From assembly GCF_013425765.1 (NCBI RefSeq), contig NZ_JACCJZ010000017.1:62001-126000 (forward strand): DNA of 64,000 nt, written 5' to 3'. The position numbers and the translations under genes are program-made. The notes beneath the pieces are model-generated. The model saw only the letters and a program-made list of their open reading frames with translations. It did no database searches and was not told the origin of the DNA. Origin of the DNA: Luteimonas deserti (lineage in GTDB: Bacteria; Pseudomonadota; Gammaproteobacteria; Xanthomonadales; Xanthomonadaceae). Shown piece by piece: positions 1 to 64,000 of this stretch (position 1 is its first letter; the number at the start of each line of letters is the position of its first letter).

Positions 1-251
1 GCACCGATGCGGCGATCTTCGAGGCCGTGCACGGCTCGGCGCCGGACATCGCCGGCAAGGGCGTGGCCAATCCTTGCGCGCTGCTGCTCGCCGCCGCACA
101 GATGCTCGACCACCTGGCGATGCCCGACCAGGCCCAGCGTCTGCGCTCGGCCATCGTGGCGACGCTCGAAGGCAGGGACGGCGTCACGCCGGACCTCGGC
201 GGCACCGGGACCACGATGGGGTTCGCCAAGGCCATCGCTGCGCACCTCTGA
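1..251 (+). CDS. NAD-dependent isocitrate dehydrogenase, C-terminal fragment
   Basis: Only the last 82 or so codons lie in the window; the gene begins to the left. The frame is open from base 3 and ends with TGA at 249-251. The sequence EAVHGSAPDIAGKG is the conserved block of the isocitrate/isopropylmalate dehydrogenase family, which lines the dicarboxylate and NAD pocket. DLGGTGTTMGFAKAI near the end matches the C-terminal helix of NAD-dependent (homo-oligomeric) isocitrate dehydrogenases. Those enzymes oxidise isocitrate to 2-oxoglutarate in the TCA cycle. Isopropylmalate dehydrogenase (LeuB) is a close relative; the HGSAPDIAGKG form and the TxDLGG end favour isocitrate dehydrogenase. A terminator follows directly. 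Confidence 0.8.
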   Translation, partial: TDAAIFEAVHGSAPDIAGKGVANPCALLLAAAQMLDHLAMPDQAQRLRSAIVATLEGRDGVTPDLGGTGTTMGFAKAIAAHL

Positions 252-276
252 GCAACGCGGCACGGCGACGCATACG

Positions 277-303
277 ACGGGACGCTTCGGCGTCCCGTTT
301 TTC
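277..303 (+). terminator. Rho-independent terminator after isocitrate dehydrogenase
   Basis: An 8-bp GC stem (278-285 with 290-297, extended by A277-T298) closes a UUCG tetraloop and is followed by a run of five T. It lies 26 bp after the stop codon. Confidence 0.85.
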
Positions 304-384
304 ATGCGCAAGTGTCCCGGGCGTTCGCATGACCCGCCTGCGCCGCGCCGTCACAATGCCGCTCCGCCCCCTGGCCCTTCGCCG

Positions 385-1707
385 ATGACTGCCCGTTCCG
401 GCGCGATCGCGCTGCTTCCGTTGCTCGTATTCCTGGCCCTGTTCTTCGGCGCGGGACTCTATTTCACGGCCCAGGGCGAGCCGATGGGGTTCTACCAGGT
501 GCGCGCGCCGGTCGCGATCCTGCCCGCCCTTGCGCTCGCGGCGTGGATCGCGCACCGGCGGGGTCTGGCAGCGGGCGACCTGCTGCTACGCGGCATGGGC
601 GAGCCCAACATCGTGCTGATGTGCCTGATCTTCCTGCTCGCCGGCGCATTCGCTTATGTCTCGAGCGCGATCGGCGCGGTGGATGCGGTGGTGGCGACCG
701 GCTTGTCCCTGATTCCTGCGCCCTTGCTCCTGCCGGGGCTTTTCGTGTTGTCGGGCCTGATCGCACTGGCCATCGGCACGTCGATGGGCACGGTCGCCGC
801 GGTCGTCCCGATCGCACTGGGCGTTGCCGATGCGTCGGGTCTGGACCGCGTACTGGTGGTGGGCACGGTGCTCGGCGGTGCGATGTTCGGCGACAACCTT
901 TCGGTGATCTCGGACACCACCATCGCCGCCACCCGCACCCAGGGCGCGCAGATGCGCGACAAGTTCCGCGAGAACATCTGGATCGCCCTGCCGGCGGCGA
1001 TTGGAACCGTGGCCGTGCTGGGCGTGCTCGGTGGCGCGGCTTCGATCGACATGGCCCCCGTCGGCTCACCCTGGCTGATGCTGCCCTACATCGTGGTGCT
1101 GGTGCTGGCCGTCGCCGGGGTCGACGTGCTGGTGGTGCTTGCCCTGGGAATCCTGCTGGCCGGTGGCTTCGGCATGGCGTTCGCCGACGACTACGGGGTG
1201 ATATCGCTCGCCGCTGACATCTGGTCCGGCTTCGAAGGCATGACCGAGATCCTGCTGCTGTCGCTGCTGATCGGAGGTCTCGCCGCGCTCACCAAAGCCT
1301 GCGGCGGGCTGGACTGGCTTGCCGGGATCGTCGCCCGGTTCGCCCGCGGCCACCGCGGACGCCGCACCGGCGAGTTCAGCATCGCCGCACTGTCTGCGAC
1401 ATCCGACGTATTCACCGCCAACAACACCGTGGCGATCCTGGTCAGCGGCAGCGTCGCGCGTGACATCGCCGTCCGCCACGGCATCAGTCCGCGCCGCGCT
1501 GCCAGCCTGCTCGATATCTTCGCCTGCGTGATGCAGGGCCTGTTGCCGTATGGCGCGCAGATCCTGCTGGCGAGTTCGCTGGCAGCGGTGTCGCCGCTCG
1601 CACTCGCCGGGGGGGTCTATTACTGCTGGCTGCTGGCCCTGGTTGCGGTGGTGGCCATCGCGTGGCCGCGCCCGGAGCGGACCGTCCCGGGCGACGCCCC
1701 GGACTGA
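385..1707 (+). CDS. NhaC-family Na+/H+ antiporter-like membrane protein
   Basis: This 440-residue, highly hydrophobic protein has about eleven predicted membrane segments. It carries NhaC/ion-transporter superfamily signatures: an IGTSMGTVAAVVPIA stretch, MFGDNLSVISDTT around the middle, and a second-repeat TSDVFTANNTVAILVSG block. Members exchange Na+ for H+ (or carry organic acids) across the inner membrane. I chose ATG 385 because the open frame before it reads through the terminator and lacks hydrophobic content; the family begins with a short cytoplasmic tail before TM1. It stands alone between a terminator and a 380-bp gap. The substrate cannot be fixed from sequence. Confidence 0.75.
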   Translation: MTARSGAIALLPLLVFLALFFGAGLYFTAQGEPMGFYQVRAPVAILPALALAAWIAHRRGLAAGDLLLRGMGEPNIVLMCLIFLLAGAFAYVSSAIGAVDAVVATGLSLIPAPLLLPGLFVLSGLIALAIGTSMGTVAAVVPIALGVADASGLDRVLVVGTVLGGAMFGDNLSVISDTTIAATRTQGAQMRDKFRENIWIALPAAIGTVAVLGVLGGAASIDMAPVGSPWLMLPYIVVLVLAVAGVDVLVVLALGILLAGGFGMAFADDYGVISLAADIWSGFEGMTEILLLSLLIGGLAALTKACGGLDWLAGIVARFARGHRGRRTGEFSIAALSATSDVFTANNTVAILVSGSVARDIAVRHGISPRRAASLLDIFACVMQGLLPYGAQILLASSLAAVSPLALAGGVYYCWLLALVAVVAIAWPRPERTVPGDAPD

Positions 1708-2085
1708 GCAGATCCAGAGGCACAACGAGCGACCGTTCCACGGCTGATGCAACCGCTGGGGCTCGAGGTCCGTCAGCTTGCAGCGCCCCGAGCGTTCCCT
1801 CGCCGATCGACGGGATCGCCGCCCGGGGTGGCCCCACGACACAGGCCACCATCACGAGTCACCTTCCGTCACCAGTCTCGACGCAGGCAGGGCCGGGCCG
1901 GTGATCAATCGGCCGGGCAAGGACGGCCTCTTGCCACATCGATCGACGGCCGGCCCGGTCACGCAGATCCCGACACCCGGTGTGCACCGGCCCGTCGCCC
2001 TGGTCTACAGTCCACATGGCGGCCGCGCTGCAGAGAGACTCGCGTCTGCGTCCAGGCACCCCGACCCGTCGCACAGGAGGATGAC
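1708..2085. other. Intergenic region, no gene seen
   Basis: No frame here has plausible protein character. A weak promoter candidate for the following DUF4124 gene is TGCACC (1983-1988), 17 bp, TACAGT (2006-2011). A good ribosome-binding site AGGAGG lies at 2075-2080. Confidence 0.4.
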
Positions 2086-2628
2086 ATGAGGAATGGATGG
2101 AGATTGGGCGTCGTCGCCCTCGCGTTGGCAGCAGGCGGCGCCCAGGCGCAGGTGTACAAATGTGTCCGTGCGAATGGTGCGACCGAGTACGCACAGACGC
2201 CATGCGGAGAGAATGCGCGGGAGGTCGAGGTGCGCTCGCCTCCGACGACGAGCGCGGAAGACGGTTCCAGCCGGAACCGGCAGGCGATCGCGCAATCCAC
2301 CGCGTTGTCATCCGCCGGTATCGCCGAGCGCAACTGCGTGCAACGCGCCGAGGCGGATATTCTCGGCCCATCGAACCGGCGGGCGGCGGCGTATCAGCAA
2401 CAGATCAACGCGCTCAACGCGCAGCTCGCCCGCGCCGACAATGACCTGGCCGGGGCCACGTCCCAGTCCGGGATCCGCAGTCAGATCGCTGGGATACAGC
2501 AGGCGATGGCAACCGACCGCTCCAGCGCGAACGCACAGGTCGTCGTGGCGCGTCAGGAGTGCGCAACGGCACGCCGCACGCGCGAGGACGAAATCCGACG
2601 CCAGACGGAGAGCGCCGCGAGCCTCTGA
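2086..2628 (+). CDS. DUF4124 domain-containing secreted protein
   Basis: The 180-residue product has a Sec signal peptide (residues 1-21, ending AGGAQA). A short DUF4124 motif follows directly: VYKCVRANGATEYAQTPCG, with the two cysteines typical of the family. Residues 80-180 are alanine/glutamine-rich and helical, likely coiled coil, with two more cysteines (NCVQRAE, QECATAR). The DUF4124 family is widespread in xanthomonads and is predicted periplasmic; its function is unknown. ATG 2086 is set by AGGAGG at 2075-2080 and by the signal peptide. It is probably monocistronic. Confidence 0.75.
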   Translation: MRNGWRLGVVALALAAGGAQAQVYKCVRANGATEYAQTPCGENAREVEVRSPPTTSAEDGSSRNRQAIAQSTALSSAGIAERNCVQRAEADILGPSNRRAAAYQQQINALNAQLARADNDLAGATSQSGIRSQIAGIQQAMATDRSSANAQVVVARQECATARRTREDEIRRQTESAASL

Positions 2629-2926
2629 ATGCGCCGGCGCGACTCGAAACGGCGCCGTCGGTGACATGCCCGCATCGAGGTGAGGCGGTGCCGCGGTGCT
2701 CTCCCGGTCTCCGGCAGGGCAGGGCAGAGCGGGCGGCGTCGCGCCCGCAGCGGCCCGCACGCGCGGTGCGGAACCAAGCTTTCATCCACGTCCACTCGAT
2801 CGGCGTCCGGGCTTGCTCGAGGTCGTTTTGAGCGCTGCTGAAGGTACGGGCGCCGGCCGGTACGAGCGATCACCACGCAGGACCCGCGGGCATTGCGCAT
2901 CCGCCACCCGCGAACGTCGACCCGGA
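2629..2926. other. Intergenic region, no gene seen
   Basis: GC-rich spacer between the DUF4124 gene and the 3' end of the minus-strand tRNA-Arg. The short frames here do not look like protein, and I see no convincing terminator. Confidence 0.4.
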
Positions 2927-3003
2927 TGGCGCGCCCGACAGGAATCGAACCTGTAACCCCCGGCTTAGAAGGCCGGTGCTCTATCCGGTTGAGCTACGGG
3001 CGC
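2927..3003 (-). tRNA. tRNA-Arg (UCU)
   Basis: Cloverleaf on the minus strand with a 7-bp acceptor stem GCGCCCG/CGGGCGC and discriminator G. The encoded CCA is at 2927-2929. The anticodon loop CTTCTAA sits in a CCGGC/GCCGG stem and the T-loop reads TTCGATT. Anticodon UCU reads AGA/AGG, rare codons in this genome. Confidence 0.95.
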
Positions 3004-3024
3004 AACAGGGGCGCAGGCTCGAGA

Positions 3025-3101
3025 TGGTCGGGGTAGAGGGATTCGAACCCCCGACATCCTGCTCCCAAAGCAGGCGCGCTACCAGACTGCGCTATACCCC
3101 G
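3025..3101 (-). tRNA. tRNA-Pro (UGG)
   Basis: Minus-strand cloverleaf with acceptor CGGGGTA/TACCCCG, CCA encoded at 3025-3027, anticodon stem CCTGC/GCAGG with loop TTTGGGA (anticodon UGG), and T-loop TTCGAAT. It lies 21 bp upstream of tRNA-Arg, so the two are probably co-transcribed (Pro then Arg). Confidence 0.95.
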
Positions 3102-3248
3102 CCGGAACGAGCGGCGACGCGCGGCGCGAGGGCCGGGCGAGGCGGCATTGTCGGAACCCGCCGCAGGCCTGTCAAACGCACGGCGTGGGCGGTCTGTCCC
3201 GTGTATCCTGAAGGCCTCGTTTTCCACGGACAGACAGGGGCCATTTTC

Positions 3249-4013
3249 ATGCGCAGCGGCAATCCCACCCTCAAGGAATCCACCTTCCTCGATCTCGCCA
3301 GCGGCAGCGTCGTCTCCCGCGACGGCGAGGCGATGACGCTCAACGGCACCGTCAACAAGACCGGCTTCCTGTTGCTGCTGACCGTGCTGACCGCGGCATT
3401 CGCCTGGTCCCAGGTCGAGTTCGGCACGGATGGCCGGCCGCAGCCGGGCTTCGGCATGTACATGTGGGGTGGTGCCATCGGCGGCTTCGTGCTGGCCCTG
3501 GTCACGGTGTTCAAGAAGGAGTGGTCGCCGGTGACGGCGCCGCTCTATGCGTTGGTGGAAGGTTTCTTCCTCGGTGCCATCTCGGCCATGTACAACTTCA
3601 TCTACGAAGGCATCGTGCTGCAGGCGGTCATGTTGACCTTCGGCACGCTGTTCGCGCTGCTGTTCGCATATCGCAGCGGTCTGATCAAGGCAACGGAGAA
3701 CTTCAAGCTCGGCGTGGTCGCAGCGACCGGCGGTATCGCGCTGGTCTACCTCGCCACCATCGCCCTCGGCTTCTTCGGGATCTCGATTCCGCTGATCCAC
3801 GAGTCGGGCCTGATCGGAATCGGCTTCAGCCTGTTCGTGATCGTGATCGCGGCGCTGAACCTGGTACTGGACTTCGATTTCATCGAGACGGGCGTCGAGC
3901 AGGGCGCTCCGAAGTACATGGAGTGGTACGGCGCATTCGGGCTCATGGTCACCCTGGTGTGGCTGTATCTCGAGTTCCTGCGTCTGCTGGCGAAGCTCCA
4001 GTCGCGCGACTGA
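3249..4013 (+). CDS. YccA/Bax inhibitor-1 family membrane protein
   Basis: The 254-residue protein has a soluble N-terminus (residues 1-35) and seven predicted membrane segments. The pattern is typical of the BI-1/YccA family: a polar kink with acidic residues late in the protein (LDFDFIETGVEQGAPKYMEWYGAFGL). E. coli YccA binds FtsH and modulates its protease activity; BI-1 relatives act as pH-sensitive Ca2+ leaks. ATG 3249 is preceded by CAGGGG at 3235-3240 and matches the family N-terminus (MRSGNPTLKES). It is a single gene ended by a strong terminator. ftsH and hflKC lie 15-24 kb to the right, so an FtsH link is possible but not shown by position. Confidence 0.85.
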   Translation: MRSGNPTLKESTFLDLASGSVVSRDGEAMTLNGTVNKTGFLLLLTVLTAAFAWSQVEFGTDGRPQPGFGMYMWGGAIGGFVLALVTVFKKEWSPVTAPLYALVEGFFLGAISAMYNFIYEGIVLQAVMLTFGTLFALLFAYRSGLIKATENFKLGVVAATGGIALVYLATIALGFFGISIPLIHESGLIGIGFSLFVIVIAALNLVLDFDFIETGVEQGAPKYMEWYGAFGLMVTLVWLYLEFLRLLAKLQSRD

Positions 4014-4036
4014 GTATTGCGGTCCAGTGGTCTGCA

Positions 4037-4061
4037 ACGGGCGCCCTTCGGCGCCCGTTTG
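4037..4061 (+). terminator. Rho-independent terminator after the YccA-like gene
   Basis: Nine-bp stem (4037-4045 with 4050-4058) with a CTTC loop, followed by a short T run, 23 bp after the stop codon. Confidence 0.8.
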
Positions 4062-4255
4062 CATTGGAGGGAAGGGGTGAGTCGCGCAGTGCTCCCGGGT
4101 CACCGGAACCCGTCGCTTTGCCGGTCGTGCGACACCGTCAGCGTGGGGATTGCGAACCGCGTCGTGCGTGCTTCCGCCCGGCCGCGTGCATCGCCTGCAC
4201 GCGGGTTGCACGGTCCCGGCCCTAGGCTTGCATCTCGTCGATCCGAACCCTCCCC

Positions 4256-5059
4256 ATGCGCCTGCTGACCGGCTGCGAGCTCTGCATCGAAACCGATGTG
4301 TCCAGTCCGGTCCTGGCCATGCTGCGCCCGCGCGCAGGCGGCGCCCGATGGCAGGTGAATGATCGCGATGGCTTCGACGACACCCACGCGTTCTCGGAGC
4401 ATAGGGACGGATTCGGCAACCTGTGCCAGCGCTTCACCGTGCCGCGAGGATTGACCCGGCTGCGCGTCGAGAGTCTGGCCGACGCCGCGCCTGACCTGCC
4501 GGTCGCGCCAATGGCGCCTGCCAACGACCCCGCGGCCCTGCCCGCCGAGACCCTGCAGTTCCTGCTCCCCAGTCGTTACTGCCCCTCGGATCGGGCGGCG
4601 ATGTGGACGCGTGCGCAGGAGGTGGTGGGCGATGCGCCGGCCGGCTACGCCCAGGCCGAAGCGATCCGCGCGTGGATCCAGACCCACCTGGCCTACCGCT
4701 ACGGCACCAGCGACGCCAGCACCGATGCCCAGCAGACGCTGGAGCATGGCGCCGGTGTATGTCGCGATTTCGCGCATGTGGGCATCACCCTGTGCCGTGC
4801 GCTCGATATTCCCGCACGCATGGTTGTCGGCTGGTTGCACGACCTCAAGCCGATGGACATGCACGCCTGGTTCGAGGCCTATCTAGGCGACCGCTGGTAC
4901 GCCTTCGACGCCACCCAGGCGCAGCCGAGGGGCGGGCGTGTGGTGATCGCGCACGGGCGGGACGCAGCGGATGTCGCGTTCCTCACCACCTACCGGCCAC
5001 TGCGCACGTTTTCCATCCGGGTGTGGACGCAGGTCGACGACGCTGCCCTCCGGGACTGA
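4256..5059 (+). CDS. Transglutaminase-like cysteine protease family protein
   Basis: The 267-residue cytoplasmic protein (no signal peptide) has an N-terminal beta-rich region (about 1-110) and a transglutaminase core (about 120-215). The catalytic triad is visible: Cys159 in GAGVCRDFAH, His193 in DMHAWFEAYL and Asp208 in AFDAT. Bacterial members of this fold (COG1305) are mostly thiol proteases or peptide-modifying enzymes. It sits 9 bp upstream of a zinc-ribbon metallopeptidase in what must be one operon. In other bacteria both families occur in predicted peptide-synthesis/modification operons with ATP-grasp and alpha-E proteins, which are absent here. Start ATG 4256 has no strong ribosome site. 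Confidence 0.8.
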   Translation: MRLLTGCELCIETDVSSPVLAMLRPRAGGARWQVNDRDGFDDTHAFSEHRDGFGNLCQRFTVPRGLTRLRVESLADAAPDLPVAPMAPANDPAALPAETLQFLLPSRYCPSDRAAMWTRAQEVVGDAPAGYAQAEAIRAWIQTHLAYRYGTSDASTDAQQTLEHGAGVCRDFAHVGITLCRALDIPARMVVGWLHDLKPMDMHAWFEAYLGDRWYAFDATQAQPRGGRVVIAHGRDAADVAFLTTYRPLRTFSIRVWTQVDDAALRD

Positions 5060-5068
5060 AGGTCACAC

Positions 5069-6139
5069 ATGCGATTGTTCAAATGCTCGCAGTGCGAGCA
5101 GGTCCTGTATTTCGAGAACACCGGTTGCCTGCGTTGCGGCAGCCGGTTGGGATTCTTCGCCGACACGCTGACGCTGGAAGCGCTGGAGCCCGATACCGAC
5201 GTCGGCGCCTGGCGTTCGGCGGAGCGGCCTGGTGGTCATGTGCGCTTCTGCGCCAATGCCGAGCATTCGGCCTGCAACTGGGTGCTCCCGGCGGAAGAAC
5301 GCGAGCAGTACTGCCGCGCCTGTCGCCACAACCGCACCATTCCCGATCTCGGGATTCCGGAGCGGCTGGAGGGTTGGCGCCGCGTCGAAGCGGCCAAGCG
5401 GCGCCTGTTCTATTCGCTTCTGCGCCTGCGACTGCCGACACCGTCCCCGAACAGCGGCGATCCGCAACCGCTGTCGTTCGACTTCCTGGCCGAGACCCGG
5501 CGCGGCCCCAAGGTGCTGACGGGCCATGACAACGGCCACATCACGATCGCGCTGAGCGAAGCGGACGATCTCGCCCGCGAGCGCCTGCGCATCCAGCTCG
5601 GCGAGCCCTATCGCACCCTGCTCGGGCATTTCCGCCACGAGATCGGCCACTACTACTGGGACCGTCTCGTGCGGGACGCCGGCGAGGACGAACTCGCGCG
5701 GTGCCGCGCGCTCTTCGGCGACGACCGCCTCGATTACGGCGAAGCGCTCAAGCGCCATTACGCGCAAGGCGCGCCGGACGACTGGCAGGCCAGCCACGTC
5801 AGCAGTTACGCGACGATGCACGCGTGGGAGGACTGGGCCGAGACCTGGGCCCACTACCTGCACATGGTGGACACGCTCGAAATGGCCTCGGCCTTCGGCA
5901 TCCGGATCGCGCCCGACATCGCCGACGACAGCTCGATGGATGCCCAGATCGCGTTCGACCCGATCCATGTCTCGCGTATACAGCGTCTCGTCGATGCCTG
6001 GCTGCCGCTGACCTATGCATTGAACAGCCTCAACCGGGCCATGGGGCAGCCGGACGTGTATCCCTTCGTGATCCCGCCGGCGGTGATCGCCAAGATGGAT
6101 TACATCCATGCGCTGATCCGGCGGCAGGGGCTGCGTTGA
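5069..6139 (+). CDS. Putative zinc-ribbon metallopeptidase (COG4307-type)
   Basis: The 356-residue protein has two parts. Residues 1-90 carry paired zinc-binding cysteines (C6-C9, C20-C23, and C61, C69, C82, C85), that is, a rubredoxin-like ribbon followed by a second knuckle. Residues 170-340 are a helical domain with the gluzincin motif HEIGH (190-194) and, downstream, the acidic helix WEDWAETWAHYLHM that may supply the third metal ligand. This matches the uncharacterised putative zinc-binding peptidase family. It has no signal peptide, so it is predicted cytosolic. Nine bases separate it from the transglutaminase gene. The substrate is unknown; joint peptide cleavage with that gene is an inference. 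Confidence 0.75.
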   Translation: MRLFKCSQCEQVLYFENTGCLRCGSRLGFFADTLTLEALEPDTDVGAWRSAERPGGHVRFCANAEHSACNWVLPAEEREQYCRACRHNRTIPDLGIPERLEGWRRVEAAKRRLFYSLLRLRLPTPSPNSGDPQPLSFDFLAETRRGPKVLTGHDNGHITIALSEADDLARERLRIQLGEPYRTLLGHFRHEIGHYYWDRLVRDAGEDELARCRALFGDDRLDYGEALKRHYAQGAPDDWQASHVSSYATMHAWEDWAETWAHYLHMVDTLEMASAFGIRIAPDIADDSSMDAQIAFDPIHVSRIQRLVDAWLPLTYALNSLNRAMGQPDVYPFVIPPAVIAKMDYIHALIRRQGLR

Positions 6140-6264
6140 GCCCGGCGGCCCAAGCTGATCCGCGCGATCTTTCCGGGTCTCGTGTCGGCGGGGGAGGGTT
6201 GCTGCCAATTGCCGCCCACGCGCGTTACACTGCCGGCCCGCCGCGGCGATCGTCGCGCGGGGCA

Positions 6265-6292
6265 TTCCGTTCCGGCGCGAATCGGATAGAAT
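6265..6292 (+). promoter_or_regulatory. Candidate sigma-70 promoter of tRNA-His
   Basis: TAGAAT (6287-6292) is a good -10 box; TTCCGT at 6265-6270, 16 bp upstream, is a weak -35. The -10 lies about 47 bp before the tRNA. Confidence 0.4.
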
Positions 6293-6339
6293 GCGCGGCT
6301 GCCGCGGGCCCCAGGCCCGAGGGCGGATCAAGCTTTATG

Positions 6340-6416
6340 GTGGCTGTAGCTCAGTTGGTTAGAGTACTGGATTGTGATTCCAGTGGTCGGGGGTTCGAGT
6401 CCCCTCAGCCACCCCA
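6340..6416 (+). tRNA. tRNA-His (GUG)
   Basis: Acceptor GTGGCTG/CAGCCAC, encoded CCA (6414-6416), anticodon loop TTGTGAT in a CTGGA/TCCAG stem, T-loop TTCGAGT. G6339 can serve as the extra G at position -1 that is typical of tRNA-His, facing discriminator C6413. Confidence 0.95.
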
Positions 6417-6442
6417 TGTTCCCGGGCGGGCACCGCGAGGTG

Positions 6443-6471
6443 TTGCCCAAGCGCGCAGAGTTGCGTAAACT
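6443..6471 (+). promoter_or_regulatory. Candidate sigma-70 promoter of tRNA-Lys
   Basis: TTGCCC (6443-6448), exactly 17 bp, then TAAACT (6466-6471), ending 16 bp before the tRNA 5' end. This suggests that tRNA-Lys has its own promoter although it lies only 71 bp after tRNA-His. Confidence 0.5.
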
Positions 6472-6487
6472 GCGCGCCCGCTTCATC

Positions 6488-6563
6488 GGGCCGTTAGCTC
6501 AGTTGGTAGAGCAGTTGACTCTTAATCAATAGGTCCAAGGTTCGAATCCTTGACGGCCCACCA
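6488..6563 (+). tRNA. tRNA-Lys (CUU)
   Basis: Acceptor GGGCCGT/ACGGCCC, encoded CCA (6561-6563), anticodon stem GTTGA/TCAAT with loop CTCTTAA. The anticodon is therefore CUU, reading AAG, the dominant lysine codon in this GC-rich window. Confidence 0.93.
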
Positions 6564-6574
6564 GTTGCACGAAG

Positions 6575-6600
6575 ACGCCCGGCACTGCCGGGCGTTCTTC
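6575..6600 (+). terminator. Rho-independent terminator after tRNA-Lys
   Basis: Nine-bp stem (6575-6583 with 6587-6595) with a three-base ACT loop, followed by TCTTC, 11 bp after the tRNA. Confidence 0.75.
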
Positions 6601-6608
6601 GTTCCGGC

Positions 6609-6638
6609 TTGGGCGTCGGTGCACGGATCGACTACGAT
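6609..6638 (+). promoter_or_regulatory. Candidate promoter of tRNA-Leu
   Basis: TTGGGC (6609-6614), 18 bp, TACGAT (6633-6638), 29 bp before the tRNA. With a terminator just upstream, an own promoter is needed here. Confidence 0.4.
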
Positions 6639-6667
6639 GCGCCCGCCGGCAATGCGGTCGGCACGTT

Positions 6668-6752
6668 GCGAAAGTGGCGGAATTGGTAGACGCCCTGGTT
6701 TTAGGTACCAGTGCCGCAAGGCGTGCGGGTTCGAGTCCCGCCTTTCGCACCA
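6668..6752 (+). tRNA. tRNA-Leu (UAG)
   Basis: Class II tRNA of 85 nt with acceptor GCGAAAG/CTTTCGC, encoded CCA (6750-6752), and a long variable arm (TGCCGCAAGGCGT). The anticodon stem CTGGT/ACCAG holds loop TTTAGGT, giving anticodon UAG. T-loop TTCGAGT. Confidence 0.95.
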
Positions 6753-7176
6753 CTCGGACACGCCCTCGCGCCCGGCCCGTTCCGTGCTGCCATGAACTGC
6801 AGGTCCTCGATCCTGCGGAACAGGGTTAGACCTGCGGTGCGTACGGCATTCGAAGACCGGTGTGGCCGTGCGCCGGGCGGCTCTGACGGGCACGCGGCCC
6901 CGCGATCCAGCGCGGTGGCGTCGTCCGTAGAGGCCGTCCTGCTCGGCGCGTGACGCGACCGCGCCTGGGCGCCTGTCTCGGATCGCCGGGCGATCGAGAT
7001 GCGCCGGCCGCCTCTTCGGGTCTCCCCGCCGCCGCGGCGGTGGCGGGAAGACCGCGAATCCGCCAAACTATCCCGTTCCGTCGCCCCGGGCGCCTACAGG
7101 TGCGCTGTCGGCACGGGGTCACCTTCCCAAACAAGTCAGACGTCGTGCGGCGGAAGTCGCAAGCGCAGGAGTGGAT
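6753..7176. other. Intergenic region before tig, no gene seen
   Basis: About 420 bp without a convincing frame or RNA fold. The right end must hold the tig promoter but no hexamer pair stands out; AGGAG at 7167-7171 is the tig ribosome-binding site. Confidence 0.4.
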
Positions 7177-8484
7177 ATGCAAGTTTCGGTCGAATCGCTG
7201 GGCAACCTGGAACGCAAGATGACGTTCCGTGTGCCATCCGAACGCCTCGAGACCCAGGTCGGCGGCCGCCTGCGCGAGATCGCGCGGACCACCCGGCTCA
7301 AGGGCTTCCGTCCGGGCAAGGTGCCGGCGAAGGTCGTCGAGCAGCGCTTCGGTGAGCAGGTGCGCGCGGAAGTCCTCGACGGGCTGCTGCGCGAGGGATT
7401 CGACCAGGCGATCCGCGAGAACGCGCTGCGCTTGGCCGGCGCGCCCCAGATCACGCCGGAAGGCGAGGCGGGTGAGGGCGAGCTCGCATTCACCGCGACC
7501 TTCGAGGTGGTGCCGGACTTCGGCGACATCGAGCTCGAGAAGCTCGAGGTCGTGCGTCACACCGCCGAAGTGGCCGAGGACGACATCGACCGCATGATCG
7601 AGAACCTGCGCCTGCAGCGTCGCAGCTGGAGCGCGGTGACGCGAGGCGCGCAGACCGGCGATGCCGTGGACGTGGAAACCTGGTCGCAGATCGGCGACGA
7701 GCGCCTGCCGGCCGAAGGTGCCGAGCGCGGTGTCACGGTACTGGGCTCCGGCGCGATGTACCCGCAGATCGAGGAGGCCCTGGTGGGCCTGGCGAAGGGC
7801 GACGAGAAAGTCGTCGAGGTCACCTTCCCGGACGACTGGCGTGTGCCGCAGCTGGCCGGCAAGCAGGCCAGCGTCCACGTCAAGATCGAACAGGTCTCCG
7901 AGCAGCAGCTTCCGGATGTGGACGGGGCGTTCATCCGCAGCTTCGGCGTCAAGAGCGGCGAGCTGGACCAGTTCCGCACCGAGATCCGCAGCAACCTCGA
8001 GCGCGAGCTCAAGGGAGCGCTGATGAACCGTCTGCGGCGCGAGGTCGGCGAGCAGCTGGTCGCGGCGTTCGCGCACATCGAGCTGCCGCCGAAACTGGTG
8101 GAAGCCGAGGCCCGTTCGCTGTTGCGCCAGACCGTCGAGCAGGCCCGCCGCAACGGCCAGAATCCGAACGTGGCCGACGATGCGTACATCGGTTTCATAG
8201 AGCCCGCGCGCAAGCGCGTGCTGGTCGGTCTGCTGGTCGGCGAGGTGGCGCGTCGCCACGATCTGAAGCTCGATCCCAAGCGCGTGAACGAAACCATGCG
8301 GCTGATCGCCTCGACCTACGAGGAGCCGCAGCAGGTCATTGAGATGTACCGCAACGACCCCCAGCTGATGTCGGGTCTGCAGAATCGTGTGATGGAGGAG
8401 CAGGTGATCGACTGGATCGCCGAGCGCGCCAAGCACACCGAGCAGGCGCTCAGCTTCCAGGACGCGATCGGCTCCCAGGCCTGA
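7177..8484 (+). CDS. tig: Trigger factor, ribosome-associated chaperone and prolyl isomerase
   Basis: The 435-residue protein has the usual length and domain order: ribosome-binding domain (1-115) with the signature GFRPGKVP at residues 43-50, an FKBP-type PPIase domain (about 155-240), and the helical chaperone domain to the end. It binds ribosomal protein L23 at the exit tunnel and shields nascent chains. ATG 7177 is preferred over the in-frame GTG 7171, because AGGAG (7167-7171) is then at proper spacing and the family begins MQVSVE. It is followed by clpP and clpX, the conserved tig-clpP-clpX order, so client handover and degradation functions are grouped. Confidence 0.97.
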
Positions 8485-8543
8485 GCGACGGCGTCTCACC
8501 GTGCGGTCCGTCCGGGCCGCGCGTTCCACCGACGGGAAATGTG

Positions 8544-9170
8544 ATGAGCATCGAAACGAAAGCCCTCAACCTGGTGCCGATGGTGGTCGAGCAGACCAGC
8601 CGCGGCGAGCGCGCGTACGACATCTATTCGCGCCTGTTGAAGGAGCGCGTGATCTTTCTCGTCGGCGGCATCGACGACCACATGGCGAACGTGATCGTCG
8701 CCCAGTTGCTGTTCCTCGAGGCGGAAAACCCCGAGAAGGACATTAACCTGTACATCAACTCGCCGGGCGGCATCGTCACCGCGGGTATGGCGATCTACGA
8801 CACCATGCAGTTCATCAAGCCCGACGTCAGCACGATCTGCATCGGCCAGGCGGCCAGTATGGGCGCGCTGCTGCTGTCGTCGGGCGCGGCCGGCAAGCGT
8901 TACGCGCTGCCGAACTCACGCGTGATGATCCATCAGCCGCTGGGTGGCTTCCAGGGCCAGGCGACCGACATCGACATCCATGCGCGCGAGATCCTGTCGA
9001 TGAAGCAGCGATTGAACGAGATCATGGCGCAGCACACTGGCCAGCCCTACGAGACGATCGCGCGTGACACCGAGCGCGACAACTTCAAGAGCGCCAAGGC
9101 CGCATGCGAGTACGGTCTTGTCGATCAGGTGCTTGAGCGTCGGCCGGACGACTCCATCACCCCGAACTGA
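8544..9170 (+). CDS. clpP: ATP-dependent Clp protease proteolytic subunit
   Basis: The 208-residue serine peptidase of the S14 family forms the two-ring tetradecamer that is fed by ClpX or ClpA. Its catalytic triad is Ser105 (GQAASMGA), His130 (VMIHQPLGG) and probably Asp179 (RDTERDNF); the spacing equals that of E. coli ClpP. The N-terminal residues 1-13 probably include a removable propeptide. ATG 8544 (MSIETKAL) is preferred to the GTG three bases earlier. It lies 59 bp after tig with no terminator between, so co-transcription is likely; 111 bp separate it from clpX. Confidence 0.97.
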
Positions 9171-9241
9171 CTCGGCAAGTCGTTGATCGTTCAGGCATTC
9201 GTGTGCCGGTTCGCGTTCTCTGGACGCGCCGGACGCTGTGC

Positions 9242-9247
9242 TATTCT
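9242..9247 (+). promoter_or_regulatory. Possible -10 box of a clpX promoter
   Basis: TATTCT lies 35 bp before clpX in the 111-bp clpP-clpX gap. No good -35 hexamer is seen at 16-18 bp. In E. coli clpX also has a promoter of its own besides the clpP one. Confidence 0.3.
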
Positions 9248-9281
9248 CGAAACGTAACCGCAACACAGATTTGGCGAAGGC

Positions 9282-10568
9282 ATGAGCGAAGACCGTCAGG
9301 GTCGTTCCGGCGACAGCAACAAGATCCTCTACTGCTCGTTCTGCGGGAAGAGCCAGCATGAGGTGCGCAAGCTGATTGCGGGCCCGAGCGTGTTCATCTG
9401 CGATGAGTGCGTCGAGCTGTGCAACGACATCATCCGCGAGGAGCTCGAGGAGAAAGCGCAGTCCGCGCGCAGTTCCCTTCCCAAGCCGCGCGAGATCCTC
9501 GAGGTGCTCGACCAGTATGTGATCGGGCAACGCCGGGCGAAGAAGACCCTCGCCGTGGCGGTGTACAACCATTACAAGCGCATCGAGAGCCGCAGCAAGA
9601 ACGACGAGGTCGAACTCGCCAAGTCGAACATCCTGCTGATCGGACCGACTGGCTCGGGCAAGACCCTGCTGGCCGAAACGCTGGCGCGTCTGCTCAACGT
9701 ACCGTTCACGATGGCGGATGCCACGACGCTGACCGAAGCCGGCTATGTGGGCGAGGACGTCGAGAACATCATCCAGAAGCTGCTGCAGAAGTGCGACTAC
9801 GACGCCGAGAAGGCGCAGCAGGGCATCGTCTACATCGACGAGATCGACAAGATCTCGCGCAAGAGCGAGAACCCGTCGATCACGCGCGACGTGTCGGGCG
9901 AAGGCGTGCAGCAGGCGCTGCTCAAGCTGATCGAAGGCACCGTCGCCAGCGTCCCGCCGCAGGGCGGACGCAAGCACCCGCAGCAGGAGTTCCTGCAGGT
10001 CGATACCAAGAACATCCTGTTCATCGTCGGCGGCGCGTTCGCGGGTCTCGACAAGGTGATCCAGGCGCGCAGCACCGATGCCAGCGGCATCGGCTTCGGC
10101 GCCAAGCTCAAGAGTTCCGAGCGCAAGGCGGAGGTCGGCAAGGTGCTGGCCGACGTGGAACCTGAGGACCTGATCAAGTTCGGCCTGATCCCCGAGTTCG
10201 TCGGCCGCCTGCCGGTCGTGGCGACCCTCGAGGAGCTCGACGAAACCGCATTGATCCAGATCCTCACCGAGCCCAAGAACGCGATCAGCAAGCAGTTCAA
10301 GAAGCTGTTCGAGATGGAGGGCGTGGAGCTGGAGTTCCGCCAGGATGCGTTGGCCGCCATCGCCAAGAAGGCGATCAAGCGCAAGACCGGCGCACGTGGC
10401 CTCCGCACGATCGTCGAATCGGTGCTGCTCGATACGATGTACGACCTCCCGTCGCTGGAGAATGTCAGCAAGGTGGTGGTGGACGAGTCGGTCATCGAAC
10501 ACAAGTCCGAGCCCTACCTGATCTACGAAACGCCGGCCACCGAACAGAAGATGGCCTCGGGCGACTGA
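9282..10568 (+). CDS. clpX: Clp protease ATP-binding unfoldase subunit
   Basis: The 428-residue AAA+ unfoldase recognises tagged or unfolded substrates and threads them into ClpP. The N-terminal zinc-binding domain has Cys18, Cys21, Cys40 and Cys43. Walker A is GPTGSGKT (121-128) and Walker B is IVYIDEID (182-189). The pore loop GYVG is in [10 protein letters not shown], and an IGF loop (SGIGFGA) that docks on ClpP is present. The sensor region and C-terminal small domain are complete. Start ATG 9282 gives [10 protein letters not shown]. Part of the tig-clpP-clpX-lon block. Confidence 0.98.
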
Positions 10569-10638
10569 GCGTCCGGTGGAACGAAACGTTCCGTCGACGC
10601 GGGTCACGGGCCGCTGGGCCGCCCGGATCCTTCAACCA

Positions 10639-10674
10639 CGCGCCGCGCTCCTCCGGGGTCGCGGCGCGCCTGTT
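10639..10674 (+). terminator. Stem-loop after clpX, possible terminator
   Basis: A 9-bp perfect GC stem (10639-10647 with 10660-10668) with a 12-base loop, followed by CCTGTTT. The U tract is poor, so this is only a moderate terminator candidate. It sits 70 bp after clpX and just before the heat-shock promoter of lon. Confidence 0.45.
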
Positions 10675-10694
10675 TCCGGCATCACGCGCCGCCG

Positions 10695-10723
10695 CTTGCA
10701 ACCCGGGCGCGGGCGCCCCATAA
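10695..10723 (+). promoter_or_regulatory. Sigma-32 (RpoH) heat-shock promoter of lon
   Basis: CTTGCAA (10695-10701), 14 bp, CCCCATAA (10716-10723). This matches the known sigma-32 consensus CTTGAAA-N(13-17)-CCCCATNT with one mismatch in the -35 box. It lies 70 bp before the lon ATG, where lon carries a heat-shock promoter in E. coli too. Confidence 0.75.
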
Positions 10724-10793
10724 ACGGAGCCAGTGCGGCCATGCCGCCACCGGACGGCGCCGCTGTCCGGACGTGAATCCGAGGACAGACGAG

Positions 10794-13253
<2,460 letters not shown>

Positions 13254-13280
13254 GCATCGCATCCGGCGGGATGTGATCAA

Positions 13281-13309
13281 CGGTCGTCGCTGCGTTGCAG
13301 CGACGACCG
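13281..13309. terminator. Bidirectional terminator between lon and the Smr gene
   Basis: A perfect 13-bp inverted repeat (13281-13293 with 13297-13309) with a three-base loop, placed between two convergent genes. The U tails are short on both strands, but the stem is very stable. Confidence 0.75.
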
Positions 13310-13350
13310 GTTGCCGTGCGGGTGCCGTCGTGTTGCGGCGCCTGGCGGGT

Positions 13351-13911
13351 TCAGCCGAGGCGGGAGCGGGGACGCAGCAGCACCAGCACCGCGCCGGTGC
13401 TGCCCTGGGCGGCCGGCGCACTGTGGAATGCCAGCACGTCGCTGCGTTGGCGCAGCAGCCGGTCCACGAGATTCTTGAGGATCGGCGCGCCGGAGGCGGA
13501 GTTGAGTCCTTTGCCGTGGACGATGCGCACGCAGCCGAGCCCGGCATCGGCGGCATCGCGCAGGAACAGCCGGAGCAGGGCGGTGGCCTGCTCCGCATCG
13601 CTGTGGTGCAGGTCCAGTTCTTCCTGCGCCGAGTACTCGCCGCGGCCGAGGCGGCGCAGGACACGCGCCGGTACTTCGTCGCGCCGGTACTGCATCGTGT
13701 CGCCGGCTTCGAGCAAGGGGCCGTCGAGCAGTTGACGGAATGCGCTGCGCGCCTCTGCGTCGTCGCGTTCGGCCATGCGCGTGCTGGGGCGGGGCGGGGA
13801 CGGCCGGGGCGGCTCCGGCGTCGGTGGCAATGCCCGCACGGGGCCGATCGCGGCACGGAACAGCGCGCCGTCGTCGTCGTCGTCCGCCCCGGTTTCAGGT
13901 GTGCGCGTCAT
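13351..13911 (-). CDS. Smr/MutS2 C-terminal domain protein
   Basis: The 186-residue protein has an acidic, proline-rich N-terminal 45 residues, then a linker and a C-terminal Smr domain (about 95-180). The two Smr motifs are visible: LDLHH (the LDLHG position, with His in place of the usual Gly) and HGKGLNSASG. Smr domains are RNA/DNA nucleases; stand-alone bacterial members (SmrA/SmrB type) cleave mRNA at collided ribosomes or act in DNA processing. It is convergent with lon and divergent from surE (97-bp gap). Whether it is SmrA- or SmrB-like I cannot tell. Start set by the only upstream ATG giving a sensible N-terminus. Confidence 0.85.
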   Translation of the reverse strand: MTRTPETGADDDDDGALFRAAIGPVRALPPTPEPPRPSPPRPSTRMAERDDAEARSAFRQLLDGPLLEAGDTMQYRRDEVPARVLRRLGRGEYSAQEELDLHHSDAEQATALLRLFLRDAADAGLGCVRIVHGKGLNSASGAPILKNLVDRLLRQRSDVLAFHSAPAAQGSTGAVLVLLRPRSRLG

Positions 13912-13962
13912 CGCTGCAGCGTAACGCGATCGTGTCCGGGCCGGGAGCGCGCGCCCATCCGG

Positions 13963-13968
13963 TATCAT
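13963..13968 (+). promoter_or_regulatory. Candidate -10 box of surE
   Basis: TATCAT followed by GTCGG, 40 bp before the surE ATG in the divergent smr-surE gap. The same TATCATG core precedes rlmE and folP at similar distances. Confidence 0.4.
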
Positions 13969-14008
13969 GTCGGCCTTGTCGAGTGGCACGGGGCCTGCAG
14001 AACGATTC

Positions 14009-14791
14009 ATGCGCGTACTGGTCAGCAACGACGACGGCGTCGACGCCCCCGGCATCCGGATTCTCGCGCAGGGCCTGCGCGACGCCGGCCACGAAGTGCT
14101 GGTCGTGGCCCCGGATCGCGACCGCTCGGGCGCGAGCAATTCGCTCACGCTGGACATGCCGTTGCGCGTGGTCCAGCTCGACGACACCACCTGGCGCGTG
14201 CACGGCACGCCGACCGACAGCGTGCATGTCGCGATCACCGGCCTGCTCGAGCTCGAGCCGGACATCGTGGTCTCGGGCATCAACAACACCGCCAACCTCG
14301 GTGACGACGTGATCTATTCGGGCACCGTCGCCGCTGCGATGGAAGGGCGCTTCCTCGGCCTGCCCGCCGTGGCGATGTCGCTGGTCACGCAGCATCACGA
14401 GGGACGGCATTACGAAACCGCCGCACGTGCCGCGGTGGAGATCGTGGCGCGCCTCAGGGCCGATCCGCTTCCCGCCGACACGATCCTCAACGTCAACGTC
14501 CCCGACGTGCCGTGGGCGGCGCTCGAGGGCTTCGAGGTCACCCGTCTCGGCAACAGGCATCGCGCCGAAGCCTGCACGCCGCTCGAGGATCCGCGCGGGC
14601 GGATGTTCTGGTGGATCGGCGCGGCCGGTCCCGAGCAGGACGCCGGGCCGGGAACGGATTTCCATGCGGTACGCACGCGGCACATCTCGATCACGCCGAT
14701 CCATGTCGACCTCACCCGCTACCAGGCGCTCGAGCACGTGGCCAACTGGGTCGGCGGCCTGGAGGCCGGGCTCAAGGCGACGCAGGCGTGA
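14009..14791 (+). CDS. surE: 5'/3'-nucleotidase SurE
   Basis: The 260-residue metal-dependent phosphatase hydrolyses nucleoside 5'- and 3'-monophosphates and is linked to stress survival in stationary phase. The N-terminus [10 protein letters not shown] carries the metal ligands Asp8 and Asp9; [10 protein letters not shown] and [19 protein letters not shown] give the remaining ligands. The length equals the family norm. ATG 14009 is chosen because homologues start exactly at MRxLVSNDDG. Its stop overlaps the start of pcm by one base (TGATG), so translation is coupled. surE-pcm-nlpD is a conserved gammaproteobacterial cluster. Confidence 0.97.
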
Positions 14792-15486
14792 TGGCGCGTC
14801 TGCGCCTGCAGCCCGAGGCCATCGGCGTGGGCATGACGTCCCAGCGGGTGCGCGACCGGCTCATCGACCGGCTGCGTGACGGCGCGCATCCCGGCGGCGG
14901 CATCTCCGACGAGCGCGTGCTCAACGCGATCCGCACCGTGCCGCGGCATCTGTTCGTCGACGAGGCCTTCGCGACCCGCGCCTACGAGGACACCGCGCTG
15001 CCGATCGGACATGGGCAGACGATCTCGCAGCCCTGGGTGGTCGCCCGGATGACCGAGGCGCTGCTGATGGACGGGATGCCCGGCAAGGTCCTCGAGATCG
15101 GCACCGGCTCCGGCTACCAGGCCACCATCCTGGCCGCGCTCGGCATCGAGGTGCACACCGTCGAGCGCATCGGTGAACTGCTGCGTACTGCACGCAAGCG
15201 GTTTCGTTCGCTCGGCCTCAACGTGCGCAGCAGGCACGACGACGGCCGCATCGGCTGGCCGGAGAACGGCCCCTTCGACGGGATCATCGTCACCGCGGCC
15301 GGCCCGGCACTGGTGGATGCCCTGACCGAGCAGCTCGCCGTGGGCGGCATCCTCGTCGCGCCGGTGGGCGCGCAGGGAGCCCAGCAACGCCTGCTGGTGC
15401 TCAGGCACGAGCCGGATGGCCGCGTGGTCCAGCAGGATATCGCCGCGGTGAGCTTCGTTCCCCTGCTGTCCGGATACATCGACTGA
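14791..15486 (+). CDS. pcm: Protein-L-isoaspartate O-methyltransferase
   Basis: The 231-residue AdoMet-dependent enzyme methylates L-isoaspartyl residues in aged proteins as the first repair step. Motifs: [18 protein letters not shown] (substrate-side conserved block), EIGTGSGYQ (AdoMet motif I), and [12 protein letters not shown]. An N-terminal extension of about 20 residues precedes the family core. The ATG overlaps the surE stop by one base, and its own stop overlaps the next start by one base. It is therefore part of a tightly coupled four-gene operon. Confidence 0.96.
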
Positions 15487-16070
15487 TGCGATTGTTCGCG
15501 CGTCTCTACGACACCACGCTCGCGTGGGCACGTCACCGCCATGCCCCGCGCTATCTCACCGCGATGAGCGCGGCCGAATCGGTGATCTTTCCGATCCCGC
15601 CCGACGTGATGCTGGCGCCGATGGCGCTGGCCCGTCCTGCCGCCTGGTGGCGCTATGCGCTGCTGTGCACGCTGGGGTCGGTGGCGGGCGGGCTGCTGGG
15701 CTACGCGCTCGGCCATTTCGCGCTGGACGCCGCCTGGCCCTGCATCGTGCGCATGGGGTGGCAGCCTGCGTTCGAACGCATCCAGGGCCTGTTTCTCGAA
15801 CACGGCATGCTGTTCGTGTTCCTCGCCGGCTTCACGCCGATTCCCTACAAGGTGTTCACCATCGCGTCGGGTTCGCTCGGGGTCGGGCTGCTACCGTTCC
15901 TCGTCGGTTCGCTCCTGGGACGCGGCATGCGGTTCTTCCTCGTGGCGGGTCTGATGGCCTGGGGCGGCGCGAAGTTCGAGCCCCTGCTCAAGCGTTATAT
16001 CGAATGGGTGGGCTGGTTGATGGTCGCTCTAGTGGTCGTGGGACTGGTCTGGATGGAGTTGCGCGGATGA
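15486..16070 (+). CDS. YqaA/DedA-superfamily (VTT domain) membrane protein
   Basis: The 194-residue protein has four to five hydrophobic segments and VTT/SNARE-associated family marks: the re-entrant FPIPPDVMLAPMAL segment and the FTPIPYKVFTIASG loop with conserved Pro/Lys. DedA-superfamily proteins are implicated in flipping of phospholipid carriers and proton-dependent membrane homeostasis; YqaA itself is uncharacterised. It is coupled to pcm (1-base overlap) and nlpD (4-base ATGA overlap). In E. coli a different small membrane protein occupies this slot, so this insertion is a lineage trait. Confidence 0.8.
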   Translation: MRLFARLYDTTLAWARHRHAPRYLTAMSAAESVIFPIPPDVMLAPMALARPAAWWRYALLCTLGSVAGGLLGYALGHFALDAAWPCIVRMGWQPAFERIQGLFLEHGMLFVFLAGFTPIPYKVFTIASGSLGVGLLPFLVGSLLGRGMRFFLVAGLMAWGGAKFEPLLKRYIEWVGWLMVALVVVGLVWMELRG

Positions 16071-16822
16071 GGATGCTCGTGGTGCTGGTGTCGATCCTGT
16101 TGCTGGCCGCCTGCGGCAGCAGCCGGGTGATCCGGGAGGGCGGCACGTCCGCCGCGCCCACCTCGACGCCGAAGCCGGGCCAGACCGCCACCGTCCAGCG
16201 CGGCGACACGCTGTATCGCATCGCGACCAGTCACGGGATCAGCGCACTCGATCTGGCGATGTGGAACAGCATCCCGGCGCCTTACACCATCTATCCGGGA
16301 CAACGCCTGCGTTTGTATCCGGGCGGCACCGCATCGGCGCCGCCGCGGCGTCCACCGGCCACGGCAGCCGGCGGCGCGCCTGCGCAGCGTCCGCCGGTGA
16401 CGCCGACCCGGGCGCCGCCCCAGCCACCCGCACCCGCGCCCGCGCGCAGTCCGTTCCGCTGGCAATGGCCCACGGACGGACAGGTGATCGCGCGCTACGT
16501 CGCCAACGATCCGACCCGGCAGGGGCTCGACATCGCCGGCACGGGCGGCCAGGCGGTGCGCGCCGCGGCCGATGGCGTCGTGGTCTACTCGGGTTCGGGA
16601 CTGGTTGGTTACGGCGAGCTGATCATCGTCAAGCACGACGAGCAGTGGCTGTCGGCCTACGGTCACAACCGCACGCGTCGAGTCAACGAGGGCGAGCGCG
16701 TCAGCGCCGGGCAGCAGATCGCCGAGATGGGGCGCACCGGCGCCGCACGCGACATGCTGCATTTCGAGATCCGCTACAACGGCAAGCCGGTCGATCCGCT
16801 GTCGTATCTGCCGGCCCGCTGA
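16067..16822 (+). CDS. nlpD: NlpD-like lipoprotein, LysM plus degenerate LytM domain
   Basis: The 251-residue lipoprotein has lipobox LLAAC with Cys16 as the lipidated residue, a LysM peptidoglycan-binding domain (about 40-85), a proline-rich linker (90-130) and a C-terminal LytM/M23 domain. The M23 zinc ligands are missing: the HxxxD position reads RQGLDIAG, and the HLH motif reads DMLHFEIR. As in E. coli NlpD, the domain should be catalytically dead and act as activator of the amidase AmiC at the division septum. ATG 16067 overlaps the previous stop. rpoS, the neighbour in enterics, does not follow. Confidence 0.9.
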   Translation: MRMLVVLVSILLLAACGSSRVIREGGTSAAPTSTPKPGQTATVQRGDTLYRIATSHGISALDLAMWNSIPAPYTIYPGQRLRLYPGGTASAPPRRPPATAAGGAPAQRPPVTPTRAPPQPPAPAPARSPFRWQWPTDGQVIARYVANDPTRQGLDIAGTGGQAVRAAADGVVVYSGSGLVGYGELIIVKHDEQWLSAYGHNRTRRVNEGERVSAGQQIAEMGRTGAARDMLHFEIRYNGKPVDPLSYLPAR

Positions 16823-17185
16823 CCGGCGGCGACCTGCGCGATCGGGTCGCGGCCCTGCTGCCGTGCGGAGCGCACGTGCGCCCAAGGCCGGTCGCGCCGG
16901 CGGCGGGCGCGACGCGGGGGCACGGGCCCGGTGCGCAGCATCAGGCGCCATGCCCGGGCCGGGCAAGCCCGATGCCCCGGCCTGGATGTGACGCCGGACG
17001 CGGCCTGGCAGCGTGCCTTTCGCCGTGCCGCGGTGCACCGAGGTCGCGGCTATGGAGGGCGGGGCCCGGGGGGAAGGCGCACACGTCGATCGCTGGTCGA
17101 TCACGGGAAGACACCCCGGGGCGGCGTCGGCCGCACATCCCGTTCGCACGAGCGGCGGATCAGCAGTAGGCGCGGGTCGGGCGCG
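16823..17185. other. Intergenic region between convergent genes
   Basis: No gene is supported. A stable 8-bp hairpin (16891-16898 with 16906-16913, 7-base loop) without a U tract is the only structure I see; it may end nlpD transcripts. Confidence 0.4.
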
Positions 17186-17581
17186 TCAGCCGGCGTCGGC
17201 GTCGTCCGGCGCGGCCAGCACAAACCCCGCCACGACGCGGCGGCCTTCCCCTGCCAGCACGTTGAAGGTGCGCGCCGCGGCCGCATTGGTCATGGCTTCG
17301 AGGCCGATGCCACGCGACAGGCACAGGGCCATGGTCGATGCCGGCGGAAAGCCCTGACCCGCGCCCGTGCCGATCAGCACCACGTCCGGTTCCAGGGCAA
17401 GCAGGGGCGCGAGCGCGTCGGCATCGAGGCTGCGCACGTCGATTGCAGGCCAGTCTTCGATGAGGGTGCGGGGGGCGACGATGAAACTGCGCGTCATCCG
17501 GCGGTCGTTGACCAGTGCCTGCCGGCCGTCCGCGCCGCGAAGGACGTAATCGAATTCGGGGTGTTCGAGATTCAGCTGCAT
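17186..17581 (-). CDS. Mth938-like domain protein (DUF498)
   Basis: The 131-residue protein spans the complete Mth938-like fold. Family marks are the middle DVVLIGTGAGQGFPP loop and the SRGIGLEAMTNAAAARTFNVLAGEGRRVVAGFVLA C-terminal half, with the conserved AARTFN pattern. Human AAMDC and the mitochondrial NDUFAF3 belong to this family; the bacterial role is unknown. Start ATG 17581 (MQLNLEHPEFDYVL) is chosen since homologues begin with this strand. The gene lies 28 bp downstream of yhbY on the same strand, so they are likely co-transcribed. Confidence 0.8.
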   Translation of the reverse strand: MQLNLEHPEFDYVLRGADGRQALVNDRRMTRSFIVAPRTLIEDWPAIDVRSLDADALAPLLALEPDVVLIGTGAGQGFPPASTMALCLSRGIGLEAMTNAAAARTFNVLAGEGRRVVAGFVLAAPDDADAG

Positions 17582-17609
17582 GATCGGTGCTGGGGCGGCG
17601 TGGCCTGGG

Positions 17610-17915
17610 TCAGGCCCGCGGCAGCACGATCTGGCGGCGGTCGGTGCTCTGCCGGTACAGGATCGCGACGTGGCCGATGCGCTGCACAAGGGCGGCGCCG
17701 GTGCGCTCGGCGAGCTGGTCGATCATCGCGTCCCGGGCCTCACGATCGGTCCCGCCGACTTTCACCTTGATCAGTTCGTGGTGCTCCAGCGCGGCATCCA
17801 GCTCGGCGACCAGCGCATCGGTCACGCCCTTGCCGCCGACCTGCAGCTGGGCCTTGATGCCGTGGGCCTGGCCGCGCAGAAAACGGGTCTGGGCAGCGGT
17901 CAGGACGTTACTCAT
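17610..17915 (-). CDS. yhbY: YhbY family CRM-domain RNA-binding protein
   Basis: The 101-residue, single CRM (KH-like) domain protein associates with pre-50S ribosomal particles. The family motif with [27 protein letters not shown] is clear, as is the C-terminal [12 protein letters not shown] strand. ATG 17915 (MSNVLTAAQ) gives the usual length. It is divergent from rlmE, with 82 bp between the starts. yhbY next to rlmE and ftsH is a conserved gammaproteobacterial arrangement, combining 50S maturation factors. Confidence 0.93.
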
Positions 17916-17953
17916 GGATGAACCGATCGGGAAAATGGAAGCGGCAGGCAGGA

Positions 17954-17959
17954 TATCAT
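17954..17959 (+). promoter_or_regulatory. Candidate -10 box of rlmE
   Basis: TATCAT followed by GGCCGCC, 38 bp before the rlmE ATG in the 82-bp divergent gap. It is the same core as before surE and folP. No strong -35 is evident. Confidence 0.4.
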
Positions 17960-17997
17960 GGCCGCCGCACCCGCTTTCCCGCGATGTCCCGACCGCG

Positions 17998-18630
17998 ATG
18001 GCCACCCGCAGCAAGAGCAGCCAGCGCTGGCTGAAGGAACATTTCTCCGATCCCTACGTCAAGAAGGCGCAGGCGGAAGGACTGCGCTCGCGCGCCGCGT
18101 ACAAGCTCGAGGAGCTGGTCGAACGCGACCGCCTCCTCAAGCCGGGCATGATCGTGGTGGACCTGGGCGCGGCACCTGGCGGATGGTCGCAGTGGGTGCG
18201 CCAGGCACTGGGTGACAGCGGCCGTGTGATCGCGCTGGATATCCTGGACATGCCGTCACTGGCCGGTGTGGAGTTCATTCACGGGGATTTCCGCGAGGAT
18301 GCGGTTCTCTCGACGCTGGAAGCCGCGCTGGACGGGCAGCAGGTCGACCTTGTGTTGTCCGATATGGCCCCCAACAAAAGCGGTATCGACGCGGTGGACC
18401 AGCCCCGGGCTATGCATCTCGCCGAGCTGGCGATGGATTTCGCCGACCACCACCTGCGTACCGGCGGCACGTTCCTGATCAAACTGTTCCAAGGCACCGA
18501 GTTCGACGACTACGTGCGGCAGTTGCGGCGCCGCTACACGAAGCTGGCGATCCGCAAGCCTGCAGCGTCCCGGCAGCGGTCGCCGGAGGTGTACGCCCTC
18601 GCGCAGGGCAAGCTGGCCACGATGAAGTAG
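17998..18630 (+). CDS. rlmE: 23S rRNA 2'-O-methyltransferase (U2552)
   Basis: The 210-residue heat-shock methyltransferase (RrmJ/FtsJ) modifies U2552 in the A-loop of 23S rRNA late in 50S assembly. AdoMet motif I is [13 protein letters not shown]. The K-D-K-E catalytic tetrad is placed by motif: Lys36 (AAYKLEEL), Asp in VLSDMAPN, Lys in FLIKLFQG and Glu in [11 protein letters not shown] 17998 gives [15 protein letters not shown], the standard N-terminus. ftsH follows 42 bp downstream on the same strand, the classic rlmE-ftsH operon. Confidence 0.96.
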
Positions 18631-18672
18631 CATGGCCCCGTTCCGCAAAACTCTTCACGAGAACTCCGAAAC

Positions 18673-20604
<1,932 letters not shown>

Positions 20605-20634
20605 GCCAGGTACCGCTCCGGCTTGAGACGAGCG

Positions 20635-20656
20635 ACGGCGCCGGAAACGGCGCCGT
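20635..20656 (+). terminator. Stem-loop between ftsH and folP
   Basis: Perfect 8-bp stem (20635-20642 with 20649-20656) with loop GGAAAC and no real U tract. It could attenuate rather than fully stop transcription into folP; a candidate promoter for folP overlaps its 3' side. Confidence 0.45.
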
Positions 20657-20662
20657 TATCAT
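20657..20662 (+). promoter_or_regulatory. Candidate -10 box of folP
   Basis: TATCAT followed by GTGGGCGG, 60 bp before the folP ATG, directly after the ftsH-folP hairpin. It shares its core with the boxes before surE and rlmE. Confidence 0.35.
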
Positions 20663-20722
20663 GTGGGCGGGTCGGGGCACATCCGGCGCCGTCCGTTGTC
20701 CGCCATCCCGCGACCGCGAGCC

Positions 20723-21628
20723 ATGACCATGTTCGACACCACGCCCCAGCTCGACTGCAACGGCCGCGTGCTGCGCCTGGACCGTCCGCGCGTGATGGGC
20801 ATCGTGAACGTCACGCCCGATTCGTTTTCCGACGGCGGCCTCTACGGCGATGCCGAGTCCGCCGTCGCCCACGGGCTGCAGCTGGCGGAGGCTGGCGCGG
20901 ACGTGCTCGACATCGGCGGCGAATCCACGCGACCGGGCGCCACGCCCGTCCCGGTTGACGAGGAGCTGCGGCGGGTGATCCCCGTCGTCGCAGGCCTGGC
21001 CGCACGCAGCGCAGTGCCGATCAGCATCGACACCTCGTCGCCCGAGGTGATGCGCGCCGCCGTCGACGCAGGCGCCGGCCTGATCAACGATGTCCGCGGG
21101 CTGCGTCGCGCGGGCGCACTGGAAACGGCCGCCGCACTCGGCGTGCCGGTGGTGCTGATGCACATGCCGGGCGAGCCGGACACGATGCAGGCCGCGCCCG
21201 CCTACGACGATGTGGTCGGCGAGGTGCACCGGTTTCTGGCCGAGCGCATCTTCAGCGCGGAGATGGCCGGTATCGAGCGCAAACGCATCGTGGTCGATCC
21301 CGGCTTCGGCTTCGGCAAGACCACCGCCCACAACCTCGCATTGCTCGCCCAGCTGGGCCGCTTCGCCGAGCTCGGCGTGCCGGTGCTGGCCGGCCTGTCG
21401 CGCAAGCGCAGCATCGGCGAGCTGACCGGGCGCGAGGTCGCGAGCGAGCGCTCGGCCGGCTCGCTGGCCGCGCACCTGATCGCGGCACAGCGCGGCGCTC
21501 GCATCCTCCGTGTGCACGATGTGGCGCAGACAGTCGATGCGCTGAAGATCTGGGTCGCGGTGGATGCCGTGCCGATGCCGCGCTCCGCGACACAGGCGCC
21601 GGCCATCCAATGGCCCGAGGGCATGTAG
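20723..21628 (+). CDS. folP: Dihydropteroate synthase
   Basis: The 301-residue enzyme joins p-aminobenzoate to 6-hydroxymethyl-dihydropterin pyrophosphate in folate synthesis and is the sulfonamide target. Motifs: GIVNVTPDSFSDGG near residue 28, DIGGESTRPGA, the pterin-binding VDPGFGFGKT, and the Arg/His end (RILRVHDVAQT). Two in-frame ATGs (20723 and 20729) are possible; the first is given. The C-terminal extension of about 20 residues (PMPRSATQAPA) is not part of the fold. Downstream of ftsH, as in many gammaproteobacteria; glmM, the usual next gene, is replaced by putP. Confidence 0.95.
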   Translation: MTMFDTTPQLDCNGRVLRLDRPRVMGIVNVTPDSFSDGGLYGDAESAVAHGLQLAEAGADVLDIGGESTRPGATPVPVDEELRRVIPVVAGLAARSAVPISIDTSSPEVMRAAVDAGAGLINDVRGLRRAGALETAAALGVPVVLMHMPGEPDTMQAAPAYDDVVGEVHRFLAERIFSAEMAGIERKRIVVDPGFGFGKTTAHNLALLAQLGRFAELGVPVLAGLSRKRSIGELTGREVASERSAGSLAAHLIAAQRGARILRVHDVAQTVDALKIWVAVDAVPMPRSATQAPAIQWPEGM

Positions 21629-21796
21629 ACCGATAGACGGGCCTGCGGGCTCCGAACGCTTGTCGGCAGTCGCGGCGGACGGCCTGCGCCGCGAAGCCCG
21701 GGATGTCGCGCGTGTGCCGAGCCGCGAAAGCGTCCCCGTGTGCTCCATGTGCCGGCCCAGACCACGCGTGGGAGGTGCGCGCGGCATGGCGCACCG

Positions 21797-21825
21797 TTGG
21801 AGGCATCCGGGCATCCGCGTAAGCT
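21797..21825 (+). promoter_or_regulatory. Candidate sigma-70 promoter of putP
   Basis: TTGGAG (21797-21802), 17 bp, TAAGCT (21820-21825), 38 bp before the putP ATG. Confidence 0.4.
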
Positions 21826-21862
21826 TGCGCCTCTGTTGCCGCGTCGCGGCCGGGGAGCAGGA

Positions 21863-23350
21863 ATGAACGTCGACACGCCGCTGCTGGTCACCTTCACCGG
21901 GTATCTGCTGCTCATGGTGGGTATCGGGTTCTGGGCCTGGTATCGCACCCGTACCTTCGACGACTACATCCTCGGCGGACGCTCGCTCGGCAGCTACGTC
22001 ACCGCGCTCTCGGCAGGCGCATCGGACATGAGCGGCTGGCTGCTGATGGGCCTGCCCGGGGCGCTGTATCTCACCGGCGCGTCGGAAGCCTGGATCGCGA
22101 TCGGCCTGGTCGCCGGCGCTTATCTCAACTGGCGCTACGTGGCCGGGCCGTTGCGCGTGTACACCGAGCGGACGCGCAACGCGCTGACCCTGCCGGACTA
22201 CTTCACCCATCGCTTCGAGGACCGGCAGAAGCTGCTGCGCGTCGTCGCGGCGCTGGTGATCCTGGTGTTCTTCGCGGTGTACTGCGCATCGGGCATCGTG
22301 GCCGGCGCGCGCCTGTTCGAGAGCGTGTTCGGGATCCCCTACGCCCGCGCGCTGTGGTGGGGCGCGGCCGCCACCATCCTCTACACCCTGGTGGGCGGCT
22401 TTCTCGCGGTCAGCTGGACCGACATGGTCCAGGCCACGCTGATGATCTTCGCCCTGCTGCTGGTGCCGGTGATCGTGGTGCTGAGCACGGGTGGCGTGGC
22501 GCCGAGTCTCGCGCTGGTGGAACAGGTCGACCCCGCGCGACTGGACTGGGTGGGTGCAGGCGGGGCCATCGCCATCGTATCCGCACTGGCCTGGGGCTTC
22601 GGCTACTTCGGCCAGCCGCACATCCTGGCCCGCTTCATGGCGGCCGACAGCGTAGCCACCATTCCGCGCGCACGCCGCATCGCCATGGGCTGGATGGTGC
22701 TGTGCCTGGCGGGTGCGTTGGCCACCGGCTTCTTCGGCATCGCGTATTTCGTGGCCAATCCGGCCGCAGCCGCGCCCGTGGACGCGAACCCCGAGCGGGT
22801 GTTCATCGTGCTCTCGGAAGTGCTGTTCAATCCCTGGGTCGCCGGCATCCTGCTCTCGGCGATCCTGGCCGCGGTGATGAGCACGCTGTCGTGCCAGCTG
22901 CTCGTGTGTTCCAGCGCGCTGACCGAGGATTTCTACCGCGGCTTCGTACGCCCGCTCGCCGGCCATCGCGAGCTGGTGTGGGTCGGGCGGCTGATGGTCG
23001 CGCTGATCGCACTGCTGGCGATCTGGATCGCGCGCGACCCCGAAAGCCGGGTGCTCGGTCTCGTGGCCTACGCCTGGGCAGGCTTCGGCGCCGCGTTCGG
23101 TCCGGTGGTGGTGCTGTCCCTGTTCTGGCAGCGCATGACGCGCGACGGCGCGATCGCCGGCATCGTCGCCGGTGCACTGACCGTGGTGCTGTGGCGGATG
23201 ACCGGCAGCGCGCTCTACGAAATGGTGCCCGGCGTCATCGTCGCGACACTGGCGATCGTGGTCACCAGCCTGCTCGGGCGCCCACCGTCGCAGGCGGTGC
23301 AGGCCACGCACCAGCAGGTGCAGCTGTCGTTGAAGGAGACCGGCTACTGA
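21863..23350 (+). CDS. putP: Sodium/proline symporter
   Basis: The 495-residue sodium:solute symporter (SSS family) has 12-13 membrane segments. PutP marks are [31 protein letters not shown] (Na+ and proline sites in TM2), [11 protein letters not shown], and the [16 protein letters not shown] segment. It imports proline with Na+ for nutrition or osmoprotection. GGAGCAGG before ATG 21863 provides the ribosome site. Its position between folP and miaA breaks an otherwise conserved housekeeping run and suggests an old insertion. No putA is visible in the window. A further 22 bp separates it from miaA, so it may be read together with miaA-hfq-hflX. Confidence 0.92.
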
Positions 23351-23372
23351 TGCGTCGATCGGCGAGGCCCGC

Positions 23373-24747
<1,375 letters not shown>

Positions 24748-24780
24748 TCCCACGCATCTCCCAAGAGGTTTGACCCCACT

Positions 24781-26100
24781 TTGTTCGAACGCTCCCGGAA
24801 GGGTGAAAACGCGCTGCTGATCCAGCCGCATGCGCACGGCCCGGCCGACGAGGGCGCGCTGGAGGAATTCTCCGAGCTCGCCCGGTCCGCCGGTGCCCAG
24901 GTAGCCGCGGTGATTCCCGCGCGCATCGACAAGCCCAACGCCGCCACGCTGATCGGCAGCGGCAAGCTCGAGGAAGTGAAGGCCGCCGTCGAGGCGACCG
25001 GCGCAGACCTGATCCTCGTCAATCACCGGCTCTCTCCCGGCCAGGAACGCAATCTCGAGAAATACCTCGAGCGCCGCGTGGTCGACCGGACCGGCCTGAT
25101 CCTCGACATCTTCGCCCAGCGGGCACGCAGCCACGACGGCAAGCTGCAGGTCGAGCTCGCCCAGCTCAGGCACATGGCGACGCGCCTGGTCCGTGGCTGG
25201 ACCCATCTGGAGCGCCAGCGCGGCGGTTCGATCGGTCTGCGCGGCCCCGGCGAGACCCAGCTCGAGACCGACCGCCGGTTGCTGCAGAAGCGTGTCGAAC
25301 AGCTGCAGGCGCGCCTCGAGAAGGTGGAGGTTCAGCGCACCCAGATGCGCCGCGCCCGCGTGCGCAGCGAGCTGCCGCGCGTCGCCCTGGTGGGCTATAC
25401 CAATGCCGGCAAGTCGACCCTGTTCAACACGTTGAGCGGCGCCGATGCCTACGCCGCCGACCAGCTGTTCGCGACCCTCGATCCCACCGTGCGCCGTGTG
25501 GATCTGTCGGGCGGCAGCATCGTTCTGGCCGACACCGTCGGCTTCGTCCGCGATCTGCCGCACGAGCTCGTCGCCGCGTTCCGGTCCACGCTGAGCGAGG
25601 CCCGCGAGGCCGACCTGCTGCTGCACGTCATCGACGCCGCCGATCCGCTGCGCAACGAGCGCATCGCCCAGGTGGACAAGGTGCTCGGCGAGATCGGTGC
25701 CGGGGATCTGCCGCAGTTGCTGGTGTTCAACAAGATCGACCGGATCGAGGGCGCGACCCCACGTTACGACCAGGACCCCGCGGCCCTGGCCGACGACGCG
25801 GTGCGCGAGAGCGTCTGGATCTCGGCCCGCGAGGGCCAGGGTCTCGACCTGCTGGCCGAAGCGCTGGCGCGTCGGCTCGGCATCCGCCGGGTCGCCGGCG
25901 AGCTGCATCTGCCGTCCGATGCGGGACGTCTCCACGCCCGCCTGCACGCGCTGGATGCCGTGCGCGCCGAGACCGTGGACGAGCAGGGCTGGCGACTCAC
26001 CGTGGATCTGGCACTCGCCGACGCCGCGCGTCTGGCCTCGCAGTCCGACGGCGGCCCCCTGCGCGTACTGCTGCCGCCGGACGAGGACGAGACGTTCTGA
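24781..26100 (+). CDS. hflX: Ribosome-associated GTPase HflX
   Basis: The 439-residue GTPase binds the 50S subunit and splits stalled ribosomes, notably on heat stress. Its N-terminal HflX-specific domain (1-180) ends in a coiled-coil linker; the G domain has G1 GYTNAGKST (205-213), G3 DTVGF and G4 NKID. RGPGETQLETDRR is the family hallmark. The start is most likely TTG 24781: AAGAGG lies 12 bp upstream and homologues begin M-F-x-R-S-R-K-G. The next in-frame ATG is far inside the conserved domain. The TTG start could lower its yield relative to hfq in the same transcript. Confidence 0.95.
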   Translation: MFERSRKGENALLIQPHAHGPADEGALEEFSELARSAGAQVAAVIPARIDKPNAATLIGSGKLEEVKAAVEATGADLILVNHRLSPGQERNLEKYLERRVVDRTGLILDIFAQRARSHDGKLQVELAQLRHMATRLVRGWTHLERQRGGSIGLRGPGETQLETDRRLLQKRVEQLQARLEKVEVQRTQMRRARVRSELPRVALVGYTNAGKSTLFNTLSGADAYAADQLFATLDPTVRRVDLSGGSIVLADTVGFVRDLPHELVAAFRSTLSEAREADLLLHVIDAADPLRNERIAQVDKVLGEIGAGDLPQLLVFNKIDRIEGATPRYDQDPAALADDAVRESVWISAREGQGLDLLAEALARRLGIRRVAGELHLPSDAGRLHARLHALDAVRAETVDEQGWRLTVDLALADAARLASQSDGGPLRVLLPPDEDETF

Positions 26101-26239
26101 GGTGCCGGGCGTCGCGCGCCGATGATCCGGCGTGTGCCGCCCTGCGTAGTTACCCCGACGGACCCCCGCCGGCGTCAGCCGGTTAGACTATGCGACCCCC
26201 GCGCCGCCCCGGGCCGGCGCGTCCCAGATTGGAGCAGGC

Positions 26240-27421
26240 ATGGCCTGGAACATTCCCGGCAAGAACAAGGACAACGACGCCCCGGACCGCAAGGGTCCCG
26301 AGGGCAGCGAACCGCAGAACCCGTGGCCGCCCAGGCGGACCGGAGGCAGCGGTCGCGGCGGGCGTGGTGGGCGTGGACGCGGCGGTGGCGGCATGGACCG
26401 GGCGCTGGCCCAGTTCCGCGACATGTTCGGCGGTGGCGGCGGCAATCCGCTGCGCTGGATCGCCATCGGCCTCGTGGTCATCCTGCTGCTCAACTGTTTC
26501 GTGCTGGTGGGTGAAACCCAGCGCGGCGTGGTGCTGCGTTTCGGCAAGATCGCCCGGGTCATGCAGCCCGGCCCGAACTTCAAGCTGCCCTGGCCGGTGG
26601 AGCGTGTGACCAAGGTCGACGCCACCACCGTGCAGTCCTACAGCAACACCGTGCCGGTGCTCACCCGCGACGAAAACATCGTGGTCGTGTCGTTCAACGT
26701 GCAGTACCGCGTGGGTGATCCGACCCAGTTCCTGTTCGGAACGCGCAGCGCCCGCGAGGTGCTGGAGCAGACCGCGGTGAGCGCCGTGCGCGAGCAGATC
26801 GGCCGCGCCAATCTCGACACCGCGCTCAACGCGCGTGGTCCCTTGTCGACCGCAGCGCAGACCTCGTTGCAGGCCTCCCTGGACAGCTACCGCACGGGAT
26901 TGTTCGTCACCGAGCTCAACCTGCAGGACGCGCGTCCGCCGGAGGAGGTCAAGCCGGCGTTCGACGAGGTCAACAGCGCGCAGCAGATGAACGAGCGGTT
27001 GATCAACGAAGCCCGCGCCTACGCCGCGAAGATCGTGCCGGAAGCCCGAGGCGAGGCCGCGCGCATTCGCGCCCAGGCCGAGGGCTACAAGGAAGCCGAG
27101 ATCGCCCGTGCCACCGGTGACGCGACCCGCTTCACCCTGCTGGTCGACGCCTACCGCGGCGCGCCCGACGTCACCCGTCGCCGCCTCTGGCTGGAGACCG
27201 TGCAGCAGGTGCTCGGCAACAACCGCACCGTGGTCGGCGGCGATGGCCGCCAGCTGATCTACGTGCCGATGGGGCAGGGCGGCAGCGCCCAAGCCGCGCC
27301 GTCGCTGCTGCCGCCGGAGGTGTTGTCCCCGGCCATCGAGGCCACCCGCGCGCCGGTCCAGGAACCCGCGGCGCGCAGCTCGCAGTTGCCGCGTCCGCCG
27401 CGTGATGGAGCCGTCCGATGA
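26240..27421 (+). CDS. hflK: FtsH protease activity modulator HflK
   Basis: The 393-residue SPFH-family inner-membrane protein has a Gly/Arg-rich cytoplasmic N-terminus (1-65), one membrane segment (about 72-92, WIAIGLVVILLLNCFVLV), and a periplasmic SPFH/band-7 domain with a coiled coil (ARAYAAKIVPEARGEAARIRAQAEGYKEAEIARATGDA region). It ends in a Pro/Ala tail. With HflC it forms the large cage around FtsH hexamers. ATG 26240 follows GGAGCAGG at 26232-26239. The stop overlaps the hflC start by four bases (ATGA), so the two subunits are translationally coupled. Confidence 0.95.
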   Translation: MAWNIPGKNKDNDAPDRKGPEGSEPQNPWPPRRTGGSGRGGRGGRGRGGGGMDRALAQFRDMFGGGGGNPLRWIAIGLVVILLLNCFVLVGETQRGVVLRFGKIARVMQPGPNFKLPWPVERVTKVDATTVQSYSNTVPVLTRDENIVVVSFNVQYRVGDPTQFLFGTRSAREVLEQTAVSAVREQIGRANLDTALNARGPLSTAAQTSLQASLDSYRTGLFVTELNLQDARPPEEVKPAFDEVNSAQQMNERLINEARAYAAKIVPEARGEAARIRAQAEGYKEAEIARATGDATRFTLLVDAYRGAPDVTRRRLWLETVQQVLGNNRTVVGGDGRQLIYVPMGQGGSAQAAPSLLPPEVLSPAIEATRAPVQEPAARSSQLPRPPRDGAVR

Positions 27422-28281
27422 GACTCAATTTCGTCATCCCCCTTCTGATCGTCGTGCTGCTGGGCCTGATGGGCTCGGTATATGTAGTGCGCGAGGGTCA
27501 GGTGGGCCTGGTGCTCAACCTCGGACGCGTCGCCCGTACCGACATCGGCCCGGGTCTGCACTTCAAGATTCCGCTGGTGGAAACCGCGCGGGTGTTCGAC
27601 CGCCGCTTCGACGCGAGCGCGTTCTCGCCCGAGCGATCGCTCACCTCCGAGCGCAAGGACGTCAGCGTCGATTTCGTCGCCATCGTCTTCATCAGCGACG
27701 TCACCCAGTTCTTCCGCGCCACATCCGGCAACGAGGACAACGCCAAGCTGCGTCTCGAGCCCATCATCAAGAACTCGCTGCGCAACGAGATCAACGCCAA
27801 CACGCTCACCGAGCTGGTGTCGGGCAACCGCTCGGAGTTCGTCGAGCGCCAGCTGCCGGCGATCAACGAGGCCGCGCAGTCGCTGGGCATGCGGATCGTC
27901 GACATCCGCCTCAAGCAGATCGACCTGCCCACCGACAGCGAGGTCATCGGCCAGGTCTACGACCGCATGCGCGCCGAGCGCCGCCAGGTGGCCGCCGCGC
28001 TGCGCGCCGAGGGCGAGGAGCAGGCACGCGCGATCCGCGGCCAGGCCGATCGCGAGCAGGTGGTGGTGACCGCCGAGGCGGAACGCGACGCGCAGACGCT
28101 GCGCGGTGAAGGCGATGCCGAAGCGACCCGCATCTACGGCGAGGCCGCCAACCGCGATCCGGGCTTCTACGCCTTCCAGCGCAGCCTCGAGGCCTACCGC
28201 GCCGCCTTCGAGAAGGGCGACAGCGTGATCGTGCTCGAGCGCAACGATCCCTTCCTGCAGTACATGCGCAGCGATCGCTGA
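27418..28281 (+). CDS. hflC: FtsH protease activity modulator HflC
   Basis: The 287-residue partner of HflK has one N-terminal membrane segment (about 4-22), an SPFH domain, and the coiled-coil region with repeated Ala/Glu/Arg (AERDAQTLRGEGDAEATRIYGEA). The C-terminus YAFQRSLEAYRAAF-NDPFLQYMRSD is the conserved HflC end. ATG 27418 overlaps hflK by 4 bases. Confidence 0.96.
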   Translation: MRLNFVIPLLIVVLLGLMGSVYVVREGQVGLVLNLGRVARTDIGPGLHFKIPLVETARVFDRRFDASAFSPERSLTSERKDVSVDFVAIVFISDVTQFFRATSGNEDNAKLRLEPIIKNSLRNEINANTLTELVSGNRSEFVERQLPAINEAAQSLGMRIVDIRLKQIDLPTDSEVIGQVYDRMRAERRQVAAALRAEGEEQARAIRGQADREQVVVTAEAERDAQTLRGEGDAEATRIYGEAANRDPGFYAFQRSLEAYRAAFEKGDSVIVLERNDPFLQYMRSDR

Positions 28282-28292
28282 CCGGCCGACCG

Positions 28293-28481
28293 ATGTCGGA
28301 TCTGTGGGCCGCGTTGTGTCTGGTGCTCGTGCTCGAAGGGCTGCTGCTGTTCGCCGCGCCGGACATGTGGAAGCGGGCGGCGGTGCAACTGCTGTCGCTC
28401 CCCACCGGCATGCTGCGACGCGTCGGTGCTGGCGTCTTGGTCGTCGGTCTGATCGCGCTGTACTTCGTGCGCGGCGCCTGA
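28293..28481 (+). CDS. DUF2065 (YjeT-like) small membrane protein
   Basis: The 62-residue protein has two predicted membrane helices (4-22 and 45-60) around a short polar loop with MWKRAAVQLLSLP, the conserved part of the YjeT family. In E. coli yjeT also lies between hflC and purA; the function is unknown. It lies 11 bp after hflC with no terminator between and is probably the last gene of the hflKC transcript. An accessory subunit of the FtsH-HflKC complex is a guess from position only. Confidence 0.85.
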   Translation: MSDLWAALCLVLVLEGLLLFAAPDMWKRAAVQLLSLPTGMLRRVGAGVLVVGLIALYFVRGA

Positions 28482-30649
<2,168 letters not shown>

Positions 30650-30672
30650 TCGAGGCGTCCGCCGGACAGGAG

Positions 30673-30699
30673 AAAACCCCGCGAAAGCGGGGTTTTTTC
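30673..30699 (+). terminator. Strong Rho-independent terminator after purA
   Basis: Ten-bp stem (30673-30682 with 30687-30696) with GAAA tetraloop and a run of six T spanning its end. It is the best terminator in the window, and its T run ends three to four bases before the next start codon. Confidence 0.92.
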
Positions 30700-30701
30700 T
30701 G

Positions 30702-31226
30702 ATGCAGTCGCTCAAGTACCTCGGCGGCTACCCGCCGGACGTTCAGGCGCGCGTGCGCGAGCTGATTGCGCAGGATCGGCTGGATGCACTGCTGGCCGCG
30801 AAGTACGCCGACGCCCACACCGTACGCAACGACGGCCAGCTCTACACCTACGTGCAGGCGCTCAAGGACCGCCACATGCGCAAGGCCGCGCCGCTGGGCA
30901 AGGTGATCTACGACGGCAAGCTGCAGGTGATGAAGCACGCCCTGGGCACGCACACCACCATCTCGCGCGTGCACGGCGGCAAGCTCAAGGCCAGCCGCGA
31001 GATCCGCATCGCCAGCGTGTTCCGCGACGCCCCGGCGGCGTTCCTCCGGATGATCGTGGTGCACGAGCTGGCGCACATGAAGGAGGCCGAGCACGACAAG
31101 GCCTTCTACCAGCTGTGCACCCATATGGAACCGGACTACCACCAGCTGGAATTCGATCTGCGACTGTATCTGACGCATCTCGATCTGCATCCGCCGGGAT
31201 CTGCCACGGAAGCGCGGCGGCGCTGA
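30702..31226 (+). CDS. YgjP-like metal-dependent hydrolase (M48/DUF45)
   Basis: The 174-residue protein contains the zinc motif HELAHMKEAEHDKAFY (HExxH with downstream H/E) of the YgjP/DUF45 group. The conserved TTISRVHGG and REIRIASVFRDAPAAFLRMIVVHELAH segments are present. Some members are reported to act on UTP; others resemble SprT/WLM proteases. The family N-terminus matches MQSLKYLGGYPP, so ATG 30702 is used even though it lies directly after the purA terminator and has no free ribosome site: the only G-rich stretch (GCGGGG) is inside the hairpin. Confidence 0.75.
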   Translation: MQSLKYLGGYPPDVQARVRELIAQDRLDALLAAKYADAHTVRNDGQLYTYVQALKDRHMRKAAPLGKVIYDGKLQVMKHALGTHTTISRVHGGKLKASREIRIASVFRDAPAAFLRMIVVHELAHMKEAEHDKAFYQLCTHMEPDYHQLEFDLRLYLTHLDLHPPGSATEARRR

Positions 31227-31437
31227 GGCCTGGCGAGACACCGCCCGCGCGGACAGGAGCGCCGCCTCGGGTGGGTGCGGCCTCGTCGGAGCCGGTCCGC
31301 GCGTCGGCGTCGAGAAAATCCTGCCTTCAATCGATAATGGTGCCGGTTCGACCCGCCACTCCGTTCGATGCCATGCTCTCGCGATTCGACACCGAAACCG
31401 CGTGTGTGGCTCGTGCACCCCAATCAAGGACGATCCG

Positions 31438-32706
31438 ATGTTCGCAGCGCTGTTCGACACCATCTTCAATCGCACGCCCGGTCCCGACGCATTCGCCAGG
31501 CGTTTCTTGGATGCACTGCGAGCACAGGGGTGGCAGGAGGAGATGGTTCACCAGCCGGACCAATTCAGACTGGTGGGTGCCAGTGGCTTCGTCGTCTATC
31601 TGCACAACGCGTATCACGCATACCTCAAGGCGAGCCGTCGCCATCGCGCGCACGTCCTGCAGCATTACGTCTCCGGTTTCGTCGCCGAGCGGGAGGAAAG
31701 TCGCCGGGAGAAGCCCTTCGAGGAACTGCGCCCGACGTTGATGCCACTGCTCCGCAATCGCGGCATGCTGGAAGAGTTGAGGCTCGAACATGTCCTCTCC
31801 CATGGCGTGGAGGTGCCCTTCGGCAGCGCGTGGCGTGATGTCGCCGAGGACTGCGTCGAGCTGCTTGCGCTGGATCTCCCCGAGACGACCTCCACCCTCG
31901 TGGCGGGGCCGCCGGCGGCGTGGGGTCTCACCCTGGACGAGAGCCTGCTCATCGCGCGCGGCAACCTGCGCGATGCGACGACCGACCAGTTCGTCGAGGT
32001 CGCGCCCGGCGTGTTCCGCGGCGCGTGGCAGGACGCCTACGACAGCAGCCGCGCCCTGTTGCCCGATGTGCTCCATCGTGTCCCGGTGGCCGGGCAACCG
32101 GTGTTCATGATGCCCACGCGCGATTGCCTGCTGGTGGTGGGCGATCGTGATGCCGGGGCGATGTCGGTCATGCTCGAACTGAGCCTGGAGGCGGCCGAGG
32201 CGGGCCGCTGCATTTCCTCACTGGCGTTCGCCTACGAGGATCGCAGGATCGTGCCGTTCACGCTGCCCACGCGTGAGCACCGGCAACGCCAGGCCGATCT
32301 GCGCCGGATGCTCGACGCCCCGGCCTACCATCGCCAGAAGGAACTTCTGGATCGGATCCACCAGGCGAGAGACGAGGACATATTCGTCGCGGCGTTCCTC
32401 GTCCATGCGGATCCGGACGAGGGCGGGTGCGAGATATCCCTGGGCACCTGGACCGACGGCGTCGACACCCTGCTGCCGGTGACGGACCGCATCGCCCTGG
32501 TGAGTCCCCGTGAGGAGGGCGGGGCGGACGTGAAGATTGTCGAATGGCAACAGGCAGCCGCGGTGTGTGCCGAGCTGATGGAACGACAGCCCACGCTGTA
32601 CCCGCCGCGCTACCGCGTGCGCGCGTTTCCCGATGATGCGCAGCTCCGGCAACTGACCCCGGTCGGGTGGAAGCTCACGCAGACAGCAGCCGACAACGCT
32701 GCTTGA
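31438..32706 (+). CDS. DUF1444-like protein
   Basis: The 422-residue soluble protein has no signal peptide. Its middle resembles the DUF1444/YtpQ family: ELRPTLMPLLRNR, then WGLTLDESLLIARGNL, then WQDAYDSSRALLPD, and MMPTRDCLLVVGD followed by ISSLAFAYEDRRIVPF. The N-terminal 60 residues and the C-terminal 120 residues (GCEISLGTWTDGVDTLLPVTDRIAL) are extra to the common domain. The function of the family is unknown. ATG 31438 is supported by AAGGA (31426-31430). It stands alone between the YgjP-like gene and rtcB on the same strand; its codon use matches its neighbours. Confidence 0.6.
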   Translation: MFAALFDTIFNRTPGPDAFARRFLDALRAQGWQEEMVHQPDQFRLVGASGFVVYLHNAYHAYLKASRRHRAHVLQHYVSGFVAEREESRREKPFEELRPTLMPLLRNRGMLEELRLEHVLSHGVEVPFGSAWRDVAEDCVELLALDLPETTSTLVAGPPAAWGLTLDESLLIARGNLRDATTDQFVEVAPGVFRGAWQDAYDSSRALLPDVLHRVPVAGQPVFMMPTRDCLLVVGDRDAGAMSVMLELSLEAAEAGRCISSLAFAYEDRRIVPFTLPTREHRQRQADLRRMLDAPAYHRQKELLDRIHQARDEDIFVAAFLVHADPDEGGCEISLGTWTDGVDTLLPVTDRIALVSPREEGGADVKIVEWQQAAAVCAELMERQPTLYPPRYRVRAFPDDAQLRQLTPVGWKLTQTAADNAA

Positions 32707-32988
32707 CCACAGACGCGCGTCCGTTCGGCTTCGTCCTCTCTACGGCAGTGGCGTGTCCGGGCGGGCGGCAGACCTTGTCGAAGCCGGGCCTGGCCGCCCG
32801 GCTGTCCACGTTTCGCTGTGTCGTGTCCGGGGGCGGCAGCGGAGGACCGCCCGGTCTGTCGCTACGTTCCGTACGTAGAGGTCGGCACCCAGGTGAACCG
32901 CGCCGGCCTCGCTATGCACGATCGCACTGCGCCGCCGAATGCGCGCTGTCGACATCCGGTCGCGCACCATCGGCGCGAGGAGCCGGCC

Positions 32989-34215
32989 ATGACCGACACT
33001 GCATACACCACCATCCACGACCCCGGCGCTGCGCCGATCAAGCTGTGGACGCGCGGCGTGCCGCTGGAAGACGAGGCGCGCGCGCAGCTACGCAACATCG
33101 CGAAGCTGCCGATCATCCACACGCACATCGCGGTGATGCCCGATGTCCACCTCGGCAAGGGCGCGACCGTGGGCTCGGTGGTGCCGACGGTCGGCGCGAT
33201 CATTCCGGCCGCAGTGGGCGTGGATATCGGCTGCGGCATGATCGCCGCGCGTACCACGCTGATGGCGGGCGATCTTCCGGACACGCTCGCCAGCGTGCGC
33301 CACGCGATCGAACGCGCGGTGCCGCATGGCCGGGTCGCGGCGCGTGGCAAGCGTGACCCCGGCGCATGGGCCTCGCCGCCGCAACGCGCGGTCGAAGCCT
33401 GGGCCTCGTTGGCGAGAGGCTTCCAGCGCATCACCCACGCGCACCCGCGGCTGGCGAAGACCAACAACCTGCATCACCTCGGCACGCTGGGCACCGGCAA
33501 CCACTTCGTCGAGCTCTGCCTCGACGAGGCGCAGCGCGTGTGGTTCATGCTGCACTCGGGCTCGCGCGGCGTGGGCAATGCCATCGGCACGCACTTCATC
33601 GAGCTGGCCAAACAGGACATGGGCCGGCACATCGCCAACCTGCCGGACGTCGACCTGGCCTACCTGCGCGAAGGCAGCCCGCACTACGACGATTACGTGT
33701 TTGCGGTGGAATGGGCGCAGCGTTACGCGCGCATCAACCGCGAGATCATGATGCAGCACGCGGTGGACGCCGCGCGCCGCGTGATATCCAAGCCGTTCGA
33801 GGCGCAGGCCGAAGCGGTCAACTGTCACCACAACTACGTCAGCCGCGAGCACCATTTCGGCGAGGACATCTTCGTGACACGCAAGGGGGCGGTGAGCGCG
33901 CGCACGGGCGAGCTGGGCATCATTCCCGGCAGCATGGGCACGTGCAGCTACATCGTGCGCGGGCTCGGGAATGCCGAGAGCTTCCACAGCTGCAGTCACG
34001 GCGCCGGGCGGGTGATGAGTCGCACGCGTGCGCGCAAGCTGATTTCCGTGGACGATCACGCCCGTGCGACCGCGCATGTCGAGTGTCGCAAGGACGCCGA
34101 GGTGGTCGACGAGTCGCCTGCCGCCTACAAGTCCATCGAAGCGGTGATGGAGGCGCAGAAGGACCTGGTGGAAATCGTGCACACGCTGCGGCAGGTGGTC
34201 TGCGTCAAGGGCTGA
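32989..34215 (+). CDS. rtcB: RtcB-family RNA 3'-phosphate ligase
   Basis: The 408-residue GTP- and Mn2+-dependent ligase joins 2',3'-cyclic phosphate or 3'-phosphate RNA ends to 5'-OH ends (RNA repair, tRNA splicing in other domains). The metal ligands Asp79 and Cys82 lie in GVDIGCGM. The guanylated histidine is His337 in HSCSHGAGR, preceded by NNLHHLGTLGTGNHF and CHHNYVSREHHFGE with more ligands. The length is that of the E. coli RtcB branch. CGAGGAG at 32976-32982 supports ATG 32989. In E. coli it is paired with the cyclase rtcA and regulator rtcR; neither is seen here. Confidence 0.95.
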   Translation: MTDTAYTTIHDPGAAPIKLWTRGVPLEDEARAQLRNIAKLPIIHTHIAVMPDVHLGKGATVGSVVPTVGAIIPAAVGVDIGCGMIAARTTLMAGDLPDTLASVRHAIERAVPHGRVAARGKRDPGAWASPPQRAVEAWASLARGFQRITHAHPRLAKTNNLHHLGTLGTGNHFVELCLDEAQRVWFMLHSGSRGVGNAIGTHFIELAKQDMGRHIANLPDVDLAYLREGSPHYDDYVFAVEWAQRYARINREIMMQHAVDAARRVISKPFEAQAEAVNCHHNYVSREHHFGEDIFVTRKGAVSARTGELGIIPGSMGTCSYIVRGLGNAESFHSCSHGAGRVMSRTRARKLISVDDHARATAHVECRKDAEVVDESPAAYKSIEAVMEAQKDLVEIVHTLRQVVCVKG

Positions 34216-34230
34216 CCGCTGCAGCATCCA

Positions 34231-35898
34231 TCAGCCGGTCCGCTTGCCAGTCCGCACCGCAGCGAGCCCGTCGTCGACAGCGGCCTGCGTGCCATCTCGC
34301 AATCGGGCCACCAGGGTGTCGAGCGTTACACCAGGCGCGGCCGACAAGACGGCCCAGTTGTTGCGTCCGTGGTGCTTCACCCAGTAAAGCGCGGCATCGG
34401 CCAGTTCCACCATGTGCTCCCAGTGTAGATCGACCGCCTCGCTGGCAAGGGCCTGCTCGGCAAAGCCGACGGAGCAGGTGATCGATAGCGGCGCGTGCCC
34501 GGTGGCCCGGAAGCGATGGGCTGCCACCTCCGAGCAGATTCGCGCGCCAATGGTCTCCACTGACTCGCCCGGCATGGGCCGAAGCACGAGCAGAAATTCC
34601 TCACCGCCCCAGCGGATCGCATAGTCGCTGCTGCGCACCAGGCCGGCGAGCACCAACGCGAACTGCTGCAGCACGTCGTCACCTGCCTTGTGGCCCAGCG
34701 TATCGTTGATACGCTTGAAGTGATCGATATCCACCAGAGCGAAGAACAACGCATGCGGTAGCGCGTGCGGCGAACGGGCTTCGCGCGCATAGAACGCAAC
34801 GTCCAGCGGAAGTTGCCGGGCTGCATACCGGCGATTGCGCAGGCCGGTGAGTACGTCGGTTTGGCTCGCTTCCTCCAGCTGATGGTTGGCTTCATCCAGC
34901 TGACGGGTACGCTCGGCCACCAGGTCTTCCAGTTGCGCGTGCTGCGCGTGTGCGGCCTCCGCCAGCAGCCGCAGCGATCGACGGCCACCGACACGCTGTC
35001 CATGGATCGTTTCCATCAACATCAGCGGCAGGATGGCGAAGACGTTGAGGAAGGCCAGCAGCAGCAAGGTGTCGAGCGTGGATTCCGGCGAACGGAACGC
35101 AGACAGGCCCAGACCGGTGAGGGAGGTGACTACGAACACCGCGGCCGCGGTGGACACGGCGGTCCAGAGGCGGCCGAACCGGAACGCGGCCCACACCAGC
35201 AGCGCCAGCGGGAATGCCACCATGCCGAGCGCGTAGGCGGTGTCCTGCGAGCCCACCCAGAACAGGAACAGATAGGCTCCGGCGCACGTCAGCACCCACA
35301 CCGCGCGCTCGGCCATCGGCGCGTAGTCGGATCGGAGCGGGGCATCCTTGCCACGGTAGGTGCGTGCCACCAGCAACAACAGAGTGGGCGCCACGCAGGC
35401 GATGCCGAGCAGATCACCGAGGGCCCACTTCATGAAGGCCGCAGCGGCGCCTGCCGCCGGCACCATGCCGGCGGTGAGCAAGCCTGCAGTGCCGATGGCC
35501 GCAGCGACGGCCGACATCGCCAGTGCGCCGCCGAGGATCGCCAGCACACTGATCGAGCGATGCGGGGTCATCGTGCGGGCGACGTGCAGCACGGTCGCGC
35601 CGGCCAGGGCGCCGAGAAGGTTGCCCAGCATCGAGAACGGCACGAAACCGACCGGTACCGAAACGAACGACAGATGCGCGACCAGTACTGCAGCCGGAAT
35701 GATTGCCGCCCAGCGCGGCCCGAACCCCACCACCGCCGCAAACCCCACACCGGCGGCCGGCCAGAACAACGTGACCGATGACGGACCGACGACGAAGGCG
35801 GTCGCATACCAGATGCCGAGCACGTACAGCGCCGTCAGCAGCGTCGCTTTCAGCGCCACCGTAAGCGGTCGGGTGACTGGAGTGTCGCTTGTATTCAT
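34231..35898 (-). CDS. MASE1-GGDEF diguanylate cyclase
   Basis: The 555-residue membrane protein has an N-terminal MASE1 sensor region with eight or so membrane segments (20-300), a short coiled coil (310-345), and a GGDEF domain (350-510). The active-site motif GGEEF (431-435) is intact, as is the metal-binding DIDHFKRINDTLGH, so it should make cyclic di-GMP. An RxxD inhibitory site (four residues ahead of GGEEF) is not present. The last 40 residues are a tail outside the domain. The signal sensed by MASE1 is unknown. It is convergent with rtcB (15 bp apart). Confidence 0.92.
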   Translation of the reverse strand: MNTSDTPVTRPLTVALKATLLTALYVLGIWYATAFVVGPSSVTLFWPAAGVGFAAVVGFGPRWAAIIPAAVLVAHLSFVSVPVGFVPFSMLGNLLGALAGATVLHVARTMTPHRSISVLAILGGALAMSAVAAAIGTAGLLTAGMVPAAGAAAAFMKWALGDLLGIACVAPTLLLLVARTYRGKDAPLRSDYAPMAERAVWVLTCAGAYLFLFWVGSQDTAYALGMVAFPLALLVWAAFRFGRLWTAVSTAAAVFVVTSLTGLGLSAFRSPESTLDTLLLLAFLNVFAILPLMLMETIHGQRVGGRRSLRLLAEAAHAQHAQLEDLVAERTRQLDEANHQLEEASQTDVLTGLRNRRYAARQLPLDVAFYAREARSPHALPHALFFALVDIDHFKRINDTLGHKAGDDVLQQFALVLAGLVRSSDYAIRWGGEEFLLVLRPMPGESVETIGARICSEVAAHRFRATGHAPLSITCSVGFAEQALASEAVDLHWEHMVELADAALYWVKHHGRNNWAVLSAAPGVTLDTLVARLRDGTQAAVDDGLAAVRTGKRTG

Positions 35899-36345
35899 GG
35901 TGTCGGGTTTAGACCGATGGGTGTCACGGCGCGTCCTGGCGCACGGCGTCAGACGTGGGGGGATGCAAGATCCGGGCCGCAGCAGGGGCGCACGGAGTGG
36001 GAAGGGCGGCGCAGACTCCGGTTGGTCGACGCGTCAGCCGCTGCCGGTCCATCGTCCTGATTGGCAGCAGCGCCTGCCTGAAGCCGCGCGGCAGTAAGGT
36101 GCGCGGCGTCGAGCCGGATGTTCGGGCCGAGTGTCTGCTGTGAGCCCGTCCCATGCCATCGCGCCGAGTGGAGGCCAAACGCGGACCGCTCAGTGCCGCA
36201 TTCCCGCTGCGCCTGCCGTATGTTTTGGCGAGCGGATTCTCGGGGCAGCGCCGCTCGCGTGCATGGTCCGCAGCCGTGGTCTGCCGTCACCGCATCGCGC
36301 GTGCCGGGCTGATACGGTGCCGGGCCCCCGATCCTTCCCGTTGCG
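35899..36345. other. Divergent intergenic region, diguanylate cyclase / RND operon
   Basis: About 450 bp with no convincing gene. It must hold promoters for both neighbours; TGATACG (36310-36316) before the RND adaptor is a weak -10 candidate. No regulator gene of the TetR or MarR type is found here, although one is common next to RND pumps. Confidence 0.4.
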
Positions 36346-37533
36346 ATGCGCATACTCGTTCGTCTGCTGACACTCTCCGCAGTGCTGGTTCTTGTCGCGT
36401 GCCGCGGCAGCGACACGCCCGAGGCCACCGCGAGCCTGACTGTGGCCCTGGCCACGCCGCAGCAGCGCGAGGTGATCCGCGAGGTCGTTGCGTCGGGCGC
36501 CGTGGCCGCGTGGGAGGACGTGTCGGTGGGGGTCGAGCTCTCCGGCCTGCGCGTGGCCGACGTCGAGGTGGAAGTGGGCAGCGTGGTGGCCGCGGGCGAC
36601 GTGCTGCTGCGGATCGACGACCGCACGCTGGCCTCGCAGCTCGCGCAGTCGGATGCCGCCGTCGTCGAAGCGCAGACCAATCTCGCGACCGCGCGGCGCC
36701 GTGCCGCGCGCGTGCGCGAACTCGCGAACGAACGGCTGGTCGCCCTGCAGGACGCCGAGCAGGCCGAGGCCGAACGCGACAATGCCCAGGCACGCCTCAA
36801 CACGGCGATGGCCAGCCGCGACGCCGCGCGCGTGCAGCGCGAATTCACCGTGGTGCGCGCGCCAGTGGCCGGCGTGGTTTCCGCGCGCAGCGTGCAGCCG
36901 GGACAGGTGGTGGGCGCGGGCGGGGAACTGCTGCGGTTGATCCGCGACGGCCGCCTGGAATGGCGCGCGGAACTGGCCGAGGCGGATCTGCTGCGCGTGG
37001 ACGTCGGTACGCAGGTCCGTGTGGACACGCCGGTCGGCCCGGTTGCGGGCACGGTGCGCACGATTTCGCCGGGTCTCGATGCACAGCGCCGCACCGGCAC
37101 CGTCTATGTGGACCTCCCCGAGCCAGGCCCGCTGCGCGCAGGCATGTTCGCCCAGGGCCGGCTCGCCCTCGGCCGCGCCCAGGCTCTCCTCGTGCCCAAC
37201 GACGCAGTGGTGCGCCGCGACGGCCGCGCCTACGTGTTCACCGTGCAGGCCGACAATCGCGTGCGCGAACAGGGCGTCGCCGTGGGTGCCACGCATGGCG
37301 GGATGATCGAGGTGACCGGGGGCCTCACGGTGGACGATCGTGTGGTGGCGCGCGGCGCCGGTTTTCTCGGTGATGGCGATCTCGTCCGGGTGGTCGACGG
37401 CGATGATGCGGCGGACGCCGCCGATGCAGCGCCCGACGCCGCGCGAGGCGCCGCGTCGGGCACCGCGCCCGCGGGAGCGGGGACCACGCGTCCCGCCACG
37501 CGAGATGCCGCCAGCGGAACCCTCGTCGAATGA
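36346..37533 (+). CDS. RND efflux periplasmic adaptor, lipoprotein
   Basis: The 395-residue membrane fusion protein has a lipobox LVAC (Cys19). A barrel-sandwich/lipoyl half (VSVGVELSGLRVADVEVEVGSVV) precedes a helical hairpin (about 100-165), the second lipoyl half (VRAPVAGVVSARSVQPGQVV), a beta-barrel, and a membrane-proximal domain. The final 50 residues are a low-complexity Ala/Asp/Thr tail not typical of the family. It bridges the inner-membrane pump to an outer-membrane channel; no TolC-type gene is adjacent. Its stop overlaps the permease start by 4 bases. Confidence 0.93.
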   Translation: MRILVRLLTLSAVLVLVACRGSDTPEATASLTVALATPQQREVIREVVASGAVAAWEDVSVGVELSGLRVADVEVEVGSVVAAGDVLLRIDDRTLASQLAQSDAAVVEAQTNLATARRRAARVRELANERLVALQDAEQAEAERDNAQARLNTAMASRDAARVQREFTVVRAPVAGVVSARSVQPGQVVGAGGELLRLIRDGRLEWRAELAEADLLRVDVGTQVRVDTPVGPVAGTVRTISPGLDAQRRTGTVYVDLPEPGPLRAGMFAQGRLALGRAQALLVPNDAVVRRDGRAYVFTVQADNRVREQGVAVGATHGGMIEVTGGLTVDDRVVARGAGFLGDGDLVRVVDGDDAADAADAAPDAARGAASGTAPAGAGTTRPATRDAASGTLVE

Positions 37534-40500
37534 ATTTTTCCGCCTGGTCGATCCACCGGCCGCTGCCGGCCATCCTGGTCTTCATCCTGCTCACCGCGGC
37601 CGGCCTCGTCGCCTTCAACCGGCTCGCGGTCTCGCAGTTCCCGGATCTCACCGTGCCGGTGGTCAACGTCACCGTGGTGCTGCCCGGCGCCAGCCCCAGC
37701 ACGCTGGAGACCCAGGTCACCCGGCGCATCGAGGATGCGACGGCCAGCATCCCGGGCCTGCGCAACATGGCCTCGATCGTCAACGAGGGCGTCTCCACCA
37801 CCATCCTCAATTTCGAGATCGAGAAGGACGGCACCCTCGCCAAGGACGAGGTGCGCGACGCGATCGACCGCGTGCGCATCGACCTGCCGGCGGATGTCGA
37901 GCCACCGATCGTCTCGCTGGTCAACGTCACCGGTGGCGACATGCTCACCTATGCCGTCACTGCCGACGGCTGGAGCGACGAGGAACTCAGCTGGTACATC
38001 GACGACGCCGTGTCCAAACGCCTGTTCGCGCTGTCGGGCGTGGGCTCGGTCCGGCGTATCGGCGGCGTGGACCGCGAGATCCGTGTTGCCCTGCGCCCCG
38101 AGGCGGTGCAGGGCTTCGGCGTGAGCCCGGCGCTGATCAGCCAGCAGCTGGCGCGCATCCAGCAGGAACAGCCCGGCGGGCGCACCACCGTGGGCGGCAG
38201 CGAGCAGGCCGTGCGCACGCTAGGCACGGTGGAGACTGCGGCGGATCTCGCCGACTACCCGATCTTCATGCCCGACGGCCGCAGCGTGCGCCTGTCCACG
38301 CTGGCCACGGTGAGCGACGGCAACGCCACGCTGAGCCAGCGCACCACGCTCGACGGCCGTCCGGTGATCGGTTTTGCCGTGCAGCGCACCACCGGCTCGA
38401 GCGAGGTGGACGTGGGCAATACCGTGCGCGCCACGGTGGCGGAGCTGCAGCAGCAGCAACCGCGCGTGCGCATGGTCGAGGTGGCCTCCAGCACCGAAGT
38501 GGCGGAGAACTCCTACCGCTCCTCGATGCACATGCTCTACGAGGGCGCCGCGCTCGCGGTGGCGGTGGTGTTCTTCTTCCTGCGCGACGTGCGCGCCACG
38601 CTGATCTCGGCGATCGCGCTGCCGCTGTCGATCATTCCCACCTTCGCGGTGATGTACTGGCTGGGCTTCAGCCTCAACATGATCACCCTGCTGGCGCTGG
38701 CCGTGGTGGTGGGCATCCTGGTGGACGACGCCATCGTCGAGGTCGAGAACATCGACCGGCATCTGCGCATGGGCAAGAGCCCCAAACAGGCGGCGCTGGA
38801 AGCGGCCGACGAGATCGGCCTGGCGGTCATCGCCACCTCCTGCACGCTGGCCGCGGTGTTCATCCCAGTCGCGTTCATGCCGGGCATTCCGGGCAAATTC
38901 TTCCGCGAGTTCGGCTGGACCGCCGCGGCCGCGGTGATGTTCTCGCTGCTGGTGGCGCGCCTGATCACGCCGATGATGTCGGCCTATCTGCTCAAACCGC
39001 TGCCCGAGCACTCGGGCGACTCGAAGCTCATGCAGTGGTACCTGCGCCTGGTGGACCGCGCGCTGCGCTACCGCAACCGCACGCTGGCGATCGCGCTGGG
39101 CATCTTCATCGGGTCGCTGGCGCTGCTGCCGCTGCTGCAGGTGACCTTCATTCCGCCGGCGGATGGCATCCAGAGCAACGTGCTGATCGAACTGCCCCCC
39201 GGCACCGCGCTCGACACCACCGTGGACGTGGCCGAAACCGCGCGCCAGCGCATCGCCGACATTCCGGAGATCACCCACGTCTTCGTCACCGCCGGCAGCA
39301 ATTCCGGCGCCAACGGTCCGGCAGGGGATCTCACCAGCGCCGAGCTGCGCAAGGCCACGCTGACCATCCGCTGGACCGACGACCGCAAGCTCAACCAGTA
39401 CCAGCTGGAATCCCAGGTCCGCGAGCGCCTGGCGGACCTGCCCGGCGTGCGCCTGAGTTTCCAGGGCGGCGAACCCGGTCGCGCGCTGCAGCTGGTGCTG
39501 GCGGGCGACGACCCGGTGCATCTGGCCGCCGCCGCGCGCGATGTGGAGCGCGAGATCCGCCAGTTGCCGGGCCTCGGCACTGTAGGCTCGTCTGCCGCAC
39601 TGGTGCGGCCGGAAATCATCGTGCGACCCGATCCCGCGCGCGCCGCGGATCTGGGCGTCTCCACTGCCGACATCGCCGCCACCACCCGCGTGGCCACCCG
39701 CGGCGACTACGAACAGTTCCTCGCCAAGCTCAACCTGCCCGAGCGCCAGATTCCCATCCGCGTGCAGCTCGACGAGCGCGCGCTGTCGGACCCCACGCTG
39801 CTCGGCCAGCTGCGCGTCCCGACCGCCAGCGGTGGCAGCGTGCCGCTGTCTTCGGTGGCGGACATCACCACCGCCAGCGGCCCCTCGCAGATCGACCGCT
39901 TCGACCGCCGCCGCAACGTCACCATCACCGTCGATCTCAACGGCATGGCCATGGGCGAGGTGGAAAAACAGATCGACCGCCTGCCCGCCATCACCAGCCT
40001 GCCCCCCGGCGTGGAGCGCCAGGCCGCCGGCGACAGCGAGATCTTCGCCGAGATGTTCGGTGGCTTCGCGATGGCCATGGTGGCCGGGATCTTCTGCGTC
40101 TATGGCGTGCTGCTGCTGCTCTTCAACCACGCCAGCCAGCCCATCACCATCCTCGTCGCGGTGCCGCTCGCCGCCTGCGGTGCCTTCGGCGCGCTTCTGA
40201 TCACCGGCCTCGACATCTCGCTGCCGGTGCTGATCGGCCTGATCCTGCTGATCGGCATCGCCGTGAAGAATTCCATCCTGCTGGTGGATTACGCGGTGAT
40301 GGCCGAAGGGCAGGGCATGGCCCGCCACGAAGCCTTGATGGACGCCTGCCACAAGCGCGCCCGCCCGGTGATCATGACCACCCTTGCCATGGGCGCCGGC
40401 ATGATGCCGATCGCGCTCGGCTTCACCGCCGATTCGAGCTTCCGCATGCCGCTGGCCGTCGCGGTGATCGGCGGCCTGATCACCTCCACGGTGCTCAGCC

Positions 40501-40601
40501 TGATCGTGGTGCCGGCGGCGTTCACGCTGGTGGATGACGCGGAGACCTGGGTGGTGTCGAAGTTTCGGCGATGGGACGGTGCGGCCCCGCTGGCGCGCTG
40601 A
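37530..40601 (+). CDS. RND efflux transporter permease (HAE1 family)
   Basis: The 1023-residue inner-membrane pump has the 12-helix RND plan with two large periplasmic loops. The proton-relay aspartates are Asp399 and Asp400 in GILVDDAIVEVENI. The N-terminal FSAWSIHRPLPAILVF and the second-half GIAVKNSILLVDYA repeat are typical of multidrug (AcrB/MdtB/VexF-like) exporters rather than CusA metal pumps, which have extra Met/Glu residues. It is driven by proton motive force. The ATGA overlap with the adaptor shows coupling. The substrate is not predictable. Confidence 0.94.
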   Translation: MNFSAWSIHRPLPAILVFILLTAAGLVAFNRLAVSQFPDLTVPVVNVTVVLPGASPSTLETQVTRRIEDATASIPGLRNMASIVNEGVSTTILNFEIEKDGTLAKDEVRDAIDRVRIDLPADVEPPIVSLVNVTGGDMLTYAVTADGWSDEELSWYIDDAVSKRLFALSGVGSVRRIGGVDREIRVALRPEAVQGFGVSPALISQQLARIQQEQPGGRTTVGGSEQAVRTLGTVETAADLADYPIFMPDGRSVRLSTLATVSDGNATLSQRTTLDGRPVIGFAVQRTTGSSEVDVGNTVRATVAELQQQQPRVRMVEVASSTEVAENSYRSSMHMLYEGAALAVAVVFFFLRDVRATLISAIALPLSIIPTFAVMYWLGFSLNMITLLALAVVVGILVDDAIVEVENIDRHLRMGKSPKQAALEAADEIGLAVIATSCTLAAVFIPVAFMPGIPGKFFREFGWTAAAAVMFSLLVARLITPMMSAYLLKPLPEHSGDSKLMQWYLRLVDRALRYRNRTLAIALGIFIGSLALLPLLQVTFIPPADGIQSNVLIELPPGTALDTTVDVAETARQRIADIPEITHVFVTAGSNSGANGPAGDLTSAELRKATLTIRWTDDRKLNQYQLESQVRERLADLPGVRLSFQGGEPGRALQLVLAGDDPVHLAAAARDVEREIRQLPGLGTVGSSAALVRPEIIVRPDPARAADLGVSTADIAATTRVATRGDYEQFLAKLNLPERQIPIRVQLDERALSDPTLLGQLRVPTASGGSVPLSSVADITTASGPSQIDRFDRRRNVTITVDLNGMAMGEVEKQIDRLPAITSLPPGVERQAAGDSEIFAEMFGGFAMAMVAGIFCVYGVLLLLFNHASQPITILVAVPLAACGAFGALLITGLDISLPVLIGLILLIGIAVKNSILLVDYAVMAEGQGMARHEALMDACHKRARPVIMTTLAMGAGMMPIALGFTADSSFRMPLAVAVIGGLITSTVLSLIVVPAAFTLVDDAETWVVSKFRRWDGAAPLAR

Positions 40602-40804
40602 GCCGTGGATGCATGAGGCGGGGACGGGGCGCGGTGTCCACGCCCGGACCGGCCTCGGACCCGCGCCGGCGATGGCCGTCGACGGCTTCGATGCTTTCCG
40701 GAGTGCCCGCTACATCATCGGCTTCCCAACCCCGCAAGCTGGAGAGTCGCGTGTCTGAGGGTGCGCAGGGCCTGCTGCAGAGCAGCTCACCGCACGAGTC
40801 CCCC

Positions 40805-41499
40805 ATGGCCGCGCGCACCCGCTTCCGTCTCCTGCGTCGCGCCACTCTCCTGACAGGATTCCTACTCGTGACCGCATGTTTGCTGTCTGCCGTGCTCACC
40901 CGCAGCCCGCCGCCGGCGCATGCCGGCTCCCCGCAGTTCGCCGACGGGGTATTCCGCAGCCCCGTTCCGCAGCCACCGGAGGGGTCGGCAAGATGCTCGG
41001 CATCGCCTGGAACATGCTCCCGCACAAGCCGGCGCACACCGTGCCGACGGGCCTGATTCCGGTGGTGCCGCTCACCCGCGCCGAACTCGACGCCGCCCCG
41101 GATCGCAGCCTCTACCGGCTCGGTCATTGCACGGTGCTGATGAAGCTGCGCGGCGGTTTCTGGATCACCGACCCGGTGTTCGCCGAGCGCGCCTCACCGG
41201 TCCAATGGGCAGGGCCGAAGCGCTTCCACGCGCCGCCCATCGCCCTGGCCGATCTGCCGCCGTTGCGCGGGGTGATCCTCTCCCACGATCACTACGACCA
41301 GCTGGATCTGGCCACCATCGATCAGCGGCCGTACGTGCATATGCAGCCGGGGGAGACGCTGCAGGCAGCGCAGGATCTGGGCGCGAAGTGGCTGCTGCCG
41401 ATCCACAACGGTACCTTCGACCTCGCCATGCATCCCTGGACCGAACCGATGGAGCGCGTGACCGCGCTGAACGAAGCGCGCGGCAGGCTGCGGAGCTGA
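40805..41499 (+). pseudogene. MBL-fold metallohydrolase pseudogene (NAPE-PLD-like)
   Basis: The remnant starts at ATG 40805 with an intact signal-anchor (LLTGFLLVTACLLSAVL) and FADGVFRSPVP. It then must change frame near 40980 to continue as GVGKMLGIAWNML, TVPTGLIPVVPLTR and the family block YRLGHCTVLMKLRGGFWITDPVF up to HDHYDQLD (metal-binding HxHxD). Directly after LDLATI the sequence jumps to PYVHMQPGETLQAAQDLGAKWLLPIHNGTFDLAMHPW, which in full-length relatives lies more than 100 residues further on. So there is one frameshift and one internal deletion that removes the remaining metal ligands. Two independent lesions make it almost certainly non-functional. Confidence 0.82.
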
Positions 41500-41672
41500 T
41501 CTTACTGCGACGGGCTGTGCGGCACCCCAGCGCAGGGTGCGGGCGCGGACCTTCGTTGGTGCCGGCGTGGCGCGTTTCCGGGGCATTACGCTCGGGGGAA
41601 TGATCGCTCGCCTTGACTCGCGTCGCATACACTCGCGCATCACCACCATCCGCCGATCACCGGGAGTGTGGA

Positions 41673-43001
41673 ATGGCTAAACGCTTCGCGAGTGGGACCC
41701 TGGGCAAGCTGGCGATCAGCCTGCGGTCGAGTTTCTGGTTTCTGCCCTTGCTGATCGTGCTGGGGTCTGCAGGCCTGGCGACAGGCCTGGTCGCGATCGA
41801 CCATCAGGTGGGCGGCCTGGAAGAACACTGGCCGAAGCTGTTCGCGATGGACGCCACCGGCGCGCGTGACCTGATGTCGACGATCGCCGCCTCGATGATG
41901 ACGGTGGCCGGCGTGGTGTTCTCGATCACCATCGTCGCACTGGCGCAGGCCTCCACGCAGTACACCTCGCGCGTGCTGCGCAACTTCATGCGCGACCGCC
42001 GCAACCAGGTGGTGCTGGGCGTGTTCCTCGGCGTGTTCGCCTATTGCATCGGAGTGATGCGCTCCATTCCAGGCCATGGCGACGTGCCCTTCGTGCCGCA
42101 TCTGGCCTTGTTCGGCGGGCTGGTGCTGGTGCTGGTGGCGGTGACGTTCCTCGCGGTCTTCATCCATCACGTGGCGGCGCAGATCCAGTCGGGCGCCATC
42201 GCCAGGGGCATTGCAGACGACACGCTGGAGACCATCGAGGCCCTGTTCCCCGATCCGCTCGAAAGCGACGACGTGCCGCCGGATCACCATCTGCCGCAGG
42301 GCCTGCGCTGGCACGCAGTGCGTGCGCCGCAACTGGGCTACATCGAGCGGGTGGATCCGCAGGCGCTGCTGGACTTCGCACGCGAACACCAGGTCTTGGT
42401 GCGCATGGAGCGCAATGTCGGCGACTTCGCCAGCCCGGACCGCACGATCGCCAGCATCGGGGCCGCGCACGTACCGGAGGCCGACGCCATGGACGACCTG
42501 TCGCGCCTGTTCGCCATCGATTCCTATCGCAGCATCGAGCAGGACATCGCCTTCGGTCTGCGGCAGCTGGTGGACGTGGCGCTGAAAGCGCTCTCGCCGG
42601 GCATCAATGACACCACCACCGCGATCACCAGCCTCGATTACCTGTCGGTGATCCTGGAACGCCTGGCCGGCCGGCGCATCGCGCCGCGTCCGCTGTGCGA
42701 TGGCGACATGCTGCGGGTGATCCCGATGGGCACGGATTTCGAACGTCTGCTGGCGCTGGGCATGGACCAGATTCTGGAGAACGCGCACGGCAACACCGTG
42801 GTGCTGCTGCGGCTGCTGCAGGCCATCGAGCAGATCCGCGCGGGCGCACGCTCGCCCGCGCGGCAGCGGATGCTCGATGCCAAGCGCGAGGTGATTGCTG
42901 AAGTCGCGCGACGTACCGCCTCGAGCAGCGAATCGCGCCGCAGGATCGAGCAGCAGCTCGCCGGGGCGAATGCGCCAGGGGATGATGCCAGTGGCGCCTG
43001 A
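41673..43001 (+). CDS. DUF2254 membrane protein
   Basis: The 442-residue protein has four membrane segments in the first 190 residues (SFWFLPLLIVLGSAGLATGL; SMMTVAGVVFSITIVALA; VVLGVFLGVFAYCIGV; LALFGGLVLVLVAVTFLAVF). A soluble C-terminal domain follows with the family signatures YIERVDPQALLDFA and ALSPGINDTTTAITSLDYL. DUF2254 is widespread and uncharacterised. ATG 41673 (MAKRFASG) follows GGGAGTGTG and begins before the first membrane segment. The frame is complete, although both neighbours are decayed. Confidence 0.85.
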   Translation: MAKRFASGTLGKLAISLRSSFWFLPLLIVLGSAGLATGLVAIDHQVGGLEEHWPKLFAMDATGARDLMSTIAASMMTVAGVVFSITIVALAQASTQYTSRVLRNFMRDRRNQVVLGVFLGVFAYCIGVMRSIPGHGDVPFVPHLALFGGLVLVLVAVTFLAVFIHHVAAQIQSGAIARGIADDTLETIEALFPDPLESDDVPPDHHLPQGLRWHAVRAPQLGYIERVDPQALLDFAREHQVLVRMERNVGDFASPDRTIASIGAAHVPEADAMDDLSRLFAIDSYRSIEQDIAFGLRQLVDVALKALSPGINDTTTAITSLDYLSVILERLAGRRIAPRPLCDGDMLRVIPMGTDFERLLALGMDQILENAHGNTVVLLRLLQAIEQIRAGARSPARQRMLDAKREVIAEVARRTASSSESRRRIEQQLAGANAPGDDASGA

Positions 43002-43057
43002 GCCCGGCAGGACGCGCGTTGGATACGGCAGATGCCGCCGGGATTGGCGGCGCGCGC

Positions 43058-43340
43058 TTATTTGCCGCGCAGATGCACCGCCCAGTAGGTAAGTCCCAGC
43101 GCCGCCGCCGATGATGTTGCCCAGCGTGGCCCACAGCAGGTTCACGCCGGCCGCGCCCCAGGACAATCCGGCGGGCAGGTCCGCGCCGGTCATCATCTGC
43201 GCCAGCAGGCCCAGCGGCAGCAGCGACATGTCGGCGATCGAATGCTCAAGCCCGAGCGCCACGAGATGCGGCGGTCGGCGGCATGATCACCGACACCTTG
43301 TGGACCGCGCATGCGGTGCCCGCGGCCATCCACCGCCGGG
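43058..43340 (-). pseudogene. Formate/nitrite transporter (FNT) C-terminal remnant
   Basis: On the minus strand this stretch reads the FNT C-terminus: LGLEHSIADMSLLPLGLLAQ, LSWGAAGVNLLWATLGNIIGGG, then after a frameshift near 43100 a YWAVHLRGK end with stop at 43058-43060. It is clearly homologous to the C-terminal third of the intact FNT gene at 48163-48972. Frame breaks near 43100 and 43270, and the N-terminal two thirds are missing; homology ends abruptly at about 43340, where SDR-like sequence begins. Confidence 0.85.
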
Positions 43341-43342
43341 CG

Positions 43343-43823
43343 CACCAGCTCGTCCACCACGCCCGCCATGGTGACACCACGATCGCTCAGTTCGACCGGC
43401 GCGTGAACGTGCACTTCAAGGGCGTGTTCTTCCTGGCTCAGGCGCTGCTGCCGGTGATCCGCGACGGCGGATGCATCATGAACATCTCCACCTGCCCTCA
43501 CGCGCTTCGCCTCTCCGGGGTATGCCGCGTAGGCAACGGTCAGAACCGGGGTGGAGAGGCTGGGCCTGTACATGGCCGGGGAACCGGGCCCGCGCGGCAT
43601 CGCGGTCGATACCGTCGCGCCAGGCGCGATTGAACCGACTTCGGCGGCAGCGTCGTCCGCGACAACGCGCCGATCAACGCCCAGCTCGCCGGCATCCCCG
43701 CACTCGGGCGGTGGGCGTGGGCGTGGCGGACGACATCGGCTCGATGATCGCCTCGCTGCCGGCAAGCCGAACCGCTGGGTGAATGCGCAGCGGATCGAGG
43801 TGTCGGGCGGACAGGCGGTCTGA
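43343..43823 (+). pseudogene. Short-chain dehydrogenase (SDR) remnant
   Basis: Homologous to the C-terminal two thirds of the intact SDR at 47395-48150. Recognisable pieces are QFDRRVNVHFKGVFFLAQALLPVIRDGG, the region of the YAAYAAAK active site (destroyed by indels around 43510-43560), DTVAPGAIEPT, and WVNAQRIEVSGGQAV with TGA at 43821-43823. Several frameshifts separate the pieces and the NAD-binding N-terminus is absent. The gene order (FNT remnant left, SDR remnant right) is the reverse of the intact pair. Confidence 0.85.
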
Positions 43824-44344
43824 CTGGCGGGCGGGAGTAGGTCGCCGCTCCGGGTGTTCGATCGGATGCAGGTGCTATCGAGGTGCGCTCTCTTCATGCG
43901 ATAAGCCGTGGTGAGGAAGACCTTTCCCGATGCAGTCCGCGGCTCGCCCAAAGCGCTGCCATCGGCCTCTGACGGAGTACGCGGAGCGTTCACCCTTACT
44001 CCCACATCTCTCCCTGGGGAAAGGCGCTCTGGCGCCGCCACCCCCGCTCTTCCCCGATCCCCCGGGAGACGGGTTGGGGATGAGGGTCGATCTTCGCGAA
44101 TTGCGCACCGAGGTCGCTGCCCCGGTTTTTGAGCCCCTCCCAACAAGAGAGACGGGCTCAACGCTGCTCGCCATTCTCCGTGAACCACCTGAAATCCAGC
44201 GTCCCCTCCGAGCAACGGAGTAGAACCCCAGCGTCCGCACGCCCAGCTCGCACGTATTCACTGCATCTTGCGACCCGATGCACGACTGTCTGCGATGCAG
44301 CGCGCAATTGTTGACGCGCTGCCCCGACATACGAGAGACCCACC
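43824..44344. repeat. Non-coding tract with a candidate extragenic repeat (about 44005-44095)
   Basis: No gene is supported. The core 44005-44095 has the pyrimidine-rich CTCTCCCTGGGGAAAGG arm and a CCCGGGAGACGGGTTGGGGA arm. This resembles the abundant palindromic CTCTCCC/GGGAGAG extragenic elements of xanthomonad genomes. A six-bp hairpin (44131-44136 with 44154-44159) lies after it. The copy number in this genome cannot be judged from one window. Confidence 0.4.
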
Positions 44345-44785
44345 ATGCACCCACTCCCCGTAGTCGTGGCGCAGCCGCACAGGCCGCTGCACCCCCTGCA
44401 CCTGTTGCTGGTCACCAGCGCACTTCCCCTGTTCCTCGGCGCGTTGATCGCCGACATTACCTACGCGATGAGCTATCAGATCCAGTGGACCAACTTCGCG
44501 TCATGGCTGGTCGCCGGGGCACTGGTGTTTGCGGTGCCGGCACTCGTCTGGGCGCTCGTGTCGCTGATCACACCGTCCGCGCGAATCCGCTCGCGCTACA
44601 TCTATGTGGGGTTGCTCGCGCTGACCTGTCTGCTCGGCTTCCTCAATTCACTCGTCCATGCAATGGACGCTTGGCAGAAGATGCCGCAGGCGCTGATGTG
44701 GTCGGTGCTGTGTGTGGTGTCGATCGCCGCGACACTGTGGTTCGCGCTTGGCGGCACCTTGCGCCGTCGGGAGGTGGTGGCATGA
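44345..44785 (+). CDS. DUF2231 membrane protein
   Basis: The 146-residue protein has four membrane helices (about 21-42, 52-75, 85-108, 115-138). HPLHLLLVTSALPLFLGALIADI is the DUF2231 pattern, with His residues near the membrane edge that could bind heme or metal. DUF2231 proteins often accompany periplasmic dehydrogenases or cytochromes. The ATG of the downstream sorbosone-type dehydrogenase overlaps its stop by four bases (ATGA), so the two are coupled; a role as membrane partner or electron acceptor is inferred from this only. Confidence 0.75.
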   Translation: MHPLPVVVAQPHRPLHPLHLLLVTSALPLFLGALIADITYAMSYQIQWTNFASWLVAGALVFAVPALVWALVSLITPSARIRSRYIYVGLLALTCLLGFLNSLVHAMDAWQKMPQALMWSVLCVVSIAATLWFALGGTLRRREVVA

Positions 44786-46191
44786 AGCGCTGTGATTCCC
44801 TGAGGTCGAAGGCGGCGCCGCTGGCACGCGCTCTGGTGCCTGCGCTCGCGCTGGCGCTCGCCGCCTGCGGCGGCACGCCGGCTGAAACCTATGTCGGCAC
44901 GGCGCCCGACCTGCCCAAGCCGCAGCGCGGCCTGCTGCCGGTGCTCAAGGTCTCGACCCCGACCGAGTGGGGCGACCGGCGCCCGCAGGTGCCCGAGGGC
45001 TACACGATCGAAGCCATCGCCGACAACCTGCTGATCCCGCGGCAGATGCTGGTGCTGCCCAACGGCGACATCCTGATCGCCGAAGGTCGCGGCGGCCGTG
45101 CGCCCAAGCTGACGCCCAAGGACGTGATCGCCGGCGTGATCAAGGCGCGCGGCAATACCCAGGTCGAGAGCGGCGACCGTCTGACCCTGCTGCGCGATGG
45201 CGATGGCGACGGCACCTACGAGGGCCGCTCGGTGTTCGCCGACAACCTAGATGCACCGTACGGACTGGCCTATGCGGACGGGGCGATCTATGTCGCCACG
45301 CAGGACGCGTTGCTGCGCTTCACCTATGCCGAGGGCGCGGTGAATGCGTCCGGCCCGCCCGAGCAGGTCACCTGGCTGCCCGCGGCCATCAACCACCACT
45401 GGACCAAGGCGCTCACCATCAGCGCCGATGGCCGCTACCTGTATGTCGGCATCGGCTCGGACAGCAACATCACCGAGCGTGGTCTCGCGGTGGAGGAAAA
45501 CCGCGCGCAGGTTTGGCAGGTGGATGCACAGACCGGGTTCCACCGGGTGTTCGCCACCGGTCTGCGCAATCCGACCGCCCTGGCCATGCACCCGGGCATG
45601 GACCAGCTCTGGGCAGTGGTCAACGAGCGCGACGAGATCGGCCCGGAACTGGTGCCCGACTATCTCACCAGCGTGCGGCCCGGCGGCTTCTACGGCTGGC
45701 CCTACAGCTACTGGGGTCAGAACATCGATGACCGTGTGCGCCCGCAGAAGCCGGAGAAGGTGGCGGCGGCGATCACCCCCGACTACGCGCTGGGATCGCA
45801 CGTGGCGGCCCTCGGCCTCGCGTTCTCGACCCCGGCGATGGGCGCGCAGTTCGCCGACGGCGTGTTCGTCGGGCAGCACGGCAGCTGGAACCGCGATCCG
45901 CCGGTGGGCTACAAGGTGTCGTTCGTCCCGTTCCGCGATGGACGCCCGTCCGGCGAGGCGATCGACTCCGCCACCGGCTTCCTCGGCGAGGACGGCAAGG
46001 CCCGCGGGCGTCCGGTGGGGGTGACCGTCGATCCGCGCGGCGCCCTGCTGGTGGCCGACGATCTGTCGAACACCATCTGGCGCATCACGCCGGCACGCGG
46101 CACCGCTTCGACTGTGCCCACGCCCGCTGCCGCCTCTGCGGATCGCCCGCCCGATGCGCCTGCCACCGCGGGCGCGCCGCCCGCAGGTTGA
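44782..46191 (+). CDS. PQQ-type sugar (L-sorbosone-like) dehydrogenase lipoprotein
   Basis: The 469-residue lipoprotein has lipobox LAAC (Cys29) and a six-bladed propeller of the soluble glucose/sorbosone dehydrogenase family. Recognisable pieces are LLIPRQMLVLPNGDILIAEG, NLDAPYGLAYADGAIYVATQDALLRF, NHHWTKALTISADGRYLYVGIGS, ATGLRNPTALAMHP and ADDLSNTIWRI. Such enzymes oxidise sugars or aldehydes in the periplasm with PQQ and Ca2+. The C-terminal 30 residues are low complexity (Pro/Ala). No PQQ biosynthesis genes are in the window. Coupled to the DUF2231 gene. Confidence 0.85.
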   Translation: MKRCDSLRSKAAPLARALVPALALALAACGGTPAETYVGTAPDLPKPQRGLLPVLKVSTPTEWGDRRPQVPEGYTIEAIADNLLIPRQMLVLPNGDILIAEGRGGRAPKLTPKDVIAGVIKARGNTQVESGDRLTLLRDGDGDGTYEGRSVFADNLDAPYGLAYADGAIYVATQDALLRFTYAEGAVNASGPPEQVTWLPAAINHHWTKALTISADGRYLYVGIGSDSNITERGLAVEENRAQVWQVDAQTGFHRVFATGLRNPTALAMHPGMDQLWAVVNERDEIGPELVPDYLTSVRPGGFYGWPYSYWGQNIDDRVRPQKPEKVAAAITPDYALGSHVAALGLAFSTPAMGAQFADGVFVGQHGSWNRDPPVGYKVSFVPFRDGRPSGEAIDSATGFLGEDGKARGRPVGVTVDPRGALLVADDLSNTIWRITPARGTASTVPTPAAASADRPPDAPATAGAPPAG

Positions 46192-46211
46192 CGGGCGCGC
46201 GGTAGGGAGAA

Positions 46212-46236
46212 GGACGGGCCGAGAGGCCCGTCCCGC
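46212..46236. terminator. Hairpin between convergent genes
   Basis: Perfect 9-bp stem (46212-46220 with 46225-46233) with a GAGA tetraloop, placed between the convergent dehydrogenase and AraC genes; poor U tract. Confidence 0.55.
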
Positions 46237-46375
46237 CTTCCGACCGGCCAACGGACGAATCCGCCGGCCGGGTCGGGATCGCGCTGCGGTACGTGACGCG
46301 CCGGGCTGGCGCAGCGGCGCAGGTGATGGCCACGCACGCGCCCGGCCCGCGCCCCGCGCTGCGTGCGACGGCTGC

Positions 46376-47257
46376 TCAGGCCATCCCTGCGGTGATCACT
46401 GCGCGGGCATCCGCCACGGGGGTCACGCCGAACATGCGGCCGTACTCGCGGGTGAACTGGGGCACGCTCTCGTAGCCGACGCTGTAGGCCGCGCTGCTGG
46501 CGCTCAGGCCCTGGACCCGCATCAGCTTTCTGGCTTCGATCAGGCGCAGCCGCTTCTGGAACTGCAGCGGCGACAGCGAGGTGATGCGCTTGAAGTGCAG
46601 GTGGAAGGCCGAGGCGCTCATGCCCGCCTCGGCGGCGAGATGTTCGACCGGCAAGGGCCGCGCGAAGTCGCGGCGCAGCCGCTTCACCGCGCGCGCGATG
46701 CGCTCGACGTGGCCGCCGGGCCAGCCGAGGCGGCGGATCGCGTCGCCGTGGCGGCCTGCGAGCAGCCAGTAGTGCAGTTCGCGTACGCCTTGTGCCCGGA
46801 GTACGGGCAGGGCCCGGGGCTGGTCGAGCAGGCGCATCAGGCGCAGCGCGGCGTCGGCGACGTCGTCCTCCGTGGGCGATACACGCACCGGTGGGTGCAG
46901 ATCGTCCGGCGCGGGTTCCATCTGTGCGACCAGGTCGGCGATCACCGCGGGGTCCAGTTCCAGTGCCAGCGAGTAGTACGGCGCGGCCGCGCTCGCCCGG
47001 GTGATGCGACTGGTGGTGGGAATGTCGGCAGTGATCAGCAGGCTGTCGCCGGCGGCGAAATCGAAATCCTGCGGGCCCATGCTCACGCGCTTGGCGCCCT
47101 GGCGCACTAGGCAGACCATGGGTCGCAGCACGTCGTGCACGAGGTCGCTGGGTGCGGTGGCACGCACGATGGCCAGGCCCGGTATGGCGGTGGCCACGGG
47201 ACTGCCCGCCGGATTGAGGTCGGCGTGGCGGCGGATGGCTTCGAGCAAGGCGTCCAT
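46376..47257 (-). CDS. AraC-family transcriptional regulator
   Basis: The 293-residue protein has an N-terminal AraC_N-type effector domain (1-180) and two C-terminal helix-turn-helix motifs (190-285): PLPVEHLAAEAGMSASAFHLHFKRITSLSPLQFQ, then SSAAYSVGYESVPQFTREYGRMFG. This subfamily commonly sits divergent to an SDR or aldo-keto gene which it controls. Here the SDR starts 138 bp away on the opposite strand, so it is the likely regulator of the SDR (and perhaps of the FNT gene). Confidence 0.9.
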   Translation of the reverse strand: MDALLEAIRRHADLNPAGSPVATAIPGLAIVRATAPSDLVHDVLRPMVCLVRQGAKRVSMGPQDFDFAAGDSLLITADIPTTSRITRASAAAPYYSLALELDPAVIADLVAQMEPAPDDLHPPVRVSPTEDDVADAALRLMRLLDQPRALPVLRAQGVRELHYWLLAGRHGDAIRRLGWPGGHVERIARAVKRLRRDFARPLPVEHLAAEAGMSASAFHLHFKRITSLSPLQFQKRLRLIEARKLMRVQGLSASSAAYSVGYESVPQFTREYGRMFGVTPVADARAVITAGMA

Positions 47258-47394
47258 GCGCCAAGACTAGCCCGGGAGCCGGGTTCGGGGCGGCGCGCTG
47301 GAGGATCGGGCAAGCGATCGCGAGGTTCCGGCAACGGTGGGCTCCGTGGCTGCGGGACCCTGTCTCCCGTCCTCACAGCCCGATGGAGTTGCCC

Positions 47395-48150
47395 ATGACC
47401 ACCCTCACCCTGATCACCGGCGCGAGCCGCGGCCTCGGCCGCAACACCGCCGTCGCGGTCGCACGCGGCGGCGGCGACGTCGTGCTCACCTACCGCAACA
47501 ATGCCGACGAGGCACGTGCGGTGGTCACGGAGATCGAAGCGCTGGGGCGCAAGGCCCTCGCGCTGCAGCTCGATACCGGCGAGGTGGGCGCGTTCGACGG
47601 GTTCGTCGAACGCCTGCGCAACGGGCTGCGTGACGTCTGGCAGCGCGACCGGTTCGACCACCTGGTCAACAACGCCGGCCACGGCGACATGGCGCCCATC
47701 GCGGGGACCACCGTGGCGCAGTTCGACCGGCTGGTGGACGTGCACTTCAAAGGGGTGTTCTTCCTCACCCAGGCGCTGCTGCCGCTCATCGCGGACGGGG
47801 GGCGCATCGTCAACCTCTCGAGCGGGCTCACCCGTTTCGCCTATCCGGGTTATGCCGCGTATGCGGCCGCCAAGGCGGCGGTGGAAGTGCTCACCGTGTA
47901 CATGGCCAAGGAGTTCGGCGCACGCGGGATCGTGGTGAACACCGTGGCGCCGGGCGCCATCGAGACCGATTTCGGGGGCGGCGCGGTGCGCGACGACGCC
48001 GAGATCAATGCCCACATCGCCGGCATCACCGCGCTGGGCCGGGTGGGCGTGGCCGACGACATCGGTCCGATGATCGCCGCGTTGCTGGGCGAGGCGAACC
48101 GCTGGGTCAATGCGCAACGCATCGAGGTTTCGGGCGGCCAGGCCATCTGA
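47395..48150 (+). CDS. Short-chain dehydrogenase/reductase (SDR)
   Basis: The 251-residue classical SDR has cofactor motif TGASRGLG (TLITGASRGLGRNTA), NNAG in LVNNAGHGD, catalytic Ser in VNLSSGL and YxxxK in YAAYAAAK. It ends with IEVSGGQAI. NADPH is likely from the Arg after GAS, but not certain. The start is ATG 47395; an ATG four codons earlier would leave no ribosome site, while GGAG at 47385-47388 fits 47395. It is 12 bp from the convergent FNT gene. A decayed copy lies at 43343-43823. The substrate is unknown. Confidence 0.92.
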   Translation: MTTLTLITGASRGLGRNTAVAVARGGGDVVLTYRNNADEARAVVTEIEALGRKALALQLDTGEVGAFDGFVERLRNGLRDVWQRDRFDHLVNNAGHGDMAPIAGTTVAQFDRLVDVHFKGVFFLTQALLPLIADGGRIVNLSSGLTRFAYPGYAAYAAAKAAVEVLTVYMAKEFGARGIVVNTVAPGAIETDFGGGAVRDDAEINAHIAGITALGRVGVADDIGPMIAALLGEANRWVNAQRIEVSGGQAI

Positions 48151-48162
48151 CCCGCCAGGCAG

Positions 48163-48972
48163 TCACTTCTTGCGCAGATGGATCGCCCAGTAGGCGAGGC
48201 CGAGACCGCCCCCGCCGATGATGTTGCCGAGGGTCGCCCAGACGAGATTGGCCCCGGCGCTGCTCCAGGACAGCGCACCTGGAAGTTCAGCGCCGGTGGC
48301 GGCCTGGGCGAGCAGGCCGAGCGGCAGCAGCGACATGTTGGCGATCGAATGCTCCAGCCCCAGCGCGACGAAGGCCGCGATGGGCGGCACGATCACCGCG
48401 ACCTTGTCTACGGCCGACTGCGCGCCGGCCGCCATCCAGACCGCCAGACACACCAGCACGTTGGCGAGGATGCCGCTGGCGACAATCGCAGCCGCGGGCT
48501 TGCCGGCCTTGTCCGCGGCCAGCTCGATGGCCGACGCCGCCACCGCGCCATCGTCGCCCGTATGCACGCCCGCGCCGATGGCGAGCAGCACCAGCAGCAC
48601 GGCACCGACGAGGTTGGCGACCCAGACCACGCTCCAGGCGCGCGCCAGCGCGCCCAGGCCGATGCGCCGCTGCGCGAGCGGTGCGGTCATCAGCGTATTG
48701 CCGGTGAAGAGTTCCGCCCCGGCAAGCAGCACCAGGATCAGACCGAGCGAGAAGCCCACGCCGGCCGCGGCCTGGGCGATGCCGACGGGCAGGCCGTCCG
48801 CACCGGCGCCGAGCAGCACCGCCGCCAGGCTGCCGAAACCGATGTAGGCGCCGGCCAGTACGCCGAGTCCGGTCATGCGTCCGATGGGCAGGCCGGCCTT
48901 GTCGACGCAGGTGTCGGACAGGGCGGCGGCGATCGCGTCCGGGGTGGACATGACGGGAGAGTCGTCGGCCAT
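48163..48972 (-). CDS. Formate/nitrite transporter (FNT) family protein
   Basis: The 269-residue, six-helix FNT channel protein has family signatures GAYIGFGS (TM1 end), AGAELFTGNTLM (TM2 broken helix) and the second-half GLEHSIANMSLLPLG containing the central-pore His/Asn. Members pass formate, nitrite, hydrosulfide or lactate as the protonated acid. The start could be ATG 48972 or the ATG seven codons later. The gene converges on the SDR gene. A C-terminal remnant lies at 43058-43340. No pyruvate formate lyase or nitrite reductase is near, so the substrate is open. Confidence 0.9.
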   Translation of the reverse strand: MADDSPVMSTPDAIAAALSDTCVDKAGLPIGRMTGLGVLAGAYIGFGSLAAVLLGAGADGLPVGIAQAAAGVGFSLGLILVLLAGAELFTGNTLMTAPLAQRRIGLGALARAWSVVWVANLVGAVLLVLLAIGAGVHTGDDGAVAASAIELAADKAGKPAAAIVASGILANVLVCLAVWMAAGAQSAVDKVAVIVPPIAAFVALGLEHSIANMSLLPLGLLAQAATGAELPGALSWSSAGANLVWATLGNIIGGGGLGLAYWAIHLRKK

Positions 48973-49161
48973 CGGCGTGCATCCAGTCGGCGGAGCGTCC
49001 AGCTATACGGCATGCGCGGTGAAGCGTGCGCCGACCCGTGCAGCGCGGGCGCAGCGGACACGCCCCTCGGTGGCCACGTGCGCACGTGATCCGATTCCTG
49101 CGCCGTCGCGGTGGCAGGCCGGGTGCAGGCGTCTGTGCCTGCGTCACCGCGCCGGCGCTGC

Positions 49162-49569
49162 TCAGCCGTGCGCGGCCCCAGGTAGCCTCGCGGTCACCTT
49201 GATCTCGAAATCGAATCCCGACAGCCAGGTCACGCCGACCACGGTGGCGGTCGGAAACGGCGCCTGGCCCCAGTAGTCCGGCACCACCGTGCTCCACACC
49301 TGCTCGAAGCGCGTGGCCGGGTCGACCATGAACACGGTCACGTCGACCACATCGTCGAAGCTGCAACCCGCTGCAGCGAGGACCGCATCGAGGTTGGCGA
49401 ACGCGAGGCGCACCTGCTGTTCGAGATCGGGTTCGGGCGAACCGTCCTCCCGGCTGCCCACCTGGCCGGAGACGAACAGAAAGCCGCCGGCGCGCACCGC
49501 GGGCGAATAGCGATGGCGCTCGTACAGCGCGTGGCGGCCGGCGGGGAATACGGCGTCGCGTGCGGTCAT
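49162..49569 (-). CDS. RidA family protein
   Basis: The 135-residue protein is of the YjgF/YER057c/UK114 (Rid) family, trimeric with clefts between subunits. Archetypal RidA hydrolyses reactive enamine/imine intermediates. Visible are FLFVSGQVG, EQQVRLAFANLDAVLAAAG, VVDVTVFMVDPA and a C-terminal VTWLSGFDFEIKVTARL. The Arg of the RidA catalytic site (normally in a C-terminal R-x-x-V-x-V/ E pattern) is not clearly there, so it may belong to a Rid subfamily other than RidA proper. AGGAG precedes its ATG (49569). It is divergent from a LysR gene, sharing a palindromic operator. Confidence 0.88.
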   Translation of the reverse strand: MTARDAVFPAGRHALYERHRYSPAVRAGGFLFVSGQVGSREDGSPEPDLEQQVRLAFANLDAVLAAAGCSFDDVVDVTVFMVDPATRFEQVWSTVVPDYWGQAPFPTATVVGVTWLSGFDFEIKVTARLPGAAHG

Positions 49570-49656
49570 GACGATCTCCTGCGGGGTCGGGGTGACCCTG
49601 GGGCGCCAGTCTGTGCCGGGCGCGGCCCCGGATAAATCCGCGGCATCGACCAGGTC

Positions 49657-49675
49657 TGTTCGTAGAATCCGAACA
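49657..49675. promoter_or_regulatory. LysR-type operator candidate
   Basis: TGTTCG (49657-49662), seven bases, CGAACA (49670-49675): a perfect 6-bp inverted repeat containing a T-N11-A core (T49660 and A49672), the known LysR-type box. It lies in the 127-bp gap between the RidA and LysR genes, with TAGAAT (49663-49668) inside it as a possible -10 of the LysR gene. Confidence 0.7.
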
Positions 49676-49696
49676 ATCGTCGCCTGCGGAGTGCCG

Positions 49697-50620
49697 ATGG
49701 ACCGATTCGATGCAATGCAGGCCTTCGCCCGTGTGGTGGAGGCAGGCAGCTTCACGCGCGCGGCCGAGACCCTGCACGTGAGCCGCGCCACAGTGACCCA
49801 GCTGGTGCAGCAACTGGAGGCGCGCCTGCGGGTGAAGCTGCTCCATCGCACCACCCGCCAGGTGAGGGTGACCGAGGACGGCGCTGCGTACTACGCGCGG
49901 GTACTGCGCCTGCTGGGGGACATGGAGGATGCCGAGACCAGCCTCTCGGGTGCGTCGGCCACGCCGCGCGGGCGACTGCGGGTGGACGTGCCGGCCCCGT
50001 TCGCACGCACGATCCTGGTGCCGGCGCTGCCTGCATTCCATGCGCGTTTCCCGGAGATCCGCCTCGATCTCGGGGTCAGTGACCGACGGGTGGACCTGAT
50101 CGGCGACAACGTGGACTGTGTGGTCCGCGGCGGCACCATCACCGATCTGTCTCTGGTCGCGCGCCACGTCGGCGATCTTGCGCTGGGTGTCTACGCCGCG
50201 CCGGCCTACCTGCAGCGGATGGGCACACCGGCCCATCCGCGTGAACTCGACGACAGTCATCACCGCATCGTCGGGTTCCTGTGGGGCCGCAGTGGACGCA
50301 CGGTGAGCTTTCCGATGCATCGCGGCGACGAGCAGGTGCACGCGCACGGCCGGTACGTGGTGGCGCTGGACGATGGCAATGCCTATCTCGCAGCGGGTCT
50401 CGCCGGTCTCGGTGTGCTGTGGCTGCCGGACTACATGGCGGCCGCCCATGTCGCGGCCGACGAGCTGGTGCCGCTGTTCGAGGACTGGCGGATGGCGCCG
50501 ATGCCGCTGTCGGTGGCGTATCCGCCCAGCCGCCACGTCAGCGCGAAGCTCCGCGCGTTCATCGACTGGATCGCCGAGCTGGTGGCGGTGCACGCACCGG
50601 TGATGCCGCCCCGGCCTTGA
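49697..50620 (+). CDS. LysR-family transcriptional regulator
   Basis: The 307-residue protein has an N-terminal winged helix (MQAFARVVEAGSFTRAAETLHVSRATVTQLVQQLEARLRVKLLHRTTRQVRVTEDG region) and a periplasmic-binding-like effector domain (90-295). It is closest in style to the group that often regulates a neighbouring oxidoreductase or Rid gene. It is transcribed divergently from the RidA-family gene and likely controls it and itself through the palindrome between them. ATG 49697 starts three codons before the usual FDAMQAF. Confidence 0.92.
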   Translation: MDRFDAMQAFARVVEAGSFTRAAETLHVSRATVTQLVQQLEARLRVKLLHRTTRQVRVTEDGAAYYARVLRLLGDMEDAETSLSGASATPRGRLRVDVPAPFARTILVPALPAFHARFPEIRLDLGVSDRRVDLIGDNVDCVVRGGTITDLSLVARHVGDLALGVYAAPAYLQRMGTPAHPRELDDSHHRIVGFLWGRSGRTVSFPMHRGDEQVHAHGRYVVALDDGNAYLAAGLAGLGVLWLPDYMAAAHVAADELVPLFEDWRMAPMPLSVAYPPSRHVSAKLRAFIDWIAELVAVHAPVMPPRP

Positions 50621-50683
50621 GCGCACGCGTGCGGGTCGCGCGGCGCGGGTGCATGATGCAGGCCCGCCTCCGGACCCGCGCCC

Positions 50684-52372
50684 ATGGCACTCGCCGACGA
50701 CCGCCGTCACCAGATGTTTCCGGTGCTCGATGCTGCCCAGGTGGCCAGTGCATGCCGCTTCGCCAGCGGACCGCCGCGCCGCTTCGCCGCCGGCGAGGTG
50801 ATGTTCGACGTCGGCGACTGCGATGCCCCGGTGTGGCTGGTGCTCGATGGCGCGATCGACGTCACGCGTCGCGACGGGCTCGGACACGAAAAGCCGATCA
50901 CCCGTCAGGGCATCGGCCAGTTCACCGGCGAGGTGAGCCAGCTGGCCGGGCGTGCCTCGCTGGCCGCGGGGCACGCGTCGGCGGACGGCTGCACCGCGTT
51001 GCCGATCGATGCGGCGCATCTGCGCGCGCTGGTGGTGGGCGCCGCGGAACTCGGCGAGATCGTGATGCGCGCGCTGATCCTGCGCCGCGTGGGGCTGATC
51101 GAGGGCGACGCATCCGGCTCGGTCCTGGTCGGTACGCCGGGGGATGCGCAGGTGACCGGCCTGCAGGGCTTCCTCACCCGCAACGGGTATCCGAACACGC
51201 TGGTGGACGCGGACAGCGACGAAGGCCGCGAGATCGTCGAACGTCTCGGCATCCTGGCGGCCGACCTGCCGCTGATGGTCTGCCCCAATGGCGCCGTGCT
51301 GAAGCGACCGGGCACCGCGGAAGCGGCCGCCTGCCTCGGCATGACGCCCGAGCTCGATCCCGAGGCCGTGCACGATGTGGCCATCGTGGGCGCCGGGCCG
51401 GCCGGACTCGCGGCGGCCGTGTATGCCGCCTCCGAGGGGCTGTCGGTGCTGGTGCTGGACCAGCGGGCGATCGGCGGACAGGCCGGCGCGTCGGCGCGGA
51501 TCGAGAACTACCTCGGGTTTCCGACCGGCATCTCGGGCCAGGCGCTGGCCGGCCGTGCCTACAACCAGGCGCTCAAGTTCGGCGCCGAGCTGGCGATCCC
51601 GCTCGAAGTCGAACGCCTGGTCTGCGCCGGCGACGGGGACCGCGCGCCGCATGCCCTGCAGCTCACCTCGGGTCAACGCGTGCGTGCACGCACCGTCGTG
51701 ATCGCCTCCGGCGCACGCTACCGGCGACCGGATATCGAGAACCTGCGGCTCTTCGAGGGGGCCGGCGTCTCGTACTGGGTGTCGCCGATCGAGGCGCGCC
51801 TGTGCGCGGGCGAAGAGGTCGCCCTGGTCGGTGGCGGCAATTCGGCCGGGCAGGCGGTGGTGTTCCTGGCGCCGAAGGTGAAGACCCTGCATCTGGTGGT
51901 GCGCGGCGCGGGGCTGGAGGCCTCGATGTCGCGTTATCTGATCGACCGCATCGCCGCGCTGCCGAACGTCGTGCTGCACACGCGCACCGAGCTGGTGGCG
52001 CTGGAGGGCGACGTCGAGCGGGGCCTGGTCGGCGGGCGCTACCGAAATCGCGACACCGGCGAGGAGCATCCCTGCGATCTGCGGCACGTGTTCCTGTTCG
52101 TCGGCGCCGATCCCAATACCGGCTGGCTCCAGGACTGCGTCGCCCTCGATGGCGGTGGCTTCGTGACCACGGGCGCCGACGGTGCCGGGCCCGGGCGCAG
52201 CACGTCGCTCGAGACCAGTCGGCCGGGCCTATTCGCGATCGGCGACGTGCGTGCGGGTTCGGTGAAGCGCGTGGCCGCGGCGGTGGGCGAGGGCGCCGCG
52301 GTGGTCGCGCAGATCCATGCACATCTGGCCGCGGACGCCGCGACTGCGCAGGCGGTCGAGGCGACCCCCTGA
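50684..52372 (+). CDS. Cyclic-nucleotide-binding domain / thioredoxin-reductase-like fusion
   Basis: The 562-residue, three-part protein has residues 1-130 as a cyclic-nucleotide-binding (cNMP) beta-roll, 140-220 as a thioredoxin/glutaredoxin-like module (VDADSDEGREIVERLGI, LPLMVCPNGAVLKRP) without CxxC, and 230-555 as a thioredoxin-reductase-like flavoprotein. FAD motif is GAGPAG (236-241) and the NADPH motif is LVGGGNSAG. The reductase redox motif, normally C-x-x-C after GVSY, reads WVSP (365-368), so classical thioredoxin reduction is impossible. LFAIGDVRAG near the end binds FAD. ATG 50684 is near the start of the cNMP fold. Its partner and signal are unknown. Confidence 0.85.
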   Translation: MALADDRRHQMFPVLDAAQVASACRFASGPPRRFAAGEVMFDVGDCDAPVWLVLDGAIDVTRRDGLGHEKPITRQGIGQFTGEVSQLAGRASLAAGHASADGCTALPIDAAHLRALVVGAAELGEIVMRALILRRVGLIEGDASGSVLVGTPGDAQVTGLQGFLTRNGYPNTLVDADSDEGREIVERLGILAADLPLMVCPNGAVLKRPGTAEAAACLGMTPELDPEAVHDVAIVGAGPAGLAAAVYAASEGLSVLVLDQRAIGGQAGASARIENYLGFPTGISGQALAGRAYNQALKFGAELAIPLEVERLVCAGDGDRAPHALQLTSGQRVRARTVVIASGARYRRPDIENLRLFEGAGVSYWVSPIEARLCAGEEVALVGGGNSAGQAVVFLAPKVKTLHLVVRGAGLEASMSRYLIDRIAALPNVVLHTRTELVALEGDVERGLVGGRYRNRDTGEEHPCDLRHVFLFVGADPNTGWLQDCVALDGGGFVTTGADGAGPGRSTSLETSRPGLFAIGDVRAGSVKRVAAAVGEGAAVVAQIHAHLAADAATAQAVEATP

Positions 52373-52696
52373 GCCCTCGACGCGGGGGCTCCGGCGTCTC
52401 GAACGGCAGCGCCGGACACGCGGCGAGCGCGCGCAGCCGTGTCCACGTCGCATGCGGATCCAGGCGCGAGTCTCCGGCGCCGGCATGCCAGAGATTCGGT
52501 AGCGCCCGATGTCACCGCCCTTGTGCCGCGCCGGCGCGACGGTGTCTACGCCGTGAGGTGCGGATCCGACGCCGTGCGAACCACCCAGTTGTCCGGGCAC
52601 GTATGGCGCGCGTGTGAGCCGCGGGACCGGCGCTGCACGCGCCGACCTTCACGAGCCCGCAGGTAGCGTCGGGTCTTCCACAGCGAGGACACCCCG
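52373..52696. other. Intergenic region, no gene seen
   Basis: About 320 bp after the flavoprotein gene without a plausible frame. The right end presumably has the promoter of the small acidic ORF; no clear hexamers are found. Confidence 0.4.
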
Positions 52697-52864
52697 ATGA
52701 GCCAGAAGAACACGACTGATCCGCGCGACGACGCGCAGTCGCCACCTCCCGCAGCCGATCCCGAGGCCGGCATCGAGCGCGAGGTCGGCGACCTGGGCGA
52801 TCCGGACGCCGAGGACGACGATGCGCTGCCCGGCCGCGCCGGTGGCGGACTTGCCGGCGCGTGA
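52697..52864 (+). CDS. Small acidic hypothetical protein (55 aa)
   Basis: ATG 52697 to TGA 52862-52864. The protein MSQKNTTDPRDDAQ...PEAGIEREVGDLGDP is rich in Asp/Glu/Pro and ends in GRAGGGLAGA, with no hydrophobic core: likely disordered. Codon third positions are nearly all G or C as in real genes here, and GAGGAC (52685-52690) gives a ribosome site. I know no function. Proteins of this style are common in xanthomonads, but I cannot name a family. Confidence 0.55.
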   Translation: MSQKNTTDPRDDAQSPPPAADPEAGIEREVGDLGDPDAEDDDALPGRAGGGLAGA

Positions 52865-53102
52865 CCGCCTCGTGCCCGATGCGGCGGCGCGACGTCGCGT
52901 GCAACCGGATGCCGTCCGGTTCGCGGACCCTTGACGCCGAGCCGGCGACCCTCGTCCGCACGCCCTGGAACGGACATTCCGCGATGCGTCCAGCTTGCAC
53001 GACACGAACGCCCGGCCGCGCTGACGGCACGCCCGGTCATCGCGGGCGCCCTGCACGCGTACCCCGAGCGCCCGAGGGATGCGCTCCGCGGAGCCGGCCC
53101 TG

Positions 53103-53870
53103 ATGGCCCGGCTTCGACACAGCGACTGGCCGGACCGCGTCTGGATCGTCCGCCACGGCCAGAGTGCAGGGAATGTGGCCCGCGACGAGGCCGAACTCGC
53201 CAGCACCCACCTGATCGACATCGCGACGCGCGATGCGGACACGCCGCTGTCGGAGCTCGGCCACGAGCAATCCCGCGCGCTCGCCGCGTGGTTCGCCGAT
53301 CTCCCCGAGGCCCAGCGGCCGAACGTCCTGTTGACCTCGCCGTTCCTGCGTGCCCAGCAGACCGTCCACGCGGTGGCGGATGCGCTGGGCATCGACCGCA
53401 GCGACATCGGACTCGACGAGCGTCTGCGCGAGAAGGAGTTCGGTGTGCTCGACCGCTACACGGTCGCCGGAATCAAAGTGCACTTCCCCGATCTGGCAGA
53501 ACAACGGGCCTCGGTGGGCAAGTTCTACTTCCGGCCGCCCGGCGGCGAGAGCTGGTGCGACGTGATCCTGCGGCTGCGCAGCGTGACCGAGGTCCTGCGC
53601 CGCGACCACGTGGGCGACCGCGTGCTCATCGTGGCCCACCAGGTGATCGTCAACTGCTTCAGGTATCTCCTCGAATGCATGGACGAGGCGCAGATCCTGG
53701 CGATCGACCGCGAGGCGGACGTGCCGAACTGTTCGATCACCGAGTATGCGATCGACCGCGCCGATCCCGATGGACGTTTCCAGCTGCAGGTGGCCAACCT
53801 GGCATTGCCCCTTCTCGAAGCGGGCGCTGCGGTGACGGAGGCGTCGGACGCGCCCGGTGGCCCGCGGTGA
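53103..53870 (+). CDS. Histidine phosphatase superfamily protein
   Basis: The roughly 255-residue protein is of the phosphoglycerate mutase-like branch. The RHG motif is IVRHGQSAGNVARDEA, the second His is in VLIVAHQVIVN, and the acid/base Glu is probably in LREKEFGVLDR. The start is ATG 53103 (MARLRHSDWP) with GGAG at 53090-53093; an in-frame ATG at 53079 is the alternative. The stop overlaps the GTG start of the NnrD gene (GTGA), so the two are coupled. The substrate is not predictable (phospho-sugar, nucleotide or protein). Confidence 0.85.
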   Translation: MARLRHSDWPDRVWIVRHGQSAGNVARDEAELASTHLIDIATRDADTPLSELGHEQSRALAAWFADLPEAQRPNVLLTSPFLRAQQTVHAVADALGIDRSDIGLDERLREKEFGVLDRYTVAGIKVHFPDLAEQRASVGKFYFRPPGGESWCDVILRLRSVTEVLRRDHVGDRVLIVAHQVIVNCFRYLLECMDEAQILAIDREADVPNCSITEYAIDRADPDGRFQLQVANLALPLLEAGAAVTEASDAPGGPR

Positions 53871-54763
53871 GCACCCGGCCGCGCGCACGCGCGGACGCGG
53901 CCGGGCGGCGCATCGACGCGGCCCTGCTCAAACGGTGGCCGTTGCCCGACCCGTCCACGAGCGACAGCAAGGAAGATCGTGGCCGGGTGCTGGTGATCGG
54001 CGGCAGTGCACAGGTGCCCGGCGCGGTCCTGCTCGCCGGCACCGGGGCGCTGCGCGCGGGTGCCGGCAAGCTGCAGATCGCCACCGCGGCGCGCGCGGCG
54101 CTGCCGCTCGCGATCGTGATGCCGGAAGCCAAGGTGATCGGCCTGGCGGACGAGCCGGGCGGTGCGATCAGGTCTCTGGGTAAGGACGGTCTGCGCGCGG
54201 TGCGCGGCGCCGGGGCCGTGCTGGTCGGGCCGGGGATGGACGCGGGCCCGGCGACGCGGCGGCTGGTGGCGGCGGTGATCGCCGAGGCACGCGGCATCGT
54301 CGTACTCGATGCGGGCGCGCTCGATGCGACCACGGGGCGCGCGCTCGCACGGCGTCCCTCGGAAGCCACCATCGTCATGACCCCGCACGCGGGCGAAATG
54401 GCCGCGATGCTGGGATCCGACGCAGCGACAGTGACCGCGGAGGCGGCCGCCCTGGCGCGGAACTGCGCACGCGACTGGGGCGTGGTGCTCGCGCTCAAAG
54501 GGCGGGTCACCCACATCGCCGCGCCCGACGGCCGGTTGTGGATCAACACGGCCGGCAGTGTCGGCCTCGGCACCTCCGGCTCCGGCGATGTGCTGGCGGG
54601 CGTGGTGGCGGGTCTGGCCGCCCGCGGCAGCAGCGCCGAGCAGGCCGCCGTCTGGGGTGTGCACCTGCACGCGAAAGCCGGCGCGCGGCTGTCGCGCCGG
54701 CAGGGCCTGGTGGGGTTCCTGGCGCGGGAGATCAGCGCCGAGATTCCGGGGCTGATGCCGTGA
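53867..54763 (+). CDS. nnrD: ADP/ATP-dependent NAD(P)H-hydrate dehydratase
   Basis: The 298-residue ribokinase-like fold enzyme dehydrates (S)-NAD(P)HX back to NAD(P)H. Signatures: GGSAQVPGAVLLAGTGALRAGAGKL at residues 45-70, VMTPHAGEMAAMLG, and GTSGSGDVLAGVVAGLAARG at about 228. It lacks the fused N-terminal NnrE epimerase domain that E. coli YjeF has. The start GTG 53867 is set by the overlap with the phosphatase stop. The partner epimerase would have to be elsewhere. Confidence 0.92.
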   Translation: MSTRPRARADAAGRRIDAALLKRWPLPDPSTSDSKEDRGRVLVIGGSAQVPGAVLLAGTGALRAGAGKLQIATAARAALPLAIVMPEAKVIGLADEPGGAIRSLGKDGLRAVRGAGAVLVGPGMDAGPATRRLVAAVIAEARGIVVLDAGALDATTGRALARRPSEATIVMTPHAGEMAAMLGSDAATVTAEAAALARNCARDWGVVLALKGRVTHIAAPDGRLWINTAGSVGLGTSGSGDVLAGVVAGLAARGSSAEQAAVWGVHLHAKAGARLSRRQGLVGFLAREISAEIPGLMP

Positions 54764-54851
54764 CGGCACGCGCGCCCGTCCCGGACACGCGCCGGCGCCT
54801 TGCCGGATCGCGCCTGCGCCGACGCGCGGCCCGCGCGCAGCGGAGCCGGGC

Positions 54852-55160
54852 GTGCACCTGATCCAGTTCTTCCTGCCGCTCCGCGACAACGATGGCGACG
54901 CGTTCCCGCGTGCCATGTTCGACACGGTGCGAAGCGAGCTCACCGAGCGCTTCGGCGGCGTCACCGCGTTCGTGCGCACCCCGGCGGTTGGCGCCTGGGA
55001 AGACGACACGGGCGACGTGCAGCGTGACGAAGTCATTCTGGTCGAAGTGATGGTGCCGACGCTCGAGCGCGACTGGTGGCGCGACTACCGTGAAACGCTG
55101 CGTACACGCTTCCGACAGGAGGCGCTGCTGGTGCGGGCGACGGCGGTGGACATGCTGTAG
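54852..55160 (+). CDS. Conserved-looking hypothetical protein (102 aa)
   Basis: A GTG start at 54852 with GGAG (54842-54845) gives MHLIQFFLPLRDNDG. The protein is a mixed alpha/beta single domain with acidic patches, AMFDTVRSELTERFGGVTAFVRTPAVGAWEDD and a C-terminal RDWWRDYRETLRTRFRQEALLVRATAV. It has no signal peptide or membrane segment. The aromatic/charged pattern and GC-rich third codon positions support a real gene. I recognise no named family. It is 88 bp after nnrD on the same strand. Confidence 0.6.
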   Translation: MHLIQFFLPLRDNDGDAFPRAMFDTVRSELTERFGGVTAFVRTPAVGAWEDDTGDVQRDEVILVEVMVPTLERDWWRDYRETLRTRFRQEALLVRATAVDML

Positions 55161-55678
55161 CGCCTCGATCCGGCGTATCCGTGCAACCGCTCGCCGGACG
55201 GCACGCGCTGGCGCACAGTTGCGCCGGATCGACACCTTCGCGCAGCGCAGCAGCGGGATATGGGAGACCGGTCGGGCTCGAGTGCCGCGCGTGCGCGCCG
55301 CGGGCCCGGTCTGGACCGTGCGATCGGAACGCGGGCGACAAGAAGCCCGGCAGGACCCTGGCAGCGCACGTGCCTGCACGGCGCGCGGCATCGCGGAACG
55401 CGTGTCCGATCGCTTGTCGGGCGCCCGGGCTGCTGCACCGGGCCGTGTCGTCAGGCCGCCGGGTCTCCGCGCCGGACCTTGGACGCGCACTCGGGCCTTC
55501 GAACGCGTCACGCCGTGTAGCGGGTGACCGCGGCCTCGCGATGGAACCGCTGACGCAGTGGCGAGACAGGGTCGGACGGGTGCGCGGAGAGGCCATGCGA
55601 TGCCGACGCCCGACGACGTGCCCTCGCGTCGTGGCTCACCCGCGCAGCAGTCGACGGGGCGCGACCGCGGGCCGCCCC
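55161..55678. other. Intergenic region between convergent genes
   Basis: About 520 bp of GC-rich DNA with overlapping long open frames on both strands; all are Arg/Ala/Gly/Pro-rich without domain marks, and I take none as a gene. Confidence 0.4.
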
Positions 55679-57880
55679 TCAGCCGATCGCGGACAGCCGG
55701 TCGATCAGGTCTTCGACGGTGATCGGGTACTTCCGCACGCGGATGCCGGTGGCGTTGTGGATCGCATTCGCGATCGCGGCCGGCACCCCGCACAGCCCCA
55801 GCTCGCCTACGCCCTTGGCCTTCATCGGCGAGCTGTCCGCATCGGCTTCGTCGAGGAAGACCACTTCCTGGCGCGGCACGTCGGCATGCACGGGGACCTC
55901 GTACCCGGCGAGGTCGTGGTTGACGAAGAAGCCGAGGGTGTCGTCGACCACCAGCTCTTCGCACAGCGCCGCGCCGATGCCCATCGTCATCGCGCCGATG
56001 ATCTGGCTGCGCGCCTGCTTGGGATTGAGGATGCGTCCCGCCGCGCACACCGAGAGCATTCGGCGCACGCGGGTTTCGCCGGTCAGGGCATCCACCCCGA
56101 CCTCGCAGAAATGCGCGGCGAACGTGCTCAGTTGCTTCTGCTGGTCGAGATCGCCGAACTCGATCGCATCCTCCACCACGATCTGGCCCGCGCCAGCGGC
56201 GTCGCCGAGCGGGAACGAACGGCCGCCCGCGTGCACCCGGCCATCGCTGAAGCCGGCCGTCGCCGGATCCAGGTCCAGCCGGGTCGCGACCACCTCGCGC
56301 AGCTTCATGCAGGCGGCATAGACACCGGCCGTGGCGCTGTTGGCACCCCACTGTCCGCCCGAGCCTGCCGAAACCGGGAAATCGGAATCGCCCAGCTTCA
56401 CGTCGATCGCCTCGATCGGCAGGCCGAGGGTCTCCGCTGCGGTCTGCGCGATGATCGTGTAGCTGCCGGTGCCGATGTCGGTCATGTCGGTTTCGATGGT
56501 GACGCGGCCGTCGCCGTCGAGCCGGGCACGCGCGCCGGATTTCGTCACCGGCGCGTTGCGGAACCCCGCGGCCACGCCCAGGCCCACGAGCCATCGGCCG
56601 TCACGCACGCTGCCGTGCGCCTTGCGCGCGTTCCATCCGAAGCGCTCGGCGCCCTGGCGCAGGCATTCGACCAGCTGGCGCTGGGAGAACGGCCGTTCGG
56701 GCTTCTCCGGATCCACCTGCGTGTCGTTGCGGATGCGGAGCTCGACCGGATCCATGCCCAGTGCGTCGGCCAGTTCGTCGATCGCGATCTCCAGCGCCAT
56801 CATGCCGGGCGTTTCGCCGGGGGCACGCATCGCATTGCCTTCCGGCAAATCGAGCGTGGCCAGGCGCATCTTCGTCATGCGGTGCTCGCCGGCGTAGAGC
56901 AGGCGCGTCTGCTGCACGGCCACCTCGGGCCCACCGCCCTCGAGATCGCCGGACCAGCTTTCGTGACCGATCGCCGTGATGCGGCCATCCCGCGTGGCGC
57001 CGATGCGGATCCGCTGCTCGGTGGCAGGGCGGTGGGTCGTGTTGTTGGCGATGAGCGGGCGGTGCAGGGCGACCTTGACCGGCCGCTTCGCGGCCTTCGC
57101 ACCGAGCGCCGCGAGCACCGCGTCCGCGCGCACGAAGAGCTTTCCGCCGAAGCCGCCGCCGATGAACGGCGAGACCAGGCGGACCTTGTCGCGCGGAATG
57201 CCGAGCGTGCGTGCGACGTCGCCCCGGCCCCAGGCGATCATCTGGTTGGAGGTCCAGATGGTGAGCGCGTCGCCATCCCAAGCGGCGAGCGAGGCCATGG
57301 GCTCCATCATCGCGTGCGACTGGTCGGGCGTGGTGTAGGTCTGGTCCAGCGTCACATCGGCGGCCGCGAACGCGGTGTCGAAGTCACCGACGGCGGTGTC
57401 GGCAGGCGTGTCGCCACCCTGCGGCTTGACGGCCTTGTCCTTCTCGCGCGCGAGCGAGAACCGGCCACGTTCACGGGTATAGGCCACGCGAACCAGGCCG
57501 GCCGCGGCGCGGGCCTGTTCGAAAGTCTCGGCGACGACCAGCGCGATCGCCTGGTGGTAGTGCTGGATCTCCGGGCCGCCGAGCAGGGTGGCGGTGTTCA
57601 TGCGGCCCTTGCCGAGCGCGCCGGCGTTCTGCGCGGTGACCACCGCCAGCACGCCGGGTGCGCGTTCGGCGGCGGAAACGTCGATCGATGCGAGCCGCCC
57701 CTTGGCGATGCCGGCGCCGACGACGTGGCCGTAGGCGGCCCGCTCCCCGACGTCGTGCCATTCGTAGGCGTAGGTCGCGGTGCCGGCGACCTTGCGCGGT
57801 CCGTCGATGCGGTCCAGCGGCTGGCCGACCACGCGCATGCGGTCGATGGGGTTCTGTCCGGCGGGGGTCTCGAATTTCAT
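55679..57880 (-). CDS. paoC: Aldehyde oxidoreductase, molybdenum-binding subunit (PaoC-like)
   Basis: The 733-residue large subunit of a xanthine-oxidase family enzyme binds the molybdopterin cytosine dinucleotide cofactor and carries out hydroxylation of aldehydes. Marks: the N-terminal [33 protein letters not shown], the [14 protein letters not shown] cofactor loop, and the C-terminal [22 protein letters not shown] with the catalytic Glu in KGVGE. ATG 57880 overlaps the end of paoB by four bases. The PaoC type (not the fused eukaryotic type) is indicated by the split three-gene operon. Confidence 0.92.
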
Positions 57881-58836
57881 GACGTGGCCTCCCGGGCCTC
57901 GGCCAGCGCGGCGGCGATCGTGCGCTCGGCGAGAACGAGCTTGAAGCGGTTGTCCTCGGTCGGCGCGGCGCCTTCGAACAGGCGAGCAGCGATCGCCGAT
58001 GCGCCACGCGGCATCTCGGCGTCCGCGGTGTCGCGGCGCCACGGCATGTGCGCGACCCCGCCGACCGCGATGCGCCCGCTGCCGTCGGCCTGGACGATCG
58101 CGGCCACCGAGACCAGCGCGAACGCATACGATGCGCGATCGCGCACCTTGCGGTAGACGTGCCGGCCCCCGACGGGCGGGGGCAGGAGGACCGCCGTGAT
58201 CAGTTCGCTCGCCTGCAGCACGGTCTCGCGCTGCGGTGTGGTGCCCGGCGGGAGGAAGAAATCCTCCAGCGCGATCCGCCGCGTCCCGCCATCGGGCGCG
58301 AGGGTCTCGACCTCGGCATCCAACACGCGCATGGCGACGGCCATGTCGCTGGGATGGGTGGCGATGCAGTGTTCGCTGCTGCCGATCACCGCCAGCTGGC
58401 GGCTGTAGCCCTGCAATGCACCACAGCCGCTGCCCGGCAGACGTTTGTTGCAGGGCTGGTCGGTGTCGTAGAAGTAGGGACAGCGCGTGCGCTGGAGCAG
58501 GTTGCCGGCGGTGCTGGCCGCATTGCGCAGTTGACCGGAGGCGCCCGCGAGCAGGGCGCGCGCCAGCACGCCGTAGTCGCGGCGCACGCGCGCATCGGCC
58601 GCCAGATCGGTGTTGCGCACCAGGGCGCCGATGCGCAGGCCGCCGTGGTCGGTGGTCTCGATGGCGTCCAGTGCGAGCCCGTTGACGTCGATCAGGTGTG
58701 CCGGCGTCTCGATCTCGAGTTTCATCAGATCGAGCAGGTTGGTGCCCCCGGCGATGAACTTCGCGCCCGGCGTGCGCGAGGCGGCTTCGGCCGCCGCGGC
58801 GGGCGAGGTCGCACGCTCGAACCCGAACGCTCTCAT
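57877..58836 (-). CDS. paoB: Aldehyde oxidoreductase, FAD-binding subunit with 4Fe-4S (PaoB-like)
   Basis: The 319-residue FAD subunit has [16 protein letters not shown] (FAD loop), [23 protein letters not shown] and the C-terminal CO-dehydrogenase flavoprotein domain. The cysteines C119, C129, C138 and C157 match the extra [4Fe-4S] cluster that distinguishes PaoB from most xanthine-oxidase family FAD subunits. It transfers electrons from the Mo/2Fe-2S path to its acceptor. Four-base overlaps with both neighbours show tight coupling. Confidence 0.92.
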
Positions 58837-59480
58837 GCGTCCACTCCGGACCGGCGGCCCGCCACGTCCTCGATCGCATCGAGGATATTGGCGTAGGCGC
58901 CGCAGCGGCAGAGGTTGCCGCTCATGCGTTCACGGATCTCGTCGCTGCTGGGCGTCGGCGTCGCCGTGAGATCGGCGGTGACGTGGCTGGGGATCCCGTC
59001 GCGGATTTCGCCGAGCACCGCGACGGCCGAGCAGATCTGTCCCGGCGTGCAGTAGCCGCACTGGTAGCCGTCGTGCTTCACGAACGCGGCCTGCATCGGA
59101 TGCAGCGCGTCGGGCGTGCCGAGACCCTCGATGGTGGTCACCGTACTGCCGTTCCGCATCACCGCGAGCGTCAGGCAGGTGTTGATCCGCCGGCCGTCGA
59201 CGATCGCGGTGCAGGCGCCGCACTGTCCATGGTCGCAGCCCTTTTTGGTGCCGGTGAGATGCAGCTCCTCGCGCAGCAGATCGAGCAGGGTGGTGCGCGT
59301 GTCGACCTCGCGGGCCACTTCGGTGCCGTTGACCTCGAGGGTGATCCGCTGGCGGACCGGAGGACGCCCGGAGGACGGCGCAACGGCGGCCGCGGCGCCT
59401 TGCGCGAATGCCGGTGCGGCGATGGACGCAGTGGTGGCGGCCCCGGCCTTGAGCAGCTCGCGGCGAGTGAGTGGCGGCAT
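58833..59480 (-). CDS. paoA: Aldehyde oxidoreductase, 2Fe-2S subunit with Tat signal (PaoA-like)
   Basis: The 215-residue subunit has a twin-arginine signal peptide ([22 protein letters not shown]) and the two [2Fe-2S] clusters. The plant-type cluster uses C82, C87, C90 and C102; the second uses C141, C144, C191 and C193 (CGYC and CRC). The Tat signal sends the whole folded heterotrimer to the periplasm. AGAGGA precedes the ATG (59480). First gene of the paoABC operon; the dedicated cofactor chaperone paoD is not adjacent. Confidence 0.92.
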
Positions 59481-59724
59481 GGTGGAGTCCTCTGGCGGGC
59501 ACATGGCTGGCGAGGTGGTGAGCGGCGATTCGCCCGAGCATGCGCGGCCGGGTGTTGCGGCCAGGTCAAGCCCGTGGGACGGCACGGCCGCAGGGCTGGC
59601 CCGTCCGGGAAGGCGGACGGGTGACAAGGATCCGGCGGTCGGAGCGGCGCATGCGCCTGTCGCGACAGGCGCGATCGCGACGAGCGACATCCCGGGAGCG
59701 CGGCGCGCCACCGCGCCGGGAGCC

Positions 59725-60429
59725 TCAGGCGATGGACGCCGCGGCCGGGCGCGGGGGGGCGGCATCCCGACTGAGCGCATGCGCCCCGCGCAGCAACATG
59801 CGGATCATCTGGGCGAGCTCCTCGACGAGGGCCTCGTCGCGCTCGGGGGGCGAGTCGAGCGCGGTGCCGCCCATGGCGAACACCAGCCGCGTGATCGCGC
59901 GCGAGACGAGTTCGGGCCGGTGGAAACTCAATCCCTGAGCAGCCGCGATGCGCACAAGGTCGGCACGCAGCTCGTCCTCGAAGAAGTGCAGCTGGCGGTC
60001 GACCGCGCGCTTGAACGCGTCCGAGCCCACCGTGCCTTCGCGCAACAGCACGTGCAGCAGCTTGTCGTCCGCGCGAAGACGCTCCATGAAGGCCTCGAGC
60101 GAGCCGCGCACGATGCTCCGCCCGGAGACGGCCCGGCGCCGCGCGTCGCCGATGATTCCGCGCAGCGACTCGCCGGCGACATCGATCAGCGCGACCGCCA
60201 GTTCGTCCATGTCGTGGAACTGGCGGTAGAAGCTGTTGGGCGCGATCCCGGCCTCGCGCGCCACCTCGCGCAGGCTCAGCGTCGATACGCTCCGGTGCGG
60301 GCCGATGAGGCGCATCGCGGCCCCGATCAGGTCCTCACGCACGATGGCCGGCTTGCGGCCGGGGCCGTCCGGGATGGACGCGTCGTCGCTGGCGGGCGCG
60401 GGACTGCGGACGGACACGGAGGCATGCAC
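59725..60429 (-). CDS. TetR-family repressor, FabR/DesT-like
   Basis: The 234-residue protein has a 25-residue extended N-terminus, then the HTH [38 protein letters not shown], which is close to E. coli FabR ([22 protein letters not shown]). The C-terminal [30 protein letters not shown] and FAMGGTALD also match the FabR/DesT style. FabR and DesT sense acyl-ACP/acyl-CoA and repress unsaturated fatty acid genes. It is divergent from a ferredoxin reductase and desaturase pair, as desT is with desCB in Pseudomonas aeruginosa. It is also upstream of, and co-directional with, paoABC. Confidence 0.8.
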   Translation of the reverse strand: [234 protein letters not shown]

Positions 60430-60856
60430 CGGGGCGACGGTGGGCCAGCATACCAGCGCGGCCGCTCCGGCCCGGCGGGGCCGGCAGCAGGCCTCTGCGC
60501 GAGGAGCGGGCGACCGGGTCGATGCCCGCTCGCGCTCCTGCGATCCGGTCGCCTGTTCGACCGACCCCGCGGTGCGGCTCGCCGAAGGTGATCGCCCGCG
60601 CCCGCATCGACGCCTGTCGTCGCGTGGTCCGGCGGTCAGGGAACCGGCACAGGCCGAGACCGGCGTGGGCGCACCCCCGTCCGGGGGCGCGGGCCTCGGT
60701 GCGCGCCGGCGGCAGGCTCCTTCATCCAGTCAGGGCGGCGCCTTCCAGAGGCGGGACACGACGTCGCGTCCACTCGGCGCAGGCTTCCGACCTCTTGAAT
60801 GCGCCGTCCGCACAGCCTGAACCGCGCGTGCCCTGCTGCGCCCTATTAATGCACAC
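60430..60856. other. Divergent intergenic region, repressor / desaturase operon
   Basis: About 430 bp without a supported gene. TATTAA at 60844-60849 is a possible -10 for the reductase gene; no convincing -35 at 17 bp. Confidence 0.4.
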
Positions 60857-60866
60857 GTGTATACAC
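60857..60866. promoter_or_regulatory. Palindromic operator candidate of the desaturase operon
   Basis: GTGTATACAC is a perfect 10-bp palindrome, overlapping an ACACGTGT palindrome (60853-60860) on its left. It lies 30 bp before the reductase ATG and 428 bp before the repressor start, and contains TATACA (60860-60865), a possible -10. A plausible binding site for the FabR/DesT-like repressor. Confidence 0.5.
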
Positions 60867-60895
60867 AGGCGTGCGGATGCCTGTACAGTCGTCGC

Positions 60896-62002
60896 ATGTC
60901 AGTTGCCATCCCCTTTTCAGCACGTCCGCGCAGTCGCCTGCGCCGGCTTGCCACGCCCTTCGTCGCGCCACCGGTGTTCGATTTCTGGGCGCAGCGGCTG
61001 CACCCGACGTGGACCTGGGAGCGGCCGCTGGCGCGCATCGTCGGTCGCGCGCCTGCGGCCGCCGGCGCGGTCACCCTGACCCTGAGACCGAACCGGCACT
61101 GGACCGGCGCGTTGCCGGGCCAGCACGTGAACCTCGGCGCGGACATCGACGGTGTGCGGGTCACCCGCAGCTACAGCCTGGATGCGCCGGTAGGCAGGGA
61201 CGGCCGCATCACGGTCACCGTGAAGGGCATCGAAGGCGGGCGGATGAGCCGCTACCTGCTCGACGCCGCCCGCGTCGGCGACGTGCTCGACATCGGCCCC
61301 GGGTTCGGCGAGCTGCTGGTGCCTGCCGGTGCGCCCGAGCCGCGGCTGTTCCTGGCCGGCGGCAGTGGCATCACCCCGCTGATGGCGCTGGTACGCGAGC
61401 TGGCCGGGCAGGGCATGGCGGCGCCGTTGACCCTGCTGTACTGGGCACGCACCCGCGCCGAACTCTGTTTCGTCGATGAGCTGCGGGCGCTGGCTGTGCG
61501 CCACGCGGCGTTCGATGTGCGCTTCGTGTTGACCGGCGAGTCGCCGCAGGCTGCCGACGAGGCCACTGGACGGATCGATGGCGCCATGCTCGACCGGCTC
61601 GTTCCCGATGTCGCCGCGCGGCATGTCTATGCCTGTGGCCCGGGCGGGTTCATCGCAGCGGTCGAGACCGCACTCGACGGCCGCGCTGCGCTGTTGCGCA
61701 CCGAAGCGTTCACGCCGCCGCCGCGCCCGCCGGCCGACGACGCCGGCACCGTCTCGGTGACCCTGGCCCGCAGCGGCCGCACGCTCCAGCTGCCGCGCGG
61801 CACCGCCCTGCTGCAGGCGCTGGAAGCCGAGGGCGTCAAGCCGCGTTACGGCTGCCGCATGGGTATCTGCAACACCTGCGCCTGCGGCAAGACCGTCGGC
61901 ACCGCGCGCGACCTGCGCACCGGCACCGCCAACGGCGAGCCGGCCATGGCACTGAAGCTGTGCATCAGCAGCGCAGTGACCGATCTCGTTCTCGATCTGT
62001 GA
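60896..62002 (+). CDS. Ferredoxin reductase of a desaturase system (DesC-like)
   Basis: The 368-residue protein has an FAD-binding domain (VTRSYSLDAPVG, RxYS motif), an NAD(P)-binding domain (LFLAGGSGITPLMAL; HVYACGPGGF) and a C-terminal plant-type [2Fe-2S] ferredoxin domain (YGCRMGICNTCACGK, then LCIS). This is the order of DesC of Pseudomonas aeruginosa and of stearoyl-CoA desaturase electron donors. Start ATG 60896 is preferred to GTG 60857, which lies inside the operator palindrome. It is 14 bp before the desaturase gene and will supply it with electrons from NADPH. Confidence 0.88.
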   Translation: MSVAIPFSARPRSRLRRLATPFVAPPVFDFWAQRLHPTWTWERPLARIVGRAPAAAGAVTLTLRPNRHWTGALPGQHVNLGADIDGVRVTRSYSLDAPVGRDGRITVTVKGIEGGRMSRYLLDAARVGDVLDIGPGFGELLVPAGAPEPRLFLAGGSGITPLMALVRELAGQGMAAPLTLLYWARTRAELCFVDELRALAVRHAAFDVRFVLTGESPQAADEATGRIDGAMLDRLVPDVAARHVYACGPGGFIAAVETALDGRAALLRTEAFTPPPRPPADDAGTVSVTLARSGRTLQLPRGTALLQALEAEGVKPRYGCRMGICNTCACGKTVGTARDLRTGTANGEPAMALKLCISSAVTDLVLDL

Positions 62003-62016
62003 CGTCCGGAGTGTCC

Positions 62017-63159
62017 ATGACCACTGCCGCTACCGCCGCCCGCCGTCTGGGCCCCCAGGAACTCGAGGCCTTCGGCGCCGAGCTCGACGCGCTGCACACG
62101 CGCACGATGGCCGAGGTCGGCAAGGTCGATGCCGATTACATCCGCAACGTGGTGCGCTGGATGCGCTACATCGGCCTCGGCGGCCGCGCGCTGCTGATGG
62201 TCGGCGCGGTCGGCGGCGCCTTCGTGCCCTGGCTGTTGTGGCCGGCCTGCATCCTCGGCGCATTGATGCTCGGCCTGGCCAAGATCCTGGAGAACATGGA
62301 GATCGGCCACAACGTCATCCATGGCCAGTACGACTTCATGGGCGACCCGCAGTTCGACAGCCACACCTACGAGTGGGACATCGTGGCGACCTCGGACAAC
62401 TGGCGCCACTCGCACAACTTCCGCCACCATACCTACACCAACGTGCGCGGCATGGACGACGATATCGGGTACGGCCTGCTGCGCATCTTCCCCGAGCAGC
62501 GCTGGCGCCCGTTCTACCTGCTGCAGCCCTTCATCGCCGTGGTGTTCGCGCTGTATTTCCAGTGGGGCGTGGCGATCCAGGAGCTCAAGCTGGGCCGTTT
62601 CTTCGCCGGCAAGATGCCCAAGGGCAAGCTCGCGCGTGATTTCGCCCCGGTGGGCCGCAAGATGGGCCGCCAGCTGCTGAAGGACTACGTGCTGTTTCCG
62701 GCGCTGGCGGGGCCGTTCTTCCTGCCGGTGCTGCTGGGGAACCTGGTCGCCAACGGCATCCGCAACGTGTGGACCTACGTGGTGATCTTCTGCGGCCACT
62801 TCACCGCCGATGCCGAGACCTTTCCCAAGGAATCGATCCGCAACGAATCGCGCGGCCACTGGTACATGCGCCAGCTGCGCGGCTCGTCGAACATCGGTGG
62901 CGGTCGCCTGATGAACCTGTTGACCGGCAACCTGAGCCACCAGATCGAGCATCACTTCTACCCGGACGTGCCGGCACACCGCTACGGCAAGCTGTCGCTC
63001 GAGGTCCGCGAGATCTGCACGCGGTACGGCCAGCCCTACAACACCGGATCGCTGCCCCGGCAGTTCGGCGAGGTGGTGTGGCGCATCGTGCGGCACGCAT
63101 TCCCGAGCCGGCCGAAGCGGGTGCGCAGCGCGCCGGAAGGCGTGCTTCAACAGGCCTAG
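62017..63159 (+). CDS. Membrane acyl-CoA/acyl-lipid desaturase (DesB-like)
   Basis: The 380-residue integral membrane di-iron desaturase has three histidine boxes: GHNVIH (H98, H102), HSHNFRHH (H131, H133, H137, H138) and SHQIEHH (H308, H312, H313). The EHH-type third box is of the acyl-CoA/acyl-lipid desaturase group. Hydrophobic segments are at 55-90 and 165-185 and 225-260. It inserts a double bond into saturated acyl chains with O2 and electrons from the adjacent reductase. CCGGAG (62006-62011) supports ATG 62017. Confidence 0.9.
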   Translation: MTTAATAARRLGPQELEAFGAELDALHTRTMAEVGKVDADYIRNVVRWMRYIGLGGRALLMVGAVGGAFVPWLLWPACILGALMLGLAKILENMEIGHNVIHGQYDFMGDPQFDSHTYEWDIVATSDNWRHSHNFRHHTYTNVRGMDDDIGYGLLRIFPEQRWRPFYLLQPFIAVVFALYFQWGVAIQELKLGRFFAGKMPKGKLARDFAPVGRKMGRQLLKDYVLFPALAGPFFLPVLLGNLVANGIRNVWTYVVIFCGHFTADAETFPKESIRNESRGHWYMRQLRGSSNIGGGRLMNLLTGNLSHQIEHHFYPDVPAHRYGKLSLEVREICTRYGQPYNTGSLPRQFGEVVWRIVRHAFPSRPKRVRSAPEGVLQQA

Positions 63160-63199
63160 GGTGGGTTCCGGTGCGATACCGGAGCACGCGACGCGATCG

Positions 63200-63230
63200 A
63201 ACGCCCCGCCTCGTGCGGGGCGTTTGCGTT
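63200..63230 (+). terminator. Rho-independent terminator after the desaturase
   Basis: Ten-bp stem (63200-63209 with 63215-63224) with loop CTCGT and TTT at the end, 40 bp after the stop codon. Confidence 0.8.
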
Positions 63231-63356
63231 CCGGATGTCGAAAGATACGTGGGCGCGGAGGGAGGTGCGGCTCGGCGCGAGCGTGCTCGACGTGGTGCGA
63301 GTCGACGCTTCGTTCGTCGCAGTCGCTTTCTCGGTGGCTGGCGCGCTCGCTCCGTG

Positions 63357-63434
63357 TCTTGCCTTTGCCTTTGATTTTGCTTTTTGCTTTTGCTTTTTGC
63401 TTTTGCGTTTGCTTTTGTCTTGGCTTTGGCTTTG
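63357..63434. repeat. T-rich hexanucleotide tandem repeat (GCTTTT/GCTTTG)
   Basis: About 13 imperfect copies of a six-base unit, mostly GCTTTT with GCCTTT, GATTTT and GCTTTG variants. On the other strand this is a run of AAAAGC/CAAAGC. Its AT content is quite unlike the rest of the window. Confidence 0.85.
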
Positions 63435-63948
63435 CGATTGATCTGATCGAGCCGTAAAGCGAGCCGAGCATCGCAGGGCGGCGGGGCCGAAGAGCGGCCA
63501 TGTCCGAGCGCAGCGAGTCCCGGCTGCGGAACCGTGAAGGTCCCGATGTGCCCCGCTGCCCGAGAAGCGCAGGGGCCCGTGGCGGCGGTATCGCGGCGGA
63601 TCGCGTCCGGCGAAGGGACTTTTGGTTCCTTTTTGGGCCTTCGAAAAGAAACTCGCACGCGCAGCGGGCGAACGCTATGCACTCGACTTGTTTGTTCCCC
63701 TAGGGCACACGCTGGGCGCGAAGAACAGAGCGCGCTGTTCGCGCGGCTCACTTTTGTCGTGTCAAAGGTAAGCAAAGACCGCCGTCGCCGGGCGCGGGCC
63801 GACGCGGCTGCGCCGCGCCGGTTCCCTGCGCTTCTCGCCGGACGCGGCACGGCACGCAGACTCGCTTCGCTCAGACATGGGCGCCTCTACGGCCGCGCCA
63901 GGCTTCGGTGCTCGGCCCGCTTGACGGCCCGAACGTCGAACGCTGAAA
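63435..63948. repeat. Extragenic element of the xanthomonad type
   Basis: No gene. It includes the segment GGGACTTTTGGTTCC followed by TTTTTGGGCC (about 63614-63640) and CTCACTTTTGTCGTGTC (63750-63766). I recognise both as parts of intergenic sequence found many times in xanthomonad genomes and often mis-annotated as short proteins. A minus-strand frame reading FRRPKKEPKVPSPD arises from it. The function is unknown. It lies between two hexanucleotide tandem repeats. Confidence 0.5.

Positions 63949-64000
<52 letters not shown>

Follow-up and report, generated by a model that had tools for sequence, protein, structure and literature searches.

A single 562-residue protein of Luteimonas deserti joins a cyclic-nucleotide-binding (CNB) fold, a glutaredoxin fold and a thioredoxin reductase (TrxR) fold, the latter two devoid of a CxxC pair, and the loss of this pair from the TrxR part is, judging from the aligned homologues, the rule of its family, which is widespread and little described, and not an oddity of one gene. 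The protein is encoded by one ATG-started open reading frame in the window, i.e. the whole stretch of 64,000 nucleotides analysed here (Table 1). With confidence and doubt in about equal measure, it is best read as a signal-gated NAD(P)H–FAD protein that would hand on electrons, or else a redox signal, to some partner outside the chain. What is new is the family-wide loss of CxxC together with an invariant Glu and a near-invariant Cys, a CNB pocket lacking its Arg, the exchange of the CNB for a receiver domain in some relatives, and a linkage to genes for UBP-type zinc fingers (zf-UBP). The architecture label is already public, since plasmid records in RefSeq carry the name "cyclic nucleotide-binding domain-containing thioredoxin-disulfide reductase", an architecture alike by name. 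The disulfide reductase part of that label is contradicted by the missing CxxC, and the thioredoxin-disulfide reductase name in some public records thus refers to an activity of which the family is most likely incapable by the usual route. Among open-access papers, judged by title and the start of the abstract, none was found on this architecture or on zf-UBP beside the family; the term "UBP" does not appear in passages of PMC8945050 and PMC1779556, nor "cyclic nucleotide" in those of PMC8945050.

Table 1. Features of the fusion gene and its upstream neighbours, in window coordinates.
Feature	Position	Strand	Evidence
CNB, CxxC-less glutaredoxin fold and CxxC-less TrxR-like flavoprotein, 562 residues	50684–52372	+	ORF, Pfam, structure model, dN/dS
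CNB beta-roll, residues 1–140	50684–51103	+	PF00027, profile against PKG/PKA, model strands
Degenerate phosphate-binding cassette, residues 80–93 (FTGEVSQLAGRASL); Glu83 present, Arg at Glu+9/+10 missing	50921–50962	+	profile, residue counts
Glutaredoxin/NrdH-like fold without Cys pair, residues 144–218	51113–51337	+	separate fold, structure comparison, residue counts
TrxR-like FAD/NAD(P)H module, residues 228–560	51365–52363	+	PF07992; TRX_reduct 192.6 bits (below cut-off); VIA Z 32.8
WVSP (365–368) in place of TrxR CxxC	51776–51787	+	sequence, alignments
Glu370 (invariant) and Cys374 (near-invariant), next helix	51791–51805	+	122/122 and 120/122
R407...SMSRY (414–418)	51902–51937	+	R407, S416 and Y418 122/122; alignment to TrxR
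LysR-type regulator, directly upstream	49697–50620	+	orthologues near fusion gene in congeners
RidA/L-PSP gene, divergent	49162–49854	-	gene order in congeners; genus context, no role claimed

All three parts that the original prediction had read from the letters, a cNMP-binding roll, a CxxC-less thioredoxin-like module and a TrxR-type flavoprotein, were recovered. Pfam places cNMP_binding (PF00027) at residues 32–116 with 28.4 bits, against a gathering cut-off of 27.5, and Pyr_redox_2 (PF07992) at residues 230–537 with 90.8 bits. The top NCBIfam match is thioredoxin-disulfide reductase (TIGR01292), at a score far below its cut-off of 343.45 bits, and the AhpF equivalog score of 149 against a cut-off of 502.9 bits places the protein outside AhpF as well. 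The full-length AlphaFold2 model, generated from a 60-sequence input, has a pLDDT of 93.4 and a pTM of 0.92. Pfam, the model and structure comparison agree on a two-domain TrxR fold for FAD and NAD(P)H, and the cofactor motifs are present as had been claimed (GAGPAG, 236–241, and GGGNSA, 383–388); from the motifs and the model we infer that the fusion protein uses FAD and NAD(P)H.

The middle part gave no Pfam match. Modelled alone (pLDDT 90.4), it shows the beta-alpha-beta-alpha-beta-beta-alpha order of the glutaredoxin/NrdH fold, with a VIA Z of 11.0 to cGrx1 and 10.4 to NrdH. Foldseek by itself returned weak E-values (best 1.7e-3, none ≤ 0.001), its first rows listing the metallochaperone ArsD and then NrdH, glutaredoxin and Mrx1 among others. 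The CxxC or CxxS active site of glutaredoxin is missing: no Cys is found there in the window protein, and only 2 of the 60 alignment rows shown have one. Pro196 presumably lies near the cis-Pro place of the thioredoxin-like fold.

In the TrxR part, W365-V366-S367-P368 aligns where mycobacterial TrxRs carry their CxxC, as the original prediction had proposed, and adjoins helix 368–374 of the model; no CxxC occurs anywhere in the 562 residues. A survey of homologues carried this observation over to the family. None of 122 distinct full-length sequences (>400 residues, window copy counted), which were collected by similarity to the window protein and hence do not sample TrxR-like proteins at random, has a CxxC within residues 360–373. 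Left out of this set were the truncated L081 and L011, duplicate records (L097 = L031, L103 = L039) and L074, whose C-terminus is shifted; alignment A2 omits 21 of 81 rows, namely L081, L074 and 19 rows at least 80% identical to a retained row. A mutation or sequencing fault of one gene was rejected as the cause of the loss, given that the homologues also lack CxxC. The usual form of the site is Y-W-A-S-P-x-E-A-x-L-C, with W in 101 of the 122 sequences and G or A in the others. Invariant throughout are Glu370, R407, S416, Y418, R523, K528 and R529. The arginine motif HRRxxxR, which we take to be the TrxR motif for the NADPH 2'-phosphate, is replaced by VVRGAGLEASMSRY with R407 retained, and the stretch R407...SMSRY is presumably where TrxR has its 2'-phosphate arginines. 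Three further proteins of the same genome, an AhpF-like and a TrxB-like one (both named by resemblance) and a third, hold CPHC, CATC and CAIC, respectively, at the matching place, so the cell has other TrxR-fold proteins besides the fusion. The residues at the site indicate that the fusion protein is probably not a classical disulfide reductase, which agrees with the earlier view. With its naturally CxxC-less TrxRs, the family allows one to ask which acceptor the flavin reduces once the disulfide is absent.

Comparison with known systems places the fusion beside, and not within, the established groups. Low-Mr TrxR (TrxB; TIGR01292; PDB 5mh4, 1f6m) has the FAD/NAD(P)H fold in common with it, at about 25–33% identity and with Z up to 32.8, whereas the fusion is without CxxC, scores under the equivalog cut-off, is altered in the NADPH 2'-phosphate region and has two extra N-terminal domains. 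AhpF (TIGR03140; PDB 1hyu, 4o5q) also places a thioredoxin-fold module ahead of its TrxR module, but it has redox CxxC sites, two of them in the AhpF-like frame of the same genome, where the fusion has none, and the extra domain of the fusion is a CNB fold. The TrxR fold operates without CxxC in the TrxR-type ferredoxin/flavodoxin-NADP reductases (PDB 6gar, 3lzw). Their sequence match to the fusion is weaker than that of TrxR (best E 1e-15 versus 2e-37) and, unlike the fusion, they have no signal domain; the group is named in the abstracts of PMC10294844 and PMC11121358.

The predicted conformation of the TrxR part was compared with the two states of TrxR. The model is close to 5mh4 (titled FR; rmsd 1.8 Å, Z 32.8) and to 3cty, 3r9u and 1f6m (1.7–2.0 Å), the last being a thioredoxin complex at 2.0 Å, and far from 5mjk (titled FO; 7.1 Å) and from 1trb and others (~7 Å), with a few structures between. 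Since FR-state structures match better than FO-state structures, the model is in the NADPH-to-flavin (FR) arrangement. As predicted, this arrangement fits an enzyme that would no longer need the swing of a CxxC to the flavin; it may also reflect the modelling and not a lock, the prediction being of a single chain without cofactors.

In the working that we favour, NAD(P)H would reduce the FAD of a TrxR-type core predicted in the FR arrangement. Lacking a CxxC, the core has no disulfide relay of its own, so that electrons would pass straight to an external partner; either these electrons or a redox-dependent conformation would be delivered at the face that in a TrxR serves to dock thioredoxin. 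The glutaredoxin fold, itself CxxC-less, would act as a docking or coupling module and not as a thiol carrier, and the N-terminal domain, a CNB here and a receiver in some relatives, would set the activity on a signal. The prime candidate for the partner in many relatives, including three congeners, would be the zf-UBP protein encoded next door. In the genome of the window, which has no zf-UBP, either another partner would be used or the fusion would work alone.

The N-terminus was expected to fold as a cNMP roll, and CNB folds were indeed what it matched: PF00027 scores above its gathering threshold and the model contains the beta-roll. A profile of 23 N-termini (A3) ranked a Toxoplasma protein containing multiple CNB domains first (E 7.8e-44), followed by PKG chains from E 1.5e-29 and PKA RI-alpha at about 1e-22, all E-values being for whole chains that have several domains. 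The N-terminus alone, searched with phmmer, gave weak PDB matches (best E 2.6e-4). The fold and the pocket Glu are common to the family and to the CNB domains of PKA, PKG and CRP, position 83 being E in 113 and D in 5 of the 118 CNB-bearing sequences. The pocket Arg, on the other hand, is not. PKG has it at Glu+9 in ungapped stretches, where the family has mostly Ala or Ser; Arg was found at Glu+9 in none of the 118 sequences and at Glu+10 in one (L010), and the Glu and Arg cassette of a ligand-competent CNB is accordingly incomplete in the window protein. R or K at Glu+7, present in 97 of the 118, might stand in for it, to go by the alignment. Gating by cAMP or cGMP is doubtful, because the phosphate-contacting Arg is missing in 117/118 sequences and a receiver domain takes the place of the CNB in some relatives; the residue pattern suggests that the ligand of the CNB lineage is probably not canonical cAMP or cGMP. 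The gating by these nucleotides as originally put forward is thus not borne out, and the earlier interpretation as a whole is partly supported.

Four of the 122 sequences are without CNB. Of these, L154 is short, and L012, L153 and L155 carry a receiver domain (PF00072) where L156 and L157 have PF00027. In the tree, the receiver types adjoin CNB types of Nocardia and Deinococcus plasmids; the enclosing groups have supports of 90/95 and 97/97, and finer splits are weak. The family hence offers a case in which the same enzyme core is coupled to one or the other of two signal domains. Downstream of the receiver version in Streptomyces lie a kinase that has a CNB domain of its own and, after it, a zf-UBP gene. 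On the Streptomyces fungicidicus plasmid (L155, 3548–7031), this set of receiver TrxR-like gene, CNB-carrying histidine kinase and UBP zinc finger amounts to the parts of the fusion split into a phosphorelay. A related and somewhat improbable alternative is that the protein is purely a redox or NAD(P)H sensor, in which partners such as two-component proteins or zf-UBP would read the FAD redox state or the NAD(P)H occupancy, the CNB or receiver would integrate a second signal, and there would be no metabolic acceptor. The fused receiver domains and the lost disulfide relay are in keeping with this, as are genes annotated as response regulators, and one as a hybrid kinase, that adjoin the family member on several plasmids. 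However, the invariant residues of the NAD(P)H/FAD core are equally explained by an enzyme, and no two-component gene was found among the five neighbouring window ORFs scanned.

The strongest lead to a partner comes from gene neighbourhoods. The UBP-type zinc finger, here a small protein, is best known from eukaryotic ubiquitin readers; to our knowledge, bacteria generally lack ubiquitin and the role of such fingers there is unclear. When all ORFs of 80 named loci were clustered, with no family preselected, zf-UBP was the top neighbour cluster (18 of the 80 loci, 17 of these within 400 bp). Among 398 genomes drawn from the phylum, zf-UBP occurs in 15, of which 14 carry a family member as well (Fisher p 1e-13; 8/9 when counted by genus, p 7e-8), p values that are optimistic because of shared ancestry. 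The two genes lie within 460 bp of each other in 12 of the 14 pairs (on opposite strands in G382), at 5.3 kb in G365 and elsewhere in G393. The fifteenth genome, G431, is the exception: its zf-UBP lies at C1:1019715–1019912, and no homologue of the CNB–TrxR protein there is close (best E 2e-26). On plasmids, among the matches listed (60 of 86 zf-UBP records), 40 have a listed family-member position, and of these 40 pairs 32 are no more than 300 bp apart, 4 up to 3 kb and 4 far apart. Within the genus, 3 of 41 genomes (G001, G020 and G718) have zf-UBP, in each case about 90–100 bp downstream of an orthologue 86–87% identical to the fusion. The finger was not found in the window's own genome, and 31 of the 45 family carriers in the phylum draw lack it, so it cannot be obligatory as a partner. 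A zf-UBP remnant in the window was considered and rejected, as tblastn with two congeneric zf-UBP frames gave chance matches only (best E 0.49). Most aligned proteobacterial zf-UBP proteins encoded next to the fusion share a conserved C-terminal tail close to PIPRY/F, resembling PDQTPQRGPIPRY, that extends beyond the zinc-finger domain (e.g. L135, 4640–4945); it is missing in L090 and the three actinobacterial zf-UBP.

The family is a concrete candidate partner for bacterial UBP zinc fingers. A more far-reaching and rather improbable proposal is that both together constitute an undescribed bacterial redox-signalling module. In it, a CNB or receiver domain, responding in the Arg-less CNB lineage to some ligand that is not cAMP/cGMP, would gate the CxxC-less flavoprotein, whose direct partner would be a zinc finger with the fold that reads ubiquitin tails; the output would be the redox or zinc state of the finger, or its reading of peptide tails, in a stress response.

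The remaining cysteine counts against the favoured scheme of direct transfer to a partner, since Cys374 could still do thiol chemistry. It is conserved in 120 of the 122 sequences, and in L127 it forms a pair, C374-T-G-C377. CxxC is found elsewhere than at the TrxR place in three of the 122, L127 among them, in each case within the TrxR part. The expectation that no homologue has an alternative Cys pair restoring the site failed once among the 122, for L127, which (5947–7677) alone makes a new CxxC with Cys374 and is a natural test of a disulfide regained further along the helix. In addition, a CxxC-bearing thioredoxin is encoded beside the family member in Nocardia, and a Rhodococcus gene near the family member is, going by its annotation, presumably trxA; such adjoining thioredoxin genes fit a disulfide-linked role, and redoxin and DsbA genes lie near in Bosea. 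A monothiol or partner-completed disulfide reductase, with Cys374, perhaps together with a Cys of the partner, replacing the CxxC, is nevertheless unlikely. Cys374 comes some eight residues after the first position of the CxxC place, and it is replaced by V in L111 and by T in L157, both of which keep Glu370 and R407. No second Cys is conserved across the family (C200 in 86/122, C217 in 69/122, C314 in 89/122).

An NAD(P)H oxidase yielding H2O2 or superoxide under signal control, which is close to the view of the original prediction, appears very unlikely. Flavins that lack an internal disulfide are able to react with O2, and Dps-type genes are found near the family member on several plasmids; the gene linkage is, however, better fitted by a dedicated acceptor partner.

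Selection on the gene was estimated against three congeneric orthologues, giving overall dN/dS values of 0.133, 0.162 and 0.136 and values of 0.12–0.18 in each of the three domains. These low values indicate purifying selection, and thus that the loss of CxxC is not due to chance. A decaying gene was rejected on the same values, and a decaying pseudo-enzyme, to which the absence of both CxxC and the CNB Arg might point, is a next to negligible prospect, the constraint in all domains largely refuting decay and the losses being common across phyla while other residues are invariant.

Of the 398 genomes drawn from the phylum, 45 have a family member (E ≤ 1e-50), the match in one of them, G382, starting only at residue 135; of 274 genomes drawn from the class, 7 have one at E ≤ 1e-60. 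Acidobacteriota, Myxococcota and Nitrososphaerota are represented among the named loci. The distribution in the genus is patchy, 6 of 37 genomes, counting G000, giving strong matches, and the nearest clade of the tree mixes alphaproteobacteria with Lysobacteraceae and Rhodanobacteraceae, which together suggest horizontal transfer of the fusion gene. An anti-phage component was rejected, PADLOC giving only a weak flavin-motif match (E 0.0029).

At the locus itself, promoter and terminator scans of window positions 49400–53200 found nothing. The gene order FNT transporter–RidA–LysR–fusion is retained in three congeners, and the LysR orthologue lies at most about 90 bp from the fusion gene in two of the three and at 2.3 kb in the third (G001). 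A histidine phosphatase gene is situated 3' of the fusion gene in the window and likewise in G009, which is also without zf-UBP. Further downstream, positions 54852–55160 (+) of the window contain a 102-residue ORF without a Pfam match at E 0.001. On a Nocardia farcinica plasmid (L156, 1–6083), genes for a J-domain protein, CbpM, ClpB, thioredoxin, UBP zinc finger, CNB–TrxR and DUF1931 form a cluster that looks like a mobile proteostasis and redox stress island; the last four of these recur on a Rhodococcus plasmid (L160, 1045–3919).
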